Both the position numbers and the translations under genes were made by a program. Under the pieces are notes generated by a model, which saw nothing but the letters and a program-made list of their open reading frames with translations, did no database searches and had not been told where the DNA came from. Shown here piece after piece: positions 1-64,000 of a stretch of DNA of 64,000 bases. The stretch lies in assembly GCA_902602415.1 (NCBI GenBank), contig CACKQW010000004.1, forward strand, positions 1 to 64,000, written 5' to 3'. Numbering within the stretch: the first letter of the stretch is position 1; every line of letters begins with the position of its first letter. Source of the stretch: an uncultured Bacteroidota bacterium (GTDB lineage: Bacteria; Bacteroidota; Bacteroidia; Flavobacteriales; Flavobacteriaceae).

Positions 1-1287
1 ATTCATTAATTCTTCAATTTCTTCAATTTCAATGGGAATATCTTGCATCAGATTCAAAGGATCACCCTTAGCTTGAATTACCACATCGTCTTCAATTCTC
101 ACACCAAAACCTTCATCTGGCAAGTAAATTCCTGGCTCAACGGTAAATACCATATTTTCTTGCATAGGGTTTTCTAATAGTCCATAATCGTGAGTATCTA
201 AACCTAAGTGGTGGGAAGTGCCGTGCATAAAATATTTTTTGTATGCAGGACTTTCTTTTGATTCATTTTGAATATCAGCTTTATCTAATAAGCCTAGCTT
301 AATTAGTTCAGAGGTCATTAATTTACCAACTTCAATATGGTATTCTTTCCAATCAGTTCCAGGAATTAGCATTTTTGTTGCGTCTTTTTTAACTCTCAAT
401 ACAGCGTTATAAATGTCTTTTTGTCTTTTGTTGTAACGTCCTGAGACAGGAATTGTTCTAGTCATATCACTAGAATAATTTGCGTATTCTGCGCCAACAT
501 CCATCAATATTAACTCGCCATTTCTACATTGCTTGTTGTTTTGAGTGTAATGAAGAATATTTGCATTATTACCTGACGCAATAATTGGAGAATATGCAAA
601 TTTCTTCGATCTATTTTTTAAAAATTCATGGATAAATTCTGCCTCAATTTCATATTCCCAAACTCCATCTTTTACAAAATTTAAAACCCTTCTAAACCCT
701 TTATTGGTAATGTTACAAGCTGTCTGAATCAGATCTAGTTCAATGTTATCCTTTATCGATCTAAGATGTTGCAAAATTGGATTACTTCTCTCTTTATTTA
801 TTTTAGGAAATTTATTTTCAATCCATTTATTGAATCTTTCCTCTCTTGTTTCAACTTCTACATTAGCTCTGTAATGCTCATTGTGATTGTAGTAAATATT
901 TTCGCAATTAATTACTAAGGATTTAATAATTTTTTCCATTTCATCCAACCAGAATACCGTTTTGATTCCACTGGTTTCAAAAGCTTGTTGTTTAGTTAAC
1001 TTTTCTCCTTCCCAAATTGCAATATGTTCATTGGTCTCCTTTAAAAAAAGCACCTCACGGTAATTTAAATCACTAGCATTGGGACAAAGCATTAAGATAC
1101 TTTCCTCTTGATCAATTCCAGAAAGATAAAAAATATCGCGATGCTGTTCGAAGGGCAGAGTAGAGTCTGCACTAATAGGATAGATATCATTGGAGTTGAA
1201 AAAAGCCACACTATTTGGTTTCATCATCGCTACAAACTTCTTTCTGTTTTTAATAAACAAGTTGGAGTTAATTTTGTGATATTTCAT
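1..1287 (-). CDS. pepP: Xaa-Pro aminopeptidase (M24B), 3' end at window edge
   Basis: This is a dinuclear-metal aminopeptidase that removes N-terminal residues preceding proline, and it is probably cytoplasmic. The frame runs for 429 codons to the first base of the window, so only the stop and perhaps a few codons are missing. The pita-bread fold's five metal ligands are visible: D263 (in MDVGAEY), D274 (in SSDMTRT), H355 (in HGTSHHLG), E384 (in TVEPG) and E399 (in RIEDD). Their spacing closely matches E. coli PepP. An N-terminal creatinase-like domain precedes them, as in the roughly 430-residue AMP_N family. The start ATG at 1287-1285 gives MKYHKINSN. The gene is divergent from sdhC, with less than 100 bases between the starts. 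The family call is confident; true substrate preference cannot be read from sequence. Confidence 0.93.
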   Translation of the reverse strand, partial: MKYHKINSNLFIKNRKKFVAMMKPNSVAFFNSNDIYPISADSTLPFEQHRDIFYLSGIDQEESILMLCPNASDLNYREVLFLKETNEHIAIWEGEKLTKQQAFETSGIKTVFWLDEMEKIIKSLVINCENIYYNHNEHYRANVEVETREERFNKWIENKFPKINKERSNPILQHLRSIKDNIELDLIQTACNITNKGFRRVLNFVKDGVWEYEIEAEFIHEFLKNRSKKFAYSPIIASGNNANILHYTQNNKQCRNGELILMDVGAEYANYSSDMTRTIPVSGRYNKRQKDIYNAVLRVKKDATKMLIPGTDWKEYHIEVGKLMTSELIKLGLLDKADIQNESKESPAYKKYFMHGTSHHLGLDTHDYGLLENPMQENMVFTVEPGIYLPDEGFGVRIEDDVVIQAKGDPLNLMQDIPIEIEEIEELMN

Positions 1288-1345
1288 CTATCATTAAGTT
1301 AGATTAAATGACAAATTTAACATATCTATTTTAAGTATTAATTGT

Positions 1346-1376
1346 TTGCCTAAGAATCTTATCGTTCTTAAATTTG
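1346..1376 (+). promoter_or_regulatory. TAnnTTTG promoter of sdhC
   Basis: A TAAATTTG -7 box lies at 1369-1376 with a TTG (-33 type) at 1346-1348, 20 bases apart. This is the Bacteroidota sigma-ABfr consensus. The -7 G is only four bases before the sdhC ATG, so the predicted transcript start falls at or next to the start codon. Confidence 0.65.
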
Positions 1377-1380
1377 CATA

Positions 1381-2043
1381 ATGAAAAATTTTATTGCTAC
1401 ATCTATCGGAAAAAAATTTGCAATGGCTCTTTCTGCAATTTTTTTAATGGTATTTCTTTTGCAACACTTTTTGATAAATATAACATCTGTTTTCAGTGCA
1501 GATATCTTTAATTTTCTTTCCCATTTTATGGGCACTAACCCGCTTGTTCAGTTTATCTTACAGCCAATATTAATTGCTGGAGTAATATTTCATTTTGTAA
1601 TGGGATTTTATCTTGAATTTCAAAATAGAAAAGCTTCTAAATATGAGTATCAAAAGGTAAGAGGTGGAGCTAATTCTACTTGGATGAGTAGAAATATGAT
1701 TTGGAGTGGATTAGTAATTCTTTCTTTTCTGGTTCTTCATTTTATTGACTTTTGGTTCCCTGAAATGAATTATAAATATGTAGAGTTTCTTCCCGAAGAT
1801 CCAAACAGATATTATGAGGAGTTAGTTCATAAATTTGAAAATCCAATTAGGGTTTTATTTTACTGTGTATCCTTCATTTTGCTAGCCTTGCACTTATTAC
1901 ATGGTTTTTCATCGTCCCTTAAATCTATGGGAACAAATAAAACTTATGTCTCTGCTGTTAAAAATCTCAGTAATATTTACGCTATTGGTATTCCTGCGGG
2001 ATTTTGTTTTATAGCTATCTTCCACTTATTATCTAACCTATAA
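1381..2043 (+). CDS. sdhC: Succinate dehydrogenase cytochrome b subunit, b558 family
   Basis: This is the membrane anchor of succinate:quinone oxidoreductase (respiratory complex II, TCA cycle), carrying electrons from the SdhAB head to menaquinone via b heme. The 220-residue protein has five hydrophobic helices, at roughly residues 13-35, 56-80, 105-127, 155-175 and 195-217. Histidines suitable as heme ligands lie within them, for example H29. This is the single-anchor b558 architecture used by Bacteroidota instead of separate SdhC and SdhD. It is the first gene of sdhC-sdhA-sdhB. The gap to sdhA is 104 bases and holds a repeat and an internal promoter. The start at 1381 is supported by the immediately preceding promoter, which leaves no room for an earlier start. 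Confidence 0.93.
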   Translation: MKNFIATSIGKKFAMALSAIFLMVFLLQHFLINITSVFSADIFNFLSHFMGTNPLVQFILQPILIAGVIFHFVMGFYLEFQNRKASKYEYQKVRGGANSTWMSRNMIWSGLVILSFLVLHFIDFWFPEMNYKYVEFLPEDPNRYYEELVHKFENPIRVLFYCVSFILLALHLLHGFSSSLKSMGTNKTYVSAVKNLSNIYAIGIPAGFCFIAIFHLLSNL

Positions 2044-2065
2044 TAGATTATCCGATTGATAAATA

Positions 2066-2087
2066 ACGTGTTACAAACGTGTTACAA
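2066..2087 (+). repeat. Perfect 11-bp tandem repeat upstream of the sdhA fusion
   Basis: ACGTGTTACAA occurs twice, back to back without mismatch, at 2066-2076 and 2077-2087. It lies 60 bases before the start of the integrase-like extension of SdhA. Short direct repeats in front of a recombinase reading frame resemble arm-type integrase sites, but binding is inference. The repeat is seen directly. Confidence 0.9.
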
Positions 2088-2106
2088 TTTTAGATCAATT
2101 ATTATG

Positions 2107-2133
2107 TTTGCTTTTAAATATTTCTTATTTTTG
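2107..2133 (+). promoter_or_regulatory. Internal promoter ahead of the sdhA fusion gene
   Basis: A TATTTTTG -7 box is at 2126-2133 with a TTTG at 2107-2110, a spacing of 15 bases, slightly short for the consensus. The predicted transcript start near 2138 leaves a leader of about 10 bases before ATG 2148. If active, it would transcribe sdhAB independently of sdhC. Confidence 0.5.
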
Positions 2134-2147
2134 TATAAAATTTAGAA

Positions 2148-4463
2148 ATGTCAAAAAAGAAGTTAACCTTCTCCTTAAATTATAGAAAACCAAGGTCACA
2201 GTACAAAGATTCTGATGAGCTAATGATATGTATCCGCTATTACCACAAATGTAATGATACGGATAAAACCAAAATCATCAAAAAAAGTACAGGTGTCAAA
2301 TGCATGTTAAAAGATTGGAATACCGACTGGCATAAAACTAATGATCGTGCTCCAATAAAATCTACAGATCCAAATGCCAAGAAAAAAAATAAAATTTTAA
2401 AAGAAAAAGTCAAAAGCTTTGATATTGATGAGTTATATAGCTCCGTAAAAAATGACTCGTTTTCCCCATATTTAAATTCTAATATTCCTTTTGGTGATTT
2501 GGATAAAAAGTGGACTAATCATAAAAACACCATCAATCTTGTAAGTCCTGCAAACAAAAGGAATATAGATATTATAGTTGTAGGAACAGGGCTGGCTGGA
2601 GGATCTGCCGCTGCTACTTTAGCTGAACTTGGGTACAATGTGAAAGCCTTTTGTTTTCAAGACTCCCCAAGACGAGCGCATTCCATTGCTGCACAGGGGG
2701 GTATTAATGCAGCAAAAAATTACCAAGGAGATGGAGATTCTGTTTATCGACTGTTTTATGATACAGTAAAAGGTGGAGACTATCGATCAAGAGAAGAAAA
2801 TGTTTATCGTCTCGCCGAAGTTTCTGCAAACATTATTGATCAATGCGTAGCTCAAGGCGTTCCTTTTGCTAGAGACTATGGCGGTTTACTAGATAATCGA
2901 TCTTTTGGAGGTGTATTGGTCTCACGAACTTTTTATGCTAAAGGACAAACAGGCCAGCAATTGCTCCTCGGAGCATACTCAGCAATGAATAGACAAATTG
3001 CAAGGGGAAAAATCAAGATGTACAATCGCCACGAGATGTTGGACATAGTTAAGGTAGATGGTAAAGCAAGAGGTATAATTACAAGGAACTTGGTGAATGG
3101 CGAAATTGAAAGACATTCTGCTCATGCTGTTGTATTAGCAAGCGGTGGGTATGGAAATGTATTTTATCTATCAACGAATGCAATGGGTAGTAATGTAACA
3201 GCTGCGTGGAAAGCACATAAAAGAGGAGCTTACTTTGCTAATCCTTGTTTTACCCAAATACACCCTACTTGCATTCCTGTTTCCGGAGATCACCAGTCCA
3301 AGTTAACGCTTATGTCAGAGTCTCTGAGAAATGATGGTAGAATTTGGGTTCCTAAAAAATCTGAAGATGCTAAAGATGTAAGGTCTGGAAAATTAAAACC
3401 AACTAAAATTTTAGAGGAGGACAGAGATTACTTTTTGGAAAGAAGATATCCTGCATTTGGGAACCTCGTGCCCCGAGATGTTGCTTCCAGAGCGGCCAAG
3501 GAAAGATGCGATGCAGGATTTGGAGTAAACAAAACAGGCGAAGCTGTTTATTTGGATTTTGCTTCAGCAATTATTAGGTACGGGAAAGAACAGGCATTGG
3601 TTAACGGGGAGGATGAAAACAATAATGAATTGGTACAAAAACTGGGTAAAGAAATAATTAAGAAAAAATATGGTAATCTATTTCAGATGTATGAAAAAAT
3701 AGTAGATCAGAATCCATATGAAACTCCCATGATGATTTATCCTGCCGTGCACTACACAATGGGTGGTATTTGGGTTGACTATAATCTAATGACCACTGTC
3801 CCTGGGTTATATGCCATTGGAGAAGCAAATTTTTCAGACCATGGAGCAAACAGACTGGGTGCATCTGCACTCATGCAAGGTTTGGCAGATGGTTATTTTG
3901 TTTTACCTTACACGATTGGAGATTACTTATCCAAAGAAATTTCTACTGGGCCAATTCCAAATGACACCGAGGAATTTATAAAAGCTGAAAAAGAAGCCAA
4001 AGAAAAAATTAATGTTTTTATGAATAATAAAGGATCCAAAAGGGTAGATTATTTTCACAAAAAGCTTGGAAAAATTATGTGGAATAAGTGTGGAATGGCT
4101 AGAAACAAAAAAGATCTTGAATCAGCAATTAAAGAAATATCAGCTCTTAGAAAAGATTTCTGGAAAAATGTTAAAGTTCCTGGCTCACAAGATGAGTTTA
4201 ATGAAGAACTTGCCAAGGCTGGAAGAGTTGCGGACTTTTTAGAATTAGGAGAGTTATTTGCGAAAGATGCTTTGGAAAGAGAAGAGTCGTGTGGTGGTCA
4301 TTTTCGTGAGGAGTATCAAACTAATGAAGGAGAAGCCACTAGAAAAAAAGAATTTCAATTTGTCTCAGCTTGGGAATATGTAGGTGAGCCAAAAAATGCA
4401 ATTTTACATAAAGAGCAGTTGAAATATAAAAACATTGAAGTTAAAGAAAGAAGTTATAAATAA
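2148..4463 (+). CDS. sdhA: Succinate dehydrogenase flavoprotein with integrase-like N-terminal extension
   Basis: This is the catalytic FAD subunit of complex II, oxidising succinate to fumarate on the cytoplasmic face. Residues from about 108 onward are a standard Bacteroidota SdhA of about 664 residues. Visible are the FAD fold [11 protein letters not shown] at 146-156, the [12 protein letters not shown] segment expected to bind FAD covalently through His, HPTCIP and RNDGRIW in the capping region, and [11 protein letters not shown] near the C terminus. Relatives begin with a short lead followed by a PEGPLADKW-like motif; here the matching segment [10 protein letters not shown] is preceded by about 107 extra residues. 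No ATG or GTG occurs at the usual start, and the nearest in-frame Met is residue 53. The extension is therefore probably translated. It resembles a tyrosine-recombinase arm-binding domain. SdhB follows five bases after the stop. SdhA identity is certain; the origin of the extension is inferred. Confidence 0.93.
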
Positions 4464-4468
4464 GAGCA

Positions 4469-5212
4469 ATGAGATTGACACTAAAAATCTGGAGACAGAA
4501 AAATTCTGAAACTAAGGGAAAGATTGAAACATATAATATCGATGACATATCTCCTGACATGTCTTTTTTAGAAATGTTAGATGTGTTAAATGCAAAACTC
4601 ATTAATGAAGATCAAGAGCCCGTATCTTTTGATCATGATTGTAGAGAAGGAATATGTGGCTCCTGTTCTTTATTCATTAATGGACGAGCCCATGGTCCTG
4701 ATAGAAGAATTACTACTTGTCAACTTCACATGAGAAAATTTAAAGACGGAGATACTATATATATTGAACCATTTCGCGCAAAAGCATTTCCTGTGATTAA
4801 AGATTTGGTTGTAGATCGAAGCGCTTTTGATAGAATTCAACATGCTGGAGGATATATTTCAATCAACACATCTGGAAATACACAAGATGCAAATGCAACC
4901 CCCGTAAACAAAGAAGATGCTGATGCTGCTTTTGATGCTGCAACTTGTATTGGTTGTGGGGCTTGTGTGGCAACATGTAAAAATTCCTCTGCTATGCTTT
5001 TTGTTGGTGCTAAAGTTTCTCAGTATTCACTATTGCCTCAAGGGCAAACCGAAGCATCTAGAAGAGTTGTTAACATGGTTAATCAAATGGATTTAGAAGG
5101 CTTTGGTAATTGCTCTAATACGGGTGCTTGTGAGGTAGAATGCCCAAAAGGGATTTCACTTGATAATATTGCAAGGATGAATAGGGAGCTAGTTAAAGCA
5201 TCCTTTAAATAA
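4469..5212 (+). CDS. sdhB: Succinate dehydrogenase iron-sulfur subunit
   Basis: This subunit carries electrons from SdhA's FAD to SdhC through three clusters. The N-terminal ferredoxin domain supplies C58, C63, C66 and C84 for the [2Fe-2S] cluster. The C-terminal domain supplies C160, C163, C166 and C225 for [4Fe-4S] and C170, C215 and C221 for [3Fe-4S]. All expected ligands are therefore intact in this 247-residue protein, a normal length for the b558-type enzyme. It is the last gene of the sdh operon, five bases after sdhA, and convergent with the next gene, whose stop lies one base away at 5214. Intact SdhB and SdhC suggest complex II remains functional despite the altered SdhA N terminus. 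Confidence 0.96.
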
Positions 5213-5213
5213 A

Positions 5214-6809
5214 CTATTTATTCAAAATAAATTCTTGTACTAAATCCCAGCCAGCCCTAATTTCAATTAAATCTGGAAAATAAGTAACCTTCTCAGGCAT
5301 TATTCTATTTAAAAAGTCTCCAGTATCATATTTACCGTTATTATTTTCATCAAATATGATTCTTATGTAGTATTTCCCAGGTTCCATGTTTTCAAAATTT
5401 AATTCGTTTTGAGCATCAGAAATTTTCTCATATTGGATCTTATCATCGGGAGTAACAAGTTGTATTATTTTAGGAGATTTTTCACCACTTATTTTTAAAA
5501 ATAAATTTCCATAGTCGTCATAGGTTTTTGTTTTTAATTTGAAGGATATGCTATCGTTTTTATTTTCAAAAATATCTTCAATTGATCCTGGTAATAAATT
5601 AAAAATGTAGTTTTCATTTTGCGTCTTTTCAAACAGAAAATCAACTTTATTATTTATACTATCCAGCTTAAGTGCGTAATCAATTACGGAAGAATCTTTG
5701 TCAATTATCTGAATTTTATCTTTATGGATTGAGTTAATAGGTGTATTAATTAATAAAGATAAATCTTCATAAAATTTAATGACATTTGATGGGTTAGGTT
5801 TTATAATCAGCGAGTCTTTTTTCTTTTTAGAAATTTTTAAACTAAATGTATCAGTAATAAATTCATTAGATATTGTAAGTTTTAGTGAATCAATTTCATT
5901 GTTTGTTTTGAACCAATACATTAGTGAGTCGCTTTTAATGTCTCTAGTAGTTCTTGTTATAATTTCATTCTCCTCTGCTTCAATTAATTTTATTTTCAAA
6001 TTTTCACCGCCTTCATTTCCAATAATGTAGGAATTTAAAGAGCTTTGTCTTGGTCTACTTATTTTATTTGTAACCTTTTCTTTAAATATTTTTAAATTAA
6101 TAACGGAGTCCTTCGGTAATTGCAAATAACTGTGGTGAAAACCAATCTTATCAGAATCGGGCTGAAAAATATAATCTTTATTTTCCTCCTCAAGAGCGAT
6201 TACTAAGTAATTCCCAGCTTTTAAGTTTTTAAGCCTGTATGATGATGTTGAATCAACCACTTTAGCTACATATTTTGGTTTAGATTTATATATAATTGAA
6301 TCTGAAAAAGCAGAATCAATTTCAAAAAGAAGAATATTAATATTTTCAGTAATTTCCCGGTCATAGGCATCAGAAATATTACCCCTTATATATAAGGAAT
6401 CTATAAATTTTCCGGTTGAAAAAACATATCTAAAATCGCTAAGAATATTCCCCTCATTGTTATCCTCAATACTTTCCCCAAAATTAAAACTGTAAGTCGT
6501 GTTTTCTAAAAGTGAATCTATATTAGTAATGGATAGTACTTTATTTGCAGATCCTACAGGAGATATTTGCGGAATGGGATCAATAGGAGGAGAAATAATT
6601 AGTTCATTTTCTAGCTTTCTAATTTTTATAAATTCATCAAATACTATTTCTATCGATTCTGAATTAAAATTTGTAGAAAAATTTTGGGGAAATGATTTTA
6701 CTGTTTTTGGTGGATACACATCAATTTCACCCCCACTTGGATTTCCACGGTTTGCACACGAAAAAATAAATAAAATTGAAATCGATATTTTAACTAGGTT
6801 TCTAATCAT
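5214..6809 (-). CDS. Ig-like domain lipoprotein of unknown function
   Basis: The 531-residue protein begins with a hydrophobic signal ending in a lipobox with C18 (FIFSC), so it is a predicted lipoprotein. Residues of about 30-135 resemble the bacterial Ig-like (Big_5) domain that follows such signals in Bacteroidota: PPKTVKSFPQNFSTNF, then a region on what counts as a small value or a spike. The middle is strand-rich with repeated ISNEF/LKISKK-type segments. Near the C terminus, residues DENNNGKYDTGDF form a Ca-binding-like loop in a carbohydrate-binding-like beta sandwich. No enzyme motif is visible. It is divergent from glycyl-tRNA synthetase, a neighbourhood I recall in other flavobacteria, but this gives no function. 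A role in the cell envelope is likely; anything more would be guesswork. Confidence 0.75.
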   Translation of the reverse strand: MIRNLVKISISILFIFSCANRGNPSGGEIDVYPPKTVKSFPQNFSTNFNSESIEIVFDEFIKIRKLENELIISPPIDPIPQISPVGSANKVLSITNIDSLLENTTYSFNFGESIEDNNEGNILSDFRYVFSTGKFIDSLYIRGNISDAYDREITENINILLFEIDSAFSDSIIYKSKPKYVAKVVDSTSSYRLKNLKAGNYLVIALEEENKDYIFQPDSDKIGFHHSYLQLPKDSVINLKIFKEKVTNKISRPRQSSLNSYIIGNEGGENLKIKLIEAEENEIITRTTRDIKSDSLMYWFKTNNEIDSLKLTISNEFITDTFSLKISKKKKDSLIIKPNPSNVIKFYEDLSLLINTPINSIHKDKIQIIDKDSSVIDYALKLDSINNKVDFLFEKTQNENYIFNLLPGSIEDIFENKNDSISFKLKTKTYDDYGNLFLKISGEKSPKIIQLVTPDDKIQYEKISDAQNELNFENMEPGKYYIRIIFDENNNGKYDTGDFLNRIMPEKVTYFPDLIEIRAGWDLVQEFILNK

Positions 6810-6873
6810 CTTTTAATATCACAAAGAAAAGCATTATTTTAAAAAAAGAATACCTTTAGTTAATTGCGTTTCC

Positions 6874-6881
6874 TATTTTTG
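6874..6881 (+). promoter_or_regulatory. TAnnTTTG -7 box of glyS
   Basis: TATTTTTG at 6874-6881 ends four bases before the glyS ATG, exactly the geometry seen at sdhC. No clean TTTG was found at the expected -33 distance. The predicted start of transcription coincides with the start codon. Confidence 0.5.
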
Positions 6882-6885
6882 TTAT

Positions 6886-8427
6886 ATGAGTGATAGTTCA
6901 AACAAATTCAAAAAGGTAATATCTCATGCAAAAGAATATGGTTTTATTTTCCAAAGCAGTGAAATATATGATGGACTGAGTGCGGTGTACGACTATGGGC
7001 CAAACGGCGTTGAATTAAAAAATAATATTAAAAGGTTTTGGTGGGATTCCATGGTTCGAATGAATCATGATATTGTTGGACTGGACTCCTCAATCCTAAT
7101 GCATCCAAAAACTTGGAAAGCCTCAGGCCATGTTGATGCATTTAATGACCCATTAATTGATAATAAAGACTCCAAACATAGATATAGAGCAGATGTTCTT
7201 ATCGAAGATTATGTTTCAAAAATTGAATCAAAAATTAATAAGCAAGTCGATAAAGCAAAATCAAAATTTGGCGATTCTTTTGATGAAAAAATCTACAGAG
7301 AAACAAATTCTAGGATTGTGGAAAATCAACAAAAAATTGATTATGCATTATCTGCAATGAAAAAATGTTTGGATGAAGATGATTTAGTTTCTTTTAGAAA
7401 TTTAATTATTGAACTAGACATTAAAGATCCAATATCAGGATCTAAAAACTGGACAGATATAAAACAATTTAATTTAATGTTTTCTACCAGCATTGGTGCA
7501 AATTCTGAGTCAACCTCTGAGATTTTTTTAAGACCAGAAACTGCTCAAGGTATTTTTGTTAATTTCTTAAATGTTCAAAAAAGTTCCAGAAAAAAAATTC
7601 CATTTGGTATTGCCCAAATTGGAAAAGCATTCAGAAATGAGATTATTGCCAGACAGTTCATTTTTAGAATGAGAGAATTTGAACAAATGGAAATGCAGTT
7701 TTTTGTAAAACCAGGAACCCAAAAGGAGTGGTATGAGAAATGGAAGGAAAAAAGAATGCAATGGCATAAATTAATGGGATTTAACGAAAAAGATTATAGG
7801 TTTCATGATCACGATAAATTAGCACATTATGCAGATGCAGCCTGCGATATTGAATTTAAGTTCCCATTTGGTTTCAAAGAGTTGGAAGGAATTCATTCTA
7901 GAACAGATTTTGATTTGTCTCAACATGAAAAATTCTCAGGGAAAAAACTTAGGTATTTTGATCCTGAATCAAAGGAAACTTATGTCCCCTATGTAGTGGA
8001 GACCTCTATTGGGTTAGATAGAATGTTTCTTTCAGTATTAACAGCATCTTTTCACGAAGAAGATTTGGAAAATGATACAAAAAGACTTGTATTGAAAATT
8101 CCTGCATTTCTAGCGCCTTTTAAGGCAGCTATTCTTCCACTAGTTAAAAAAGATGGTTTAGAAGAAAAGTCCAATCAACTATATGAAAATTTAAGACCAT
8201 TTTTAAATGTGACTAAGGATGAAAAAGATGCTATTGGCAGAAGATACAGAAGGCAAGATGCGATAGGAACCCCTGTATGTATAACGATAGATCATGACAC
8301 ATTGAAGGATAATTCTGTAACTTTTCGATTGAGAGATACCATGGAGCAATACAGAGTTGATTTAAGTTTAGTGCGAGATGAACTTTTTAAATTAACGAAT
8401 CCTGCATATTTTTTACACAAAAAATAA
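6886..8427 (+). CDS. glyS: Glycyl-tRNA synthetase, single-chain (alpha2) type
   Basis: This class II synthetase charges tRNA-Gly in the cytoplasm. At 513 residues it is the eukaryote/archaea-like homodimeric form rather than the alpha2beta2 GlyQS enzyme, as usual in Bacteroidota. Class II motif 1 lies in the first 60 residues (VYDYGPNGVELKNN). Motif 2 is GKAFRNE at 246-252 with the downstream REFEQME. Motif 3 includes GLDR at 376-379. The C-terminal anticodon-binding domain covers roughly 405-500 (APFKAAILPL, then RRYRRQDAIGTP). An insertion of charged residues at about 105-165 is typical of the family. Transcription is divergent from the Ig-like lipoprotein. Start choice is supported by the -7 box four bases upstream. 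Confidence 0.96.
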   Translation: MSDSSNKFKKVISHAKEYGFIFQSSEIYDGLSAVYDYGPNGVELKNNIKRFWWDSMVRMNHDIVGLDSSILMHPKTWKASGHVDAFNDPLIDNKDSKHRYRADVLIEDYVSKIESKINKQVDKAKSKFGDSFDEKIYRETNSRIVENQQKIDYALSAMKKCLDEDDLVSFRNLIIELDIKDPISGSKNWTDIKQFNLMFSTSIGANSESTSEIFLRPETAQGIFVNFLNVQKSSRKKIPFGIAQIGKAFRNEIIARQFIFRMREFEQMEMQFFVKPGTQKEWYEKWKEKRMQWHKLMGFNEKDYRFHDHDKLAHYADAACDIEFKFPFGFKELEGIHSRTDFDLSQHEKFSGKKLRYFDPESKETYVPYVVETSIGLDRMFLSVLTASFHEEDLENDTKRLVLKIPAFLAPFKAAILPLVKKDGLEEKSNQLYENLRPFLNVTKDEKDAIGRRYRRQDAIGTPVCITIDHDTLKDNSVTFRLRDTMEQYRVDLSLVRDELFKLTNPAYFLHKK

Positions 8428-8451
8428 TTTTAGTATATGCTTAAAATAGCT

Positions 8452-8459
8452 TAAATTTG
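8452..8459 (+). promoter_or_regulatory. TAnnTTTG -7 box of the T9SS gene pair
   Basis: TAAATTTG at 8452-8459 precedes the ATG at 8500 by about 40 bases. It would drive the tandem genes 8500-15235, which are separated by one base. No clear -33 element was seen. Confidence 0.45.
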
Positions 8460-8499
8460 GCATCCCCTTTGCAAAGATCAAATAACAAAAAATTACATA

Positions 8500-11418
8500 A
8501 TGAAAAATAATTATATCATCTTCTTATTATCAGTTTTAATTTCGTTGACTACATTCTCTCAGCGAGATTCAAATAATTCACCTTCTTTAGTTAGTTCTTC
8601 TGTAAACATGTACAAGGCTGAACCTCTTCAACCTAGACTATCTGAACTAAAAACAGCTGATTTTAAGACAAACAAGGGCCTATACGATAGTAGGTCTTCT
8701 AGACAAAAAATTATCCCTGGCAAAGGATCAACAGGAAATGATATTTTAGCTTATGCTGAAAAGCCGATGTCTCAAAAACTACAAGTGAAATCGATTGATT
8801 TTACCTTCAACTCAGGTATTTTTAATGGAGGTGGAGGTCCTACAGATCCTGCAGGTGCTGTTGGTCCTAATCATTATGTTATTATTAGTAATGCCGGTTT
8901 TAGAATTTACAATAAATTAGGAAACGCTGCTACGAATTGGCTAGATTACTCTGCTATTTTTGATGGAGATAATCTCTGTTGTGATCCAACTGTTTCCTAT
9001 GATCACGACGCAAATAGATTTGTAATGACAGTTTTAGCTTATGACGGAGTTCATATTGCTGTCAGTGGAGGTCCTAACCCTCTTGGCGGCTGGAATGTAT
9101 ATGAATATGACCAGAACACAGACTATCAAAAATTATCTGTTTGGGGAGATGGATACTATTTCACAGCTAACAAATTTGGTGGATCTAAGGTATATGCAGT
9201 TGATAAAGAGGCCATGATTCAAGGAGCTGCTTCAGCTGATATTCAAGGTTTTGATTTACCGGGGCTGGCCATTGGTGGCTTTTACTCACCACAAGCATTA
9301 AACGCAATTAATGATGATTTATCAAGTGGCCCTGCAAGTATAGTGTATTATGCGGATGATGCATGGCCTGGGGTAAGTTATGATCATTTGAAAATTTGGT
9401 ATATTGATGTTGATTGGGACAATCCCAACAATTCATCAATTTCGAATCCACAAGCATTAGAAACAACCCCATTCATAAGTGTATTTGATGAAGGTAGTTT
9501 TTCAAATCTTGATCAACCCGGTTCTCCAATTGATATTGATGCTATACAAGGTACTATCATGAATCAAGCACAATTTAGAAAGTTTTCTAATTACAATTCT
9601 GCTGTATTTAACTTTGTTGTAGACACAGACGGATCGGCAAATGAAATTGCGGGAATCAGATGGTATGAAATACGTCAAGATAGTGATTCTGATCCATGGT
9701 ATATTTATCAGGAAGGTACTTACACATCACCTGATGGTAAACATGCATGGTTAGGAAGTATGGGTATTGACATGAATGGTAATATTGCTATGGGTTATTC
9801 AGGAATGGGTGGAACAACAAATACATATGTAAGCTCTTATTACACTGGAAGATTTCAAAATGATCCCCTAGGTGTAATGACAATTGAAGAAACATTACTT
9901 GATGCCGGAGGATCTAATATTACACAAACAAATAGATATGGCGATTATGCAAAACTTGCACTAGATCCTTCTAATCAAAAAAGCTTTTGGTTTATTACAG
10001 AAAATAAACAAGGAAATAATATTTCAAACCCTGTTGGTGTTTTTCAGATAATTTCAGACAATGACTATGATATTGGCGTTGTTGATATTGTTGATCCAAC
10101 ATCTAGTGCTTTTACAGGCCCTGTCAATGTAACTGCTTCCATCTACAATTATGGTCAAAGTCCAGTTTCAAATTTTAATGTTTATTATCAGGTTGATGGA
10201 GGTTCGCAAGTGGTTGAAACATACGCGGGTACTATTGCCCCTCAACAAACTGTAAATTATACCTTTTCTAATGCTGCTGATTTAGCAGTTGAAGGCCAAA
10301 CTTACAACATTGAAGCGGGAACACTGTTAAGTAATGACGAAGACAATAGTAATAATTCCTATGCTATGGAGGTCACTCATTTGGCTGGTTTTGATGTAGG
10401 TATTTCATCAGTGATTTCTCCAACTGACGGTACATTATCAAATTGTCAAGAGGTTATTGTTGAGGTAACTAATTACGGTGGAAATAATTTAACAAATGTT
10501 GAGGTAACACTAGAATTTGGATCATTAATTACTTCATCTATTTTATCGAGTATCGCATCAGGTGACTCAATAGAATTTACCTTAGATGGTTGTGTGGATA
10601 TGGCCATCCCTGGTGACTACACTTTTACAGTTTACACTTCCTATCCAGGGGATGCAAATAGTTCAAACGATTCGTTAACGGTTTCGGTTACAAATGTTGG
10701 GTTGTGTACGCCTGAGGCTGATTGCTCCTATGGTGATGGTATGACATCCTTTGAATTTGCGGATATTAGTAATTTGGATTCAGGATGTTCTGAGTTAGGA
10801 TATGGAGATTACACTGATTTATCAACCGATCTATTGCAAGGTGAAACTTATGATATGACTTTTTCTTCTGGATATGGAACACAGGTATTTAGAGTTTGGA
10901 TTGATTACAATGATGATTTTGTATTTTCATTAGACGAATTGATCGTAGATAACCCTGTGTTGGCACAAGGTCAAGGACCGGGTGACTATACTGGTACCCT
11001 GCCTGTTGAAATCCCTTCGGATGCTTCTTTAGGCCAGCACATGATGCGTGTAAAATCAAATTACGGTGCACTTGTTCCAGATGATGCGTGCGAAGGTACT
11101 GAGTATGGAGAAACTGAAGATTACACGGTCAATATTATTAGTTCCTTGGGAATAGATGATTTAACCACTAACTCTGATCTTTCCGTATTTACCAACGACA
11201 ATAAAATGTTTAACATAATATTGACCTCAGATTTCTATGGAACTGCAGATCTTACAGTATTTGATGTGACTGGTAAAAGAATTATTTTCCATAGGTTTAA
11301 TAAAGATACAGCAACATTTGAGTATGACTTAGATATGTCTTATATGCCAGCCGGTGTATATTTGGTGAAGGTTGGAAATTCAACTTTTGGAAAAATTAAA
11401 AAGATCATTGTGAAATAA
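8500..11418 (+). CDS. Secreted T9SS-sorted protein with CARDB and GEVED domains
   Basis: The 972-residue protein starts with a Sec signal (about residues 1-20, ending near FSQR). A large N-terminal region, about 75-515, contains GPTDPAGAVGPNHYV and looks like a beta-propeller or sialidase-like surface domain without a recognised active site. Two CARDB-type Ig-like modules follow (about 520-625 and 630-735; both contain DIGV/DVGI and IYNYG/VTNYGG-type strands). Next is a GEVED domain at about 738-885, with WIDYNDDF and YGETEDY, then a type A T9SS C-terminal sorting domain at about 895-972 (FDVTGKRI, PAGVYLVK). It should cross the outer membrane through T9SS and be secreted or anchored. It shares its modules with the next gene and is probably co-transcribed with it. 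Enzymatic activity is unknown. Confidence 0.85.
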   Translation: MKNNYIIFLLSVLISLTTFSQRDSNNSPSLVSSSVNMYKAEPLQPRLSELKTADFKTNKGLYDSRSSRQKIIPGKGSTGNDILAYAEKPMSQKLQVKSIDFTFNSGIFNGGGGPTDPAGAVGPNHYVIISNAGFRIYNKLGNAATNWLDYSAIFDGDNLCCDPTVSYDHDANRFVMTVLAYDGVHIAVSGGPNPLGGWNVYEYDQNTDYQKLSVWGDGYYFTANKFGGSKVYAVDKEAMIQGAASADIQGFDLPGLAIGGFYSPQALNAINDDLSSGPASIVYYADDAWPGVSYDHLKIWYIDVDWDNPNNSSISNPQALETTPFISVFDEGSFSNLDQPGSPIDIDAIQGTIMNQAQFRKFSNYNSAVFNFVVDTDGSANEIAGIRWYEIRQDSDSDPWYIYQEGTYTSPDGKHAWLGSMGIDMNGNIAMGYSGMGGTTNTYVSSYYTGRFQNDPLGVMTIEETLLDAGGSNITQTNRYGDYAKLALDPSNQKSFWFITENKQGNNISNPVGVFQIISDNDYDIGVVDIVDPTSSAFTGPVNVTASIYNYGQSPVSNFNVYYQVDGGSQVVETYAGTIAPQQTVNYTFSNAADLAVEGQTYNIEAGTLLSNDEDNSNNSYAMEVTHLAGFDVGISSVISPTDGTLSNCQEVIVEVTNYGGNNLTNVEVTLEFGSLITSSILSSIASGDSIEFTLDGCVDMAIPGDYTFTVYTSYPGDANSSNDSLTVSVTNVGLCTPEADCSYGDGMTSFEFADISNLDSGCSELGYGDYTDLSTDLLQGETYDMTFSSGYGTQVFRVWIDYNDDFVFSLDELIVDNPVLAQGQGPGDYTGTLPVEIPSDASLGQHMMRVKSNYGALVPDDACEGTEYGETEDYTVNIISSLGIDDLTTNSDLSVFTNDNKMFNIILTSDFYGTADLTVFDVTGKRIIFHRFNKDTATFEYDLDMSYMPAGVYLVKVGNSTFGKIKKIIVK

Positions 11419-11419
11419 T

Positions 11420-14400
11420 ATGAAAAAATTATTTTCACTGCTCTTAATTAGTTTTTGTTCACTAAGCTTATTTTCACAGGTTGTTGATAGAGGAAATCCC
11501 ACAAGTTGGAATTTAGATATTGATAGTCAGGATGTTGTCAATTACAGTTTACCATCTTTTGATTTAGAAAGAGTTCAAGAGGAAGATGAAATTAATGACA
11601 ATGCTTTTAATGGCCCTTGGAGATTTGGTTACATGCACAGCGTTGATTACGGCTTTGAAAATGGTACATGGACAAAACTAGATAATGGTGATCGAATTTG
11701 GAGAATATTAATCAGCTCAAAAGGTGCTCTTTCCTTAAACTTCATATTTGATGAGTTCTATATGCCTGATGGGGCGTATATTTATTTGTATAACGATCAG
11801 AAAACAGATGTACTTGGAGCATATGATAGCACACAAAATCAAGAGTCAGGAATCCTTGGAACTTGGCTTGTACAAGGTGATAAAGTTTGGATTGAATATT
11901 ATGAGCCTCTTTCTGCATTTGGACAAGGAAGATTACATATTGCTAAAGCAACGCATGGATACAGAAATGCAGAATCTTACAAACAAGCAAAAGCATTAAA
12001 TAGCTCTGGTGATTGTAATTTGGATGTTGATTGTTCCATTGGTGAAGATTGGGAAGAATTAAAAGAGCACAATAAAAGATCTGCTGGAATATTACTTTCT
12101 GGTGGTTCAGGTTTTTGTTCAGGAGCTTTAATTAATAATACAGCCAATGATGGCACTCCCTATTTTTTAACCGCAAATCATTGTTATTCAAACCCTGCAA
12201 ATTGGGCTTTCAGATTTGGATGGATTAGTCCAGATCCTGTTTGTGCAACTACTGCTAACAGTACAAATGGTCCAACAAATATGACCTTAAGCGGCGCAAC
12301 ACTAAGGGCTAGAGACGCAGGTTCTGATTTTGCACTGGTTGAAATAAATCAAGCAATTCCTGAAGAATGGGATAGAGTATTCGCAGGATGGGATAAATCT
12401 GAAATTACCCCCGAATTTACTGTAGGTATTCATCACCCTGCTGGTGATATTATGAAAGTGTGTAGAGATAATGATCAACCTATTCAGGCTAATAATGCCG
12501 GAGCACAAACCTGGGAAATTACTACTGCAGGTGGTGGTTGGGAAATTGGAGTTACAGAGCCGGGTTCCTCGGGATCCCCATTATTTGACAATGAAGGGAG
12601 AATTATAGGACAATTATATGGTGGTGGTGCCGCATGTTCAGGAACAGTTGATAATGGACTATTAGATTATTATGGAAGACTGGGAGTCTCTTGGGAAGGT
12701 GGTGGATCTTCTAGTACAAGACTAAGAGATTGGTTAGATCCCAGTGGATCTAATCCAGATCAAATTGATCCATACCCTTCTTTAGTTACTTATCCTTATG
12801 ATATTGGAGTGGTAAGTATTGATAGCCCCACGTCTGGAACTCTTTCTGAAAATGAAACGGTTACAGTATCAATTGAAAATTTTGGTGAGAATCCTGTGAC
12901 CTCGTTTGAGATAAGTTTTCAAGTTAATAGTGGAGAGATTATCACTGAATTTGTAACTAATGTAGCAATTCAGCCTGGAGATGTTTATCAATATAGTTTT
13001 ACTCAAACAGCAAGCATGCCAGGTATTGGTAATACATATGCTATTGTTGCATTTACCAATTTAGAAAATGATGGTGATGTAGAGAATGATGCATTTTTCG
13101 CTGATGTCACTTTCTTACAACCTAATGATATTGGAGTTTCTGAAATTATATCTCCGGTTTCTGGTGAATTATTAACGAGCTCAGAACAAATAATTCTTGT
13201 TATTTCTAATTTTGGTGGGGAAACCCAAACAAATTTTGAAGTTAATTTTTTACTTGATGGTGAGCTGATTACAGAAATAGTCGAGGGACCACTAGTTGGT
13301 AACTCATCGATTGAATACACTTTCAACCAAACTCTTGATCTTTCTGGATTTGGCTCTTATTCAGTCGTTGCTTACACCAATTTGGAGGGTGACTCTGATT
13401 CCATGAATGACTCAAGTCTTGGGATTGTTTCTAACATAAACTGTTCTCCTGTTGCGAATTGTAGTGGCTTTGATGATGGCTTTCAATTTTTTCAGATAGC
13501 TGATATCGTTAATCCTTCTGGATGTGAGGGTGGATATAGTAACTTTACTGATTTGTCTACAGATCTTGTAATTGGGGAAACATATGATGTTACTGTAACA
13601 ACTGGATATGGAGATCAGCATATGAGAATTTGGATTGATTTTAATGATGACTTTAATTTTACATTAGATGAAATTATAGTTTCTGATTATGTCATCGCAC
13701 CAGGACAAGCTCAGGGATCCTACACAGAAACTTTCCAATTAACCATTCCTGAAACATCTGTTTCGGGGACTCATCTCATGCGAATTAAGGCGAATTGGGC
13801 AGCACCAGTTCCGGATGATGCTTGTGCGGACACTGTTTACGGGGAGACGGAAGATTATACTGTAAATATTATTGGTGGAGCTCAATATGATGTAGGTGTT
13901 ATTGATATATTAAGTCCTATTTCTGGCTTGTTGTCATCTGAAGAACAGGTATCCATTGAAATTTATAATTATGGAGAAAGTGAAGTTTCTGCCTTTGAAG
14001 TAAGTTACCAATTGGAAAATGGAGAAATAATTACAGAAGTATTCTCTGAAATTATTGCTCCAGGCGAATCAGCTATCTATAACTTTGATACATTATTAGA
14101 TTTGTCAAACACAGAGGGAGAAGTATTTTCTGTTTATGCATATACAACTCTCAGTGTTGATGAGGACATTTCCAATGACATGTATATTATGGACCTAGTA
14201 AGCCTTTACCCTGCGGATGTTGGTGTTACCGAAATGATAAGCCCAGATTCGGGTGTTCTTCTCTCTGACTCTGAGTCTGTAAGCATTATTATAACTAATT
14301 TTGGAGGGGAAGCTCAATCTAATTTTGAAGTAACTTATTTGATTTTAGAAACAGGTGAAATGTTTACTGAAGTTGTTCCTGGCCCAATTGAACCAAATAC

Positions 14401-15235
14401 TAGTTTAGAATTTACTTTTTCACAAACAGCCGATTTATCTGTTCCTGGCATTTATACCTTTGAGTGTTATACAACTCTGATAAACGATTCTGATTCTTCT
14501 AACGATTCTGCATCTGTTGAAATCATAAATTCTAATTGTGCACCTAACATAAACTGTTCTTTTAATGATGGCTTTCAATTATTTCAATTAGGTGATATTT
14601 TTAACGAAAGCGGTTGTGAAGAGGGTGGTTTTTCAGATTTCACAGATCAATCAACAATTCTTGGATTAGACACATCGTATGAACTAACCGTAACTACTGG
14701 TTATGGAGATCAACATGTAAGTGTTTGGATTGACTTTAATGATGACTTCACTTATTCATTAGACGAATTGGTGGTAAATAATTATATTATTGCTCCAGGT
14801 CAAGGACCAGGAAGTTACACAGAGAGTATTCCATTTAATTTACCTGCTGATTCACCAATTGGAATACATACCTTGAGAGCAAAAGCTAATTGGAATGCGC
14901 CTGTTCCGGACGATTCATGTGAGGAAACAACTTATGGTGAAACAGAAGACTATACAGTTGAGATTGTAGAATCTTTATCTATTAATAACTTGAACATTGA
15001 GGGGCTGATGATTTATCCGAATCCCATCGAAAACCAAATAAATATCATTCAAAATAGTAACAAAACTTTAGATGTCTTTATTTTTGATGTTACAGGAATA
15101 CTGATTCTTCAAAGCGAGGCTAACTATACTTCTAATACCATTAATGTCTCTGGCTTGGGATCTGGCATTTATTTTCTACAGATTTGCAGTAATGGATGTG
15201 AGTCAAGTAATTTTTATAAAGTTGTAAAAAAATAA
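11420..15235 (+). CDS. Secreted lysyl-endopeptidase-like serine protease with CARDB/GEVED repeats
   Basis: The 1271-residue exoprotein has a signal peptide (about residues 1-19). A propeptide-like region runs to about 215, and a chymotrypsin-fold protease domain covers about 216-450. The triad is readable as H254 (TANHC), D303 (GSDFAL) and S384 (PGSSGSP), and the Cys pattern (FCSGALI, ACSG) is like Achromobacter/Lysobacter lysyl endopeptidases. Four CARDB-like modules begin with D(I/V)GV, interleaved with two GEVED domains at about 674-818 and 1040-1182. Each GEVED domain carries WIDFNDDF and YGETEDYTV. A T9SS type A sorting domain occupies about 1190-1271. It likely degrades external protein for nutrition. 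Lys specificity is inferred only from family likeness. It lies one base after the preceding gene. Confidence 0.88.
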   Translation: MKKLFSLLLISFCSLSLFSQVVDRGNPTSWNLDIDSQDVVNYSLPSFDLERVQEEDEINDNAFNGPWRFGYMHSVDYGFENGTWTKLDNGDRIWRILISSKGALSLNFIFDEFYMPDGAYIYLYNDQKTDVLGAYDSTQNQESGILGTWLVQGDKVWIEYYEPLSAFGQGRLHIAKATHGYRNAESYKQAKALNSSGDCNLDVDCSIGEDWEELKEHNKRSAGILLSGGSGFCSGALINNTANDGTPYFLTANHCYSNPANWAFRFGWISPDPVCATTANSTNGPTNMTLSGATLRARDAGSDFALVEINQAIPEEWDRVFAGWDKSEITPEFTVGIHHPAGDIMKVCRDNDQPIQANNAGAQTWEITTAGGGWEIGVTEPGSSGSPLFDNEGRIIGQLYGGGAACSGTVDNGLLDYYGRLGVSWEGGGSSSTRLRDWLDPSGSNPDQIDPYPSLVTYPYDIGVVSIDSPTSGTLSENETVTVSIENFGENPVTSFEISFQVNSGEIITEFVTNVAIQPGDVYQYSFTQTASMPGIGNTYAIVAFTNLENDGDVENDAFFADVTFLQPNDIGVSEIISPVSGELLTSSEQIILVISNFGGETQTNFEVNFLLDGELITEIVEGPLVGNSSIEYTFNQTLDLSGFGSYSVVAYTNLEGDSDSMNDSSLGIVSNINCSPVANCSGFDDGFQFFQIADIVNPSGCEGGYSNFTDLSTDLVIGETYDVTVTTGYGDQHMRIWIDFNDDFNFTLDEIIVSDYVIAPGQAQGSYTETFQLTIPETSVSGTHLMRIKANWAAPVPDDACADTVYGETEDYTVNIIGGAQYDVGVIDILSPISGLLSSEEQVSIEIYNYGESEVSAFEVSYQLENGEIITEVFSEIIAPGESAIYNFDTLLDLSNTEGEVFSVYAYTTLSVDEDISNDMYIMDLVSLYPADVGVTEMISPDSGVLLSDSESVSIIITNFGGEAQSNFEVTYLILETGEMFTEVVPGPIEPNTSLEFTFSQTADLSVPGIYTFECYTTLINDSDSSNDSASVEIINSNCAPNINCSFNDGFQLFQLGDIFNESGCEEGGFSDFTDQSTILGLDTSYELTVTTGYGDQHVSVWIDFNDDFTYSLDELVVNNYIIAPGQGPGSYTESIPFNLPADSPIGIHTLRAKANWNAPVPDDSCEETTYGETEDYTVEIVESLSINNLNIEGLMIYPNPIENQINIIQNSNKTLDVFIFDVTGILILQSEANYTSNTINVSGLGSGIYFLQICSNGCESSNFYKVVKK

Positions 15236-15239
15236 TCTT

Positions 15240-18200
15240 TTAAAAATTAGCTCTTACTTGAAATGTTGCATTATGTATCGGTTGATTTTTTGGACTTTTT
15301 CTTCCAAAATATCTTACATTCATATCTAATGTTTTGTTTAGTTTTTTTACGAAACTAAAAGACCAAGTGTAGTTTTCTCCATTTTTCAATCCATTCATCA
15401 TTGTGTAACTAATAACTGAATTATTTTCTCCATCGAATTTGTTATTATAGTAGTTGAAGTTTACAACTGCACCATCTTTTTTCTTTGTATTAAAATACAT
15501 CTCCACTCCAAAAGTTTGTTGTTGTAAATTTTCTTTATCTCCAATCAAATTGATAACATTTGTGTTTGCATAGCTGAAATTAATCCTATTATTTTCGTTG
15601 TAAAAGTATGTGAGTTTAGGTTTTATTAAATCTTCTTTGATTTTGTAATTTTTTTGTGAAAAATTCTCACTCCAATTTATTTTTCTTTCACTATTTGTTA
15701 CTAGCTCAAATAACGTTGAAGGGTTAATTTTATGTGCAATATTAATTTTATTGAACCTGCTCACATGCTGATTAGATCCAAAAGAATAACTATTTTTTTT
15801 CTCATTTTTAGCGTAAGTGTAAGTAATTGAATATCTATTCTTTGCTTTGTTAATTGCAAATGAATTTTTAAGGCCTATATTATATGCTAATAGATCATCA
15901 TTCCCTTTAAAAAGTGAATTCAGTATAATATTGTTGCCTGTGTATTCAGCTTTATTATCTGCTGATATTTGGAATTTATTTGAAATTTTTGAAAGCATTT
16001 TTATCAAATTAATATCACTATTTTGAAAGACAGAAAAGTTAGTTTGTATGGAATAATTAAGCTTATTTTGATAAGTCTTTACAAATATTTGATTGGGTAA
16101 AAGAACCCTTATAAATATTGCCTCGTCCTCAAATACAGCGATTTCAAATTCTTCTAGCTCTTGAACCCCATTCCCATTTATATCAATCCATTTATATGAC
16201 CCCATTCCCGGTTCAACCTCAATAAAAGTATATTCTTGCTGTGGTAAATTACCAGCACTTGATTCGAAAAATAAATCCGAGTTGAATGAATTTTTTAAAA
16301 TCTTTTGTCTTTGGATAATTCTAGTATTTAAATATTCTTCTTCATTATCATTTAAATATGATTTCAGTCTATTAAAATTTAAATAAACATTCAACCTAGA
16401 TTTTTTATTATTAATTATTTGAGAGTTTAAAAAGTAGCTGTCGTAGTTATTTACCTCATTTAAAATATTTTCTACTATACTGTCATTAATTTTCTTTTTA
16501 TAACCTATTTCAATAAATGTTTTTTCTTTATTTCCAAAACCCGTTTTTATTTTAAAAAGTTTATTTGCGAAATCTGCAGCATTTGATATAGTTTCACCAT
16601 TTGATTCCTTTTTTTCATATTCATAACCTAATTCTGTCCATATTTTTTCATAGTTTAATTCAAGCTTATTATAAGATCTAACAAATTCAGAATCAATTCC
16701 AATATTATTAGATGCCATAATACTTGTATTTGAAATAAATTCCAAATTATCGATTTCAGAAAAGTTAACTCTTAAAATATTTTTTTGACCGGAAAATAAT
16801 GTTCCAAGATTTAAAGATTCAAATGTATAATCAACTGTTCCAAGATTTGATTTTCTGTAACCAAGAGTTGTATTTGTCAGGGTTTGACTTTGACCATTAA
16901 AACTATTTACCTCAAAGCCCCAATCCCTTTCAAATTCAGGTCCAAAAATTCTTTCAATGGTTTCAAAATTCTTATCAATATATTTTAGATCTAATTTTGA
17001 ATATATGTTGGATGTGGAATCAATTTTTATTTTTTTATTGAATCCTATCGTTGATGCAAATCCTTTGTTGTCTTCATCATCAATATTTGAAAATAAATTT
17101 TTATTGAAGTTGCTTCCAGCTATCTCATAGTACAGCTCAGAACTTTCATTAAAAGCGGTATTTGAATTTAATACAGCTAATTGCCTTTTTTTTGGAGATG
17201 TAATTTTGATAATTGGCTCAAAATTTCCTTGTCTTTGACCGTCAATTGGCATTATGTATTCATATATATTTTCAATAGCATTATTTGAGGATAAAATATA
17301 GTTACCTTGATTTTCTCCTACATTTTGAAATCTAACTGTGTATAATTCATCCTCTGGGTTATTTGAGTATACATAAATTTCGACTCCTTCTACTATTTCT
17401 TTTTTATATAGAATTCTATTTTCATCATAATTGGATAAGCTTCCGGACGGAATAATCATTAAACTCTCATTATCACCTGCTGCAGATAAAATACCAATTT
17501 GATCGTTATTTAAATTTTGTAAAAGAGGCTGATTTTTTAGATCAGTTTCATTATAATATGAAACATTATATTTACTTTTTTTATTAGTTATTTCAATATT
17601 ACTATATCCAAAAACAGAATTATAGTTTTTTTCACTTACTTGATATTCAACTTGGATTCTCATATCTGCCATTATTGGAAACGTACTATTAAATATTATT
17701 TCGCCAGCGTTATAATTTATTATATAGTCTTTGTCAATACCTCTTTCTATTTTAATTCCGTTTACAAAAACACTCTCACTACCCGAAACAATTAAAACAT
17801 ATAATTCTCCATTTTCTCCCGTCAATTTGTAAGGTCCTTGATTTCCATTTTCTACATTTAAAATACTTTTTGTAAAGCTCCCTTTCACAATAGCAGCTGC
17901 AGTAGTAATTTTTATATTTTCACCTAAATTAGAATCAATCAGAAGCCCCTGAATTTTCTTTTCATAATTAGCAAAAAAAGAATTTGTTTTTATCAAATCA
18001 ATGTCCCCTCCCCTCAGAACCCAATCTTCAGATTGTAATTCTATAAAAATCTGATCAAACTCATTCAATTGCTGAGAATACCCATTATTTATTATTGGTA
18101 TACTTGAATCTTGTATTGACGCTTTTATCGAAATTTTTTCATTTAATTTTCCAATTATTTTTAAGTCAAGTTCACTTTCCAAGACAGAGTTCTGATTATT

Positions 18201-18527
18201 GCCAATATTTATTCCCCTAGAAATATTGCCTGATGTTTCCAAGTCGTAAAATTTTACTTCATTCTTTATTTTATTACTAGTGGAAAGTTTATAGAGCTTA
18301 TTTAGATTATTATTATTCTCAATAATTAAATTCTTGTCTAAAAGAGAATAACTTTTAAGTAATCTATTTTTTTCTTCAGATCGATTTAAAGAATCTTTAA
18401 ACTTATTGATCTCAAATTCAAAATTTAATATAGAGTCTTTATTAAAAAAAGAACTTTTATAATTCAAATCAGTTGCATAAAAGTTGATTGTAAAAAAAAG
18501 AATAAGTAAATTTCGAAATGTCTTCAT
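15240..18527 (-). CDS. Predicted large outer-membrane beta-barrel protein, function unknown
   Basis: The 1095-residue protein has a signal peptide (about residues 1-18) and no internal transmembrane helix. After a charged stretch, the remainder is made of alternating polar and aromatic strands and ends in a terminal Phe (FQVRANF), typical of barrel proteins recognised by BamA. Two segments stand out: VFVNGIKIERGIDKDYIINY at about 255-275, which resembles modules in the T9SS translocon SprA, and WIDINGNGVQELEEFEI at about 680-700, which looks like a Ca-binding-type loop. The length is less than half that of SprA and no TonB plug is recognisable. It lies convergent to the T9SS protease gene and divergent from exonuclease III. 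I recognise a recurrent Bacteroidota hypothetical family but no assigned function. Confidence 0.7.
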   Translation of the reverse strand: MKTFRNLLILFFTINFYATDLNYKSSFFNKDSILNFEFEINKFKDSLNRSEEKNRLLKSYSLLDKNLIIENNNNLNKLYKLSTSNKIKNEVKFYDLETSGNISRGINIGNNQNSVLESELDLKIIGKLNEKISIKASIQDSSIPIINNGYSQQLNEFDQIFIELQSEDWVLRGGDIDLIKTNSFFANYEKKIQGLLIDSNLGENIKITTAAAIVKGSFTKSILNVENGNQGPYKLTGENGELYVLIVSGSESVFVNGIKIERGIDKDYIINYNAGEIIFNSTFPIMADMRIQVEYQVSEKNYNSVFGYSNIEITNKKSKYNVSYYNETDLKNQPLLQNLNNDQIGILSAAGDNESLMIIPSGSLSNYDENRILYKKEIVEGVEIYVYSNNPEDELYTVRFQNVGENQGNYILSSNNAIENIYEYIMPIDGQRQGNFEPIIKITSPKKRQLAVLNSNTAFNESSELYYEIAGSNFNKNLFSNIDDEDNKGFASTIGFNKKIKIDSTSNIYSKLDLKYIDKNFETIERIFGPEFERDWGFEVNSFNGQSQTLTNTTLGYRKSNLGTVDYTFESLNLGTLFSGQKNILRVNFSEIDNLEFISNTSIMASNNIGIDSEFVRSYNKLELNYEKIWTELGYEYEKKESNGETISNAADFANKLFKIKTGFGNKEKTFIEIGYKKKINDSIVENILNEVNNYDSYFLNSQIINNKKSRLNVYLNFNRLKSYLNDNEEEYLNTRIIQRQKILKNSFNSDLFFESSAGNLPQQEYTFIEVEPGMGSYKWIDINGNGVQELEEFEIAVFEDEAIFIRVLLPNQIFVKTYQNKLNYSIQTNFSVFQNSDINLIKMLSKISNKFQISADNKAEYTGNNIILNSLFKGNDDLLAYNIGLKNSFAINKAKNRYSITYTYAKNEKKNSYSFGSNQHVSRFNKINIAHKINPSTLFELVTNSERKINWSENFSQKNYKIKEDLIKPKLTYFYNENNRINFSYANTNVINLIGDKENLQQQTFGVEMYFNTKKKDGAVVNFNYYNNKFDGENNSVISYTMMNGLKNGENYTWSFSFVKKLNKTLDMNVRYFGRKSPKNQPIHNATFQVRANF

Positions 18528-18590
18528 CGTAATGATTAAACTAAAAATTATGCAAATTATTTTAATTTATCTCGCTTTAAAAAGTAATTA

Positions 18591-19352
18591 ATGAAAATCA
18601 TTTCCTATAATGTTAATGGAATAAGAGCTGCAATGAAAAAAGGATTTATTGATTGGCTTGTTCATGAACAACCAGATGTTATCTGTGTTCAAGAAATTAA
18701 GGCACTTCAAGAACAGATAGATATTGAAGCACTTGAAAAAATAGGCTACAATTATAATTATTGGTTTAGTGCCGAGAAGAAAGGTTATAGTGGTGTAGGT
18801 ATAATTTCTAAACATCAACCAAATAATGTATTTTATGGAACAGGAATTTCTGAAATGGATTTTGAGGGAAGAAATTTAAGAGTTGATTTTGATAAGTTTT
18901 CTGTCATGAGTTTATATTTACCCTCTGGAACAAATTTAGATAGACTAGAATTTAAACTCTCATACATGGATAAATTTTATGACTACGTTTCTATTTTAAA
19001 AAAAACTAATCCAAATCTCATAATTGCAGGAGATTTTAATATTTGCCATAAGGCAATTGATATACATGATCCAATCAGAAATAAAAATGTTTCAGGATTT
19101 TTACCTGTTGAGAGAAATTGGTTAAGCAAATTTATTGAATTGGGTTTTATAGATTCCTTTAGGGTTTTTGATAAAAATCCCCACAAATACAGCTGGTGGA
19201 CATATAGGGCTAATGCTCGAGCTAATAATAAGGGTTGGAGAATTGATTACATAATGGTTTCACAATCTCTTGAAAATAAAATGAAAAATGCTTCAATTTT
19301 ATCAGAGGTTATCCATAGCGATCATTGTCCAATTCTTGTTGAAATACAATAA
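18591..19352 (+). CDS. xth: Exodeoxyribonuclease III
   Basis: This AP endonuclease/3'-exonuclease acts in base excision repair. The 253-residue protein shows the whole exonuclease-endonuclease-phosphatase signature: N8 in SYNVNGIRAA, E37 in VQEIKA, the YSGVGIIS strand, AGDFNICH for metal and phosphate binding, WRIDYIMVS and the terminal SDHCPI with the general-base Asp and His. The start at 18591 gives the conserved MKIISYNVNG. A strong bidirectional terminator lies immediately after the stop, between this gene and rng. Length and motifs are those of XthA; the neighbouring MutY suggests a local concentration of repair genes rather than an operon, because the two are separated by minus-strand genes. 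Confidence 0.95.
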   Translation: MKIISYNVNGIRAAMKKGFIDWLVHEQPDVICVQEIKALQEQIDIEALEKIGYNYNYWFSAEKKGYSGVGIISKHQPNNVFYGTGISEMDFEGRNLRVDFDKFSVMSLYLPSGTNLDRLEFKLSYMDKFYDYVSILKKTNPNLIIAGDFNICHKAIDIHDPIRNKNVSGFLPVERNWLSKFIELGFIDSFRVFDKNPHKYSWWTYRANARANNKGWRIDYIMVSQSLENKMKNASILSEVIHSDHCPILVEIQ

Positions 19353-19388
19353 AAAAACCCTACCAAAAATGATAGGGTTTTTTTTATA
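19351..19388. terminator. Bidirectional terminator between xth and rng
   Basis: A hairpin with arms AAAAACCCTA and TAGGGTTTTT surrounds a loop of about ten bases, with A- and T-runs on the two sides. It sits between convergent genes and could stop transcription in both directions. Confidence 0.8.
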
Positions 19389-20922
19389 TTGATTTACCAT
19401 CTTCATTGTAAAAATGATATTCTAAGTATTTATAAGCATCTCTTGGAATAATTTTTATCCAGATTTTATATTTAAAATACCATTTTAATCTTATTGAAGG
19501 GTATCCTTTTTCAAGGTAAGCTGCAATAAATGGATGTATGTTAAGGTTAATATTTTTTTCTCCCTTATTAACCAATCTTTCAACATCTTCTGAAATTTTA
19601 TCAACTAAAATAATTGGAGCTTCAACTTCATTTTTTCCTCCACTAGGATTTTGTTCTCTAGTTTTTATATTCATTTCAGGTCGAACTCTTTGTCTTGTTA
19701 TTTGAATTAAACCAAATTTACTTGGAGGTAAAATTTTGTGTTTAGCTCTATCTTCTTGCATTTCAGATTTAAGATGGTTAAAAAGTTTTCTTCTGTTTTC
19801 TGAAGTATTTTGATCAATGAAATCAATCACAATTATACCTCCCATATCTCTTAGCCTGAGCTGTCGTGCTATTTCAGTAGCAGCTGTTAAATTAACTTCA
19901 AGTGCTGATTCTTCTTGATTTTTTGATGATGAGGATCTATTCCCACTATTCACATCGATAACGTGCAACGCCTCAGTGTGCTCTATCACCAAGTAGGAAC
20001 CTTTCGTCATTGAAACATTTTTTCCAAATGATGTTTTTATTTGACGCTCAATTCCATATTTCTCAAAAATTGGAATCTTTGACTTGTAAAGCTTTACTAT
20101 TGACTCCTTTTTGGGAGCAATTTTTTGAACATAATCTTTTATTTGAATTTGTAGTGCTTCGTCATTAACTAAAATTGAAGTAAATTTTTCATCAAAAAGA
20201 TCTCTAAGTATCTTAGAAGAAATATTCATTTCATCCATGACTTTGGTAGGAAAACCGGCATTTCTAATTTTCTTACACATAGCAATCCATCTTCCAAAAA
20301 GATTTTGTAAATCTCTGTCTAATTCAGCAACTTTTTTGCCTTTTGCAACGGTTCTAATAATAACACCAAAACCTTTAGGAGCAATACTTTTAACAAGTCT
20401 CTTAAGTCTGTCCTTTTCTTTTGGATCTTCAATCTTTTGTGATATGGAGATTCTTGTAGAAAATGGGACTAAGACTAAAAACCTACCTGCGATAGATAAT
20501 TCAGATGTAACTCTAGGACCTTTTGTTGAAATTGGTTCTTTTACAATCTGAATGAGTATAGATTGATTTGGACTGAGTACATCTCCAATGGCACCATCTT
20601 TGTCAATTTCACTTTCAAATTTATAATTTGCTAGTGAAAAATCTTTAATTTTTCCGACGCTTACACCTTTTAAAAATTTTTGTAAAGTGGTAAGCTTTGG
20701 ACCTAAGTCATGATAGTGAAGAAATGCATCTTTTTTGTAGCCAACATTTACAAATGCTGCATTCAAGGCAGGCAATGATTTTCTAATTTTTGCCAAATAA
20801 ATATCTCCGACTAAAAATTTAGTGTTGTCGTTATCTTTATGATATTCTATAAGTTTTCCGTCTTTAAGTAAGGCAAAATTAATATTGTTTGAACTAGAAC
20901 TAATCAGTAATTCTTTATTCAT
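19384..20922 (-). CDS. rng: Ribonuclease E/G family endoribonuclease
   Basis: This single-strand RNA endonuclease acts in rRNA maturation and mRNA turnover. The 512-residue protein is RNase-G-sized and lacks the long scaffold tail of RNase E. An S1 RNA-binding domain lies near residues 35-125 (VGDIYLAKIRK, AFVNVGYKKDAFLH). The catalytic Mg-binding aspartates are D323 (HVIDVNSGN) and D367 (IVIDFID), 44 residues apart as expected for the family. The 5'-sensor and DNase-I-like parts lie between. The gene sits downstream of HU and a tiny basic protein on the same strand, separated from them by a roughly 120-base leader that contains a dyad at 20972-20994. RNase E in Proteobacteria is autoregulated through its leader; whether that happens here is unknown. 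Confidence 0.94.
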   Translation of the reverse strand: MNKELLISSSSNNINFALLKDGKLIEYHKDNDNTKFLVGDIYLAKIRKSLPALNAAFVNVGYKKDAFLHYHDLGPKLTTLQKFLKGVSVGKIKDFSLANYKFESEIDKDGAIGDVLSPNQSILIQIVKEPISTKGPRVTSELSIAGRFLVLVPFSTRISISQKIEDPKEKDRLKRLVKSIAPKGFGVIIRTVAKGKKVAELDRDLQNLFGRWIAMCKKIRNAGFPTKVMDEMNISSKILRDLFDEKFTSILVNDEALQIQIKDYVQKIAPKKESIVKLYKSKIPIFEKYGIERQIKTSFGKNVSMTKGSYLVIEHTEALHVIDVNSGNRSSSSKNQEESALEVNLTAATEIARQLRLRDMGGIIVIDFIDQNTSENRRKLFNHLKSEMQEDRAKHKILPPSKFGLIQITRQRVRPEMNIKTREQNPSGGKNEVEAPIILVDKISEDVERLVNKGEKNINLNIHPFIAAYLEKGYPSIRLKWYFKYKIWIKIIPRDAYKYLEYHFYNEDGKSI

Positions 20923-20971
20923 TGTTATTAATTTTATGCATTATATGCTATTTATGTCCGAAAATTCATTT

Positions 20972-20994
20972 GTTATAAAAGCTTTTATTATAAC
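20972..20994 (-). repeat. Dyad symmetry in the rng leader
   Basis: GTTATAA and TTATAAC arms flank and overlap a perfect 12-base palindrome, TAAAAGCTTTTA (20976-20987). It lies about 50 bases upstream of the rng start codon, in otherwise featureless AT-rich DNA. It could be an operator, leader hairpin or chance. No U-tract follows on the minus strand, which argues against a terminator. Confidence 0.4.
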
Positions 20995-21044
20995 GTTGTT
21001 AATGAATTAATTTCAAAGAACTTAAGTTGAATAACTAAATAAAA

Positions 21045-21137
21045 CTAGTCTTTTTTCTTATGACGATTTGCCCTACGTCTTTTTTTTCTTTTGTGAGTTG
21101 CTACTTTATGTCTTTTACGTTTTTTTCCGCTAGGCAT
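21045..21137 (-). CDS. 30-residue very basic conserved small protein
   Basis: A tiny frame begins MPSGKKRKRHK and ends with HKKKD: 30 residues, of which 17 are Lys or Arg and three are His. It starts ten bases after the HU stop on the same strand, so it is very likely co-transcribed with HU. I recall near-identical short proteins at the same place (between HU and RNase G) in many Bacteroidota, usually annotated as hypothetical. The composition is that of a ribosomal or other RNA/DNA-binding tail protein. A ribosome-associated role, perhaps related to a Bacteroidota-specific ribosomal protein, is plausible but unproven. It is so short that gene callers often miss it; the clean initiator, position and composition make it credible. 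Confidence 0.75.
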   Translation of the reverse strand: MPSGKKRKRHKVATHKRKKRRRANRHKKKD

Positions 21138-21147
21138 AAACTTATAT

Positions 21148-21438
21148 TTAATTAATTTTTAAATTATCCTTAACTCCTTTAACAAAAAATTTAGATGGCT
21201 TGAAGGCTGGGATATTGTGTGCGGGGACTTTAATGGTGGTATTCTTCTTTATGTTTCTAGCTGTTTTCTCTGCTCTTTTTTTTACAATAAAGCTACCAAA
21301 ACCTCTGAGATATACATTTTCACCATTTTCAAGAGATGAAATAATTTCACTCATTAAAGATTCAACTGTTAGTTGAACATCCACCTTTTCAATCCCTAAT
21401 TTATTTGAAATATTTGCTACCAAATCCGCCTTAGTCAT
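21148..21438 (-). CDS. hup: HU-family DNA-binding protein
   Basis: This is a histone-like dimeric nucleoid protein. The 96-residue sequence has the complete HU/IHF fold: the N-terminal helices (MTKADLVANISNKLG), the helix-2 region ending in GENVYLRGFGSF, the basic beta-arm with RNIKKNTTI and PAHNIPAFKP (the Pro that intercalates DNA), and a C-terminal helix with FVKGVKDN. The length is typical of the short Bacteroidota HU paralogues. It is the first gene of a likely HU-small-basic-protein transcript, with a TATATTTG promoter box about 40 bases upstream on the minus strand. It is divergent from mutY. Confidence 0.95.
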   Translation of the reverse strand: MTKADLVANISNKLGIEKVDVQLTVESLMSEIISSLENGENVYLRGFGSFIVKKRAEKTARNIKKNTTIKVPAHNIPAFKPSKFFVKGVKDNLKIN

Positions 21439-21478
21439 GTATCTTCTTATTTTATTATTAAATATTCAACAATGCCTG

Positions 21479-21486
21479 CAAATATA
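21479..21486 (-). promoter_or_regulatory. TAnnTTTG -7 box of the HU gene
   Basis: The minus strand reads TATATTTG here, 40 bases before the HU start codon at 21438. The predicted leader is about 35 bases. Confidence 0.55.
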
Positions 21487-21563
21487 TGTATTTTTATATC
21501 AACTTAATCAAGATTATAATTTAATTTTTTTGAAATATTTATTTATTCAATGGTCAAAATAAT

Positions 21564-22613
21564 ATGAATTTTAGTGACTTAATTTTAGATTGGTACGATA
21601 TCAACAAAAGGGATCTTCCTTGGAGAAAATCTAAAGATCCCTACAAAATTTGGATTTCTGAGATAATTTTACAACAAACTAAAATTTCACAGGGTACAAA
21701 GTATTATTTGCATTTTTTAAAAAAATTTCCAAATTTAAAGTCTTTAGCAAATTCTAGTGAGAATGAAGTTTTATTGTCTTGGCAAGGGTTAGGCTACTAC
21801 TCAAGGGCTAGAAATCTGCATAAAAGTGCAAAAAAAATATATTTTGAATTAGAAAATAATTTTCCAAAAAAATATGAGTCATTGATAAAATTAAAAGGAA
21901 TTGGAGATTATACTGCGAGTGCTATATCCTCCATTTGTTTTAATGAAAAAAATGCAGTTTTAGACGGAAATGTTTATAGAATACTTGCCAGATATTTTTT
22001 AATTGACAAGCCCATAAATATATCTTCTTCCAAAAAATACTTTCGTCAACTTGCTCAAGATTTGATCCCAAACAAAAGATGTGGAGATTACAATCAAGCA
22101 ATCATGGATTATAGTTCTACGATTTGTAAGCCTGTAAATCCCAAATGTGATATTTGTATTTTTTCAAAAAGTTGCAAGGCTAATTTATCATCTATGACTA
22201 TGGATTTTCCGAAAAAATTATCCAAAAATAAAAATAGAGTTCTATACTATGATTATGTTATTTTTGATCAGGGGGGTAAGAATCTCATTCAGAAAATTAA
22301 CTCTGGATTATGGGTTAATATGTATCAGTTCCCTGTTTTTCAATCTGATTCATGTATTAGCTTGATAGATTTGAAGAAAATGATCTACGAAAAATTCAAT
22401 ATTTCGGCTTATAATATTGAATTAGTTAATGAAAACTTTATTGAGCACAAGCTCACTCATCTTCAAATTCAATCACGGTTTTGGAAAATTTCTGATGCAC
22501 CGAAAATTAAAGTGGGTATATATGTGGATGATTTTGAAAATTTTCCAATGTCAAGATTGATGCACAAATTTTTTGAAAAATATAACTCCAAATTAAGTTT
22601 AATTTCACTTTAA
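21564..22613 (+). CDS. mutY: A/G-specific adenine glycosylase
   Basis: MutY removes adenine mispaired with 8-oxoguanine. The 349-residue protein contains the catalytic Glu E33 (SEIILQQT), the helix-hairpin-helix LKGIGDYTASAI, the catalytic Asp D134 (AVLDGNVYRI), and a [4Fe-4S] loop with C188, C195, C198 and C204 in exact C-x6-C-x2-C-x5-C spacing. The C-terminal third (from about 215) is the NUDIX-like domain that recognises 8-oxoG. It is followed by ssb and gldD on the same strand, matching the flavobacterial mutY-ssb-gldE-gldD block except that gldE is absent. All catalytic residues are present, so it should be active. Confidence 0.96.
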   Translation: MNFSDLILDWYDINKRDLPWRKSKDPYKIWISEIILQQTKISQGTKYYLHFLKKFPNLKSLANSSENEVLLSWQGLGYYSRARNLHKSAKKIYFELENNFPKKYESLIKLKGIGDYTASAISSICFNEKNAVLDGNVYRILARYFLIDKPINISSSKKYFRQLAQDLIPNKRCGDYNQAIMDYSSTICKPVNPKCDICIFSKSCKANLSSMTMDFPKKLSKNKNRVLYYDYVIFDQGGKNLIQKINSGLWVNMYQFPVFQSDSCISLIDLKKMIYEKFNISAYNIELVNENFIEHKLTHLQIQSRFWKISDAPKIKVGIYVDDFENFPMSRLMHKFFEKYNSKLSLISL

Positions 22614-22640
22614 ATGTTAAATTTAGGTAAATAAAATATT

Positions 22641-23078
22641 ATGTCAGGAACATTAAATAAGGTTATGTTAATAGGTCATCTTGGAGATGATGTTAAGATT
22701 CATAGGTTTGAGGATGGTGGTTGTATTGGTAGATTTCCATTAGCAACAAATGAGACTTACTTAAACAAGCAAACAAATGAAAAGGTCTCTAATACGGAGT
22801 GGCATAATATAATTCTTAGAAATAAGGCTGCTGAAATTTGTGAAAAATATCTCTCGAAAGGAGACAAAGTATATATTGAGGGAAGAATTAAAACAAGAAA
22901 ATGGCAAGATGATAAGGGAAATGACAGGTACTCTACAGAAATTAATTGTACCGAATTTACATTTCTGTCAAATAAAAATGAGGATGTTGTAAATTCTAAT
23001 GATAATGTAAATCAGAAACCTGAAATTCAGCAACCAAAAGCTGATGTTGTTGATATGGATGATGATCTTCCTTTTTAA
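22641..23078 (+). CDS. ssb: Single-stranded DNA-binding protein
   Basis: This tetrameric OB-fold protein protects ssDNA in replication and repair. The 145-residue sequence has the N-terminal OB fold (MSGTLNKVMLIGHLG, WHNIILRNKAAE, GDKVYIEGRIKTRKW) to about residue 110. An acidic, Gln/Asn-rich linker follows, and then the SSB-Ct tip DMDDDLPF, which recruits partner enzymes. It is 27 bases after mutY and 19 before gldD. The same DDLPF tip is found on the DUF3127 protein at 40615-41001, which may therefore share partners. Confidence 0.96.
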   Translation: MSGTLNKVMLIGHLGDDVKIHRFEDGGCIGRFPLATNETYLNKQTNEKVSNTEWHNIILRNKAAEICEKYLSKGDKVYIEGRIKTRKWQDDKGNDRYSTEINCTEFTFLSNKNEDVVNSNDNVNQKPEIQQPKADVVDMDDDLPF

Positions 23079-23097
23079 TCTAATTGATTAAAAAAAA

Positions 23098-23676
23098 TTG
23101 AAATTCTCAGATAAAATATTATTTCTTTTTGGGTTTTTATTATTTCTTTTTTCATGTGATGAAACAAACTATCTTCCCAAGGAAAAAGGTTTTTTGAGAT
23201 TAGAATTTGAAAAACCAACTTATGATACTTTTTCCAATGAGTCTTCAGGCTTGAATTTCATTTATAACGAAGCATATTCGACTTTTGAAATAGTTTCGGA
23301 TGAAAAAATAGTTATTGGATACAAAGACATTAAGATAAGGATTGTACTGAGTGATGTAGACCTTGAAAATTTATCCTCTTTTGAGGAAAGTATACAAAAT
23401 TTTTACATGTTCTTAGAGCCGCACAGAAAAAAATCTAACCAAATAAGTATTAAGGAATTCACATCTGCAGATAATAATAGATTTGCTAAGCTCTTTGAAA
23501 TGCGAGGCCCAGTTGCATCTCCACTGCAATTCTATGTTACCGATAGTACTAATCATTTTTTATTTGGATCAATGAATATAATGGAAAAGTCTGATTATGA
23601 TTCCATTTATCCATCGATAATGTATGTCAAAAATGATATTTTTTCGATTATTGAATCTCTAAATTGGGAGGAGTAA
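23098..23676 (+). CDS. gldD: Gliding-motility lipoprotein GldD
   Basis: GldD is a lipoprotein required for gliding and T9SS function in Flavobacterium. The 192-residue sequence has a signal and lipobox with C20 (FLFSC), then the GldD body: LRLEFEKPTYD, the REM-like ASPLQFYVTDSTNHFLFGSMNI segment near residues 140-160, and a closing SIIESLNWEE. The start is TTG at 23098; no suitable ATG lies upstream after ssb, and TTG places the signal peptide correctly. In F. johnsoniae gldE (a CBS/hemolysin-like membrane protein) lies directly between ssb and gldD, and here it is missing. The gene abuts the next one, whose ATG begins one base after this stop. Confidence 0.85.
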   Translation: MKFSDKILFLFGFLLFLFSCDETNYLPKEKGFLRLEFEKPTYDTFSNESSGLNFIYNEAYSTFEIVSDEKIVIGYKDIKIRIVLSDVDLENLSSFEESIQNFYMFLEPHRKKSNQISIKEFTSADNNRFAKLFEMRGPVASPLQFYVTDSTNHFLFGSMNIMEKSDYDSIYPSIMYVKNDIFSIIESLNWEE

Positions 23677-24549
23677 ATGAAACTGAATAAGTGGTTTTAT
23701 TTAGCTGCACTTTCATTCATTTGGGGAAGTTCCTTCATACTAATAAAAAAGGGGTTAGTAGGCTTGACAGCAATCGAGTTAGGCTCAATTAGAATTATTA
23801 TTTCAGCTTTTGTATTAGTACCCTTCACCTTCAAAAGATTAAATGAAATCACTTTCAAACAATGGAAATGGATAATTATTTCTGCATTTGTTGGAAGTTT
23901 TTTTCCAGCTTTCTTATTTGCTTTTGCAGAGCAAGAAATTGATAGCTCAGTCGCTTCAATATTGAATTCAATTGTGCCATTGAATACAATTATTATTGGT
24001 TTAGTATTATTCGGAATCAAATCCACCAAAAGACAAATTATCGGAGTCTTACTTGGTTTTTTTGGCGCTTATCAGCTCATAATTTCTGGAATAAATTTAA
24101 ATCCTGATCAAAATTATTTCTATTCAGGACTTGTAATTATTTGTTCTTTCCTATATGCTTTTAATGTCAATATAATCAAGAAGTATTTACAAGAATTATC
24201 AGCAGTTGCGATAGCAACAGGACATTTTATAGTGATTTTGATCCCTTCAATTATTGTCCTTTTAATCTCAGATTTTAATTTTGAAAAACTTCAAAATCCA
24301 CAAACCAAAACCTCTCTTTTTTATGTTACACTACTAGCAATTTTTGGAACAACATTAGCAAAAATTTTGTTTAATAAGCTGATAAATATATCCAGCGCAG
24401 TTTTTGCTTCTTCCGTAACTTATTCAATGCTAATAGTATCCATATTTTGGGGTGTAATGGATGGAGAAAATTTTAGTATTAACCAGCTATTCGCAACTAT
24501 AATAATAGTAATAGGGATTCTGCTAACAAATAAAAAATCTAAAAACTAG
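23677..24549 (+). CDS. EamA/DMT-family membrane transporter
   Basis: The 290-residue protein has about ten hydrophobic helices forming two repeats of the EamA (DUF6) fold: residues about 5-140 and about 150-285. The first repeat has the typical FIWGSSFILIKKGL start with Pro, Gly and Trp in helix 1. Such exporters or uptake carriers of the drug/metabolite transporter superfamily move amino acids, nucleobases or other small metabolites; the substrate cannot be read here. It directly follows gldD with no gap, which suggests translation in the same transcript. Its 3' end overlaps the convergent M16 peptidase gene by 11 bases. Confidence 0.88.
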   Translation: MKLNKWFYLAALSFIWGSSFILIKKGLVGLTAIELGSIRIIISAFVLVPFTFKRLNEITFKQWKWIIISAFVGSFFPAFLFAFAEQEIDSSVASILNSIVPLNTIIIGLVLFGIKSTKRQIIGVLLGFFGAYQLIISGINLNPDQNYFYSGLVIICSFLYAFNVNIIKKYLQELSAVAIATGHFIVILIPSIIVLLISDFNFEKLQNPQTKTSLFYVTLLAIFGTTLAKILFNKLINISSAVFASSVTYSMLIVSIFWGVMDGENFSINQLFATIIIVIGILLTNKKSKN

Positions 24550-26605
24550 AGTCTTTCAGATCTTTATTTATTTCTAAACTTGTAGTTGAAAACTCAAGTT
24601 TTTGTGCAGGTAATTCCATGTAAAAAGGAAACTTTACATTATTTACTTCCTTATAGTCACCATAGTTCGTAGTCACTACATTATTGTTATCGTCTGTTTC
24701 TTCTTGGCTAACAAGAAATCCAGTCTCAATGCTGTAATATCTATGCGAAACTTTTCCATCAACTGTAACCTTCACTTTATAAGCATCCTCATAATTCACT
24801 GAATTAATACTTACAAGTTCAAGCTGATCGTCGCTGTAGTAAAGTTCATCAAATAATCCTTTCTTTCCTTTATCCTTATTAATTTGATCTTCTTCAAAAT
24901 CAACTTTTTGACCTTGCATTTCATTAAACCCTCTTTCACCATTAAATTTAATTTTTGAAAGAGTTACATTCTGTCCACCCATGTTTGCCTGAATTTCAAA
25001 AGAATACTTATTTGGGAACTTTCTCATGCTAGTAGCAGTGGGTTTGAATGGAGCGCCAGGAATTGTTACTTCCGCTTTCATGACAATCGTTTTTACAGAT
25101 TCCAATTTCTCTTTTCCACCAACACTTTCAATATATGAATTAATCACATCAGAGGCAGTTAATCCATCAGGAATTGCTTTATTGAAAATGGGTTTAGCTA
25201 TGGGATTCGCATATTCATCATAATATTTAATCGGGAATCCAACTTCTTCTAAGTTTGCAACCACGTCACTTCCTTTTCCAACAACTATGATTCTTGAATT
25301 TCCAATTTTTAAATATTTATTTGCAACTCTTTTTACATCGGCTTCGCTCACAGAATTGATATTTTCTAAATAATTTTCATAGAAATCTTCTGGTAGGTTA
25401 TTCAATTTGATGTTAAGAGCATATCCAGCTATAGTTTGAGGGCTTTCAGATCTTCTAATAAAACTACCAACATACTTAGCTTTTGCATTTTTAAGCAATT
25501 CTGGATCTACTTTTTCAAGCCGAATTCTAGAAATTTCCTTAATAATTTCTGAAACTGCACTGTCAGTAACCATATTTCTTACTTTTGCTCCTGCAGTAAA
25601 TCTAGCAACTCCATATCTACTGGATCCAAGGCTTGAATAAGCTCCATACGTGTATCCTTTATCTTCTCTTAAATTTTTGAACAAGTATCCAGATCCCCCA
25701 CCACCTAATATATCATTTGTCATTAATGCAATGAAATAATCTTCATCCGACATTTTCAAGTCTACATTATTTGTAACAGTAATACTGGATTGTGTAGCAG
25801 TAGGTAAATCAATAAAGTTAATTTCTGTTAAAGCAACATTTTCAGTCAAAGCAGGAGCGGGGTTTTCAATAACTTTACCCTTAGCCCAGGATCCGAACTT
25901 ATTTGCTAATAATTTTTTGGTATCCTTGTAATTTACATCACCGATGACAACTATGTATACATTATTAGGAATCGAGTAGTTTTTATGATATTCTAAAACA
26001 TCATTAAATGTAACTCTATTCACACTTTCTTCCGTGATAAATTCCCCATAAACATGATCTTTGCCATAAGAAAGTGCACCACTAACTCTTCCAGAAATTG
26101 CATCAATAGATTTCTTATCTGCTTTCAGGCCTTCTATTAACTTTTCTTTTTCTTTTTCAAACTCTTCCTCCGTTAATAAAGGATTGATCAAAGCATCGGA
26201 AAGTAGCTCAACTACTCGTTCATTGTTTTTCGTTAATGTAAAAGCTGATGCGGATCCAAATCCAACATTTACAGACGCTCCAAGAAAGTCAACTTCTTCA
26301 TTGAAGTCATCCTTTGAAATAGAAGTAGTCCCGTTACCAAGCATCGAACTTAATAAAGAAATAACACCTGCTTTTTCACCTTCAAAAATTGGTTTTCTAT
26401 CAAACCTAACAAGATAATTAACTCTTGGAAGTTTATTGTTTTCCACAAAGAGAACTTTGATACCATTTTTTAATTTAAATTCTTTTGGTTTGTCCAATTT
26501 AATTTTTGGAGTTGGTCCTCCTTTTGGCATAATTGATCTGTCTAGCTGCGCATGTATGCCTAAACAAAAGAATAATAAAACAAAACTAAGAATGAATTTT
26601 TTCAT
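24539..26605 (-). CDS. M16 peptidase-like protein, non-catalytic partner with C-terminal lipoprotein-sorting-like domain
   Basis: The 688-residue secreted protein has a signal peptide (about residues 1-19). Residues of about 35-450 are the two M16 (insulinase/pitrilysin) halves. The inverted zinc motif HxxEH is missing: the equivalent stretch reads GVISLLSSMLGNGT. It retains the FGSW and GGSGYLFKNLREDKGYTYG segment of the substrate-binding half. This is the usual inactive partner of a heterodimer. From about 480 an extra domain of about 200 residues follows (ESVGGKEKLESVKTIVMKAE, later YYSDDQLELVS), similar in pattern to the LolA/LolB-like lipoprotein-binding fold found at the end of many Bacteroidota peptidases. 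It lies 11 bases after the catalytic M16 gene. A periplasmic location is inferred. Confidence 0.87.
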   Translation of the reverse strand: MKKFILSFVLLFFCLGIHAQLDRSIMPKGGPTPKIKLDKPKEFKLKNGIKVLFVENNKLPRVNYLVRFDRKPIFEGEKAGVISLLSSMLGNGTTSISKDDFNEEVDFLGASVNVGFGSASAFTLTKNNERVVELLSDALINPLLTEEEFEKEKEKLIEGLKADKKSIDAISGRVSGALSYGKDHVYGEFITEESVNRVTFNDVLEYHKNYSIPNNVYIVVIGDVNYKDTKKLLANKFGSWAKGKVIENPAPALTENVALTEINFIDLPTATQSSITVTNNVDLKMSDEDYFIALMTNDILGGGGSGYLFKNLREDKGYTYGAYSSLGSSRYGVARFTAGAKVRNMVTDSAVSEIIKEISRIRLEKVDPELLKNAKAKYVGSFIRRSESPQTIAGYALNIKLNNLPEDFYENYLENINSVSEADVKRVANKYLKIGNSRIIVVGKGSDVVANLEEVGFPIKYYDEYANPIAKPIFNKAIPDGLTASDVINSYIESVGGKEKLESVKTIVMKAEVTIPGAPFKPTATSMRKFPNKYSFEIQANMGGQNVTLSKIKFNGERGFNEMQGQKVDFEEDQINKDKGKKGLFDELYYSDDQLELVSINSVNYEDAYKVKVTVDGKVSHRYYSIETGFLVSQEETDDNNNVVTTNYGDYKEVNNVKFPFYMELPAQKLEFSTTSLEINKDLKDSSF

Positions 26606-26616
26606 TTTTTAAATTT

Positions 26617-27924
26617 TTAATTTGCAGAGCCGACTAGATATTCTATTTCAACTCTTTGGTTAGTACTCAAATATTTTTTTGCTACCTCACGGATCTCTTC
26701 TCTATCAATTGACCTGTATATATCAATATATTTATTGATTAAATTGACATCATTGTGAAGCAAGTAATATTTTGCTAAAGAATTTGCAATTCCTTCAACA
26801 CTGGAGTTTGAATTAACAAACTGCGCCTCAAATTGATTTAACAGTTTTTGATAATCTCTTTCAGAAATAAGCTCATTTTGAACCTTTACAATTTCCTCAT
26901 CAATTTCTTCCAAGAGTGTATCCAGGCTAACTTCACCAAGTGGTAATGCAAAAAATGTAAACATGCTATACTCTCTCTGACTTAAATTAATTGCAGCAAT
27001 TTGCAATGCTTGTTTTTGCTGATCAACAAGTTTCTTGTATAAAACAGAACTCTTTCCACCACTTAAGTAAGTAGAAATCATATCTAATACATAGGCATCA
27101 CGCTCTGTAAAACCAGGTGTTCTGTAAGCAGCTAAAATAGCAGGAATTTGAATGTTTTGATCATAAGCTTGAACCCTAGAAACTTCTGTAATTGGTTCTT
27201 CTTTTGGAAAAGATCTTGTTGGTTTTGGTCTTGGTTTAACATCAGAAAAATATTTTTCTACAAGACCTTTTGTCTCCTCTAAATCAATATCACCAGCAAC
27301 CACCAGAACAGCGTTTGTTGGGGTATAATATTTATCAAAATATTGCATAAATTCTTCTAAAGTGGCCGCATCTAAATCCTCCATCTTCCCGATATTTTCA
27401 TCTTTGTATGGATGAACTTTAAACAGGTTTTCACCTAAAACCTTGAATAATTTTCCATATGGGCTATCATATCTTTGTCTTTTTTCTTCTTTAACAACTT
27501 CATTCTGAGTATCTACACCAACTTGATCAATTACAGGGTGAAGCATTCTTTCTGATTCCATCCAAAGACCTAATTCCAGCTTATTTGACGGAAATATTTC
27601 GTAGTAGTAGGTTTCGTCATTGGATGTGTATGCATTGAATGTTCCTCCATTGGCTGGAATAATTTTCATAAACTCTCCACGACCAATATTTTCTGAACCT
27701 TCAAATAATAGATGTTCAAAGAAGTGCGCAAATCCGGTTCTACCTTCAGCTCTATCTTTACCGCCTACGTCGTACATAACTGAGGTGATAACAACAGGGG
27801 CTGAGTTATCTTGATGCATAATTACATGTAGCCCATTTTCTAGATCAAACTCAGTAAAAGATACTTGCTGAGAAAAAATAAAAAGGGGTAATAGTAAAAT
27901 GTGTAATAAAATTTTATTTTTCAT
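26617..27924 (-). CDS. Zinc-dependent M16 peptidase, catalytic subunit
   Basis: This secreted insulinase-type metallopeptidase probably works with the adjacent non-catalytic partner. The 435-residue protein has a signal peptide (about residues 1-19, ending in IFSQQ). The zinc motif HFFEH is at 67-71 within the characteristic GFAHFFEHLLFEG, and a downstream Glu in NEVVKEEKRQRYD is the third ligand. The second M16 half carries SGGKSSVLYKKL. The Met at 27966 was not used, because the TATATTTG promoter lies at 27964-27971; the Met at 27924 starts a proper signal peptide. The gene precedes the 688-residue partner by 11 bases. Substrate is unknown; nutrient peptide degradation or envelope proteolysis are both reasonable. 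Confidence 0.92.
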   Translation of the reverse strand: MKNKILLHILLLPLFIFSQQVSFTEFDLENGLHVIMHQDNSAPVVITSVMYDVGGKDRAEGRTGFAHFFEHLLFEGSENIGRGEFMKIIPANGGTFNAYTSNDETYYYEIFPSNKLELGLWMESERMLHPVIDQVGVDTQNEVVKEEKRQRYDSPYGKLFKVLGENLFKVHPYKDENIGKMEDLDAATLEEFMQYFDKYYTPTNAVLVVAGDIDLEETKGLVEKYFSDVKPRPKPTRSFPKEEPITEVSRVQAYDQNIQIPAILAAYRTPGFTERDAYVLDMISTYLSGGKSSVLYKKLVDQQKQALQIAAINLSQREYSMFTFFALPLGEVSLDTLLEEIDEEIVKVQNELISERDYQKLLNQFEAQFVNSNSSVEGIANSLAKYYLLHNDVNLINKYIDIYRSIDREEIREVAKKYLSTNQRVEIEYLVGSAN

Positions 27925-27963
27925 AATACGATTGAAGTTAATATAGTTCCACTTATAGTAGTG

Positions 27964-27971
27964 CAAATATA
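27964..27971 (-). promoter_or_regulatory. TAnnTTTG -7 box of the M16 operon
   Basis: The minus strand reads TATATTTG. The predicted transcript start near 27958 gives a leader of about 35 bases and rules out a start codon at 27966. Confidence 0.6.
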
Positions 27972-28049
27972 AAATTTCATCTCAAAACATATGTTAAAAA
28001 AAAACAAAAAATGTATTAATTGTGATTTCTTCATAAATAAGCAGAAAAG

Positions 28050-28080
28050 TTTGTTGATTTGTGAATTAACTTTATATTTG
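28050..28080 (+). promoter_or_regulatory. Consensus promoter of rplU-rpmA
   Basis: TTTG at 28050-28053 and TATATTTG at 28073-28080 are separated by 19 bases, a near-perfect Bacteroidota promoter. The leader to ATG 28100 is about 13 bases. Confidence 0.75.
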
Positions 28081-28099
28081 CAGACGCTTAATTAAAGAG

Positions 28100-28597
28100 A
28101 TGTACGCAATAGTTGAAATATCAGGAAAGCAGTTTAAGGTCGAAAAAAAACAAAAGCTGTTTGTAAACAGAATTGATGCTGAAGAGGGGAAAAAAGTTTC
28201 TTTTGATAATGTATTGATGTTTAACGATGGAAATAAGTTGTCCATTGGTAGTCCTGTAGTCAGTGGTGTGAAAGTTGATGCGAAAGTTTTAAAGCACCTG
28301 AAATCGGATAAAGTTATTGTTTTCAAAAAGAAAAGAAGAAAAGGCTACAAGGTAAAAAACGGACATAGACAACAAATTACGCAGATTGAAATAAATGATA
28401 TTATTTCAGGAGCTTCCAAAAAGTCTTCTGCTGCTAAAAAAGAGGTGAAGAAAGATTCTTCAAAGACTTCTGTTAAGGAAAAAAAGCAAGATTTTTCTAA
28501 ACTATCTGTTGCAGAACTAAAGAAAATTGCGACTGAAAAAGGTATTTCTGGAATTTCCTCTTTGAAAAAAGCGGATTTAATAAAAAAACTTAGCTAA
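28100..28597 (+). CDS. rplU: 50S ribosomal protein L21 with C-terminal SAP-like extension
   Basis: Residues 1 to about 103 are ordinary L21 (MYAIVEISGKQFKVEK, KSDKVIVFKKKRRKGYKVKNGHRQ), a 23S rRNA-binding protein. The 165-residue chain continues into a Lys/Ser-rich linker and a final segment of about 34 residues (132-165: SKLSVAELKKIATEKG, then LKKADLIKKLS). This has the two-helix pattern of SAP or Rho N-terminal nucleic-acid-binding domains. Extended L21 occurs in other Bacteroidota, but the tail function is not established. It is 10 bases upstream of rpmA with which it forms the standard L21-L27 operon, driven by a strong promoter. Confidence 0.95.
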   Translation: MYAIVEISGKQFKVEKKQKLFVNRIDAEEGKKVSFDNVLMFNDGNKLSIGSPVVSGVKVDAKVLKHLKSDKVIVFKKKRRKGYKVKNGHRQQITQIEINDIISGASKKSSAAKKEVKKDSSKTSVKEKKQDFSKLSVAELKKIATEKGISGISSLKKADLIKKLS

Positions 28598-28607
28598 AAA
28601 ATAAACA

Positions 28608-28862
28608 ATGGCTCATAAAAAAGGTGTAGGTAGTTCTAAAAACGGTAGAGAATCAGAATCGAAACGATTAGGAGTTAAGATTTTCGGAGGACAACTAGCA
28701 AAGGCTGGAAATATTATCGTTAGGCAAAGGGGTACTGTTCATAATCCCGGTGATAATGTTTATTTAGGTAAAGATCATACTCTCCATGCAAGAGTTGATG
28801 GAACTGTTAAGTTCACAAGAAAAAAAGATAATAAATCTTTTGTTTCTATTATTCCTGCATAA
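28608..28862 (+). CDS. rpmA: 50S ribosomal protein L27
   Basis: L27 reaches into the peptidyl-transferase centre with its N terminus. The 84-residue protein starts [22 protein letters not shown], without the N-terminal prepeptide found in Firmicutes. It continues with the invariant [25 protein letters not shown] and DGTVKF segments. It follows rplU by 10 bases. Length and all motifs are normal. Confidence 0.98.
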
Positions 28863-28925
28863 CTTTTCCAAATTTATTTTATATACTTATCTTTAGGGTA
28901 GTTTAATATTATCTAAAATATACCT

Positions 28926-29315
28926 ATGGAAATCTATCTCAAAGTACTGAAAGACAATTATGTTAATTTTAATGGACGAGCAAGGCGAAAAGAGTTTTGG
29001 ATGTTTCAGCTCTTTCTAATAATTATTACAACAATATGCATTGTATTAGATAATATTTTAGGTACTGTTATTGCAATGGATGCTGGTCCTTTTGGACTAA
29101 TTGTTTCGCCTTACGGATGGCTATATTTTCTATGTGTTATTTTTCATTTTCTGCCATCTTTGGCATTATTAGTTAGAAGACTTCATGATGTTGGAAAATC
29201 AGGTTGGTGGTATTTTATTGTATTCATTCCAATTGTTAATTTTTGGTTACTTTATTTGTTATGCAGGGATGGAGATCATGGCGAAAATAGTTACGGAAAT
29301 AACCCAAAAGCCTAG
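28926..29315 (+). CDS. DUF805 membrane protein
   Basis: This 129-residue protein has three or four hydrophobic helices, at about residues 26-48, 60-85 and 95-115. It contains the DUF805 hallmarks NFNGRARRKEFWMF near the N terminus, LALLVRRLHDVGKSGWW in the middle and the final GENSYGNNPKA. The family is widespread in bacteria, with no experimentally fixed role that I know. Its stop is immediately followed by the ATG of the phosphopantetheinyl transferase gene, so the two may be translated together. No promoter of the TAnnTTTG form is clear in the 63-base gap after rpmA. Confidence 0.9.
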   Translation: MEIYLKVLKDNYVNFNGRARRKEFWMFQLFLIIITTICIVLDNILGTVIAMDAGPFGLIVSPYGWLYFLCVIFHFLPSLALLVRRLHDVGKSGWWYFIVFIPIVNFWLLYLLCRDGDHGENSYGNNPKA

Positions 29316-29936
29316 ATGCCAGTAATTGAGGATATACAATTATCTTCTACAACAAGAATCATCGTTTGGGAAATTAAAGAAACCTTTGATTTTCTAAAAT
29401 CAAATCTTGACTTAACTGATTTTTCAAAAAAAATTTTACATAAAAAAAAATCTGAAATTCATCAAAAGCAGTTTTTAGCGGTTAGAAATATTTTAAAATT
29501 ATTGTTGATTCAAGATTCAGATTTAAGTTATGGTGCAGATGGTAATCCTCTTATCAAATCTGGATGTGTTTCAATAAGTCATTCCAAAGAATTTATTGCA
29601 GTCTTAGTTAGTGATCAAAAGGTTGGAGTGGATATTGAAAGTAATTCAGATAAATGTTTTCAGATCATGCAAAAGTTTATTGGAGTGGAAAATGAATTTC
29701 CTATTAAAATGGACAGGAAAATTGCTCAGATCCTATGGAACATGAAAGAGTCTCTCTACAAGATAATTGACTTTAAAGAAATTGATTTTAAAGAAAACTT
29801 GGTTGTGATTCCATTTTCATTAAATGAAAAGCAAACAAAAATTTGGTTTGTAAAAAATGAATTTACACAAGATTATATTGCAAATTATTTTATAAATAAA
29901 AATTATAGTTTAGCTTATATTATTGACAAACAATGA
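29316..29936 (+). CDS. 4'-phosphopantetheinyl transferase superfamily protein
   Basis: This protein transfers the phosphopantetheine arm of CoA to a carrier-protein serine. The 206-residue length matches the Sfp-like, pseudo-dimeric class rather than the 120-residue AcpS. Mg-binding D106 and E108 sit in VGVDIE, and the catalytic WxxKE motif is WNMKES with K144 and E145. The SISHSKEFIAVLVS segment supplies the conserved Ser-His that contacts CoA. No PKS or NRPS genes are nearby. In Bacteroidota such proteins may be the sole enzyme for fatty-acid carrier activation. The gene's stop overlaps the pnuC start (ATGA). Confidence 0.88.
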   Translation: MPVIEDIQLSSTTRIIVWEIKETFDFLKSNLDLTDFSKKILHKKKSEIHQKQFLAVRNILKLLLIQDSDLSYGADGNPLIKSGCVSISHSKEFIAVLVSDQKVGVDIESNSDKCFQIMQKFIGVENEFPIKMDRKIAQILWNMKESLYKIIDFKEIDFKENLVVIPFSLNEKQTKIWFVKNEFTQDYIANYFINKNYSLAYIIDKQ

Positions 29937-30550
29937 CAGAAATAATTAATTATTTATTTGAGGCATATGCAACCTATTCTGCATTTGAAATTGTGTTAGA
30001 ATGTCTTGCGTTTGGTTTTGGGATAATTAGTGTTATTTATGCAAAAAGGGAAAATATTTTAGTGTATCCAACCGGGATCACTTGTACTTTAATTACCATG
30101 TATTTTATGTTTAGTGAGAGATTGATTGGACACATGATGGTGAACTTTTTTTACACCCTGATGAGCGTCTATGGTTGGTGGAACTGGTCTAGAAAAGAAA
30201 ATGATGTTGTCAAAGTAAAAATATCAAGGTTTGGTTTCAAAGACTTGCCAAAAGCTTCCTTGATTTTCTTTTTTATTGTTTTTATTTCCTACTTTTTGCA
30301 TGATTATTTTAATACTGATCTAGGTTCATATGCAAGTTTAGATATATTCACATCTGGAATTTTTGTTACTGCGATGTGGTTGATGGCCAATAAGAAATTA
30401 GAAAACTGGGTGCTGTGGATCATTGGAAATGTAATTACCATACCACTTTATTTTGGCTCTGATAAAATAATATTATCGGTTCAATACATAATTTTTACAA
30501 TTTTAGCTATTCAAGGATATTTACAATGGAAGAAAAGCTTAAGCAAATAA
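29933..30550 (+). CDS. pnuC: PnuC-family vitamin transporter (nicotinamide riboside or related)
   Basis: The 205-residue inner-membrane protein has about seven helices with the PnuC hallmarks YGWWNWSRKEN and ENWVLWIIGNVITIPLYF, whose Trp and Asn line the nucleoside site. PnuC takes up nicotinamide riboside by facilitated diffusion, and trapping requires phosphorylation. The next gene, a NadR-like kinase overlapping by 25 bases, fits that role. Close relatives called PnuT transport thiamine and occur beside TPP riboswitches; a TPP riboswitch is present about 5 kb downstream, but not in front of this gene. NR is therefore preferred, with thiamine possible. Confidence 0.85.
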   Translation: MTEIINYLFEAYATYSAFEIVLECLAFGFGIISVIYAKRENILVYPTGITCTLITMYFMFSERLIGHMMVNFFYTLMSVYGWWNWSRKENDVVKVKISRFGFKDLPKASLIFFFIVFISYFLHDYFNTDLGSYASLDIFTSGIFVTAMWLMANKKLENWVLWIIGNVITIPLYFGSDKIILSVQYIIFTILAIQGYLQWKKSLSK

Positions 30551-31092
30551 AATCAAGTTGTAAACGAGTTGTTTTATACGGCCCTGAATCAACAGGAAAA
30601 ACCACACTGGCTAAACAATTATCAGATCATTACAATGAACCTTGGGTGCCAGAATTTGCAAGAGATTATTTGCAAAAAATATGGGAGCAAGAAAAAAGAA
30701 TCTGCGAGCCAAAAGATTTATTACCTATTGCCATGGGTCAGATGAAAGCTGAAAATAAATGGATAAAAAAATCTAACTCTTTGCTAATTTGTGATACTAA
30801 TCTCTTTGAAACAATGGTATATTCCAAGTATTATTATGACGGAACATGTGATCCACTTCTTGAAAAATATGCTTTAGAAAATAGGTATGATTTGTATTTA
30901 TTGACAAATATTGATATCCCATGGGTCAAAGACGATTTACGAGACAAGCCCAATGAAAGAGCCAAATCTTTTCAAATATTTAAAGAGGAATTAGAAAAAA
31001 ATAATATTCCGTTCAAAATAGTAAAGGGGGATTTTGAAAAACGGTTTAATATTTGTAAAAAGTATATTGATGAATTAATAAAAGATGTTTAA
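30526..31092 (+). CDS. NadR-like ATP-binding nicotinamide riboside kinase
   Basis: The 188-residue P-loop protein has Walker A GPESTGKTT at residues 19-27, then NEPWVPEFARDYLQ (the conserved substrate-binding region of the NadR kinase domain) and LLICDTNLFETMVYSKYYY (Walker B-like). It lacks the nucleotidyltransferase and HTH domains of full NadR, matching the stand-alone kinase of Flavobacteria. It should phosphorylate nicotinamide riboside to NMN and so trap the vitamin taken up by PnuC; the two frames overlap by 25 bases. If PnuC carries thiamine, this would instead be a vitamin kinase of another specificity. Confidence 0.85.
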   Translation: MEEKLKQIKSSCKRVVLYGPESTGKTTLAKQLSDHYNEPWVPEFARDYLQKIWEQEKRICEPKDLLPIAMGQMKAENKWIKKSNSLLICDTNLFETMVYSKYYYDGTCDPLLEKYALENRYDLYLLTNIDIPWVKDDLRDKPNERAKSFQIFKEELEKNNIPFKIVKGDFEKRFNICKKYIDELIKDV

Positions 31093-31101
31093 ATTTAGAT
31101 T

Positions 31102-31410
31102 ATGAAAAATTTTTTCAGTTTTTTCTTTTCTTTAGTCTTACTCTTTCCTCCGGTATTTGATTTGGTGCACCACCTTGTTGAGGAGCACAACCATTGTGAT
31201 ATTTCTGAGGTTCATTTGCACCAGCTAGAAAATGAGTGTGAGTTTTGTGCTTTAATGAACACAAATTCAGCGGAGGAGGGATTATTTAATTTATCGAAAG
31301 ACCTTATTTTATTTGATCTTAATTTTGAGTTTGTCCAAAAAAATTATGAATACAAATTTAAAAATGATATCAACTTCTTTGAAACTAGGGGCCCCCCATC
31401 TATTTCTTAG
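31102..31410 (+). CDS. Small exported His/Cys-rich protein of a metal-uptake cluster
   Basis: This 102-residue protein has an N-terminal hydrophobic signal (about residues 3-20). A short metal-ligand-rich patch, about 23-52, contains HHLVEEHNHC, HLHQ and CEFC. The C terminus reads RGPPS, an ending shared by small proteins found beside TonB receptors for metals in Bacteroidota. No enzyme domain is visible. It precedes a lipoprotein, a TonB receptor and a COG0523 GTPase on the same strand, so zinc or another transition metal is the likely subject. The start is nine bases after the NadR-like gene. Confidence 0.7.
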   Translation: MKNFFSFFFSLVLLFPPVFDLVHHLVEEHNHCDISEVHLHQLENECEFCALMNTNSAEEGLFNLSKDLILFDLNFEFVQKNYEYKFKNDINFFETRGPPSIS

Positions 31411-31423
31411 TACTTCAATCCTG

Positions 31424-31442
31424 GATTCAAAAAATTTGAATC
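31424..31442. promoter_or_regulatory. 8-3-8 dyad upstream of the metal-uptake lipoprotein
   Basis: GATTCAAA and TTTGAATC are perfect inverted copies separated by AAA. The dyad ends 32 bases before ATG 31475. It may be an operator (for example of a metal regulator) or a weak terminator of the preceding genes. The dyad is seen; the role is inferred. Confidence 0.4.
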
Positions 31443-31474
31443 TTTAACTATTATTAAACTTTAAAATTAAAAAA

Positions 31475-32053
31475 ATGAAAATATTTAAATATGCCTTATT
31501 GGCAATACCTTTTTTATACTTCTCTTGTAGTGATGATGACGATAGCGTTCCAGAACCAATTAATGAAGAGGAGGTTATTACAACTATGATCGTAACTTTA
31601 ACTCCTCACGCACCTGTGGGTTTTGATACAGTTACATTAACTACACGTGATTTAGATGGTGATGGACCTAATGAACCTGTATTAGAAGTTTCTGGTCCAA
31701 TTAGCTCTTTAACATCATATGATGGTTCAGTTCAATGGCTGAATGAAATGGAGGATGAGCCGGAAGATATTACTTTAGAAGTTATTGAGGAAGCTGATGA
31801 GCACCAAGTATTTTTTAGTGCTAGCAGTGGCTTACCTTTGGCGTTTAGCGACTTAGATACAGATAACAATGGGGAACCTCTAGGTGTTAATTTTATAATG
31901 TTTCCTACTATTGAAGGAGCATCAGCTTCAGGATCCATTACTGTGACATTGGTTCATGAGCCTTTAAAACCTAATGGAGGAGATCTTGATTTAGCTCTCA
32001 GTGAAGAGGGTAGTATTGATATTCAAACTTCTTTCGACGTAGTTGTTGAATAA
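31475..32053 (+). CDS. Lipoprotein upstream of TonB receptor (periplasmic-binding-like family)
   Basis: The 192-residue protein has a lipobox with C18 (LYFSC) followed by an acidic spacer (SDDDDS). The rest is beta-rich and very acidic, with repeated LTTRDLDGDGPNEP-type Asp-rich loops suited to binding cations. I recall Bacteroidota proteins of this kind, labelled type 1 periplasmic-binding-fold proteins, directly upstream of metal TonB receptors. The receptor gene starts two bases after this stop. A surface-exposed metal-capture role is reasonable but not shown. Confidence 0.75.
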   Translation: MKIFKYALLAIPFLYFSCSDDDDSVPEPINEEEVITTMIVTLTPHAPVGFDTVTLTTRDLDGDGPNEPVLEVSGPISSLTSYDGSVQWLNEMEDEPEDITLEVIEEADEHQVFFSASSGLPLAFSDLDTDNNGEPLGVNFIMFPTIEGASASGSITVTLVHEPLKPNGGDLDLALSEEGSIDIQTSFDVVVE

Positions 32054-32055
32054 CT

Positions 32056-34494
32056 ATGAATTGCACATGTAGTAAATGCGGTGCTAATTTCACTTCGAAA
32101 TTAGCACACGCTTTCTACTCTTTGTTTTTTATTTGTTGTATAAACACGTACAGTCAAAACTGTAACAACAAACTTTCCATAGAGGTTGTTGATTTACATG
32201 ATGGAACTGCTTTAAGTGATGCAACAGTTGTTATTAAGGAGTTAGATATTGGGGGCAAAACCGATAAAGACGGATTGTTAGTTTTTGAAAATCTTTGTTC
32301 TAGAAGTTTCAGTTTAATTGTTTCTCATGATGAGTGCGAAACTTTAAATATTCCTATTAATGTTAGAAAAAATAGCTTCAAGAAAGTCTTCTTAGAACAC
32401 CATTTACATGAGCTGCAAGAAATAATTGTAACTTCTACAGATCGTTCTAACTCTAGATCTTTGTTTGAAAATAAGATTTCAAAAGAGGTTCTTAAGGATT
32501 ATAATAGTAGAACTCTAGGCGAAGTTTTGCAAACTGTAACAGGTGTAAGCTCCCTAAATACTGGTAGTTATTTATCCAAACCTGTTATTAATGGGTTGCA
32601 TAGTAGTAGAGTTGTATTAATTAATAATGATGTTCGGCTGGAAGATCAAGAATGGGGTATTGAACACGCACCCAGTGTTGATATAAATTCAATCGATAAA
32701 ATTTCTGTGATTAAGGGTGCTAGTGCTCTACAATATGCTGGGGATGCGGTAGGTGGAGTTATCATTATGGAAACATCAAGAGAAAAATTAATTGATGATC
32801 TCTACGGAGGTGTTACTACCAATCTCCAATCCAATGGTAGAGGTGGAACAGTTTCCACCAACTTTACGAAGACAAACAGTAATGGATGGTATTATAAGTT
32901 TCAGGGGACTTTTAAAAAAATGGGTGATTTTGAAACTGCTGATTACATGATGACTAATACGGGTTTTTCAGAGAAAAACTTTTCTCTGAAAACTGGGCTA
33001 AACAGAATTGATCATGGTTTCGATATTTATTATTCTTTTTTCAGCAATAAATTAGGAGTACTAAGGTCTTCGCATGCACATACATCAGTTGATATTATTA
33101 ATGCTATAAATAATAATATTCCTCTATACATTGATGATTTTAGTTATACGATCGATGTCCCAAGACAAAAGATAAACCATCAGCTTATTAAAATAAAAGC
33201 TTTTAAAAATTATAATTTCGGTAAAATAAATTTTAAATATGATTATCAATCTAATGATAGGAAGGAATATGATATCAGAAGAGGGGATAATATTAATAAA
33301 CCAGCATTAGATTTAAATTTACAAACACATTCTATAGCTTTAGATTTGGAATCAAAATTTGATAGTAGTTCTAATTTCAAAGCAGGAGTTTCTGGAAGAT
33401 ATCAAAAGAACTTTCCTGATCCAGCCACTGGAGTGAAACGGATAATTCCGGATTACAAAAAATATGATTTTAGTTTCTATTCTGTTTATGATAACACTTT
33501 TAATGAGGATTGGTTAGTAGAGGCAGGTGTTAGATATGACTTTTCTCATATTAATGCTTATAAATATTACAGAACTTCTCTATGGGAATTAAGAAATTAT
33601 GATGAGCTATTTCCAGAGTTTTTAGTGGAAGATCAAGGATTGAATACCCTTACCAATCCAAAATTTGATTTTCATAATCTCTCTTCAAATTTGGGAGTAC
33701 GATACACCATTAGTGAGGGGCAAAATATTTATTTAAATTATTCCATTTCTTCGCGAAAGCCGAATCCTGCCGAACTATTTAGTGAAGGCTTGCACCACTC
33801 TTCCGCAAGAATTGAAATTGGGGATTTGGGTTTTACATCAGAAGTGGGAAATAATGTTTCTTTAACATACAATCTTTCAAATGAGAAATCGGCACTTACT
33901 GTAAATTCTTTTATTAATTATGTCAATGATTTTATTTACATAATCCCTGTAAGAACAACAACAACCATTGCTGGAGTTTTCCCTGTATGGGAGTATATGC
34001 AAGCGGATGCAAATTTATATGGCTTTGATGTGAAATATGATAAGCAGTATTTTGATAATTTTTTTATTGGGCATCAATTTTCTTTAGTTAAAGGAAATGA
34101 AAGATCTAATAATAAACCTCTCATTAACATGCCTCCCGCAAATCTTAAAAATTCTATTAGCTACAATTTTACAGATTTTAATAATCTGAATGTTTCTTTA
34201 GAAAGTGAATATGTTTTTGAGCAAAATGAGTATCCAGACACAAACTTTGAAATTTATATTCCAACTAGTGAAACATATACGATGCTAGAAACGAGCACAC
34301 CACCCAAGGCATTTCATTTGTTGAACCTTTCCTCCTCCATAAAGTTTGGATCAAACAATGGTGGAGAGTATAAAATAAATGTTCGCGTTGAAAATCTTTT
34401 CAATAATCTCTATAAAGACTATTTGAATAGACTTAGATATTTTACTCACGAAATGGGAAGAAATATTATGCTTTCAGTAAATTATAGGTATTAA
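32056..34494 (+). CDS. TonB-dependent receptor, probably for zinc
   Basis: The 812-residue outer-membrane protein has a signal region ending near residue 35, with an unusual Cys-rich start (CTCSKC) before the hydrophobic core. A CarboxypepD_reg-like domain lies at about 38-110 (EVVDLHDGTALSDATV). The plug is at about 115-235 (VLQTVTGVSSLNTG, VVLINNDVRLEDQEWGIEHAPSVD, KGASALQYAGDAVGGVI), followed by a long strand-rich barrel. The WGIEHAPSVD plug resembles zinc/copper receptors of the ZnuD/OprC group. The lipoprotein upstream and the COG0523 GTPase 15 bases downstream support zinc. Copper or another metal cannot be excluded. Confidence 0.85.
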   Translation: MNCTCSKCGANFTSKLAHAFYSLFFICCINTYSQNCNNKLSIEVVDLHDGTALSDATVVIKELDIGGKTDKDGLLVFENLCSRSFSLIVSHDECETLNIPINVRKNSFKKVFLEHHLHELQEIIVTSTDRSNSRSLFENKISKEVLKDYNSRTLGEVLQTVTGVSSLNTGSYLSKPVINGLHSSRVVLINNDVRLEDQEWGIEHAPSVDINSIDKISVIKGASALQYAGDAVGGVIIMETSREKLIDDLYGGVTTNLQSNGRGGTVSTNFTKTNSNGWYYKFQGTFKKMGDFETADYMMTNTGFSEKNFSLKTGLNRIDHGFDIYYSFFSNKLGVLRSSHAHTSVDIINAINNNIPLYIDDFSYTIDVPRQKINHQLIKIKAFKNYNFGKINFKYDYQSNDRKEYDIRRGDNINKPALDLNLQTHSIALDLESKFDSSSNFKAGVSGRYQKNFPDPATGVKRIIPDYKKYDFSFYSVYDNTFNEDWLVEAGVRYDFSHINAYKYYRTSLWELRNYDELFPEFLVEDQGLNTLTNPKFDFHNLSSNLGVRYTISEGQNIYLNYSISSRKPNPAELFSEGLHHSSARIEIGDLGFTSEVGNNVSLTYNLSNEKSALTVNSFINYVNDFIYIIPVRTTTTIAGVFPVWEYMQADANLYGFDVKYDKQYFDNFFIGHQFSLVKGNERSNNKPLINMPPANLKNSISYNFTDFNNLNVSLESEYVFEQNEYPDTNFEIYIPTSETYTMLETSTPPKAFHLLNLSSSIKFGSNNGGEYKINVRVENLFNNLYKDYLNRLRYFTHEMGRNIMLSVNYRY

Positions 34495-34509
34495 TTTATT
34501 ATTTAAAAA

Positions 34510-35712
34510 ATGAAAAAACTTCCTGTAACTGTTTTAAGTGGTTTTCTCGGAGCTGGAAAAACCACTTTATTAAACCACATTCTTAATAACAAGCAGGGAT
34601 TAAAAGCAGCAGTTATCGTTAATGACATGAGTGAAGTTAATATTGATGCAGAATTAGTAAAAAGTGAAAACAATCTTTCGAGGACTGATGAAAAGTTAGT
34701 AGAAATGAGTAACGGTTGTATTTGCTGTACGCTTAGAGAAGATTTAATAATTGAGGTAGAAAAATTAGCCAGTGAAAACAGATTTGATTACCTGATTATT
34801 GAAAGTACTGGTATTTCTGAACCAATCCCAGTTGCCCAAACATTCAGTTTTGAAAGTGAAGATGGCACAATTGACCTTAGTAAATTTAGCTATGTGGATA
34901 CTATGGTTACCGTTGTTGATTCTTTTAATTTTCTCAAGGATTTCTCTAGCCCAGAATATCTTACTGACCGTGATCTTAGCGATATAGAGGGAGACGATAG
35001 AACTATTGTAAACTTGCTTACTGACCAGGTTGAGTTTGCAAACGTTATATTATTAAATAAAGTAGATCTGGTTTCTAAATCTGAATTGAAATTACTTTCA
35101 GAAATTATTCATAAACTAAATCCAGAAGCCAAGCTTATTAAAACTAACCATTCAAAAGTCGACCTTGATGAGGTTATGAACACAAATATGTTTGATTTTG
35201 AAAAAGCTGAGGCATCTGCTGGCTGGATTAAGGAGTTAGAAAATGAGCATATTCCAGAGACTGAAGAATATGGTATTGGGTCATTTGTTTTTAGAAGTAA
35301 GTCACCTTTTCATCCTGAAAGATTTTTGTCTTTTGTTACTGAAAATTTTCCGTCAAATATTATTAGAAGTAAAGGTTTATTTTGGATTGCCTCAAGGTCA
35401 AGTCAAGCTCTAGTTTGGAGCTCAGCAGGAGGGTCTGTAAAAGCAGATCCAGCAGGTGTTTGGTGGCATTCAATGCCTTTTAATGAAAGAATAAACTATT
35501 CTACTTTTGTTAACAACCAAGATCAAATTGAATCTGCATGGGATGTTGATTTTGGTGATAGGAAAACTGAGCTTGTTTTCATAGGAAAAAGTTTAGATGT
35601 TAAGTCGATAACAAAGGTATTAGATAGCTGTTTGTTAACCGAAGATGAATTAATTGCTTGGAAGAATGGAGATTTTCCACAGTATGATAAATGGCCAATT
35701 AAAAAACAATAA
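34510..35712 (+). CDS. COG0523 (CobW/ZigA-type) GTP-binding metallochaperone
   Basis: G3E-family GTPases of this group deliver zinc to enzymes, especially under zinc starvation. The 400-residue protein has Walker A GFLGAGKTT at 11-19, the metal motif CICC at 70-73 (GCICCTLRED), NKVD for guanine recognition, and a CobW C-terminal domain after about 260. The DMSEVNID segment after Walker A matches the ZigA-like subgroup. It lies 15 bases after the TonB receptor and so is probably in the same transcript, supporting a zinc-scarcity operon. Target enzymes are unknown. Confidence 0.9.
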   Translation: MKKLPVTVLSGFLGAGKTTLLNHILNNKQGLKAAVIVNDMSEVNIDAELVKSENNLSRTDEKLVEMSNGCICCTLREDLIIEVEKLASENRFDYLIIESTGISEPIPVAQTFSFESEDGTIDLSKFSYVDTMVTVVDSFNFLKDFSSPEYLTDRDLSDIEGDDRTIVNLLTDQVEFANVILLNKVDLVSKSELKLLSEIIHKLNPEAKLIKTNHSKVDLDEVMNTNMFDFEKAEASAGWIKELENEHIPETEEYGIGSFVFRSKSPFHPERFLSFVTENFPSNIIRSKGLFWIASRSSQALVWSSAGGSVKADPAGVWWHSMPFNERINYSTFVNNQDQIESAWDVDFGDRKTELVFIGKSLDVKSITKVLDSCLLTEDELIAWKNGDFPQYDKWPIKKQ

Positions 35713-35745
35713 TTCTTTTATTAAAAAGTTGTAAATTTACATATA

Positions 35746-35813
35746 AAACAGGGGTGCTGATACGGCTGAGATTATACCCATTGAACCTAGAACAGATAAT
35801 GCTGTTTAGGAAT
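35746..35813 (+). promoter_or_regulatory. TPP riboswitch (THI element)
   Basis: The conserved aptamer strings are all in order: CAGGGGTGC, GGCTGAGA, TTATACCC, TTGAACCT, and AGATAATGCTG followed by TTAGG. They form the two arms of the thiamine-pyrophosphate-binding fold. The aptamer ends about 48 bases before the TonB receptor start codon. No strong terminator follows, so control is probably at translation initiation. The call is confident. Confidence 0.93.
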
Positions 35814-35860
35814 TTTGATGATATTCTTTTCATTCAATAGCTTCCCAAAAATTTAAATAA

Positions 35861-37981
35861 ATGAAAAAAGTATTATTATTTTGTCTGTTGGGATGTATCC
35901 AATTATATCCACAAGATCAAGAAATTGATTCGTTAAATGTGCAAAAATTAGAGGAGGTTTTGGTTTCCTCGATTAGAGTCAATGAGGATATTCCTATGGC
36001 ATTTACTAATGTTTCTAAAGATCAAATTGAGGAAAGAAATTTAGGTCAAGACCTTCCAATTTTATTAAACTTTCTTCCCAACGTTGTTACTACGTCTGAT
36101 GCTGGCGCTGGAATCGGATATACAGCTATACGAATCCGTGGGATTAACGCACAATCAACTAATGTTACTATTAATGGAATTCCCTATAACGATGCTGAAT
36201 CCCTTGGAACTTTTTGGGTAGATCTTCCAGACTTTTCTTCATCCGTAGAAAATTTACAGGTGCAAAGAGGTATAGGGACCTCAGTAAATGGATCCAGTGC
36301 ATTTGGCGCAAGCATTAATATATTGACAGATAAAATATCTAAAGACCCATTCTTTGAAAGCAACAACTCGTTTGGAAGCTTTAGTACTTTTAAAAATACT
36401 CTTCGATTTAGTACGGGACTTATGAATGAAGTATTTGAATTTTCGGGCAGGCTTTCCAAAATTGATTCAGACGGATATATCGACCGATCAACTTCTGATT
36501 TAAAATCTTATTTTTTACAATTTTCTTACAAAAAAGAAAATACACTAATTAAATTTTTGAATTTTGGAGGTCATGAAATTACTTATCACGCTTGGAATGG
36601 AATTGATGGGGAAACACTTCGAAATGATAGAACTTTTAATCCATCAGGATTGTACACTGATTTAAATGGAGTTCAACAGTTTCACGAGGACGAACTTGAC
36701 AACTACAAACAGGATCATTTTCAATTACACTGGAGTGAAATCATCAATAACAATTTCACATCAAATTTGGGATTAAATTTAACTAATGGAAAAGGCTATT
36801 ATGAGCAGTATAATGAAAATGGAAATGAAGATTTTATAACAAGAAAATGGCTAGATAATCAATTTCTTGTTATGAATTATTCTTTGGAATACTCAAAAAA
36901 TAAACACAAAATTATCTTTGGATCAACTTACAGTGAATATGATGGTGATCATTTTGGTGAAACAATATGGTCACAGAATTCAGGTGATATTGAGTTTACA
37001 GATTTATTTTACAATGGGAATGGTCTTAAAAAAGACTTTAGTAATTTTATAAAGTCTGTGTTCCAAATTTCTGAGCGTTTTAGTATGTATACTGATTTGC
37101 AATTAAGAGAAATAAATTACAGCACGGATGGAAGCACCTCCAATATCCCAGAATTAAAACTAGAAAAAAAATATAGTTTTTTCAATCCAAAATTTGGTTT
37201 AAATTTTAAGCTAAATAATAAAAACAGAGTCTATTTTTCTGTAGCCAAAGCTTATCGTGAACCTACACGAAGTGATTATGAAAATAATTTTAATATAAAA
37301 CCCGAGGAGCTTATTGATTTTGAATTAGGATGGAGTCTTAGTTCAAATAATATAATTTTAAATACGAACCTTTATTATATGAATTATGAAAATCAACTAG
37401 TCTTAACCGGAGCATTGGATGATGTTGGATCTCCAATAAGAGAAAATAGTGGTAAAAGTTACAGAGCTGGTGTTGAAATTGAATCAGGATTTAAGGTCTC
37501 TGAAAAAATCAATCTCACAGGAAATATAAGCTTAAGTGAAAATAAAAATATTGACTACGTCAATAGATTTAACGGGGAGTTGATAAATTTGGGTGATACA
37601 GATATTTCCTATTCACCTTCATTTATTTCATCAGTTGCCATAAACTACAGCCCGAATTCAAAGCTTGACCTCTCTCTTTTGAATAAACATGTCGGAGAAC
37701 AGTTCATGAGTAATAATGGATCTTCTTTTTCCAAGCTTGACTCATACTCAGTTATGGACTTAAATTTTAGATATACTTTTGATGAATTAAATTTATTTGA
37801 TGAGTTATCCTTAAATCTTTTAATTAATAATATATTTTCAGCAGAATATGTCTCTAACGGCTATTATTATACTTATGATGATACATGGTCAGATGAAAAT
37901 ATGATTACTACCATTGAGGGGACTGGATATTATCCACAAGCTACAAGGAATTTCTTATTTGGGGTTGGGATTAAATTTTAA
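35861..37981 (+). CDS. TonB-dependent receptor under TPP control, presumed thiamine transporter
   Basis: The 706-residue outer-membrane protein has a signal peptide (about residues 1-18). The plug lies at about 30-160 (LPILLNFLPNVVTTSDAGAGIGYTAIRIRGINAQSTNVTI, split here for description: MxxxLPNVV, then IRIRGINAQ) and is followed by a 22-strand barrel ending in FGVGIKF. The TPP riboswitch just upstream is the strongest clue: such receptors in Bacteroidota import thiamine or its precursors when TPP is scarce. No inner-membrane thiamine carrier or kinase directly follows; the PnuC-kinase pair at 29933-31092 could fulfil that part if it handles thiamine. It ends overlapping the next gene by four bases. 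Confidence 0.9.
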   Translation: MKKVLLFCLLGCIQLYPQDQEIDSLNVQKLEEVLVSSIRVNEDIPMAFTNVSKDQIEERNLGQDLPILLNFLPNVVTTSDAGAGIGYTAIRIRGINAQSTNVTINGIPYNDAESLGTFWVDLPDFSSSVENLQVQRGIGTSVNGSSAFGASINILTDKISKDPFFESNNSFGSFSTFKNTLRFSTGLMNEVFEFSGRLSKIDSDGYIDRSTSDLKSYFLQFSYKKENTLIKFLNFGGHEITYHAWNGIDGETLRNDRTFNPSGLYTDLNGVQQFHEDELDNYKQDHFQLHWSEIINNNFTSNLGLNLTNGKGYYEQYNENGNEDFITRKWLDNQFLVMNYSLEYSKNKHKIIFGSTYSEYDGDHFGETIWSQNSGDIEFTDLFYNGNGLKKDFSNFIKSVFQISERFSMYTDLQLREINYSTDGSTSNIPELKLEKKYSFFNPKFGLNFKLNNKNRVYFSVAKAYREPTRSDYENNFNIKPEELIDFELGWSLSSNNIILNTNLYYMNYENQLVLTGALDDVGSPIRENSGKSYRAGVEIESGFKVSEKINLTGNISLSENKNIDYVNRFNGELINLGDTDISYSPSFISSVAINYSPNSKLDLSLLNKHVGEQFMSNNGSSFSKLDSYSVMDLNFRYTFDELNLFDELSLNLLINNIFSAEYVSNGYYYTYDDTWSDENMITTIEGTGYYPQATRNFLFGVGIKF

Positions 37982-38409
37982 AAGCTGCTTATAATCAATA
38001 CATTTCCAACAGATTCAACCCGGTATGCTTTTAAAGTGCAATTAAGAACTGTACCAAGGGACTGACCAGTAATTAAGCTATATGTGTTCTGTTGTGCGCA
38101 ACTTGATGTTGCTTCTAATCCATTGATATTTAAGATAGAACATGGAAGTATTTCGTGGTTAGGATCTGACGCATCCCAGGCAAGGAAACCTGTCCCGGAA
38201 TTTACTATTATTATTCCTCCATTCCCTACATCTGGAACATAAACAGAGTTGCTGACAAAATTAAGATCTGAATATTGAGGTAGATTTAAATTGACCTCGT
38301 AATAGATATCAAGATTTAGTAGAAAATTGCATCTTGAATCATTTATATTTGAAGAACAACTGAAGATAAAAATAATAAGTAATAATAAGCGAAAGCTACT
38401 AAATTTCAT
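37978..38409 (-). CDS. Small lipoprotein with a degenerate Rieske-like fold
   Basis: The 143-residue protein has a lipobox at C18 (IFIFSC). Its body (VNLNLPQYSDLNF, GGIIIVNSGTGFLAWDAS, then ITGQSLG) recalls the Rieske [2Fe-2S] domain family of small Bacteroidota lipoproteins found beside greA. The ligand pattern C-x-H...C-x2-H is not intact: the first Cys-His pair reads DPNH. A cluster is therefore unlikely. It is divergent from greA and convergent with the TPP-controlled receptor, overlapping it by four bases. Function is unknown. Confidence 0.65.
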   Translation of the reverse strand: MKFSSFRLLLLIIFIFSCSSNINDSRCNFLLNLDIYYEVNLNLPQYSDLNFVSNSVYVPDVGNGGIIIVNSGTGFLAWDASDPNHEILPCSILNINGLEATSSCAQQNTYSLITGQSLGTVLNCTLKAYRVESVGNVLIISSF

Positions 38410-38450
38410 CTACTAAAAATACGATAAAAATAGATGATTTAAATATTTTG

Positions 38451-38458
38451 TATATTTG
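38451..38458 (+). promoter_or_regulatory. TAnnTTTG -7 box of greA
   Basis: TATATTTG at 38451-38458; the predicted transcript start is near 38463-38466, directly at the first base of the leader hairpin. The leader to ATG 38517 is about 52 bases. Confidence 0.6.
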
Positions 38459-38464
38459 ATTATG

Positions 38465-38492
38465 TCTCGAGAATTCGGGATTTTTTCTTTTT
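38465..38492 (+). terminator. Hairpin with U-tract in the greA leader
   Basis: TCTCGA and TCGGGA pair (one G-U) around a GAAT loop at 38465-38480, followed by TTTTTT, C and TTTTT up to 38492. It looks like a small intrinsic terminator placed between the greA promoter and start codon, GC-rich against its surroundings. Whether it terminates, pauses or stabilises RNA is unknown. Confidence 0.5.
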
Positions 38493-38516
38493 AAAAAACA
38501 AACTAGATTAATTGCC

Positions 38517-38990
38517 ATGAGCAATATTTCATATTATACTGAGGAGGGTTTAAAGAAACTAAAGGATGAATTAAACCATTTAAAGGATGTTGAAAGGCCT
38601 AAAGCATCTAATGCAATTGCAGAAGCTAGAGATAAAGGCGATCTGAGTGAAAACGCTGAATATGACGCAGCAAAGGAAGCGCAAGGAATGCTGGAGATGA
38701 GAATTTCAAAACTTGAAGAAAGATTGGTGAATGCTCGAATGATTGATGAATCTCAGTTAGATAATTCCAAAGTACTTGTTTTATCAAAGGTTAAAATCAG
38801 AAACAAATCCAATGGTATGACTATGGATTATATGATTGTTGCTGATGGGGAAGCAGACTTATCCAAGGGGAAAATTTCGGTAAACTCTCCAATTGGAAAA
38901 GGATTGTTAGGAAAATCTGTTGGTGAAATTGCAAAAATCAGTGTTCCTACTGGATTTATAGATTTAGAAATTTTAGAAATTTCAAGATAA
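38517..38990 (+). CDS. greA: Transcription elongation factor GreA
   Basis: GreA binds in the RNA polymerase secondary channel and triggers cleavage of backtracked RNA. The 157-residue protein has the N-terminal coiled coil (about 8-75) with the conserved acidic tip ARDKGDLSENAEYDAAKE, whose D and E residues activate cleavage. The C-terminal FKBP-like domain (about 80-157) contains SPIGKGLLGKSVGE. The start is the ATG that gives MSNISYYTEEGL. It abuts the HIT gene, whose ATG begins the base after this stop. The leader carries a terminator-like hairpin, recalling the attenuated greA leader of E. coli, though no homology is implied. Confidence 0.96.
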   Translation: MSNISYYTEEGLKKLKDELNHLKDVERPKASNAIAEARDKGDLSENAEYDAAKEAQGMLEMRISKLEERLVNARMIDESQLDNSKVLVLSKVKIRNKSNGMTMDYMIVADGEADLSKGKISVNSPIGKGLLGKSVGEIAKISVPTGFIDLEILEISR

Positions 38991-39389
38991 ATGCCAACTA
39001 TCTTTAGTAAAATAATCTCTGGCGAAATCCCGTCATATAAAGTTGCAGAAAATGAAGATTTTTTAGCATTCTTAGATATAAACCCAAATTCTATAGGACA
39101 TACCCTCTGTATTCCAAAAAAAGAAATTGATTATATTTTGGACTTGGATGAAAATACCTTTCATGAACTGATGAAATTCTCTAGAAAAGTAGCACTTTCC
39201 ATTGACAAGGTTATTGATTGTGAAAGAGTATCCTTGAGCGTTATTGGCTTAGAAGTGCCTCATGTACATGTACATTTGATTCCGATAAAAAAAATGAGTG
39301 ATGCTAATTTTACTAAAAAAGTATCTATGAATGACAATCAGTTTAAACAAACTGCAAGTCTAATTTCAGATGCTTTCAAATCTGTTTAG
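38991..39389 (+). CDS. HIT-family nucleotide-binding hydrolase
   Basis: This histidine-triad protein of 132 residues belongs to the Hint/HinT branch, which hydrolyses nucleoside phosphoramidates or related nucleotide conjugates. The nucleotide site is at FSKIISGEIPSYKVAEN near the N terminus, and the catalytic triad reads HVHVHLIP. The greA-HIT pair is conserved in Flavobacteria and the two genes touch with no gap. The physiological substrate is not known. Its 3' end overlaps the convergent histidine kinase by 24 bases. Confidence 0.92.
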   Translation: MPTIFSKIISGEIPSYKVAENEDFLAFLDINPNSIGHTLCIPKKEIDYILDLDENTFHELMKFSRKVALSIDKVIDCERVSLSVIGLEVPHVHVHLIPIKKMSDANFTKKVSMNDNQFKQTASLISDAFKSV

Positions 39390-40511
39390 CCTGATTTCAA
39401 AAGTTGTGCCTTCGTTAATTTTTGACTCTAATACCTTTATTTTTCCTAAGTGATAGTCCTCAATTATCCTTTTGGCTAGCGATAACCCTAAGCCCCAGCC
39501 TCTTTTTTTTGTGGTGTAGCCTGCTTCAAAAATATTTTTAAATAATTTTTTACTCATTCCCTTGCCATTGTCCTTTATATAAATACATAAATGATCTGAA
39601 TCGTTTTGTACTGCAATTGAAATAGTCCCTTTATCTTCAATAGCGTCAACACTATTTTTTATGATATTTTCTAAGCACCAGCTAAAAAGCTGAGGATTGA
39701 TTTTGGCATAAATATTTGATTCAATTTGTTTGAAATCTATTTTAATCTTGTTACTAATTCTTTCATTTAAGTATTTTACAGTCTTTCCAATTTCAATTGC
39801 CAAGTCATGCTTTTCAAGCTTCGGTTTAGATCCTATTTTTCCGAACCTCTCAGAAATAGTTGTAAGTCTATTAACATCTTTTTCTATTTCGTTTATGTAA
39901 GGTGTGTTTTTCGATTTATTTTTAATAAGTTCTATCCATCCGATTAATGAGCTCAACGGAGTTCCAATTTGATGAGCAGTTTCTTTTGCCATACTTGACC
40001 AAAGGCTGTTGATTTCTGAAATTTTTAAGTTCTTATAGAACAAAATGGTAATTAATACAAACGAAATAGTAAATAAAATTAAAGCTATAGGGTAAAATTT
40101 AAGTTTATTTAAAACGGATGAATTCCCATAATACAAGGTTGAAATTTTTTTCCCATTCAAAAAAATTGGGATTGGATTATTCTCAGATTTAAATTTTAAA
40201 ATCAATTTATTTATTTTAACAGTATCTGAAACTTTTACATTTTTTATGTTATTTATCTCAATTTTACCATCATAATCCATTTTGATCATTGGAGTAGAAG
40301 TATTTTTTTTTAATACTTCTAAATTTAAATTAGAAATTTGTCCATTTACATCCAAAAGCTCAGATGTTGCAAGTGACCAAATCTCCATTTTATTCCTTTC
40401 CTCATCCTTATAGTTTTGAACCAATAAATAGGTGGAGACTAATATTGAAATTACTATTATTGTAGAAAATACAATAACTATCAAATTAATATATCTTGAA
40501 AGTAGTGACAT
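39366..40511 (-). CDS. Membrane sensor histidine kinase without adjacent regulator
   Basis: The 381-residue protein has two membrane helices at about 8-31 and 135-158, with a periplasmic region of about 100 residues between them. The HisKA-like segment carries H180 (AKETAHQIGTPLSS), the variant H-box seen in many Bacteroidota kinases. The ATPase domain has the N-box NIIKNSVDAI, G1 DNGKGM and G2 GWGLGLSLAKRI. No response regulator is adjacent, so its partner is elsewhere. The periplasmic part shows no recognised sensor domain. It overlaps the HIT gene by 24 bases. Confidence 0.92.
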   Translation of the reverse strand: MSLLSRYINLIVIVFSTIIVISILVSTYLLVQNYKDEERNKMEIWSLATSELLDVNGQISNLNLEVLKKNTSTPMIKMDYDGKIEINNIKNVKVSDTVKINKLILKFKSENNPIPIFLNGKKISTLYYGNSSVLNKLKFYPIALILFTISFVLITILFYKNLKISEINSLWSSMAKETAHQIGTPLSSLIGWIELIKNKSKNTPYINEIEKDVNRLTTISERFGKIGSKPKLEKHDLAIEIGKTVKYLNERISNKIKIDFKQIESNIYAKINPQLFSWCLENIIKNSVDAIEDKGTISIAVQNDSDHLCIYIKDNGKGMSKKLFKNIFEAGYTTKKRGWGLGLSLAKRIIEDYHLGKIKVLESKINEGTTFEIRLNRFESI

Positions 40512-40614
40512 CTATTCAATCTTGAGATCTAAATATAGTGAGTTTAACTGTAAATAATACTTCAATAATTCTTATTTATTATCTATCTTCATGAATTAAA
40601 ATTAAATAAAGTAC

Positions 40615-41001
40615 ATGGAAATTCAAGGAAAAATAAAATTGATTAAAGAAGTTCAGGAAATAAGTGCAACATTTAAAAAAAGAGAGCTTATCCTAACAAC
40701 GGATGAACAATATCCACAAACTCTTTCTGTTGAATTTATTCAAGACAAAACGGACTTATTAAATAATTTTGAAGTTAATCAAAGTGTTAAGGTTGGGATA
40801 AATTTAAGAGGCAGGGAGTGGGAAAATCCTGAGACTAAAGAATTAAAATACTTTAATTCAATTCAAGGTTGGAGAATTGATCTTATAGACTCAAATCCAG
40901 GCGTATCAAATGAAGATTTACCACCACTTGATAGTTTAAGTCCTTTCGAGCCGGCTGATGATAATGATGATAATCAAGAGCTTGATGATTTGCCATTTTA
41001 A
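40615..41001 (+). CDS. DUF3127 protein with an SSB-type C-terminal tip
   Basis: The 128-residue protein contains an N-terminal strand-rich region (MEIQGKIKLIKEVQEISATFKKRELIL, then QSVKVGINLRGREW) of the DUF3127 family, which has an OB-fold-like pattern. After an acidic linker it ends QELDDLPF. The last five residues equal the SSB tip of the protein at 22641-23078, which binds repair and replication enzymes. This suggests a specialised ssDNA- or ssRNA-binding paralogue sharing those partners. That is inference: DUF3127 has no assigned function that I know. The next gene begins seven bases later. Confidence 0.85.
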   Translation: MEIQGKIKLIKEVQEISATFKKRELILTTDEQYPQTLSVEFIQDKTDLLNNFEVNQSVKVGINLRGREWENPETKELKYFNSIQGWRIDLIDSNPGVSNEDLPPLDSLSPFEPADDNDDNQELDDLPF

Positions 41002-41007
41002 TAACTT

Positions 41008-42627
41008 ATGCTTTCTTCAAATGATTTAAATAAGTTTTATGATAGAAGTGATTTTATAAATATTTTAAAAGAAAAGTTACCGCAAAAAAAATTTCTTAAA
41101 ATATTAAATAAATCAGACTACAATAAACAAATAATTTCACTTCAATCAGAATTAGTATTATTACAAAATTGGATTAAAGAAAATAATAAAAGGTTATGTA
41201 TTATTTTTGAAGGTCGTGATGCAGCCGGAAAAGGTGGAGCTATAAAAAGATTTGTTGAACATTTAAATCCAAGAAATTCAAGAGTTGTTGCATTATCTAA
41301 GCCCACTGAACTAGAACAAGGGCAATGGTATTTTCAAAGATATTTGAGTAACCTCCCAAACCCTGGAGAAATAGTTTTTTTTGACAGAAGTTGGTATAAC
41401 AGAGCTATTGTTGAACCTGTAATGGGATTTTGTTCGAATGATGAATATCTGTTATTTATGAATCAGGTTAATGACTTTGAAAAAATGCTGATCGATGATG
41501 GAATAATTATAATTAAATTATGGTTTTCTATTTCCAAAGAGGTACAAAAATCAAGGTTTGTTTCTAGACTGACAAATCCACTCAAAACATGGAAGTTTAG
41601 TAATGTTGATCTTGAGGGACAAAAGCGATGGGATCTGTATTCTGAGTACAAAACTAAAATGTTTGACAAAACAAATACTGACATTGTCCCATGGAAAATT
41701 ATTAACAGTAATAATAAATTATCTGCGAGAATTGAATCAATTAAATATGTTTTATCATTCTTTGATTTAAAAAATAAAAACTCAACTGCGAAGCAGAATA
41801 AGCTTTCTTTAACAAAAAAAGACCTTATCCAAATTGATAAAAAACAATTGAAGATCTTAAATAAGAGTAAATCTTTAATAAACTTATTATCGAGAAAGAA
41901 TACATCAATTACAAAGACTCTCCGATATATTAAATATGAAAAAGAATTAAAAAAATTACAGGTCGAAATGATTCGATTGCAAAATTGGGTTATTAATGAA
42001 AATAAAAAAGTAATCATTGTCTGTGAGGGTCGCGATGCAGCTGGAAAAGGTGGGGCAATAAGAAGAGCCATTCAGCACTTAAACCCAAGAAAGTTTAGGG
42101 TAGTAGCACTTCAAAAACCAAATAAGTCAGAAAGATCACAATGGTATTTTCAAAGATATGTTCATCATTTTCCAAATGATGGAGAAATAGTTTTCTTTGA
42201 CAGGAGCTGGTATAATCGAGCTGTTGTTGAGCCAGTGAATGGGTTTTGTTCCGAATCAGAGTACAATACTTTTATGAGTCATGTTAATCCTTTTGAAAAA
42301 ATGATTATTGATAATAATATCATTTTGTTAAAGTTTTATTATTCCATTACAAAAGATGTTCAATTCAAAAGGTTTAATGAAATAAAGAATAGCCCATTAA
42401 AAAAATGGAAGTATACAACGGTTGATAGTAATGCACAGCAATTGTGGGATAAATATTCGATATACAAGGATATAATGTTTAAAAAGACAAATACAAGTTT
42501 TGCAAAATGGGAAATTATCAAAGCTGACAAAAAAATTTATGCTAGAATTAAGACTTTAGAATTAATTCTAAAGAATATTCCTTATGATAAAAAAACAGAG
42601 ATTCATTCTGAGGAAATTAACTTTTAA
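41008..42627 (+). CDS. Double-domain polyphosphate kinase 2
   Basis: The 539-residue protein holds two complete PPK2 domains. Domain 1 has Walker A GRDAAGKGG at 69-77 and the lid motif FDRSWYNRA at 125-133. Domain 2 has GRDAAGKGG at 341-349 and FDRSWYNRA at 397-405. Both pairs are offset by exactly 272 residues. PPK2 transfers phosphate between polyphosphate and nucleotides. Two-domain PPK2s known as class II (polyP:AMP phosphotransferase) have a divergent N-terminal domain; here both domains look like class I (NDP-forming/GTP-type) domains. This suggests a separate duplication-fusion. No ppk1 is in the window. Activity of each half and nucleotide preference cannot be read. Confidence 0.88.
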   Translation: MLSSNDLNKFYDRSDFINILKEKLPQKKFLKILNKSDYNKQIISLQSELVLLQNWIKENNKRLCIIFEGRDAAGKGGAIKRFVEHLNPRNSRVVALSKPTELEQGQWYFQRYLSNLPNPGEIVFFDRSWYNRAIVEPVMGFCSNDEYLLFMNQVNDFEKMLIDDGIIIIKLWFSISKEVQKSRFVSRLTNPLKTWKFSNVDLEGQKRWDLYSEYKTKMFDKTNTDIVPWKIINSNNKLSARIESIKYVLSFFDLKNKNSTAKQNKLSLTKKDLIQIDKKQLKILNKSKSLINLLSRKNTSITKTLRYIKYEKELKKLQVEMIRLQNWVINENKKVIIVCEGRDAAGKGGAIRRAIQHLNPRKFRVVALQKPNKSERSQWYFQRYVHHFPNDGEIVFFDRSWYNRAVVEPVNGFCSESEYNTFMSHVNPFEKMIIDNNIILLKFYYSITKDVQFKRFNEIKNSPLKKWKYTTVDSNAQQLWDKYSIYKDIMFKKTNTSFAKWEIIKADKKIYARIKTLELILKNIPYDKKTEIHSEEINF

Positions 42628-43288
42628 AAGTTTTTATAAAGTCCATAATTTTCAAAGAATCATCAACAGAAAATTCACCAATTTTTGTTCTTCTGAGCTC
42701 TGTTAAATGTGCACCAGATTTAAGTGCTTTGCCAAAATCATTTATTAACGATCGGATATAAGTTCCTTTACTGCAATCAACTTCGAAGGAAAGTTCTGGA
42801 AAATTTATTTCAGTAATTTTAAAATCTCTAATGGTAATCTTTCTTTTTTCTAGATTTACCTGTTCCCCTTTTCTGGCAAGTTTGTATGACCTTACACCAT
42901 TTTTTTTCACCGCAGAAAAAATAGGTGGCTTTTGCATAATTTCACCAACAAACTCTTCTGCTTTTTCATAAATTAATTTTTCATTGATATGATCTGTTTG
43001 ATAAAAAACATTTGGTTTTGTTTCTAAGTCATAGGATGGTGTAGAAGAGCCAATAATCATTTTTCCAGAATAACTCTTATCCAGCCCGATGAAGCTATCT
43101 ATTTCTTTTGTCATTTTACCATAGCAAATTATTAGTAATCCTGTAGCTAGTGGGTCAAGTGTACCAGTATGTCCAACTTTTATTTTTTTTAAATTGAATT
43201 TTTTTTTAATGAAATTTCTGATTTTGCTGACAACATCAAAAGATGTCCAGTTAATATCCTTATCGATTAAAATTAATTTTCCTTTCAA
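42617..43288 (-). CDS. truB: tRNA pseudouridine synthase B
   Basis: TruB makes the near-universal Psi55 in the T-loop of tRNA. The 223-residue protein has the catalytic D45 in GHTGTLDPLATG, the conserved YSGKMIIG strand and GTYIRSLINDFG. It lacks the C-terminal PUA domain found in E. coli TruB, which is usual in Bacteroidota. It is last in ftsX-DUF3098-uppP-truB, ten bases after uppP, a conserved flavobacterial set. The 3' end overlaps the PPK2 gene by 11 bases. Confidence 0.95.
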   Translation of the reverse strand: MKGKLILIDKDINWTSFDVVSKIRNFIKKKFNLKKIKVGHTGTLDPLATGLLIICYGKMTKEIDSFIGLDKSYSGKMIIGSSTPSYDLETKPNVFYQTDHINEKLIYEKAEEFVGEIMQKPPIFSAVKKNGVRSYKLARKGEQVNLEKRKITIRDFKITEINFPELSFEVDCSKGTYIRSLINDFGKALKSGAHLTELRRTKIGEFSVDDSLKIMDFIKTFKS

Positions 43289-43298
43289 TTAGATGTTT

Positions 43299-44075
43299 TT
43301 AAATATAAAAAATAGCGGTTAGGCCTAAAAGGAAACAGTAAAAACTGAAATACATCAAGTTATTATTCTTTACAATATTTAACATCCACTTGCATGCAAT
43401 AAATCCAGAGATAAGTGAAGAGAAAAAACCAATTAGTAATATTGAAATTTGGATATCATAATGAAAAAAATCACCCGAAAAAACATCCTTTAAAATTGCT
43501 CCAAAGATTACTGGAATTACTATCAAAAAAGAAAATTTTGCACTTTCATTTTTTTCTTTGCCCAAATACAATGAGGTGCAAATAGTCGTTCCGGACCTAG
43601 AAATACCAGGCATAATAGCAATAGCTTGAGATATTCCAATTATTAAGGAATCCAAATATGAAATTTTTGAGTTTTTCTTTTTCGCAATTTTTGTAAGTAG
43701 TAACATTAGGCCGGTAATAATTAACATTATCCCTACTAGCTTTAAATTCCCAACAAATAATTTCTCAATATGATTACTGAAGACAAATCCAACAAAACCC
43801 GCTGGGAAAATTGCAATAAGAATTTTTAGAATATAAACTTTACTTTGATTTTTTTTGATATTAAATATTAAATCAAAAATGTCTTTTCTAAAAACAATCA
43901 TTGTACTCAATGCGGTTGCAAAATGAAGAACAGAGGTAAATAATAAATTTTCTTTACCAATCATATTAGCATCTAAAATATTTCTAAATATTTCTAAATG
44001 ACCGCTAGAAGATACGGGAAGAAATTCGGTTAAACCTTGTATGATTCCTAAAAAAAAAGCGTCACTTTCTGTCAT
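43299..44075 (-). CDS. uppP: Undecaprenyl-diphosphatase
   Basis: UppP (BacA family) dephosphorylates undecaprenyl pyrophosphate to recycle the lipid carrier for peptidoglycan and glycan synthesis. The 258-residue membrane protein has about eight helices with the two signature motifs EFLPVSSSGHLE near residue 20 and PGISRSGTT near 155, which carry the catalytic Glu, Ser and Arg. It sits between DUF3098 and truB, with gaps of two and ten bases, and shares a transcript with the cell-division gene ftsX. A role in bacitracin tolerance is typical for the family. Confidence 0.95.
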   Translation of the reverse strand: MTESDAFFLGIIQGLTEFLPVSSSGHLEIFRNILDANMIGKENLLFTSVLHFATALSTMIVFRKDIFDLIFNIKKNQSKVYILKILIAIFPAGFVGFVFSNHIEKLFVGNLKLVGIMLIITGLMLLLTKIAKKKNSKISYLDSLIIGISQAIAIMPGISRSGTTICTSLYLGKEKNESAKFSFLIVIPVIFGAILKDVFSGDFFHYDIQISILLIGFFSSLISGFIACKWMLNIVKNNNLMYFSFYCFLLGLTAIFYI

Positions 44076-44077
44076 TT

Positions 44078-44314
44078 CTATTTTTCTGGAGATTTCAAAA
44101 TAGCATACACCTGGATAATATAACCGATAACAATTAGCATTGGTGCAAGTCTTATCCTTTGGAAACTAAAAATTTCATCACTGAAAATATTTGGATCGTC
44201 ACTTCCACCTCCTGACATAAGAAAAAATCCGACAATCATTAAAAAAATTCCAGACAACATAATTTTATAACTTATTGATCCAAAGAGTAGTTTTTTTTCT
44301 TCTTGTTTTTTCAT
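44078..44314 (-). CDS. DUF3098 small membrane protein
   Basis: This 78-residue protein has two membrane helices, at about 14-34 and 52-72, joined by a short loop (FSDEIFSFQRIRLAP). It belongs to the DUF3098 family, which in Bacteroidota sits between ftsX and uppP. No catalytic motif is present. The one- and two-base gaps on either side show it is translated with its neighbours. A role in the FtsEX division or envelope complex is plausible only by association. Confidence 0.88.
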   Translation of the reverse strand: MKKQEEKKLLFGSISYKIMLSGIFLMIVGFFLMSGGGSDDPNIFSDEIFSFQRIRLAPMLIVIGYIIQVYAILKSPEK

Positions 44315-44315
44315 A

Positions 44316-45179
44316 TTATATATCTAATTTTTTTGTATCGATATTGAGAATATTTTGCGTGGCAAAAAAAGTACTTACTATACTAATTATAAAACCTAAT
44401 ACAACAACGCTACTTAATAGGAAAAATATACTTTTTAATTCTACGTAATTATAAAAATCAATATTAGAATCAAAAAAATCAATCAAAATTAAAATTGAAA
44501 TAATTGCAATAGTTGATGAAATCAAACTTAATAACAAATTCGTCTTAATAAATGGACCCCTAATAAAGGATCGAGTAGCACCAACTAATTGCATGGTCTT
44601 TATAATATTTCTTTTGGCATAAATTGAAAGTCTAATTGAACTATTTATAATTAAAAAAGTAATTAATAATGAAAATATTATTGAGGGAATTATCCAAAAA
44701 CTTATTTTCTTGATATTGTTATTTATCATATTAATAAAATCCCTGTCATAAATAATCTCATCGATATAGTTCTTTTTTAATATCAATCTAGAAATGCTGT
44801 CTAGCTTCTTACTATTTACGTAATTACTTTGTAAGTTAATGTCAATTGAGCCGAGAAGTGGATTAAATCCAAGAGATTTAATAAATTCTTCACCATATTC
44901 CTCTTTCATAATTGCTACTGCCTCTTCTTTTGATATATAATTAACTTTATCAATAAAATTGCTCATTAAAAGTTCATTTCTTAGCTGATTTATTTCAATA
45001 TTTTTTACATTTTCTTTTAAATAAATAGATACTGTAAAGTCTTCTTTAAATTTATTAATGATCGAATCAGAACTGATTAAAAATAATCCAAAAAACGAAT
45101 ATAGAAATAAGACTATTGACATTATTATCACAATTGAAAAATAAGATGTTACTAATCTTTTATTTTTTATGCCAGGCAT
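44316..45179 (-). CDS. ftsX: Cell-division ABC transporter permease FtsX
   Basis: FtsX, with the ATPase FtsE, regulates peptidoglycan hydrolases at the septum. The 287-residue protein has the four-helix arrangement: one N-terminal helix (about 13-33), a periplasmic domain (about 40-155) with VYLKENVKNIEIN, and three C-terminal helices. The C-terminal MacB/FtsX fold contains QLVGATRSFIRGPF. ftsE is not next to it; in Bacteroidota the two are usually apart. It is first in a four-gene minus-strand cluster, divergent from leuS. Confidence 0.93.
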   Translation of the reverse strand: MPGIKNKRLVTSYFSIVIIMSIVLFLYSFFGLFLISSDSIINKFKEDFTVSIYLKENVKNIEINQLRNELLMSNFIDKVNYISKEEAVAIMKEEYGEEFIKSLGFNPLLGSIDINLQSNYVNSKKLDSISRLILKKNYIDEIIYDRDFINMINNNIKKISFWIIPSIIFSLLITFLIINSSIRLSIYAKRNIIKTMQLVGATRSFIRGPFIKTNLLLSLISSTIAIISILILIDFFDSNIDFYNYVELKSIFFLLSSVVVLGFIISIVSTFFATQNILNIDTKKLDI

Positions 45180-45259
45180 TGATGATTATTAAGTTTTGTA
45201 CAATAAAAGTAATGAACTAATCATTAACTAAAAAGATTTTCTATTGTAACTATAAAATG

Positions 45260-45267
45260 TAAATTTG
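45260..45267 (+). promoter_or_regulatory. TAnnTTTG -7 box of leuS
   Basis: TAAATTTG lies 21 bases before ATG 45289; no clean -33 element was seen. Confidence 0.5.
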
Positions 45268-45288
45268 TGAATCACCTTTAGCTAATAG

Positions 45289-47973
45289 ATGGATTATAAT
45301 TTTAGGAAAATAGAGAAAAAGTGGCAAGACTATTGGAAGACAAATCAAACTTATTCATCTGAAGTTGATCATAGTTTGCCAAAGTATTATGTTCTAGATA
45401 TGTTTCCTTATCCATCAGGTTCTGGTTTACATGTAGGACATCCTTTAGGATATATAGCTTCAGATATTGTTTCCAGGTACAAAAGATTGAAGGGTTTTAA
45501 TGTTTTGCATCCAATGGGATTTGATTCATTTGGGTTACCTGCTGAGCAGTATGCAATTAAAACGGGCAGACATCCAAAAGAAACTACTAAAATAAATATT
45601 AAGAGGTTTAAAGATCAATTAGATAATTTGGGATTATCATATGATTGGAGTCGTGAAATTAAAACAAGTGATAGTGATTATTATAAATGGACACAATGGA
45701 TTTTCCTAAAATTATATAATTCATATTTTGATAAAAAAACAAAAAAAGCAAAAGATATTTCTGAGCTAATAATACCCACAGATATTGACTCTTCAAAAAA
45801 AAATGATTATATCGATTCAAAAAGGTTAGCATATATTGATACAATTGATGTCAATTGGTGTGAAGAGCTTGGTACAGTATTGGCTAATGAGGAAGTAATC
45901 GGAGGATTAAGTGAAAGAGGCGGATTCCCCGTAACCAAAAAGCCAATGAGGCAATGGGTAATGAGAATTACAGAATATGCTGATAGATTACTTGATGACT
46001 TAGATGATTTAGATTGGCCTGAGTCTATAAAATCATCTCAAAGAAATTGGATTGGAAAATCATATGGTGCTGAAATATCATTTTCTGTTAACTCTGAGCT
46101 AAGTGTCAATGTTTTTACAACTAGGCCCGATACAATCTATGGTGCTACTTACTTAGTGCTGGCGCCTGAAAACTCGATTGTAGAAAAAATTGTGACAGAT
46201 GATCAAAAAAACGAAATTGAAAATTATCAAAAAATAGCCAAAAGTAAAAGTGATTTAGAAAGGCAAGAAAATCAAAAAATTAAAACAGGGGTATTTACAG
46301 GTGCATTTGCAATTAATCCGATGTCAAATAAAAAAATACCTATCTGGATTTCCGATTATGTGCTAAATAGCTATGGTACAGGTGCAATTATGGCAGTCCC
46401 AGCCCATGATGAAAGAGACTATGAATTTGCACAACAATTTAATCTTGAAATTATAAAAGTGATTGATTCAGAAAGTGACTTTTTCTCTGGCCATGGAACT
46501 ATTATTAATTCTGAGAGCTTTAACGGAATTTTCAGTGAAAAATTTAAAGATGTCGTAATTGATTATTTAGAAAAAAATAAACTTGGGGAAAGAAAAATCA
46601 ATTATAAATTGAGAGATTGGATTTTTACTAGGCAAAGATATTGGGGAGAGCCTATTCCAATTCTTCATCATAAAAATAAATCTATTAGTGTTGATGAAAA
46701 GGATCTTCCCGTTCTTCTTCCAGAGGTTGAGTCCTATTTGCCTACAAAAAGTGGAAAATCCCCCCTTGCAAGAAATGAAAGCTGGAAGAATATTTCAATA
46801 AATGGTGAATCATTTGAGCGTGAAACAAACACAATGCCTCAATGGGCTGGATCGTGCTGGTATTATTTAAGATTCTTAGATCCAAATAATTCAAGTGAAT
46901 TTGCTTCTGAAAGCTCAATTAAATACTGGATGCCAGTTGATTTATATATTGGAGGGGCCGAGCATGCTGTTTTGCATTTGCTATATTCTCGTTTTTGGCA
47001 TAAAGTTCTTTTTGATTTAGGTTTGGTTAACACAAAAGAGCCCTTTAAAAAACTTGTTAATCAGGGAATGATTTTAGGAAATAGTGCTCTGATTCACAGA
47101 AAGATTGATGATGGTGGCTATGTCTCTAATGATTTGAAAGATAAATACAAAACTCAATCTATTCACATTGATATTAGTTTTATTAATGAAAACAATGGAT
47201 TGAATATTGAACTTCTTAAGCAAAAAAATTCAGATTTTAAAGACGCAGAATTTGAATATGATAAAATTTTTTATGTTGAAAGAGAAGTTGAAAAAATGTC
47301 CAAATCTAAATATAATGTTATCAATCCTGATGACATATGTAATAATTATGGTGCTGACACCTTAAGACTGTATGAAATGTTTTTAGGGCCATTGGAACAG
47401 TCTAAGCCATGGAGTACTTCTGGAATAATTGGAGTTCATAATTTTCTCAAAAAATTATGGAGATTATATTTTCAAGAAAATGAAATTATTGTTAAGGAAT
47501 CTGCTCCAAATGATAACAATTTAAAAACACTTCATAGGTGTATCAAAAAAGTTGCTAATGATATTGAAAATTTTTCTTTTAACACAGCTGTATCAACATT
47601 AATGATCACTGTTAATGAATTGACCCAGCAAAAATGTACTAGTAAGAGTATTTTAGAACCTTTGGCGATAATTATTTCATCATTCGCTCCACACATTGCT
47701 GAGGAGATTTGGCAACAATTAGGTAATACACATTCAATAACTAATTGCAATTATCCTGATTACGATGAAAAATATTTACATGACAGTACTAAAATATACC
47801 CTGTTTCAATTAACGGAAAACTAAAGTACAAGATTGAGCTTCCAACAAATTTATCGAAAGAGGAGATTGAAAAAGAAATTTTAGCAGATGAAGTATTTAT
47901 AAAAAAATTAAATGGACAAAAGCCTAAGAGAGTTATAGTAGTTCCTGGAAAAATCATCAATTTTGTTTTATGA
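45289..47973 (+). CDS. leuS: Leucyl-tRNA synthetase
   Basis: This class I synthetase charges tRNA-Leu. The 894-residue protein has the HVGH form of HIGH at 48-51 and KMSKS at 669-673. The CP1 editing domain (about 225-430) contains FTTRPDTIYGATYLV and a GTGAIMAVPAHDERD motif that hydrolyses mischarged tRNA. A Bacteroidota-type insertion of charged residues (about 620-665, including VSNDLKDKYKT) precedes KMSKS. The anticodon-binding domain closes the protein. The 3' end overlaps the next small gene (ATGA). Confidence 0.97.
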   Translation: MDYNFRKIEKKWQDYWKTNQTYSSEVDHSLPKYYVLDMFPYPSGSGLHVGHPLGYIASDIVSRYKRLKGFNVLHPMGFDSFGLPAEQYAIKTGRHPKETTKINIKRFKDQLDNLGLSYDWSREIKTSDSDYYKWTQWIFLKLYNSYFDKKTKKAKDISELIIPTDIDSSKKNDYIDSKRLAYIDTIDVNWCEELGTVLANEEVIGGLSERGGFPVTKKPMRQWVMRITEYADRLLDDLDDLDWPESIKSSQRNWIGKSYGAEISFSVNSELSVNVFTTRPDTIYGATYLVLAPENSIVEKIVTDDQKNEIENYQKIAKSKSDLERQENQKIKTGVFTGAFAINPMSNKKIPIWISDYVLNSYGTGAIMAVPAHDERDYEFAQQFNLEIIKVIDSESDFFSGHGTIINSESFNGIFSEKFKDVVIDYLEKNKLGERKINYKLRDWIFTRQRYWGEPIPILHHKNKSISVDEKDLPVLLPEVESYLPTKSGKSPLARNESWKNISINGESFERETNTMPQWAGSCWYYLRFLDPNNSSEFASESSIKYWMPVDLYIGGAEHAVLHLLYSRFWHKVLFDLGLVNTKEPFKKLVNQGMILGNSALIHRKIDDGGYVSNDLKDKYKTQSIHIDISFINENNGLNIELLKQKNSDFKDAEFEYDKIFYVEREVEKMSKSKYNVINPDDICNNYGADTLRLYEMFLGPLEQSKPWSTSGIIGVHNFLKKLWRLYFQENEIIVKESAPNDNNLKTLHRCIKKVANDIENFSFNTAVSTLMITVNELTQQKCTSKSILEPLAIIISSFAPHIAEEIWQQLGNTHSITNCNYPDYDEKYLHDSTKIYPVSINGKLKYKIELPTNLSKEEIEKEILADEVFIKKLNGQKPKRVIVVPGKIINFVL

Positions 47974-48281
47974 CTACTATTGCTCTAATAACATCGGCTA
48001 TTGTTGCTGGTTGTGGATACATTGTTACTGAAAGCAATGCTGATATTCTTTTAGCAGGTTATAACACGATGAGTAAAAAAGAAAAAGAAAAATTTGATTT
48101 AAAGGGTTATTTAAATTTTTTTAAAAAATTTATGCTTTCAGTGGGGGTATATTCTTTTATTATTTATTTATTGATACATTTATTTTTCACAGTTGAGGCA
48201 GCAGCAATAGGTTATGCAATTTCAATTTCAATTCCTTGGCCCTATTTTGTGTACTATTCTAATAAGAAATTTATCAAATAA
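47970..48281 (+). CDS. Small DUF3784-like membrane protein
   Basis: This 103-residue protein has an N-terminal hydrophobic segment, a polar stretch with YNTMSKKEKEKFDLKGYLNFF, and two helices of about 20 residues. The NTMSKKEKEKFD motif is typical of DUF3784/DUF3899-type small membrane proteins. It starts within the leuS stop codon (ATGA), so it is likely translated by coupling. Its 3' end overlaps the convergent Lrp gene by eight bases. Function is not known. Confidence 0.8.
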   Translation: MTTIALITSAIVAGCGYIVTESNADILLAGYNTMSKKEKEKFDLKGYLNFFKKFMLSVGVYSFIIYLLIHLFFTVEAAAIGYAISISIPWPYFVYYSNKKFIK

Positions 48282-48738
48282 ATATTTGTCTGTTTATTTG
48301 TTGCTCTAGAGAAATGTATGTTTCTGTTCTTGCAACACCTTTAATAACTTGTATTTTTTTTGTAAGGATTTCCATTAAATCTTGGTTATCCTTGCAAAGG
48401 ATTTTAGTCAAAATACTCCAATCACCTGTTGTGTAATGACATTCAATAACTTCTTTAATCTTTGATAATTCAGTAACAACAGTTTTATTATTTGTAGCTC
48501 TATCCAAAAAAATTCCAATATATGCCATGGTGTTGTAACCAAGTACTTTTGGATCAATTGAAATGGATGAACCATTAATTAATTTACTCTTTTCTAGTTT
48601 TCTTAATCTTTGGTGGATTGCTGCACCAGAAATACCAATTTTTTTTGCAATTTCCAGAATGGGTCTTCTTGCATTTTCAATTAACATTCTAATTATCTCT
48701 TTGTCAATACCATCAATTTTAATTTTATTTTTTTGCAT
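48274..48738 (-). CDS. Lrp/AsnC-family transcriptional regulator
   Basis: The 154-residue protein has an N-terminal winged HTH (about 9-55: DKEIIRMLIENARRPILEIAKKIGISGAAIHQRLRKLE, shown here only as a range) and a C-terminal RAM ligand domain (about 70-150) with the characteristic G-D (TTGDWSILTKI). Such proteins sense amino acids as octamers. It overlaps the preceding saccharopine dehydrogenase gene by one base and so is co-transcribed with it, suggesting a local regulator of lysine metabolism. The target sites are not identified. Confidence 0.9.
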   Translation of the reverse strand: MQKNKIKIDGIDKEIIRMLIENARRPILEIAKKIGISGAAIHQRLRKLEKSKLINGSSISIDPKVLGYNTMAYIGIFLDRATNNKTVVTELSKIKEVIECHYTTGDWSILTKILCKDNQDLMEILTKKIQVIKGVARTETYISLEQQINRQIFI

Positions 48739-50066
48739 TAATTATATTCTTTAAAATTTATACCAAATTGATTTAGTTTCTCTAAAACGGGATCATATAT
48801 TTGCTGATGAACAGGCCTTGTGATTCCTATAATGTTGATTTTTTTGTTTAAAATTAAAATACTTGCAATAGCTAGAGGTAATCCTACGGTTTTAGACATA
48901 GCAGTAAATTCTTTATTGTCACCAATGCAAACCATTGTAGAAATAGTTTTTTTGATTTTGTTAGCATGTTTATGTTTAAATTCATGATACATAATTATCA
49001 TGTCTCGATCATTTTTTTCTAATTTCCATGCATCTTTTAAGATCTCCTCTAATATTTCAGCAGGAGTTCCATTTTCAACACTAATTTTCTTTTTATCGTC
49101 AAAAAGGTTAATGGCTTTTAATTTTTCCATTTCTTCATTGAAACATTTGATTTTAAGTTCTTTCTGGATCTTTTTTTCAACAGATTTATTGGGATCATAC
49201 GGCAAAAAACAATTTGTAAATTCCCTAATACTCATATTTTTAGAATTACTAATTCTGTAGCTGTCGTCTGTTAGACCAAGTTTTATCAACATATTCCATG
49301 ACTTGGAAAATCCAACTTTTCTTATCGTACCTCTTTTCATTGTCTGAATATCTTCTAAGTTGTAAAGTTTTCTATATTTTAATGAATCTCTATTTGGGTA
49401 CACTTCAAACTCACCCATTTCATCAATATTAATAGTTTCCGTATTATCAAATAACCTGTAATATGGAACATATTTGTATTTTCCTTTTTCAATGAATTTT
49501 GCAGGTGATCCCTGACCTGCTTTTACAACATTTCTTGGATTCCATGTGAACTTATAATTCCATAAATTGTTATCACTCATGGGGGCTATAAGTCCACCTG
49601 TAAAGGATTTAAAAGAAATTATTTCTTTTTCATCTGCTTGAATTCTATCTATAATTTTTTTTGCACTCATGTGATCAATTCCAGGATCAAGCCCCATTTC
49701 ATTTAAAAAAATCAAACCTTTTTTCTTTACTTCATTATTCAGTAATTTCATTTCCTCACTTGTGTAAGAAGCAGTCAACAAATTTGTATTTAGTTCTAAA
49801 CAAGTTTTTGCAATTGAAATATGTAAATGTGCTGGTAATAAAGAAATCACAATATCAGCATCCTGAATTAATTTAATCTTTTGATTTACATCATTAATAT
49901 CAAACAGAATTGTTTTACATCTTTTATTTTTATTGATTTTTTTTAGGTTTTGAAGATTTGCATCAGCTACCAAAATGAATAAATTTTCTGTAACCGAATT
50001 TTCTGTTAAGTATTTAATTAAGAAAGGAGATGATTTACCAGCTCCAACAATTAAAACTTTGCGCAT
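48738..50066 (-). CDS. Saccharopine dehydrogenase family protein
   Basis: The 442-residue protein has an N-terminal Rossmann fold with VGAGKSSPFLIKYL at 6-19 and a C-terminal saccharopine-dehydrogenase-like catalytic domain from about 130 (NEMGLDPGIDHMSA, then FTGGLIAP). It resembles eukaryotic LYS9-type enzymes, which interconvert saccharopine with glutamate and aminoadipate semialdehyde. Lysine degradation is thus likely, consistent with the Lrp regulator sharing its transcript. Homospermidine-synthase-like relatives are an alternative. The gene is divergent from pckA. Confidence 0.87.
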   Translation of the reverse strand: MRKVLIVGAGKSSPFLIKYLTENSVTENLFILVADANLQNLKKINKNKRCKTILFDINDVNQKIKLIQDADIVISLLPAHLHISIAKTCLELNTNLLTASYTSEEMKLLNNEVKKKGLIFLNEMGLDPGIDHMSAKKIIDRIQADEKEIISFKSFTGGLIAPMSDNNLWNYKFTWNPRNVVKAGQGSPAKFIEKGKYKYVPYYRLFDNTETINIDEMGEFEVYPNRDSLKYRKLYNLEDIQTMKRGTIRKVGFSKSWNMLIKLGLTDDSYRISNSKNMSIREFTNCFLPYDPNKSVEKKIQKELKIKCFNEEMEKLKAINLFDDKKKISVENGTPAEILEEILKDAWKLEKNDRDMIIMYHEFKHKHANKIKKTISTMVCIGDNKEFTAMSKTVGLPLAIASILILNKKINIIGITRPVHQQIYDPVLEKLNQFGINFKEYN

Positions 50067-50165
50067 TTGAAAGAAATTTATATATAATATTAGTAAATAA
50101 TTATTACTCTAAATTAAATTAATTAGATTAATTTTAAAGCTTATACTTAAAGAGTATCGGAATAA

Positions 50166-51779
50166 ATGAGTGTAAAAAAAAATTATTTAAATGCAATCAA
50201 AAGTTCATTGATAAATTTTGGAATTGACTCAAAAAAAATCAACTATAATCTTACAAATGAAGAATTATATTCTATTTGTTTGAAAAAGAATTTAGGATGC
50301 TTAACAAATAATAATGTTTTAGCAGTAAATACTGGGAAGTTTACAGGAAGATCCCCCAAAGATAGGTACATAGTAAAAGATGAAATTACTGAAAATAAGG
50401 TCTGGTGGGGAGATATAAATACGCCTATTTCTGAAGAAAACTTTCAAAATATTTATAAAAAGTTAGTTTCTTATATTTCTGACAAAGAAATATATGTAAG
50501 AGATTGTAATGCATGTGCCTCTGAAAAAAATATATTGAAAATCAGAACAATTTGTGAATATCCTTGGAGTGACATTTTTTGCAATAATATGTTCATAAGA
50601 AATACTAATGAAAAAAAATTGGATATTGATTGGACAGTAATTTCTGCTCCTGGGTTTCATGCTGATCCAAAAAAAGATTTCGTTTTAAATAAAAATTTCT
50701 CAATTATTAACTTTTCAAAAAAAATTATAATTATTGGAGGTACTGGTTATACTGGTGAAATTAAAAAAGGTATTTTTTCTGTTCTTAATTTTATTTTACC
50801 TGTAGAAAAAAGTATTCTTCCAATGCACTGCAGTGCAAACTTTAGTAAATCATTAGGAACAACAATATTCTTTGGACTTTCAGGAACTGGAAAAACGACA
50901 CTATCTACTGATTCTAATAAAAAATTAATTGGGGATGATGAGCATGGGTGGGATAGTGATGATAATATATTTAATTTTGAAGGAGGGTGTTATGCAAAAG
51001 TACTGAACCTGTCAAGCCAAAGTGAACCTGAAATTTTTGAAGCAGTAAAACCTGGTGCATTACTAGAGAATGTTACATTAAATAAAGATAATTCTGTGGA
51101 TTACACAAGTAAAAAAATTACTCAAAATTCAAGAGTAAGTTATCCAATAGATCATATAAAAAATATTATGAAACCATCTATTGGTAATAACCCTAAAAAT
51201 ATACTTTTTTTAACTGCAGATGCCTTTGGAGTTCTACCTCCAATATCTAAGTTAAATCCAAATCAAGCGGCATACCATTTTATTTCTGGATATACCTCTA
51301 AACTTGCAGGTACCGAAGATGGTATTGATGAGCCTATTCCATCTTTTTCGGCATGCTTTGGTGCCCCTTTTATGCCTTTACACCCAACGGTTTATGCAGA
51401 TATGTTGATAGAAAAAATGAATAAATCTAAAGTAAATGTATGGTTGGTTAATACTGGCTGGACTGGAGGGCCATATGGTGTAGGTAAAAGGATGGAATTA
51501 AAATATACAAGAGCAATGATTAATGCAGCTCTTAGTGGTGAATTGGATGAAGTTAACAAAGACAATTATCATATTCATTCGGTTTTTAATTTAATGCAAC
51601 CACGTACTTGCCCGAATGTTCCTGATAATGTTTTATCTCCAAGAAAAACATGGAATAATGATTTAAAATATTACAAAAAAGCTTACATGCTTTCTAGAGC
51701 TTTTATCAAAAATTTTAAAAAATTTTCAGACTATGCCAGTGATCAAATACTTACTGGTGGCCCAAGAGAGAGTAAGTAA
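50166..51779 (+). CDS. pckA: Phosphoenolpyruvate carboxykinase (ATP)
   Basis: This enzyme converts oxaloacetate and ATP to PEP, CO2 and ADP, the first step of gluconeogenesis; in Bacteroidota it often also fixes CO2. The 537-residue protein has the N-terminal TGRSPKDRYIV, the P-loop GLSGTGKTT at 237-245, and the kinase-2 region GDDEHGWD, followed by NFEGGCYAKV. All are characteristic of the ATP-using type. Length is normal. It is convergent with hemD, four bases apart. Its promoter is not clear. Confidence 0.97.
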   Translation: MSVKKNYLNAIKSSLINFGIDSKKINYNLTNEELYSICLKKNLGCLTNNNVLAVNTGKFTGRSPKDRYIVKDEITENKVWWGDINTPISEENFQNIYKKLVSYISDKEIYVRDCNACASEKNILKIRTICEYPWSDIFCNNMFIRNTNEKKLDIDWTVISAPGFHADPKKDFVLNKNFSIINFSKKIIIIGGTGYTGEIKKGIFSVLNFILPVEKSILPMHCSANFSKSLGTTIFFGLSGTGKTTLSTDSNKKLIGDDEHGWDSDDNIFNFEGGCYAKVLNLSSQSEPEIFEAVKPGALLENVTLNKDNSVDYTSKKITQNSRVSYPIDHIKNIMKPSIGNNPKNILFLTADAFGVLPPISKLNPNQAAYHFISGYTSKLAGTEDGIDEPIPSFSACFGAPFMPLHPTVYADMLIEKMNKSKVNVWLVNTGWTGGPYGVGKRMELKYTRAMINAALSGELDEVNKDNYHIHSVFNLMQPRTCPNVPDNVLSPRKTWNNDLKYYKKAYMLSRAFIKNFKKFSDYASDQILTGGPRESK

Positions 51780-51783
51780 TAGA

Positions 51784-52530
51784 TTACCTTTTATTTGCCT
51801 TAGCTATGTAGCTGTCAAGAGCCATAGACATTGAGGGAAACTTTGGAGAGGGAGCAAATATATCAACTTTCAATCCATTTTCTTCAACGGCTTTTTTGGT
51901 AATTGCTCCAAAAACTGCAATTCTTGTATCATTTTGTTTAAAATCTGGAAAATTGTGAATAAGAGATTCAATTCCAGATGGACTAAAAAAAACGAGGACA
52001 TCATAAGTAACATTTGCAAATTCTGATAAATCACTTATTACTGTTTTATAAAATACAGATTGTTTCCAATTAATTTCAAGGGAATTTAACAGATTTGGCA
52101 CCTCAGGCTTAAGTTTATTTGTTGTAGGAAGTAGAAATGTCTCAGAATTATGTTTTCCGATGATTGGGCAAAGATCAGCAAAAGACCTTTTTCCAACATA
52201 AATCTTTCTTTTTCTATATACAACATATTTTTGAAGGTAAAATGCAACTGCTTCGGACTGGCAGAAATATTTCATGGAATCAGGAACTTTGAAACGCATT
52301 TTCTCACAAATTCTAAAGTAGTGGTCAACTGCATATCTACTCGTTAGAATTATTGCAGAAAACTTTGTTAAATCAATTTTTTGCAATCTAATTTCTTTTA
52401 CAGTAGCTCCTTTCACATGAATAAAAGGAACAAAATCAATCTTAACTTTTCTTTTCTTTTGTAAGTCAAAAAAAGGGGAGTTCTCTAGTTTTGGTCTTGG
52501 CTGAGATACAAGTATTGTTTTGACTTTCAT
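51784..52530 (-). CDS. hemD: Uroporphyrinogen-III synthase
   Basis: HemD closes the tetrapyrrole ring in heme synthesis. The 248-residue protein has the two alternating HemD lobes, with poor sequence conservation as usual. Recognisable are LVSQPRPKLENSPF at the start, IILTSRYAVDHYF in lobe 1, and the conserved VLVFFSPSGIESL in lobe 2. It overlaps the DUF4271 gene upstream by one base, a pairing seen across Bacteroidota. Activity is inferred from family and context. Confidence 0.88.
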   Translation of the reverse strand: MKVKTILVSQPRPKLENSPFFDLQKKRKVKIDFVPFIHVKGATVKEIRLQKIDLTKFSAIILTSRYAVDHYFRICEKMRFKVPDSMKYFCQSEAVAFYLQKYVVYRKRKIYVGKRSFADLCPIIGKHNSETFLLPTTNKLKPEVPNLLNSLEINWKQSVFYKTVISDLSEFANVTYDVLVFFSPSGIESLIHNFPDFKQNDTRIAVFGAITKKAVEENGLKVDIFAPSPKFPSMSMALDSYIAKANKR

Positions 52531-53141
52531 TAGCTTTGAATTTCACCCATCATTAACTTGTAAAAAGCAAATAATGGTATAATTTCAAGTGTGCAAAGAT
52601 ACAAAATAAAATAGAACAAGTTTTCACTAATAATTTTTTTGTGTTTTGATAAAACTTTTAAAAAAGAAAATATTGTGTAAAACGTTATAAAAATTAGACT
52701 TATAAGTAAAAAGATCTTCAAATAATTTTGAGTATAAGTTAGAGATGTATTAATCACAAAAATAAATATCAGGAATCCATTAGCTACAATCATTTTTTGC
52801 CTCAAATAGTAATTAATTAATTTCACAAAATTAAAAGTCCATGCAATAATTAGCTGAGTTAATGATTGACCTAAAAAGAAAACTAATAAACACAAAGCGA
52901 TTAAAGCTGTTTCATTTAAGCTGAATACCTCTTTTTTAAAAAAAGAAATGAAAATAGCACTATTTAGTATAAATATTAGGAGGTAGTAAAAATCAAAAAG
53001 AGAAAGTTTTACAATATTAGTTTTTGTTAAAACCCCATTAAATACACTCTTTTTTTCAATTTTCTTTAGCAGAAAAAAAATTATAAAGGAGCCAAAAATT
53101 AAGACTGTAGCTATATCTTGCGAGTAATTTTCTTCTAACAT
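52530..53141 (-). CDS. DUF4271 membrane protein
   Basis: The 203-residue protein has about six hydrophobic helices and little else: after an N-terminal segment (about 12-25), helices follow roughly at 50-70, 75-100, 115-135, 140-160 and 175-198. The family is Bacteroidota-specific and nearly always sits upstream of hemD, overlapping it by one base here. No function is assigned. It is divergent from the glycosyltransferase gene. Confidence 0.85.
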   Translation of the reverse strand: MLEENYSQDIATVLIFGSFIIFFLLKKIEKKSVFNGVLTKTNIVKLSLFDFYYLLIFILNSAIFISFFKKEVFSLNETALIALCLLVFFLGQSLTQLIIAWTFNFVKLINYYLRQKMIVANGFLIFIFVINTSLTYTQNYLKIFLLISLIFITFYTIFSFLKVLSKHKKIISENLFYFILYLCTLEIIPLFAFYKLMMGEIQS

Positions 53142-53168
53142 TTTATGTCAGCAATATTTTAAATATTT

Positions 53169-53176
53169 TACTTTTG
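53169..53176 (+). promoter_or_regulatory. TAnnTTTG -7 box of the glycosyltransferase operon
   Basis: TACTTTTG ends 14 bases before ATG 53191. It would drive glycosyltransferase, dihydroorotase, DUF4296 and tyrS, whose gaps are at most two bases. Confidence 0.5.
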
Positions 53177-53190
53177 TTAAAAATAATTAA

Positions 53191-53901
53191 ATGAATGATG
53201 TAATTATAATTATTCCAACTTATAATGAGTTTGAAAATATTGAAAATATCATTCGAAAAATTTTCTCTCTTCAAAGTAATTATCATCTTTTAGTGATTGA
53301 TGATAATTCTCCTGACATGACTTCTCATGTAGTTAAAAAACTAATTTCAGAATTTGAAAACAAACTATTTATCAAAATTAGAGAGAAAAAACTTGGATTA
53401 GGGTCAGCTTATGTTACTGGTTTTAAGTATGCCTTAAAAAAAGAATACAAACACATCGTTACAATGGATGCAGACTTATCACATAACCCCAATGATATTC
53501 CTAAACTTATTCAAAATACGAGTGATTTATGTATTGGATCAAGATATATTTCGGGGATTAATGTAGTTAATTGGCCTTTGGAAAGAATAATTCTTTCCTA
53601 TATGGCATCTTTGTATGTAAGGATAATATCAGGAATGCCGGTAAAGGATCCAACATCAGGTTTTGTATGTTATAAGGCCGAAAAATTAGAACTACTAAAT
53701 CTTGATTCTATTAAATCTAATGGTTACTCATTTCAAATTGAAATGAAATTCAAATTCTTTATGAAGAAATATATTTTAAAGGAAATTCCAATTATTTTTA
53801 CTGATAGAAAGTTTGGAAAATCTAAATTAAATGGATCAATAATTGGTGAAGCTTTTTTTGAGGTTATCTTGATGAAAATCAGAAGTTATTTTAAAAAATA
53901 A
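53191..53901 (+). CDS. Polyprenol-phosphate mannose synthase-like glycosyltransferase (GT2)
   Basis: The 236-residue protein is a GT-A enzyme with the nucleotide-binding VIIIIPTYNEFENI at the start, DDNSPDMT, and the metal motif DADLSHNP near residue 97. The GSRYISGINVVNWP segment and following TSGF are typical of dolichol- or polyprenol-phosphate mannose synthases (DPM1-like). The product would be a lipid-linked mannose used by membrane mannosyltransferases. A short amphipathic C terminus may bind the membrane. It is first in a four-gene cluster with dihydroorotase. The donor sugar is inferred. Confidence 0.88.
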   Translation: MNDVIIIIPTYNEFENIENIIRKIFSLQSNYHLLVIDDNSPDMTSHVVKKLISEFENKLFIKIREKKLGLGSAYVTGFKYALKKEYKHIVTMDADLSHNPNDIPKLIQNTSDLCIGSRYISGINVVNWPLERIILSYMASLYVRIISGMPVKDPTSGFVCYKAEKLELLNLDSIKSNGYSFQIEMKFKFFMKKYILKEIPIIFTDRKFGKSKLNGSIIGEAFFEVILMKIRSYFKK

Positions 53902-53903
53902 TT

Positions 53904-55241
53904 ATGAAGAGAACTCTAATTAAAAATGGAAAATTAATCAATGATGAAAAAATTTTTGAGTCTGATATCCTGATTGAAAATGGAGTCATTATCAAAATTG
54001 ATACATCAATTAGTATCAATCACCCGAATACAAAAGTCTTTGATGCTGAGGGCAACTACATAATGCCAGGAATCATAGATGATCAAGTCCATTTTCGTGA
54101 ACCAGGGTTAACTCATAAAGCAAATATATTTTCAGAATCTCGAGCAGCTGTTGCAGGTGGTATAACTTCCTATTTTGAGATGCCAAATACAATACCAAAT
54201 ACTACTACGATTGGGCTACTTCATGATAAATTTAAAATTGCAGAAGAAAATTCTATTGCAAACTACTCATTTATGTTTGGAGGAACGAATGATAATATAA
54301 ATGAAATATTGAAAATTAATAAAAAAGAAGTGCCTGCAATAAAACTTTTTCTTGGCTCCTCAACTGGAAATATGTTAGTCGATAATCCAAATTCACTTGA
54401 AAACATTTTCTCCAAGGTAGACATTCCCATTGCAGTTCATTGTGAGGATGAAACTACTATTAAAGATAACTTGAAGCTTTATATTGAAGCTTATGGGGAT
54501 GAAATACCAATAACTTGTCATAACAAAATTAGAAGTGAAGAGGCTTGTTATTTATCTTCAAGTATGGCTGTATCATTAGCAAAAAAAACAGGAGCAAGAT
54601 TACATGTTTTTCATATTTCAACCGCTAAAGAATTAGCTCTTTTTGAAAATATCCCATTAAAAGAAAAAAATATTACATCTGAAGTTTGTATACATCATTT
54701 AAATTTTAGTGATGAAGATTATATAAAATTTGGATCTAAGATAAAGTGGAACCCATCAGTTAAAACAAAAAATGATCAAAATGAGCTTTGGAAAGCATTA
54801 AATACTAATCTAATTGATGTAATTGCAACAGATCATGCGCCTCACACCTTTCATGAAAAGCAAAATAATTATTTAAATTGTCCATCTGGCGGTCCATTAG
54901 TTCAACACTCATTGGTTGCTATGCTGGAGGGATATCATGAAGAAAAAATATCTTTGGAAACAATAGTAAAAAAAATGTGTCATAACCCTTCTATTCTTTT
55001 TGATGTCAAAAATAGAGGATATATTTCCGAAGGTTATTATGCAGATTTGGTTATATTCAATTTAAATAAACCTTGGACAGTTACTAAAGAGAACCTACTC
55101 TATAAATGTAATTGGTCTCCATTTGAAAATAAGAGTTTTAAATCACGTATTTTACATACTTTTGTTAACGGCAATTTGGTTTTTACAAATGGTAAACTAA
55201 TTGAAGAATGTATGGGAATGAAAATAGAATTTGAAAGATGA
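53904..55241 (+). CDS. pyrC: Dihydroorotase, Bacteroidota type
   Basis: Dihydroorotase closes the pyrimidine ring from carbamoyl aspartate. The 445-residue amidohydrolase keeps most ligands: HCEDE, HVFHIST and the final IATDHAPHT. The usual HxH at the first strand is D60-Q61-V62-H63, so the first His is Gln, as in a group of Bacteroidota dihydroorotases I recall. FREPGL and the loop PSGGPLVQHSL are normal. The pathway role is likely but metal content may differ from the classic enzyme. It lies two bases after the glycosyltransferase gene and overlaps the next gene (ATGA). Confidence 0.88.
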   Translation: MKRTLIKNGKLINDEKIFESDILIENGVIIKIDTSISINHPNTKVFDAEGNYIMPGIIDDQVHFREPGLTHKANIFSESRAAVAGGITSYFEMPNTIPNTTTIGLLHDKFKIAEENSIANYSFMFGGTNDNINEILKINKKEVPAIKLFLGSSTGNMLVDNPNSLENIFSKVDIPIAVHCEDETTIKDNLKLYIEAYGDEIPITCHNKIRSEEACYLSSSMAVSLAKKTGARLHVFHISTAKELALFENIPLKEKNITSEVCIHHLNFSDEDYIKFGSKIKWNPSVKTKNDQNELWKALNTNLIDVIATDHAPHTFHEKQNNYLNCPSGGPLVQHSLVAMLEGYHEEKISLETIVKKMCHNPSILFDVKNRGYISEGYYADLVIFNLNKPWTVTKENLLYKCNWSPFENKSFKSRILHTFVNGNLVFTNGKLIEECMGMKIEFER

Positions 55242-55687
55242 AAAATTTTTTATTTTTATCGGTTTTCATCTTTGTCTTCAATTGTTCTGAAAAACAGACT
55301 ACCCCGAAAAATATAATTTCTGTGGAAACCATGTCAGATATTATTTATGATATGACTCTGATTAGTGTTTCAAAAGGTGTCAATAGAAAAATTTTAGAAA
55401 ATAATGGATTTAAACCCACATCCTACATATTGAATAAATACGAAATTGATAGTATTGATTTTATTAGAAGTAATAAATATTATTCATCTAATCTTGACAT
55501 GTATTTATCAATTTATCAAAATGTTTTGAATAAATTAGAGAAAAATAAACAGATAATCTCTGATAGTTTGACAAGAGAAAATGAAAGATCTATTAAACTA
55601 AGGCAAGAAAAATCGGAAAAACAAAAAACCGATAAGCTATCTTCACCTGTAAAACTATTCAGTTCAAAAAAATCTAAATTAGAATAA
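55238..55687 (+). CDS. DUF4296 lipoprotein
   Basis: The 149-residue protein has a lipobox with C16 (FVFNC). The body (MSDIIYDMTLISVSKGVN, NKYEIDSIDFIRSNKYYSS, DMYLSIYQNVLNKLE) is helical and matches DUF4296, a Bacteroidota family usually found after dihydroorotase. The C-terminal 35 residues are a charged tail rich in Lys and Ser. Overlaps of four and one bases with the neighbours indicate translational coupling with dihydroorotase and tyrS. Function is unknown. Confidence 0.85.
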   Translation: MKNFLFLSVFIFVFNCSEKQTTPKNIISVETMSDIIYDMTLISVSKGVNRKILENNGFKPTSYILNKYEIDSIDFIRSNKYYSSNLDMYLSIYQNVLNKLEKNKQIISDSLTRENERSIKLRQEKSEKQKTDKLSSPVKLFSSKKSKLE

Positions 55688-56979
55688 TGAGCAAATTTAT
55701 TTTAGAGTTGCAATGGAGAAATATGTTACATGATCTTACACCTGGGATTGAAGATTTTATTTCTAAAAAATCTAAGTCAGCTTACATAGGTTTCGATCCA
55801 ACTTCAGACTCTTTACACATTGGAAATTTAGTGCCAATAATGTTACTTGCACATTTTCAAAGACATGGGCATAAACCAATTGCATTGATTGGAGGTGCTA
55901 CAGGCATGATTGGAGACCCATCTGGAAAATCATCTGAGAGAAATTTGTTAGACGAACAAACTTTAATCTTTAATCAGGAAAAAATTAAAAAACAACTTTC
56001 AAAGTTTTTAATTTTTGATACTAAGAAAGATAATGACGCTGAGGTTTTGAATAACCATGACTGGATGAAAAGTATCTCATTTTTACAATTTATTCGTGAT
56101 TATGGTAAACATATTTCTGTTAATTATATGATGGCAAAAGATTCAGTAAAAAATAGAATTTCATCCGAAAATGCATCCGGCATGAGTTATACAGAATTTT
56201 CTTATCAAATGGTACAAGGTTATGATTTTTTACATCTCAAAAGAAATTATGATTGCCATATACAAATGGGTGGAAGTGATCAGTGGGGTAATATAACAAC
56301 TGGAATGGAATTAATTAGAAGAGTAGATAACGATAAAGGTTATGCATTGACCTGTCCTTTAATTACTAGAGCAGATGGAAAAAAGTTTGGAAAGTCTGAA
56401 CAAGGAAACATATGGTTAGATAAAACTAAAACTTCTGTTTTTAGATTTTATCAATATTGGTTAAATACTACAGATGAAGATGCTGAAAAATTTATCAAAA
56501 TATTTACTTTTTTAGGCAAATCGGAGATAGATGAATTAATCCATGAGCACAAGAAAGCCCCTCATCTGAGGATTTTGCAAAAGAAATTAGCAGCTGAAAT
56601 TACCACTATTGTTCATAGTGAAGAAGAAATGAATAAGTCTAGCGAGGCTTCAAATGTTTTGTTTAGTAAAAACTTCCTCAATGAAATTAGTAAGATTGAT
56701 GAAAAAACATTTTTGGAGATTTTTGAAGGAGTTCCCTCAGCTGAAATTAAATACAATGAATTGAAAGCTGGCATGGATATTATTAAACTTCTCAGTGAAA
56801 AAACAGGATTTCTAAGTTCTAATTCTGCTGCTAGAAGATCACTTGAGGAAAATTCAATTTATGTAAATAAAACTAAGGTTGGTGTAGCTTATACTATAGA
56901 AAAAAAGGATTTGATAAACAATAAATATATTTTAATTAACAAGGGAAAGAAAAGTACTTTCTTAGTAAAGTTTAGCTAG
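55687..56979 (+). CDS. tyrS: Tyrosyl-tRNA synthetase
   Basis: This class I synthetase charges tRNA-Tyr. The 430-residue protein has YIGFDPT, HIGN at 44-47 and KFGKS at 233-237 in place of HIGH and KMSKS, the usual variants for TyrRS. A C-terminal S4-like RNA-binding domain, from about 365, includes SNSAARRSLEENSIYVN. It starts one base before the end of the DUF4296 stop. The gene is convergent with the acyltransferase gene, overlapping by four bases. Confidence 0.96.
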   Translation: MSKFILELQWRNMLHDLTPGIEDFISKKSKSAYIGFDPTSDSLHIGNLVPIMLLAHFQRHGHKPIALIGGATGMIGDPSGKSSERNLLDEQTLIFNQEKIKKQLSKFLIFDTKKDNDAEVLNNHDWMKSISFLQFIRDYGKHISVNYMMAKDSVKNRISSENASGMSYTEFSYQMVQGYDFLHLKRNYDCHIQMGGSDQWGNITTGMELIRRVDNDKGYALTCPLITRADGKKFGKSEQGNIWLDKTKTSVFRFYQYWLNTTDEDAEKFIKIFTFLGKSEIDELIHEHKKAPHLRILQKKLAAEITTIVHSEEEMNKSSEASNVLFSKNFLNEISKIDEKTFLEIFEGVPSAEIKYNELKAGMDIIKLLSEKTGFLSSNSAARRSLEENSIYVNKTKVGVAYTIEKKDLINNKYILINKGKKSTFLVKFS

Positions 56980-57947
56980 ACCAGTAAATTACACCCTCTA
57001 GTATCGGCATGATCTATCCTTCCCATTATTTCAAAATTTCCATTTTTGTGTAATGACCCCATATCTTCAGTGGCAATAAAACTGCAAGAATTGATATTGG
57101 CTAAATCTATTATATTGATTCCACCACTTTTATTATTGCTGTACAAGAAATTGGGATCATTTATATCTCTTATAAAAACTCTCATCCAATTAGGACATGA
57201 AAAAATTCCATCCCTTTTGGAATATGCTTGTGAAAGCAGTTCGGTCATCCCATACTCACTATGTATTTTTTTAAGACCAGTTCTTTCTTTTAAAGTTTCA
57301 TGAAGCTCTTTTTTAATCATTTCTCTTCTTCGTCCTTTCATACCTCCCGTCTCAATGATAATGGTATTTTCAAAATTTAAATTTTTGCTTTCGGTTAAGT
57401 CCAGTAATGCATAAGAAACACCAATAAGAATAATTTTTTTATTTTCTCTGGCAAGACTTTTCATTTTTTCAATCATAAAGTCATATTCCTTTAGAAAAAA
57501 ACCACTATCATTTGACTTTGATAGTTCAATTAAGTTGTTAACCATATAAATTAAAGACGAGTTTTCATTTTCCATATAATTTGGCAATAGACCTAAAATC
57601 ACGTAGTCTTTCGGATCACCGTAATTATCAATAAAGTTTTTTAAAAAGGATTGTTCATAGATATGAATATCGCTTACATAATGTTTACTAAGATTTTCAT
57701 TTGTTGTTCCACTGCTATGGAATACTTTATCATATTTTTTTGTGCAGATTACGGAGTGCGATTTAAAAAATGAAATGGGTAAAAAAGGAATACTAGAAAT
57801 ATCCCCAATATTTGATGGAGTCTTTTCTAAAAGATCACAATACGATTTATATATATTATTATTAGTGTATTGAAATTGAAAAACCTCGAATGCTATTTGT
57901 TCAAAGTTTTTGTCATCAACATTGAATATTTTATCAGCGTTTAACAT
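56976..57947 (-). CDS. LuxE-like acyl-protein synthetase/acyltransferase
   Basis: The 323-residue protein resembles the LuxE family and the ANL adenylate-forming superfamily: SSGTTNENLSKHY for the nucleotide loop near residue 80, IIETGGMKGRRREM, and HSEYGMTELLSQAYS. The last is typical of the ATP-binding A5-like motif. In Bacteroidota such proteins are annotated as acyltransferases near cell-envelope genes, but the substrate is unresolved. It has no domain partner in this window. The 3' end overlaps tyrS by four bases; the upstream region has a terminator for the next gene over. Confidence 0.8.
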   Translation of the reverse strand: MLNADKIFNVDDKNFEQIAFEVFQFQYTNNNIYKSYCDLLEKTPSNIGDISSIPFLPISFFKSHSVICTKKYDKVFHSSGTTNENLSKHYVSDIHIYEQSFLKNFIDNYGDPKDYVILGLLPNYMENENSSLIYMVNNLIELSKSNDSGFFLKEYDFMIEKMKSLARENKKIILIGVSYALLDLTESKNLNFENTIIIETGGMKGRRREMIKKELHETLKERTGLKKIHSEYGMTELLSQAYSKRDGIFSCPNWMRVFIRDINDPNFLYSNNKSGGINIIDLANINSCSFIATEDMGSLHKNGNFEIMGRIDHADTRGCNLLV

Positions 57948-57960
57948 AGAACTAAAAATA

Positions 57961-57990
57961 AAAAAAGGAGCTTAAAAAAGCTCCTTTTTT
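57961..57990. terminator. Rho-independent terminator after the lamin-tail gene
   Basis: AAAAAAGGAGCT and AGCTCCTTTTTT form a near-perfect 12-base stem around a loop of about six bases. It ends transcription of the minus-strand gene at 58012-59673 before the acyltransferase gene. Its symmetry means it could work in both directions. Confidence 0.85.
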
Positions 57991-58011
57991 GTAAACACAA
58001 TTTAATCAGAT

Positions 58012-59673
58012 TTATTCAATAATTATCTTTTTAGTTATAAAACTATTTTCAGAGGATAATTCAACTAAATAAATACCTGACTGTAAATTTGAAATGTTAA
58101 TTGTTTTTGAATTAAATGACTGTAAAACTACTTTTCCAAGAACATTGAAAATTTTTGTTTCAAAATCAGAATTAATTCCTTCAATATTAATGTAATCCCC
58201 AACTACAGGGTTTGGATATAACTTAACATTAGTAAATTGATTTTCATTCAAACTAAGTTGTGGTTCTGTTCCAGGTGTTCCTGAGTTTTCACCATCGCCA
58301 TAAGGCTGTAATGAAATTCCCCAATTTTCTCCAAGGTCATTATCTATACTGTTGTAAGCATCTGGGGAAAGTGCCATACTAAATGAATTTGGATCAGGAA
58401 ATGTATCACCATTATCATATGCAACCATGTCGATAATAACGCCACCGCAACTAAGTATTACTTCATCATCACCATTACCAAGGGTAAAGTTTGTATTTGT
58501 TCCCCAAGCATAATCAACTTCCGCTCCAGAATTTAGTGCTGGGTCTGTTTCCTCACCCAGTACAAGAAATCCTCCAGCTTCAATGACTAAGCTTTCAGAA
58601 ATAGTAAAAGCATTAGATCCTTCATCTGTTACGGTCCAGTCTTGTAAATCAATTGCTGAGTCACTGGTGTTGTAAATTTCAAACCATTCTTTTCCGTCAT
58701 CATTTCCATCAGCATTATTCAAAATTTCTGTGATTATTACCGATCCAACATCAGGGCAATCTACACATGTTGGCGCATAGAAAATTACAGTGCTATTTGC
58801 TGCTGTACTTCCATCATTATTATATAAAACAATGGAAACTTGATAAGTAAGACCACATGCAATTGTAAGTGTTACAGGAGAAGTTGGATTATTCAGCATT
58901 TCGGTATCAACCATGTTTCCTTCAGCATCCATCGATTGAAATGCTAAAGTGGCATAACCATCTGCTCCAAGATCAAAATTGGATACCGAAAACTCAACTG
59001 CGACTTCAGAAGTTCCTGGTGCAAGTGTAACCCCATTTGCAGGTGAAGTGATTAACACAGAAACGTCGCTTGAGCACTCTGCAACATGAGAACCTAAACC
59101 AGTAGAATCATTCTGCTCTGTTACTATCCACTCGGAGTCCTCTTCATTTGTTCCTCTAGATGCGTCCCAATCTGGATTACCTTGACAGATACTACTTTTT
59201 CTTGTTAAGGTATGATTTTTAGTAGCTTCAACAACTCCAGCAACATCCCATCCCTCGCCGGGATCGCCGTTAAAATCTCCGATAAAATCAATAACTGAAT
59301 ATTGATCTTCTGTACCTAGTGCAAGTGCATAGCCATCATCTCCATTACTTAAATATTGGTGAAAATGGTCAGCAGTAGCTGTTATCTCGTCACTAGCACT
59401 TGGGTGTGCTATTACATACACGTCACCATTAGCAACAACAGCACCTTCTGGAAAGTTATTCCAATATTCGTGAGTACCAGGAACATCAGGTGTATTTGCA
59501 ACACTTGGGAAGGCGTAGTTACTCAAATCAACATCTTGACCTGTGCCGTTATATATTTCTAAAAATTTGTTATTACCCGATCCTTCTCCATATTGACTAA
59601 AGAATAGGTCAGTAGCCTGAGAAAAAGAAGCAGTTGTAATAAGGGATAATAAGAGAATGTAAAGTTTTTTCAT
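58012..59673 (-). CDS. Secreted lamin-tail-domain protein with T9SS sorting domain
   Basis: The 553-residue protein has a signal peptide (about residues 1-18). Lamin-tail (LTD) domain 1 is at about 20-190 with LFFSQYGEGSGNNKFLEIYNGTGQDVDLS (range only) and TRKSSICQGNPDWDASR. An Ig-like middle part (about 205-300) follows, then LTD domain 2 (about 310-425: IITEILNNADGNDDGKEWFEIYN range). A T9SS type A sorting domain occupies about 475-553 (VKLYPNPVVGDYIN, LQSGIYLVEL). LTD domains bind or scaffold secreted nucleases and adhesins; no nuclease domain is seen here. It is presumably displayed on the surface. Confidence 0.88.
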   Translation of the reverse strand: MKKLYILLLSLITTASFSQATDLFFSQYGEGSGNNKFLEIYNGTGQDVDLSNYAFPSVANTPDVPGTHEYWNNFPEGAVVANGDVYVIAHPSASDEITATADHFHQYLSNGDDGYALALGTEDQYSVIDFIGDFNGDPGEGWDVAGVVEATKNHTLTRKSSICQGNPDWDASRGTNEEDSEWIVTEQNDSTGLGSHVAECSSDVSVLITSPANGVTLAPGTSEVAVEFSVSNFDLGADGYATLAFQSMDAEGNMVDTEMLNNPTSPVTLTIACGLTYQVSIVLYNNDGSTAANSTVIFYAPTCVDCPDVGSVIITEILNNADGNDDGKEWFEIYNTSDSAIDLQDWTVTDEGSNAFTISESLVIEAGGFLVLGEETDPALNSGAEVDYAWGTNTNFTLGNGDDEVILSCGGVIIDMVAYDNGDTFPDPNSFSMALSPDAYNSIDNDLGENWGISLQPYGDGENSGTPGTEPQLSLNENQFTNVKLYPNPVVGDYINIEGINSDFETKIFNVLGKVVLQSFNSKTINISNLQSGIYLVELSSENSFITKKIIIE

Positions 59674-59687
59674 AAGAGTAATTTTGA

Positions 59688-59695
59688 CAAAAATA
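59688..59695 (-). promoter_or_regulatory. TAnnTTTG -7 box of the lamin-tail gene
   Basis: The minus strand reads TATTTTTG; the leader to the start codon at 59673 is about ten bases. Confidence 0.55.
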
Positions 59696-59809
59696 ACAAA
59701 TTAATAACATTTACCATATTAATCAATCATGAGTTAATTATTATTTTTGAGTTAAAAAAAAATAACTATTGGATGATATTTAATTAATTTGTTATTAAAT
59801 TAACTTTAC

Positions 59810-60487
59810 ATGGATACTAAAACTTTTAAAATTCTCTTAGTTGATGATGAGCCAGATATATTGGAAATTCTCTCCTACCCATTAAAAAACGAAGGGTTTC
59901 AAGTCCAAACGGCAAATAATGGCTTGGAGGCAATAAAACTTGCTAAAGATATAAAGCCTCACCTAATTGTGTTAGATGTGATGATGCCAGAGATGGATGG
60001 TATTGAGGCTTGTGAAATTATCAGAAAGGATCCAAAAATAAGCAACACCTTAATTACTTTCCTTTCTGCTCGAGGTGAGGATTACAGTAAGATAGCTGGT
60101 TTCAATGCTGGTGCTGATGATTATATTACAAAGCCTATAAAACCAAAAGTCTTAGTTAGTAAAGTAAAATCATTACTAAGAAGAATTTCATTAAAAAAAT
60201 CTGATCTTATTGAGACAAAAAATTTAATTATTGATCGGTCAGGTTACAAGGTGATAGAAAATAATAAAGATATTTTTCTTCCAAGAAAAGAGTTTGAGTT
60301 ATTATTTTTATTGGCATCTGAGCCAGGAAAAGTATTTAAACGAAATTTAATTTTGGACTCTGTTTGGGGCAAAGATGTTGTCGTTGGTGACAGGACAATT
60401 GATGTGCACATGAGAAAATTGAGAGAAAAAATTGGTGATCATTATTTTAAAACGGTGAAAGGAGTTGGTTATAAACTTGTTGATTAA
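59810..60487 (+). CDS. OmpR-family response regulator
   Basis: The 225-residue regulator has a receiver domain (about 6-120) with the acidic pair D12-D13, phosphoacceptor D56 in LIVLDVMMP and the switch Lys in YITKPIKPK. The C-terminal winged helix (about 135-225) contains the recognition segment GDRTIDVHMRKLREKIG. It is followed four bases later by a membrane histidine kinase, so the two form one system. Similarity in length and pairing to flavobacterial PhoB/RprY-like regulators suggests envelope or phosphate control, but this is not resolved. Confidence 0.95.
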   Translation: MDTKTFKILLVDDEPDILEILSYPLKNEGFQVQTANNGLEAIKLAKDIKPHLIVLDVMMPEMDGIEACEIIRKDPKISNTLITFLSARGEDYSKIAGFNAGADDYITKPIKPKVLVSKVKSLLRRISLKKSDLIETKNLIIDRSGYKVIENNKDIFLPRKEFELLFLLASEPGKVFKRNLILDSVWGKDVVVGDRTIDVHMRKLREKIGDHYFKTVKGVGYKLVD

Positions 60488-60490
60488 GTT

Positions 60491-61570
60491 ATGGCCCTTT
60501 CTGTAAAATCCAATCCATATTATTTCACATTCATTACATCTGTTTTCATTACCATATTTAGTCATTTTGTCAAAAATTTAGATGAAATATTAGAGATAAA
60601 TTGTGGGGGGGGTTGTTTTATAAATAGTTTTAATGATATTATTTTTTCACTTGAATCTTTACTCAACTCCTTTATATTGTTTATTATTTGTTTTTTGATT
60701 ATTCAAATTAGAATAGAAAAGAGTTTTTTAAGAAATATAAATAAGATTTACAAAGATTTGGATTATAAACAGGACTCCATTATTTCAACATCAACTATTG
60801 TTACGGATATGGATACCATAATTGATGATGTAGGAGATTATGTAAAAATCAAAAAAGGGGAGATTGAATCATTAAAAAAAGCTGAGGAGTATAGAAAAGA
60901 GTTTGTTGGGAATGTAGCTCATGAACTAAAGACTCCGCTTTTTTCTATTCAAGGTTATATTTCTAATCTTTTAGATGGTGCATTTAGAGATAAAGAATTA
61001 CTAAAAAAATATTTAAATAAAGCAGATAAAAGTATTGAAAGATTAACCTTTATTATCAAAGATCTAGATTTAATAACACAAATAGAATCGGCTACTTTAA
61101 CTCTTAAAAAAACTTCTTTTAATATAGTCAAATTAACAGAAGAAATTTTAGACGATTTGGAAATCAATGCTTCTAAGAAAAAAATTAAGTTAGTTTTTGA
61201 TAAAGATTATGGTTCTCCAATTAAAGTCTATGCTGATAGAACTAGGATTGAACAGGTTTTGACCAATTTAATTTCCAATTCTATTAATTATGGAAGCGAT
61301 AAAGGCACAACGGAAATTAGCTTTGATGAAAGTGGCGCTAAATTATTGGTAAAAGTTACTGATAATGGAGACGGAATCAGTGAGGAGAATATGCCACGTC
61401 TTTTTGAGAGATTCTTTAGAGTTGATGTTAGCAGAAGTCGTGAACACGGGGGCTCTGGATTGGGATTAGCAATTGTAAAGCATATAATCGATGCTCATGA
61501 CGAGAATATATTTGTTCAGTCAACACCTGACATAGGCAGTGAATTTTCTTTTACTCTACAAAAAAAATAA
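60491..61570 (+). CDS. Membrane sensor histidine kinase, partner of the upstream regulator
   Basis: The 359-residue kinase has two membrane helices, at about 9-28 and 56-78, with a short periplasmic loop containing NCGGGC. A HAMP-like linker leads to HisKA with H144 (NVAHELKTPLFS). The ATPase domain has N-box NLISNSINYG, G1 DNGDGIS and G2 GGSGLGLAIVKHI. The small periplasmic loop suggests that sensing occurs in the membrane or cytoplasm. It starts four bases after the regulator and is followed by trmB 19 bases later. Confidence 0.93.
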   Translation: MALSVKSNPYYFTFITSVFITIFSHFVKNLDEILEINCGGGCFINSFNDIIFSLESLLNSFILFIICFLIIQIRIEKSFLRNINKIYKDLDYKQDSIISTSTIVTDMDTIIDDVGDYVKIKKGEIESLKKAEEYRKEFVGNVAHELKTPLFSIQGYISNLLDGAFRDKELLKKYLNKADKSIERLTFIIKDLDLITQIESATLTLKKTSFNIVKLTEEILDDLEINASKKKIKLVFDKDYGSPIKVYADRTRIEQVLTNLISNSINYGSDKGTTEISFDESGAKLLVKVTDNGDGISEENMPRLFERFFRVDVSRSREHGGSGLGLAIVKHIIDAHDENIFVQSTPDIGSEFSFTLQKK

Positions 61571-61588
61571 ATCCTTAAATACAAAGTT

Positions 61589-62278
61589 TTGGGAAGTAAA
61601 AATAAATTAAAAAGGTTTAAAGAAAATCTAACTTTTGATAATGTTATTCAACCAAGCAGAGATGAATTACTAAATGGTAATTTTAAATTAAAAGGAAAAT
61701 GGAATAAGGATGCTTTTAAAAATAATAACCCAATTGTACTAGAACTAGGCTGCGGAAAAGGAGAGTATTCGATTGGGTTGGCAAAAAAAAATCCTAATAA
61801 AAATTTTATTGGAATTGATATTAAAGGAGCAAGGTTTTGGAAAGGCGCAAAAGATGCACAACTTAATGAATTAAAAAATGTTTATTTTGTTAGATGTCAA
61901 ATTGAATTAATACTTGAAATTTTTGAAGAAAATGAGATTTCAGAAATTTGGATAACTTTTCCTGACCCACAGATTAAATCAAAGAGAGAAAAACACAGAT
62001 TAATTAATTTACATTTTATTGAAATTTATAAAAAGATTTTAGCTAAATCAGGAATTATTCATCTAAAAACAGATAGTGAGTTTTTATACGGCTATTTGCT
62101 GGGTTTAATCAAATCAATAAGTTTTTTGAGTTTAATTTATTCTAATCATGATATATACAAATCTTCAGGTGTCCCCAAAGATGCAATTGAAATAAAAACC
62201 TTTTATGAGCTTAAGTTTTTAAAGCTTGATAAGCCTATTACTTACATACAGTTTGAATTCATTGAAAATGGAAAATAA
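61589..62278 (+). CDS. trmB: tRNA (guanine-N7-)-methyltransferase
   Basis: TrmB makes m7G46 in tRNA. The 229-residue protein has the SAM-binding motif LELGCGKGEYS and the catalytic TFPDPQIKSKREKHRL, characteristic of the family. The start is TTG at 61589, giving the conserved MGSKNKLKRF seen in homologs; no ATG fits. It overlaps the following alkyltransferase-like gene by 11 bases. A TTG start is unusual in this window but also occurs at gldD. Confidence 0.94.
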   Translation: MGSKNKLKRFKENLTFDNVIQPSRDELLNGNFKLKGKWNKDAFKNNNPIVLELGCGKGEYSIGLAKKNPNKNFIGIDIKGARFWKGAKDAQLNELKNVYFVRCQIELILEIFEENEISEIWITFPDPQIKSKREKHRLINLHFIEIYKKILAKSGIIHLKTDSEFLYGYLLGLIKSISFLSLIYSNHDIYKSSGVPKDAIEIKTFYELKFLKLDKPITYIQFEFIENGK

Positions 62279-62597
62279 ATTATCTTTTTATGCAAGAGTA
62301 TATGAAATTGTAAAATTAGTTCCAGCTGGAAGAATAACAACCTATGGACATATTGCAAAATGTCTTGGTACTGTTTCCAGCGCAAGAATGGTAGGATATG
62401 CAATGAATGTTTCTCATTCAGATAGTAAAATTCCAGCCCACCGTGTAGTTAACAGAAATGGAATACTCACAGGCAAACATCATTTTGATGGTATAAATTT
62501 AATGCAAGAACTTCTTGAAAGTGAAGGAGTCGTTGTGAAGGATGATAAAATAGTTGATTTTGAAAAGCTTCTTTGGGATCCCATGATTGAATTATAA
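62268..62597 (+). CDS. Alkyltransferase-like protein (MGMT family, no active Cys)
   Basis: The 109-residue protein has the C-terminal DNA-binding fold of O6-alkylguanine methyltransferases (LVPAGRITTYGHIAKCLG, ARMVGYAMN). The active-site PCHR motif is PAHR, so it cannot transfer alkyl groups and belongs to the ATL group, which mark bulky O6-alkylguanine for excision repair. The start at 62268 (MENKLSFYAR) fits the family; a Met 42 bases upstream in frame would add unrelated residues. It overlaps trmB by 11 bases. Confidence 0.88.
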   Translation: MENKLSFYARVYEIVKLVPAGRITTYGHIAKCLGTVSSARMVGYAMNVSHSDSKIPAHRVVNRNGILTGKHHFDGINLMQELLESEGVVVKDDKIVDFEKLLWDPMIEL

Positions 62598-62630
62598 ATA
62601 AATTGTTTATACTATTTTTTTTATTCGCAG

Positions 62631-62638
62631 TATATTTG
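62631..62638 (+). promoter_or_regulatory. TAnnTTTG -7 box of the Mrp gene
   Basis: TATATTTG lies 15 bases before the GTG start at 62654. A TTG at 62603-62605 is 25 bases further up, a little far for the -33 element. Confidence 0.5.
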
Positions 62639-62653
62639 TGTAAAGTTTAATAG

Positions 62654-63760
62654 GTGGAATTATCAAAAAAAAATATACTCTCATTAATTGAAAAAATTGA
62701 CATAAATAATTTAAAAGTTTTAAATGTTAATATTTTTGGTAATGAGGTACTCTTGGATCTTGAAACTAATAATCCCACACTTCAGTCCAAAAAAAATATT
62801 GAAAATAAAATTAGAGATTCACTCAATGAAAATTTTGGATCAGATTTAATTTCAAAGTTCAATTTTATTATTAAAAAAGAAGATGTTCCTAAAAAAACAA
62901 TCACTGGAAGTGAAATCCCAGGAATTAATAATGTTTTGGCAATTGCATCTGGAAAAGGAGGAGTTGGAAAATCAACAATTACTTCAAATATTGCTGTTAC
63001 CCTTTCAAATATGGGCTTTAAAGTGGGGATTTTAGATGCTGATATTTACGGCCCATCGATTCCAATTATGTTTGATATTGCTGATGCTAGACCATTAAGT
63101 GTAAATCATGAGGGGAAAAACAAAATGAAGCCTGTTGAAAGTTATGGAATTAAAATTTTATCAATCGGATTTTTTACTAAGCCTGATCAGGCTGTAATTT
63201 GGAGAGGTCCAATGGCATCTAAGGCATTGAATCAAATGATATTTGATGCACATTGGGGAGAATTAGATTTTCTTTTGGTTGATCTTCCACCAGGTACTGG
63301 TGATATTCATTTAAGTATTTTACAGTCTTTACCCGTCACAGGCAGTGTAATTGTAAGTACCCCTCAAAATATAGCTCTTGCTGATGCCAGAAAAGGAATT
63401 GCAATGTTCAATCAAAAAACAATTAATGTCCCTGTACTGGGGCTTGTAGAAAATATGGCATATTTTACTCCCCTGGAGCTTCCACAAAATAAGTATTATA
63501 TTTTTGGAAAAGACGGTGCTAAAAATTTAGCTGAGGACATGAAAGTTGCATTTTTAGGTGAAATTCCTTTGATTCAAAGTATTCGTGAAGCTTCTGACTT
63601 TGGACATCCAGCCTCTCTTCAAAAAGAAACAAAAATTTCATTAACTTTCAATGAAATTACGAAGAACCTTATAACAGAATTAGTGAATAGAAATAAAAAT
63701 ATTCCTCCATCTGAGGTGGTAAAAATAACAACTATGGCAGGATGTTCTGCCGTCAAATAA
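62654..63760 (+). CDS. apbC: Mrp/ApbC-type Fe-S cluster carrier ATPase
   Basis: Mrp-family P-loop NTPases carry Fe-S clusters to target proteins. The 368-residue protein has an N-terminal DUF59 (MIP18-like) domain (about 5-75), then the deviant Walker A GKGGVGKST at 100-108, DADIYGPSIP, and VDLPPGTGD. The C terminus ends GCSAVK. The start is GTG at 62654, which leaves the leader consistent with the -7 box. NifU follows three bases later, so the pair is probably an Fe-S assembly transcript. The pattern matches Bacteroidota Mrp without the common C-x2-C of other lineages. Confidence 0.94.
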   Translation: MELSKKNILSLIEKIDINNLKVLNVNIFGNEVLLDLETNNPTLQSKKNIENKIRDSLNENFGSDLISKFNFIIKKEDVPKKTITGSEIPGINNVLAIASGKGGVGKSTITSNIAVTLSNMGFKVGILDADIYGPSIPIMFDIADARPLSVNHEGKNKMKPVESYGIKILSIGFFTKPDQAVIWRGPMASKALNQMIFDAHWGELDFLLVDLPPGTGDIHLSILQSLPVTGSVIVSTPQNIALADARKGIAMFNQKTINVPVLGLVENMAYFTPLELPQNKYYIFGKDGAKNLAEDMKVAFLGEIPLIQSIREASDFGHPASLQKETKISLTFNEITKNLITELVNRNKNIPPSEVVKITTMAGCSAVK

Positions 63761-63762
63761 AA

Positions 63763-64000
63763 ATGAAGAAAACAATAGAAAATAATATAGAAAATGCTCT
63801 TGATGAAATTAGACCCTTCTTAAAAAATGACGGAGGAGATATTTCTTTAGTTGGGATTGAGGATACAACTGTAAAAGTAAAGTTTGAAGGAGCATGTTCT
63901 ACATGTACTGTTAATCAAATGACTTTAAAATCCGGGGTTGAAATGATCATTAAAAAGCATGTTCCCCAAATTGAAAATGTAATAAGTGTTGGTGATATTG
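63763..64000 (+). CDS. NifU-like Fe-S scaffold domain protein, 3' end beyond window
   Basis: The frame gives 79 codons before the edge and starts MKKTIENNIENALDEIRPFL. It contains the NifU C-terminal signature with the [4Fe-4S]-ligating CSTC at 45-48 (EGACSTCTVNQMTLKSGVE range). This domain is normally about 75-80 residues, so it is nearly complete unless extended. It follows the Mrp ATPase gene by two bases. It would act as a scaffold or carrier for Fe-S clusters delivered through Mrp. Confidence 0.93.
   Translation, partial: MKKTIENNIENALDEIRPFLKNDGGDISLVGIEDTTVKVKFEGACSTCTVNQMTLKSGVEMIIKKHVPQIENVISVGDI

Follow-up and report, generated by a model that had tools for sequence, protein, structure and literature searches.

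Enzymes that double as regulators are already known: the trifunctional PutA (proline utilisation A) represses its own genes and switches between a DNA-bound repressor and a membrane-bound enzyme (PMC5293562). Head-to-tail binding of direct repeats, in this case 9-bp repeats, is described for the HTH regulator BldC (PMC5859096). Among the matches listed in a search of the open-access literature, none described a DNA-binding domain on a succinate dehydrogenase. Here we describe a family of succinate dehydrogenase flavoprotein subunits (SdhA) with an added N-terminal domain. Beyond the first-pass annotation, which had noticed this fusion, we found that it recurs in many genomes, that the operon is preceded by repeated sites, and that a different domain, HTH_17, is fused to SdhA elsewhere.

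The window, a 64,000-nucleotide stretch of one contig, belongs to a 1.27-Mb assembly of 28 contigs that is 74% complete. An open reading frame at 2148-4463 on the plus strand encodes 771 amino acids, comprising SdhA and the roughly 107 extra N-terminal residues that the first-pass annotation had pointed out. It sits between sdhC, which encodes a cytochrome b558-family subunit (1381..2043, plus strand; TIGR02046, 160.5 bits against a cut-off of 96), and sdhB, which encodes the iron-sulphur subunit (4469..5212, plus strand; NF005746, 432 bits against 243), so that both neighbours score above their NCBIfam cut-offs. SdhA proper (residues 112-771 and stop; 2481..4463, plus strand) matches PF00890 (E 6.1e-57), PF02910 (E 4.3e-35), and NF005749 (1165 bits, cut-off 866). 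The alignments of unfused relatives begin at about query residue 96-110, and SdhA proper thus begins where the first-pass annotation had placed the fusion point. At and near the usual start of SdhA, the codons (TTT TCC CCA TAT TTA AAT TCT AAT ATT CCT) include no ATG or GTG, as had been noted, and no TTG either. Ahead of the SdhA core we distinguish an arm-like domain (residues 1-92; 2148..2423, plus strand), supported by Pfam, alignment, AlphaFold2, hhalign, and selection, and a variable linker (residues 93-111; 2424..2480, plus strand), supported by alignment, the full-length model, and selection. No catalytic recombinase domain was found among the Pfam matches of the 771-residue protein.

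The extra residues had been described as absent from relatives of this SdhA, which is correct in most of the order, where 5 of 395 sampled genomes carry the extension, but not in the genus, where the fusion is present in 13 of 21 genomes, window included. The argument that the fusion is no chance product is strengthened: extensions 73-95% identical in the matches recur in frame with SdhA in 12 further genus genomes and in G024, G109, and G180, which excludes both chance and assembly error. When 60 relatives were compared with the whole query, 11 genus genomes besides the window's matched throughout with no stop, and the match in the twelfth, G009, was cut by a contig end. In the same genus, G005 has an SdhA without the extension, G006 and G017 hold the 3' part of SdhA only, and SdhA was not found in G008, G010, G013, G014, or G015 in this comparison. 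A search of 198 genomes with only the extension gave matches in 17; in 16 of them (13 of the genus, G024, G109, and G180) it is in frame with SdhA, and the seventeenth, G095, has a 534-residue integrase-like frame instead. A profile scan of 84,980 genomes, which followed up the suggestion that the same fusion be sought elsewhere, recovered 54 loci with the extension, 51 of them in one open frame with SdhA; two of the others are cut by a contig end (L089, already inside SdhA, and L101), and in the third, L068, the frame stops just past the SdhA start. These records are single-cell genomes and metagenome-assembled genomes (MAGs) labelled Flavobacteriaceae, Formosa, Flavobacterium, Cryomorphaceae, Crocinitomicaceae, Flavobacteriales, or uncultured Bacteroidetes, and from their isolate names the carriers are presumably mostly marine. 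Most genomes compared are MAGs or single-cell genomes and are incomplete.

Two observations from the scan stand by themselves. The same fused sdhA occurs on two contigs of one MAG (PAZE01000056 and PAZE01000027), the second copy containing undetermined residues. In L068 (5998-10050 of JABHWD010000014.1), the arm-domain frame ends after 131 amino acids, with four sites of the kind described below upstream, and is followed by an sdhC-like remnant and then a different FAD flavoprotein operon; this locus may be an independent module, a relic, or the product of a chimeric contig.

The proposed resemblance of the extension to an integrase arm-binding domain was supported by profile comparison. Against a profile of 23 Flavobacteriaceae integrase arm domains, hhalign gave a probability of 95.8% (E 7.3e-9), and the 534-residue frame of G095, which reads as a tyrosine integrase, shares the domain at 35% identity (E 3.3e-10). 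The Pfam side of the check was less favourable: Arm-DNA-bind_5 (PF17293) is the best match for the 107 residues, but at 19.2 bits against a cut-off of 22.6, and by curated score the window copy falls outside the family. Other copies score better, with 27 of 43 aligned members matching Arm-DNA-bind_5 at E ≤ 0.1 (best 8.6e-7). When 126 residues were used, PF13021 (DUF3885) reached E 0.00076 and Arm-DNA-bind_5 E 0.0017, both below cut-off; the weak PF13021 match belongs to the stretch 2148-2525 of the window, and 8 of the 43 members give such a match at E ≤ 0.1. Sequence comparison overall supports a relationship of the extension to integrase arm domains. We also considered a viral origin and rejected it, as no relative appeared in IMG/VR contigs or phage records; PHROGs gave one weak match (E 0.069).

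Arm domains typically consist of three strands and a helix. AlphaFold2 predicts a beta-beta-beta-alpha arrangement for the N-terminal domain (strands 6-10, 24-34, and 41-53, helix 77-89), with ten-residue pLDDT means of 78-96 over residues 11-90; the full-length model (mean pLDDT 60, below 50 at residues 99-113) was used for the N-terminal domain and linker only. A PDB fold search gave no convincing match (best Z 3.9, with no arm-domain entry among the matches listed), which is not in itself evidence of a new fold, and a PDB sequence search returned two matches, at E 0.92 and E 1.4, including an SdhA chain matched over the end of the linker. Alignment A2, which covers 42 of the 54 loci and the window (12 were omitted for X residues, truncation, or near identity), has 26 invariant columns; a further alignment, A3, covers 35 of the 54. 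Invariant residues include T7, S9-R13, K45, S47-G49, D56-W57, W61-H62, and K80-N81. The linker differs in length and sequence, and its end resembles an ordinary SdhA start. The extension is under purifying selection. Among 12 of the 13 fused genus genomes (the truncated G009 was left out), mean pN and pS over codons 1-90 were 0.12 and 0.82, and the closest pair had dN 0.027 and dS 0.91. Median dN/dS was 0.053 for the domain, 0.17 for the linker, and 0.028 for the SdhA core (12, 40, and 46 unsaturated pairs of 66, respectively).

Fused sdhA genes are preceded by copies of GTGTTA[C/T]A. The motif was picked from the same loci in which it was counted, with unfused and HTH-fused loci as controls: within 250 nt upstream, 50 of the 53 fused loci carried it, at 133 sites where 2.2 were expected, compared with 1 of 39 unfused loci (1 site against 0.94 expected) and 0 of 8 HTH-fused loci. 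The median gap between sdhC and sdhA is 144 nt in 51 fused loci and 10 nt in 39 unfused ones, so that the unfused 250-nt stretch is mostly sdhC. Restricted to the gaps of these 51 of the 54 loci (no sdhC was found in L068, L072, or L101), the count was 122 sites against 1.8 in shuffled sequence; at least one site lies in 47 of the 51 gaps, and the hexamer GTGTTA in 50. In the three fused loci without upstream sites (L099, L177, and L178), the 300 nt ahead of sdhC contain 2, 5, and 4 copies of GTGTTA, where 0.1-0.3 were expected and at most 1 in 500 shuffles scored as high in each. More generally, the 300 nt before sdhC held 44 copies of GTGTTA in 49 of the 53 arm-fused loci (7.3 expected), 7 in 37 of the 39 unfused loci (5.5 expected), and none in the 8 of 8 HTH-fused loci. 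The sites persist although the surrounding upstream sequence diverges, and they are missing from L014 and L180, two unfused loci nested within fused groups.

The sites often stand 11-12 bp apart. Between neighbouring same-strand copies, 36 of 82 distances are 11 or 12 bp, and exact 7-mer repeats at 11 and 12 bp occur in 14 and 22 of 50 fused gaps (3.5 expected), as against 2 at 10 bp (3.7 expected). Before 19 non-redundant integrases (31 before near copies were removed; stretches measured from the profile match rather than the start codon), such repeats occur at 10, 11, and 12 bp in 10, 5, and 6 stretches, with 0.6-0.9 expected. The integrase repeats have other sequences, for example TGTTGTACCTATGTTGTACC, and no integrase sampled, a set in which the start is misplaced for at least L104 and L111, uses GTGTTACA. 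Given these different sequences and a commonest spacing of 10 rather than 11-12 bp, the layout is similar to that of integrases but not the same.

In the window, the putative operator consists of two GTGTTACA sites 11 bp apart (2068..2086, plus strand; 2068-2075 and 2079-2086), inside the 104-nt sdhC-sdhA gap, and is supported by the motif statistics of the fused loci. The Bacteroidota -7 promoter consensus is TAnnTTTG, and matches to it mark TATTTTTG (2126..2133, plus strand) as a candidate -7 element and TATGTTTG (2103-2110, plus strand) as a second candidate. The sites lie 40-58 bp above TATTTTTG, a position that fits activation as well as repression. In some lineages the sites flank or overlap the candidate element (sites at -61 and -24 with the element at -46 in L070; sites at -49 and -21 with the element at -29 in L085), which suggests repression. 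For many loci, no candidate -7 element was found.

Paired sites occur 27 times in 14 of the 21 genus genomes, 23 of them before fused sdhA (13 genomes); three of the others lie in the same 259-residue coding frame (G000, G018, and G008) and one in G007. Of 38 further fused genomes, 10 contain the paired form, 9 at the sdhA position and one (G249) inside a long coding frame. A wider regulon was considered and set aside: the pairs in G000, G018, G008, and G249 lie in coding frames and are taken as chance or coding constraint, so a pair by itself is no proof. In G007, two TGTAACAC sites stand between a flavodoxin gene and a second SdhA/FrdA-type gene (L170:1130-1211, contig C25), for which no NCBIfam model scored above cut-off among the matches listed; the homologue of this gene in G274, which adjoins a flavodoxin-like frame, has no site. 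We claim no regulon.

A second fusion shows the same architecture with different parts. In family f6 (eight loci, seven genomes), an HTH_17 domain, above cut-off in all eight with E values from 2.5e-11 to 4.6e-15, replaces the arm domain at the same point of SdhA. HTH_17 is the domain type of many excisionases. Upstream of these genes, GACA repeats spaced exactly 10 bp within each cluster reach into the first codons. GACA-N6-GACA occurs 28 times across 8 of 8 HTH loci and in 0 of 53 arm loci and 0 of 39 unfused loci, the latter including three unfused f6 loci (L030, L207, and L209). By eye, no third DNA-binding domain was seen on 12 other long SdhA open frames. Two features of individual f6 loci were also recorded: G290 has two different HTH_17-SdhA genes on two contigs (L210 and L211), reflecting either a mixed bin or paralogues, and a 91-bp exact direct duplication, offset by 127 bp and containing the GACA array, lies upstream of the HTH-sdhA gene of G191 (L208:1052-1269, contig C3).

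The history of the fusions was followed on a tree built from 100 SdhA cores, of which 53 are arm-fused, 39 unfused, and 8 HTH-fused (quick LG+G4; L064 and identical cores left out). The arm label requires 8 changes on this tree, and a single clade of arm fusions was rejected (AU p 0.00034); a single clade of HTH fusions was not rejected (p 0.065). Distances between N-terminal domains correlate with those between cores (Mantel r 0.757, 36 rows). The unfused G005 adjoins fused genus genomes in the tree, has no sites, and keeps an apparent linker end, FSKILKSNVPDGP; the remnant and the lack of sites are the pattern that a loss would leave. As judged from the sequences, the data are best explained if a self-regulating SdhA design arose at least twice.

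We propose that the fused SdhA is probably an autoregulatory flavoprotein, whose arm domain would recognise the repeats and set transcription of sdhAB, most likely by repressing it. By this model, the 5' end of an integrase gene, bringing the arm-binding domain, arm-type sites, and probably a promoter, became joined in front of sdhA. The domain would bind the GTGTTA[C/T]A repeats before sdhA, or before sdhC in a few lineages, perhaps cooperatively, since the sites are often paired. SdhA assembled with SdhB and SdhC in the membrane complex would stay off DNA; surplus SdhA, or SdhA short of partners or cofactor, would bind the sites. As the membrane complex would take SdhA off DNA, an excess of SdhA would close its own promoter, and titration by complex assembly would be the signal. 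Because SdhA functions within a membrane complex, its access to DNA is an assumption of the model, and the sign of regulation is uncertain. In f6, the HTH_17 domain and the 10-bp-spaced GACA repeats may do the same job. It is likely that a core respiratory complex serves as its own transcription factor and that two unrelated DNA-binding domains were captured by SdhA in separate lineages of Flavobacteriales, each with its own direct repeats ahead of the sdh operon.

An alternative is that another regulator binds the sites and the extension serves SdhA otherwise, in stability, assembly, or protein contact, the fusion and sites having arrived in one insertion without working together. Pfam does not assign the window domain, and the repeats could serve a nucleoid or host regulator, yet the sites track the fusion and are absent from unfused loci even within fused groups. 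In three loci they precede sdhC, at a distance from the domain; the HTH_17 fusions show the pattern again with a different domain and repeat; and no Arm-DNA-bind_5 integrase was found in the window's 74%-complete assembly. We regard this explanation as unlikely. We give somewhat less credence still to the idea that the integrase 5' end merely gave sdhA a promoter and start, in which case losing the domain would mean losing the start. The longer gaps of fused loci and the missing start codon at the old SdhA start would fit such a capture, but it does not account for a domain held constrained (dN/dS ~0.05, with the 26 invariant A2 columns) while the linker drifts, for sites kept across divergent upstream sequences, or for G005, which indicates that the domain can be lost.

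That the extension is missing from the mature protein, being untranslated or cut off, is very improbable, because the old start has no ATG, GTG, or TTG and the frame is open and under purifying selection in many genomes. An assembly or binning artefact is hardly credible at all: although the genomes are mostly MAGs or single-cell genomes, 51 of the 54 loci, which come from differently named assemblies, share the same junction.

If autoregulation by the fused SdhA is correct, the 5' end of an integrase gene, with domain and sites together, can be converted into a ready-made regulator, and one central enzyme has been modified in this way with two different domains. Bacteria with small genomes might then need no separate transcription factor to control the TCA cycle, relying on a one-protein feedback loop on complex II. 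With a domain and sites this short, the claim can be tested directly.

Compared with the systems described so far, the HTH_17-SdhA loci, though not the window, resemble BldC targets in having direct repeats in helical phase, an arrangement that head-to-tail binding would require; they differ in a spacing of 10 rather than 9 bp and in the fusion of the domain to an enzyme. Integrases with Arm-DNA-bind_5 (PF17293) share with the window protein a related N-terminal domain and short direct repeats upstream, but fused SdhA has no recombinase domains, its N-terminal domain is joined to SdhA instead, and its repeats differ in sequence and commonest spacing from those before the sampled integrases. 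PutA, on the account cited, has a ribbon-helix-helix domain and other catalytic domains, whereas fused SdhA is a complex II subunit whose added domain is of the arm or HTH_17 type; DNA binding and switching have been demonstrated for PutA and are inferred here for fused SdhA. What the two have in common is a flavin dehydrogenase and an N-terminal domain of DNA-binding type within one chain.
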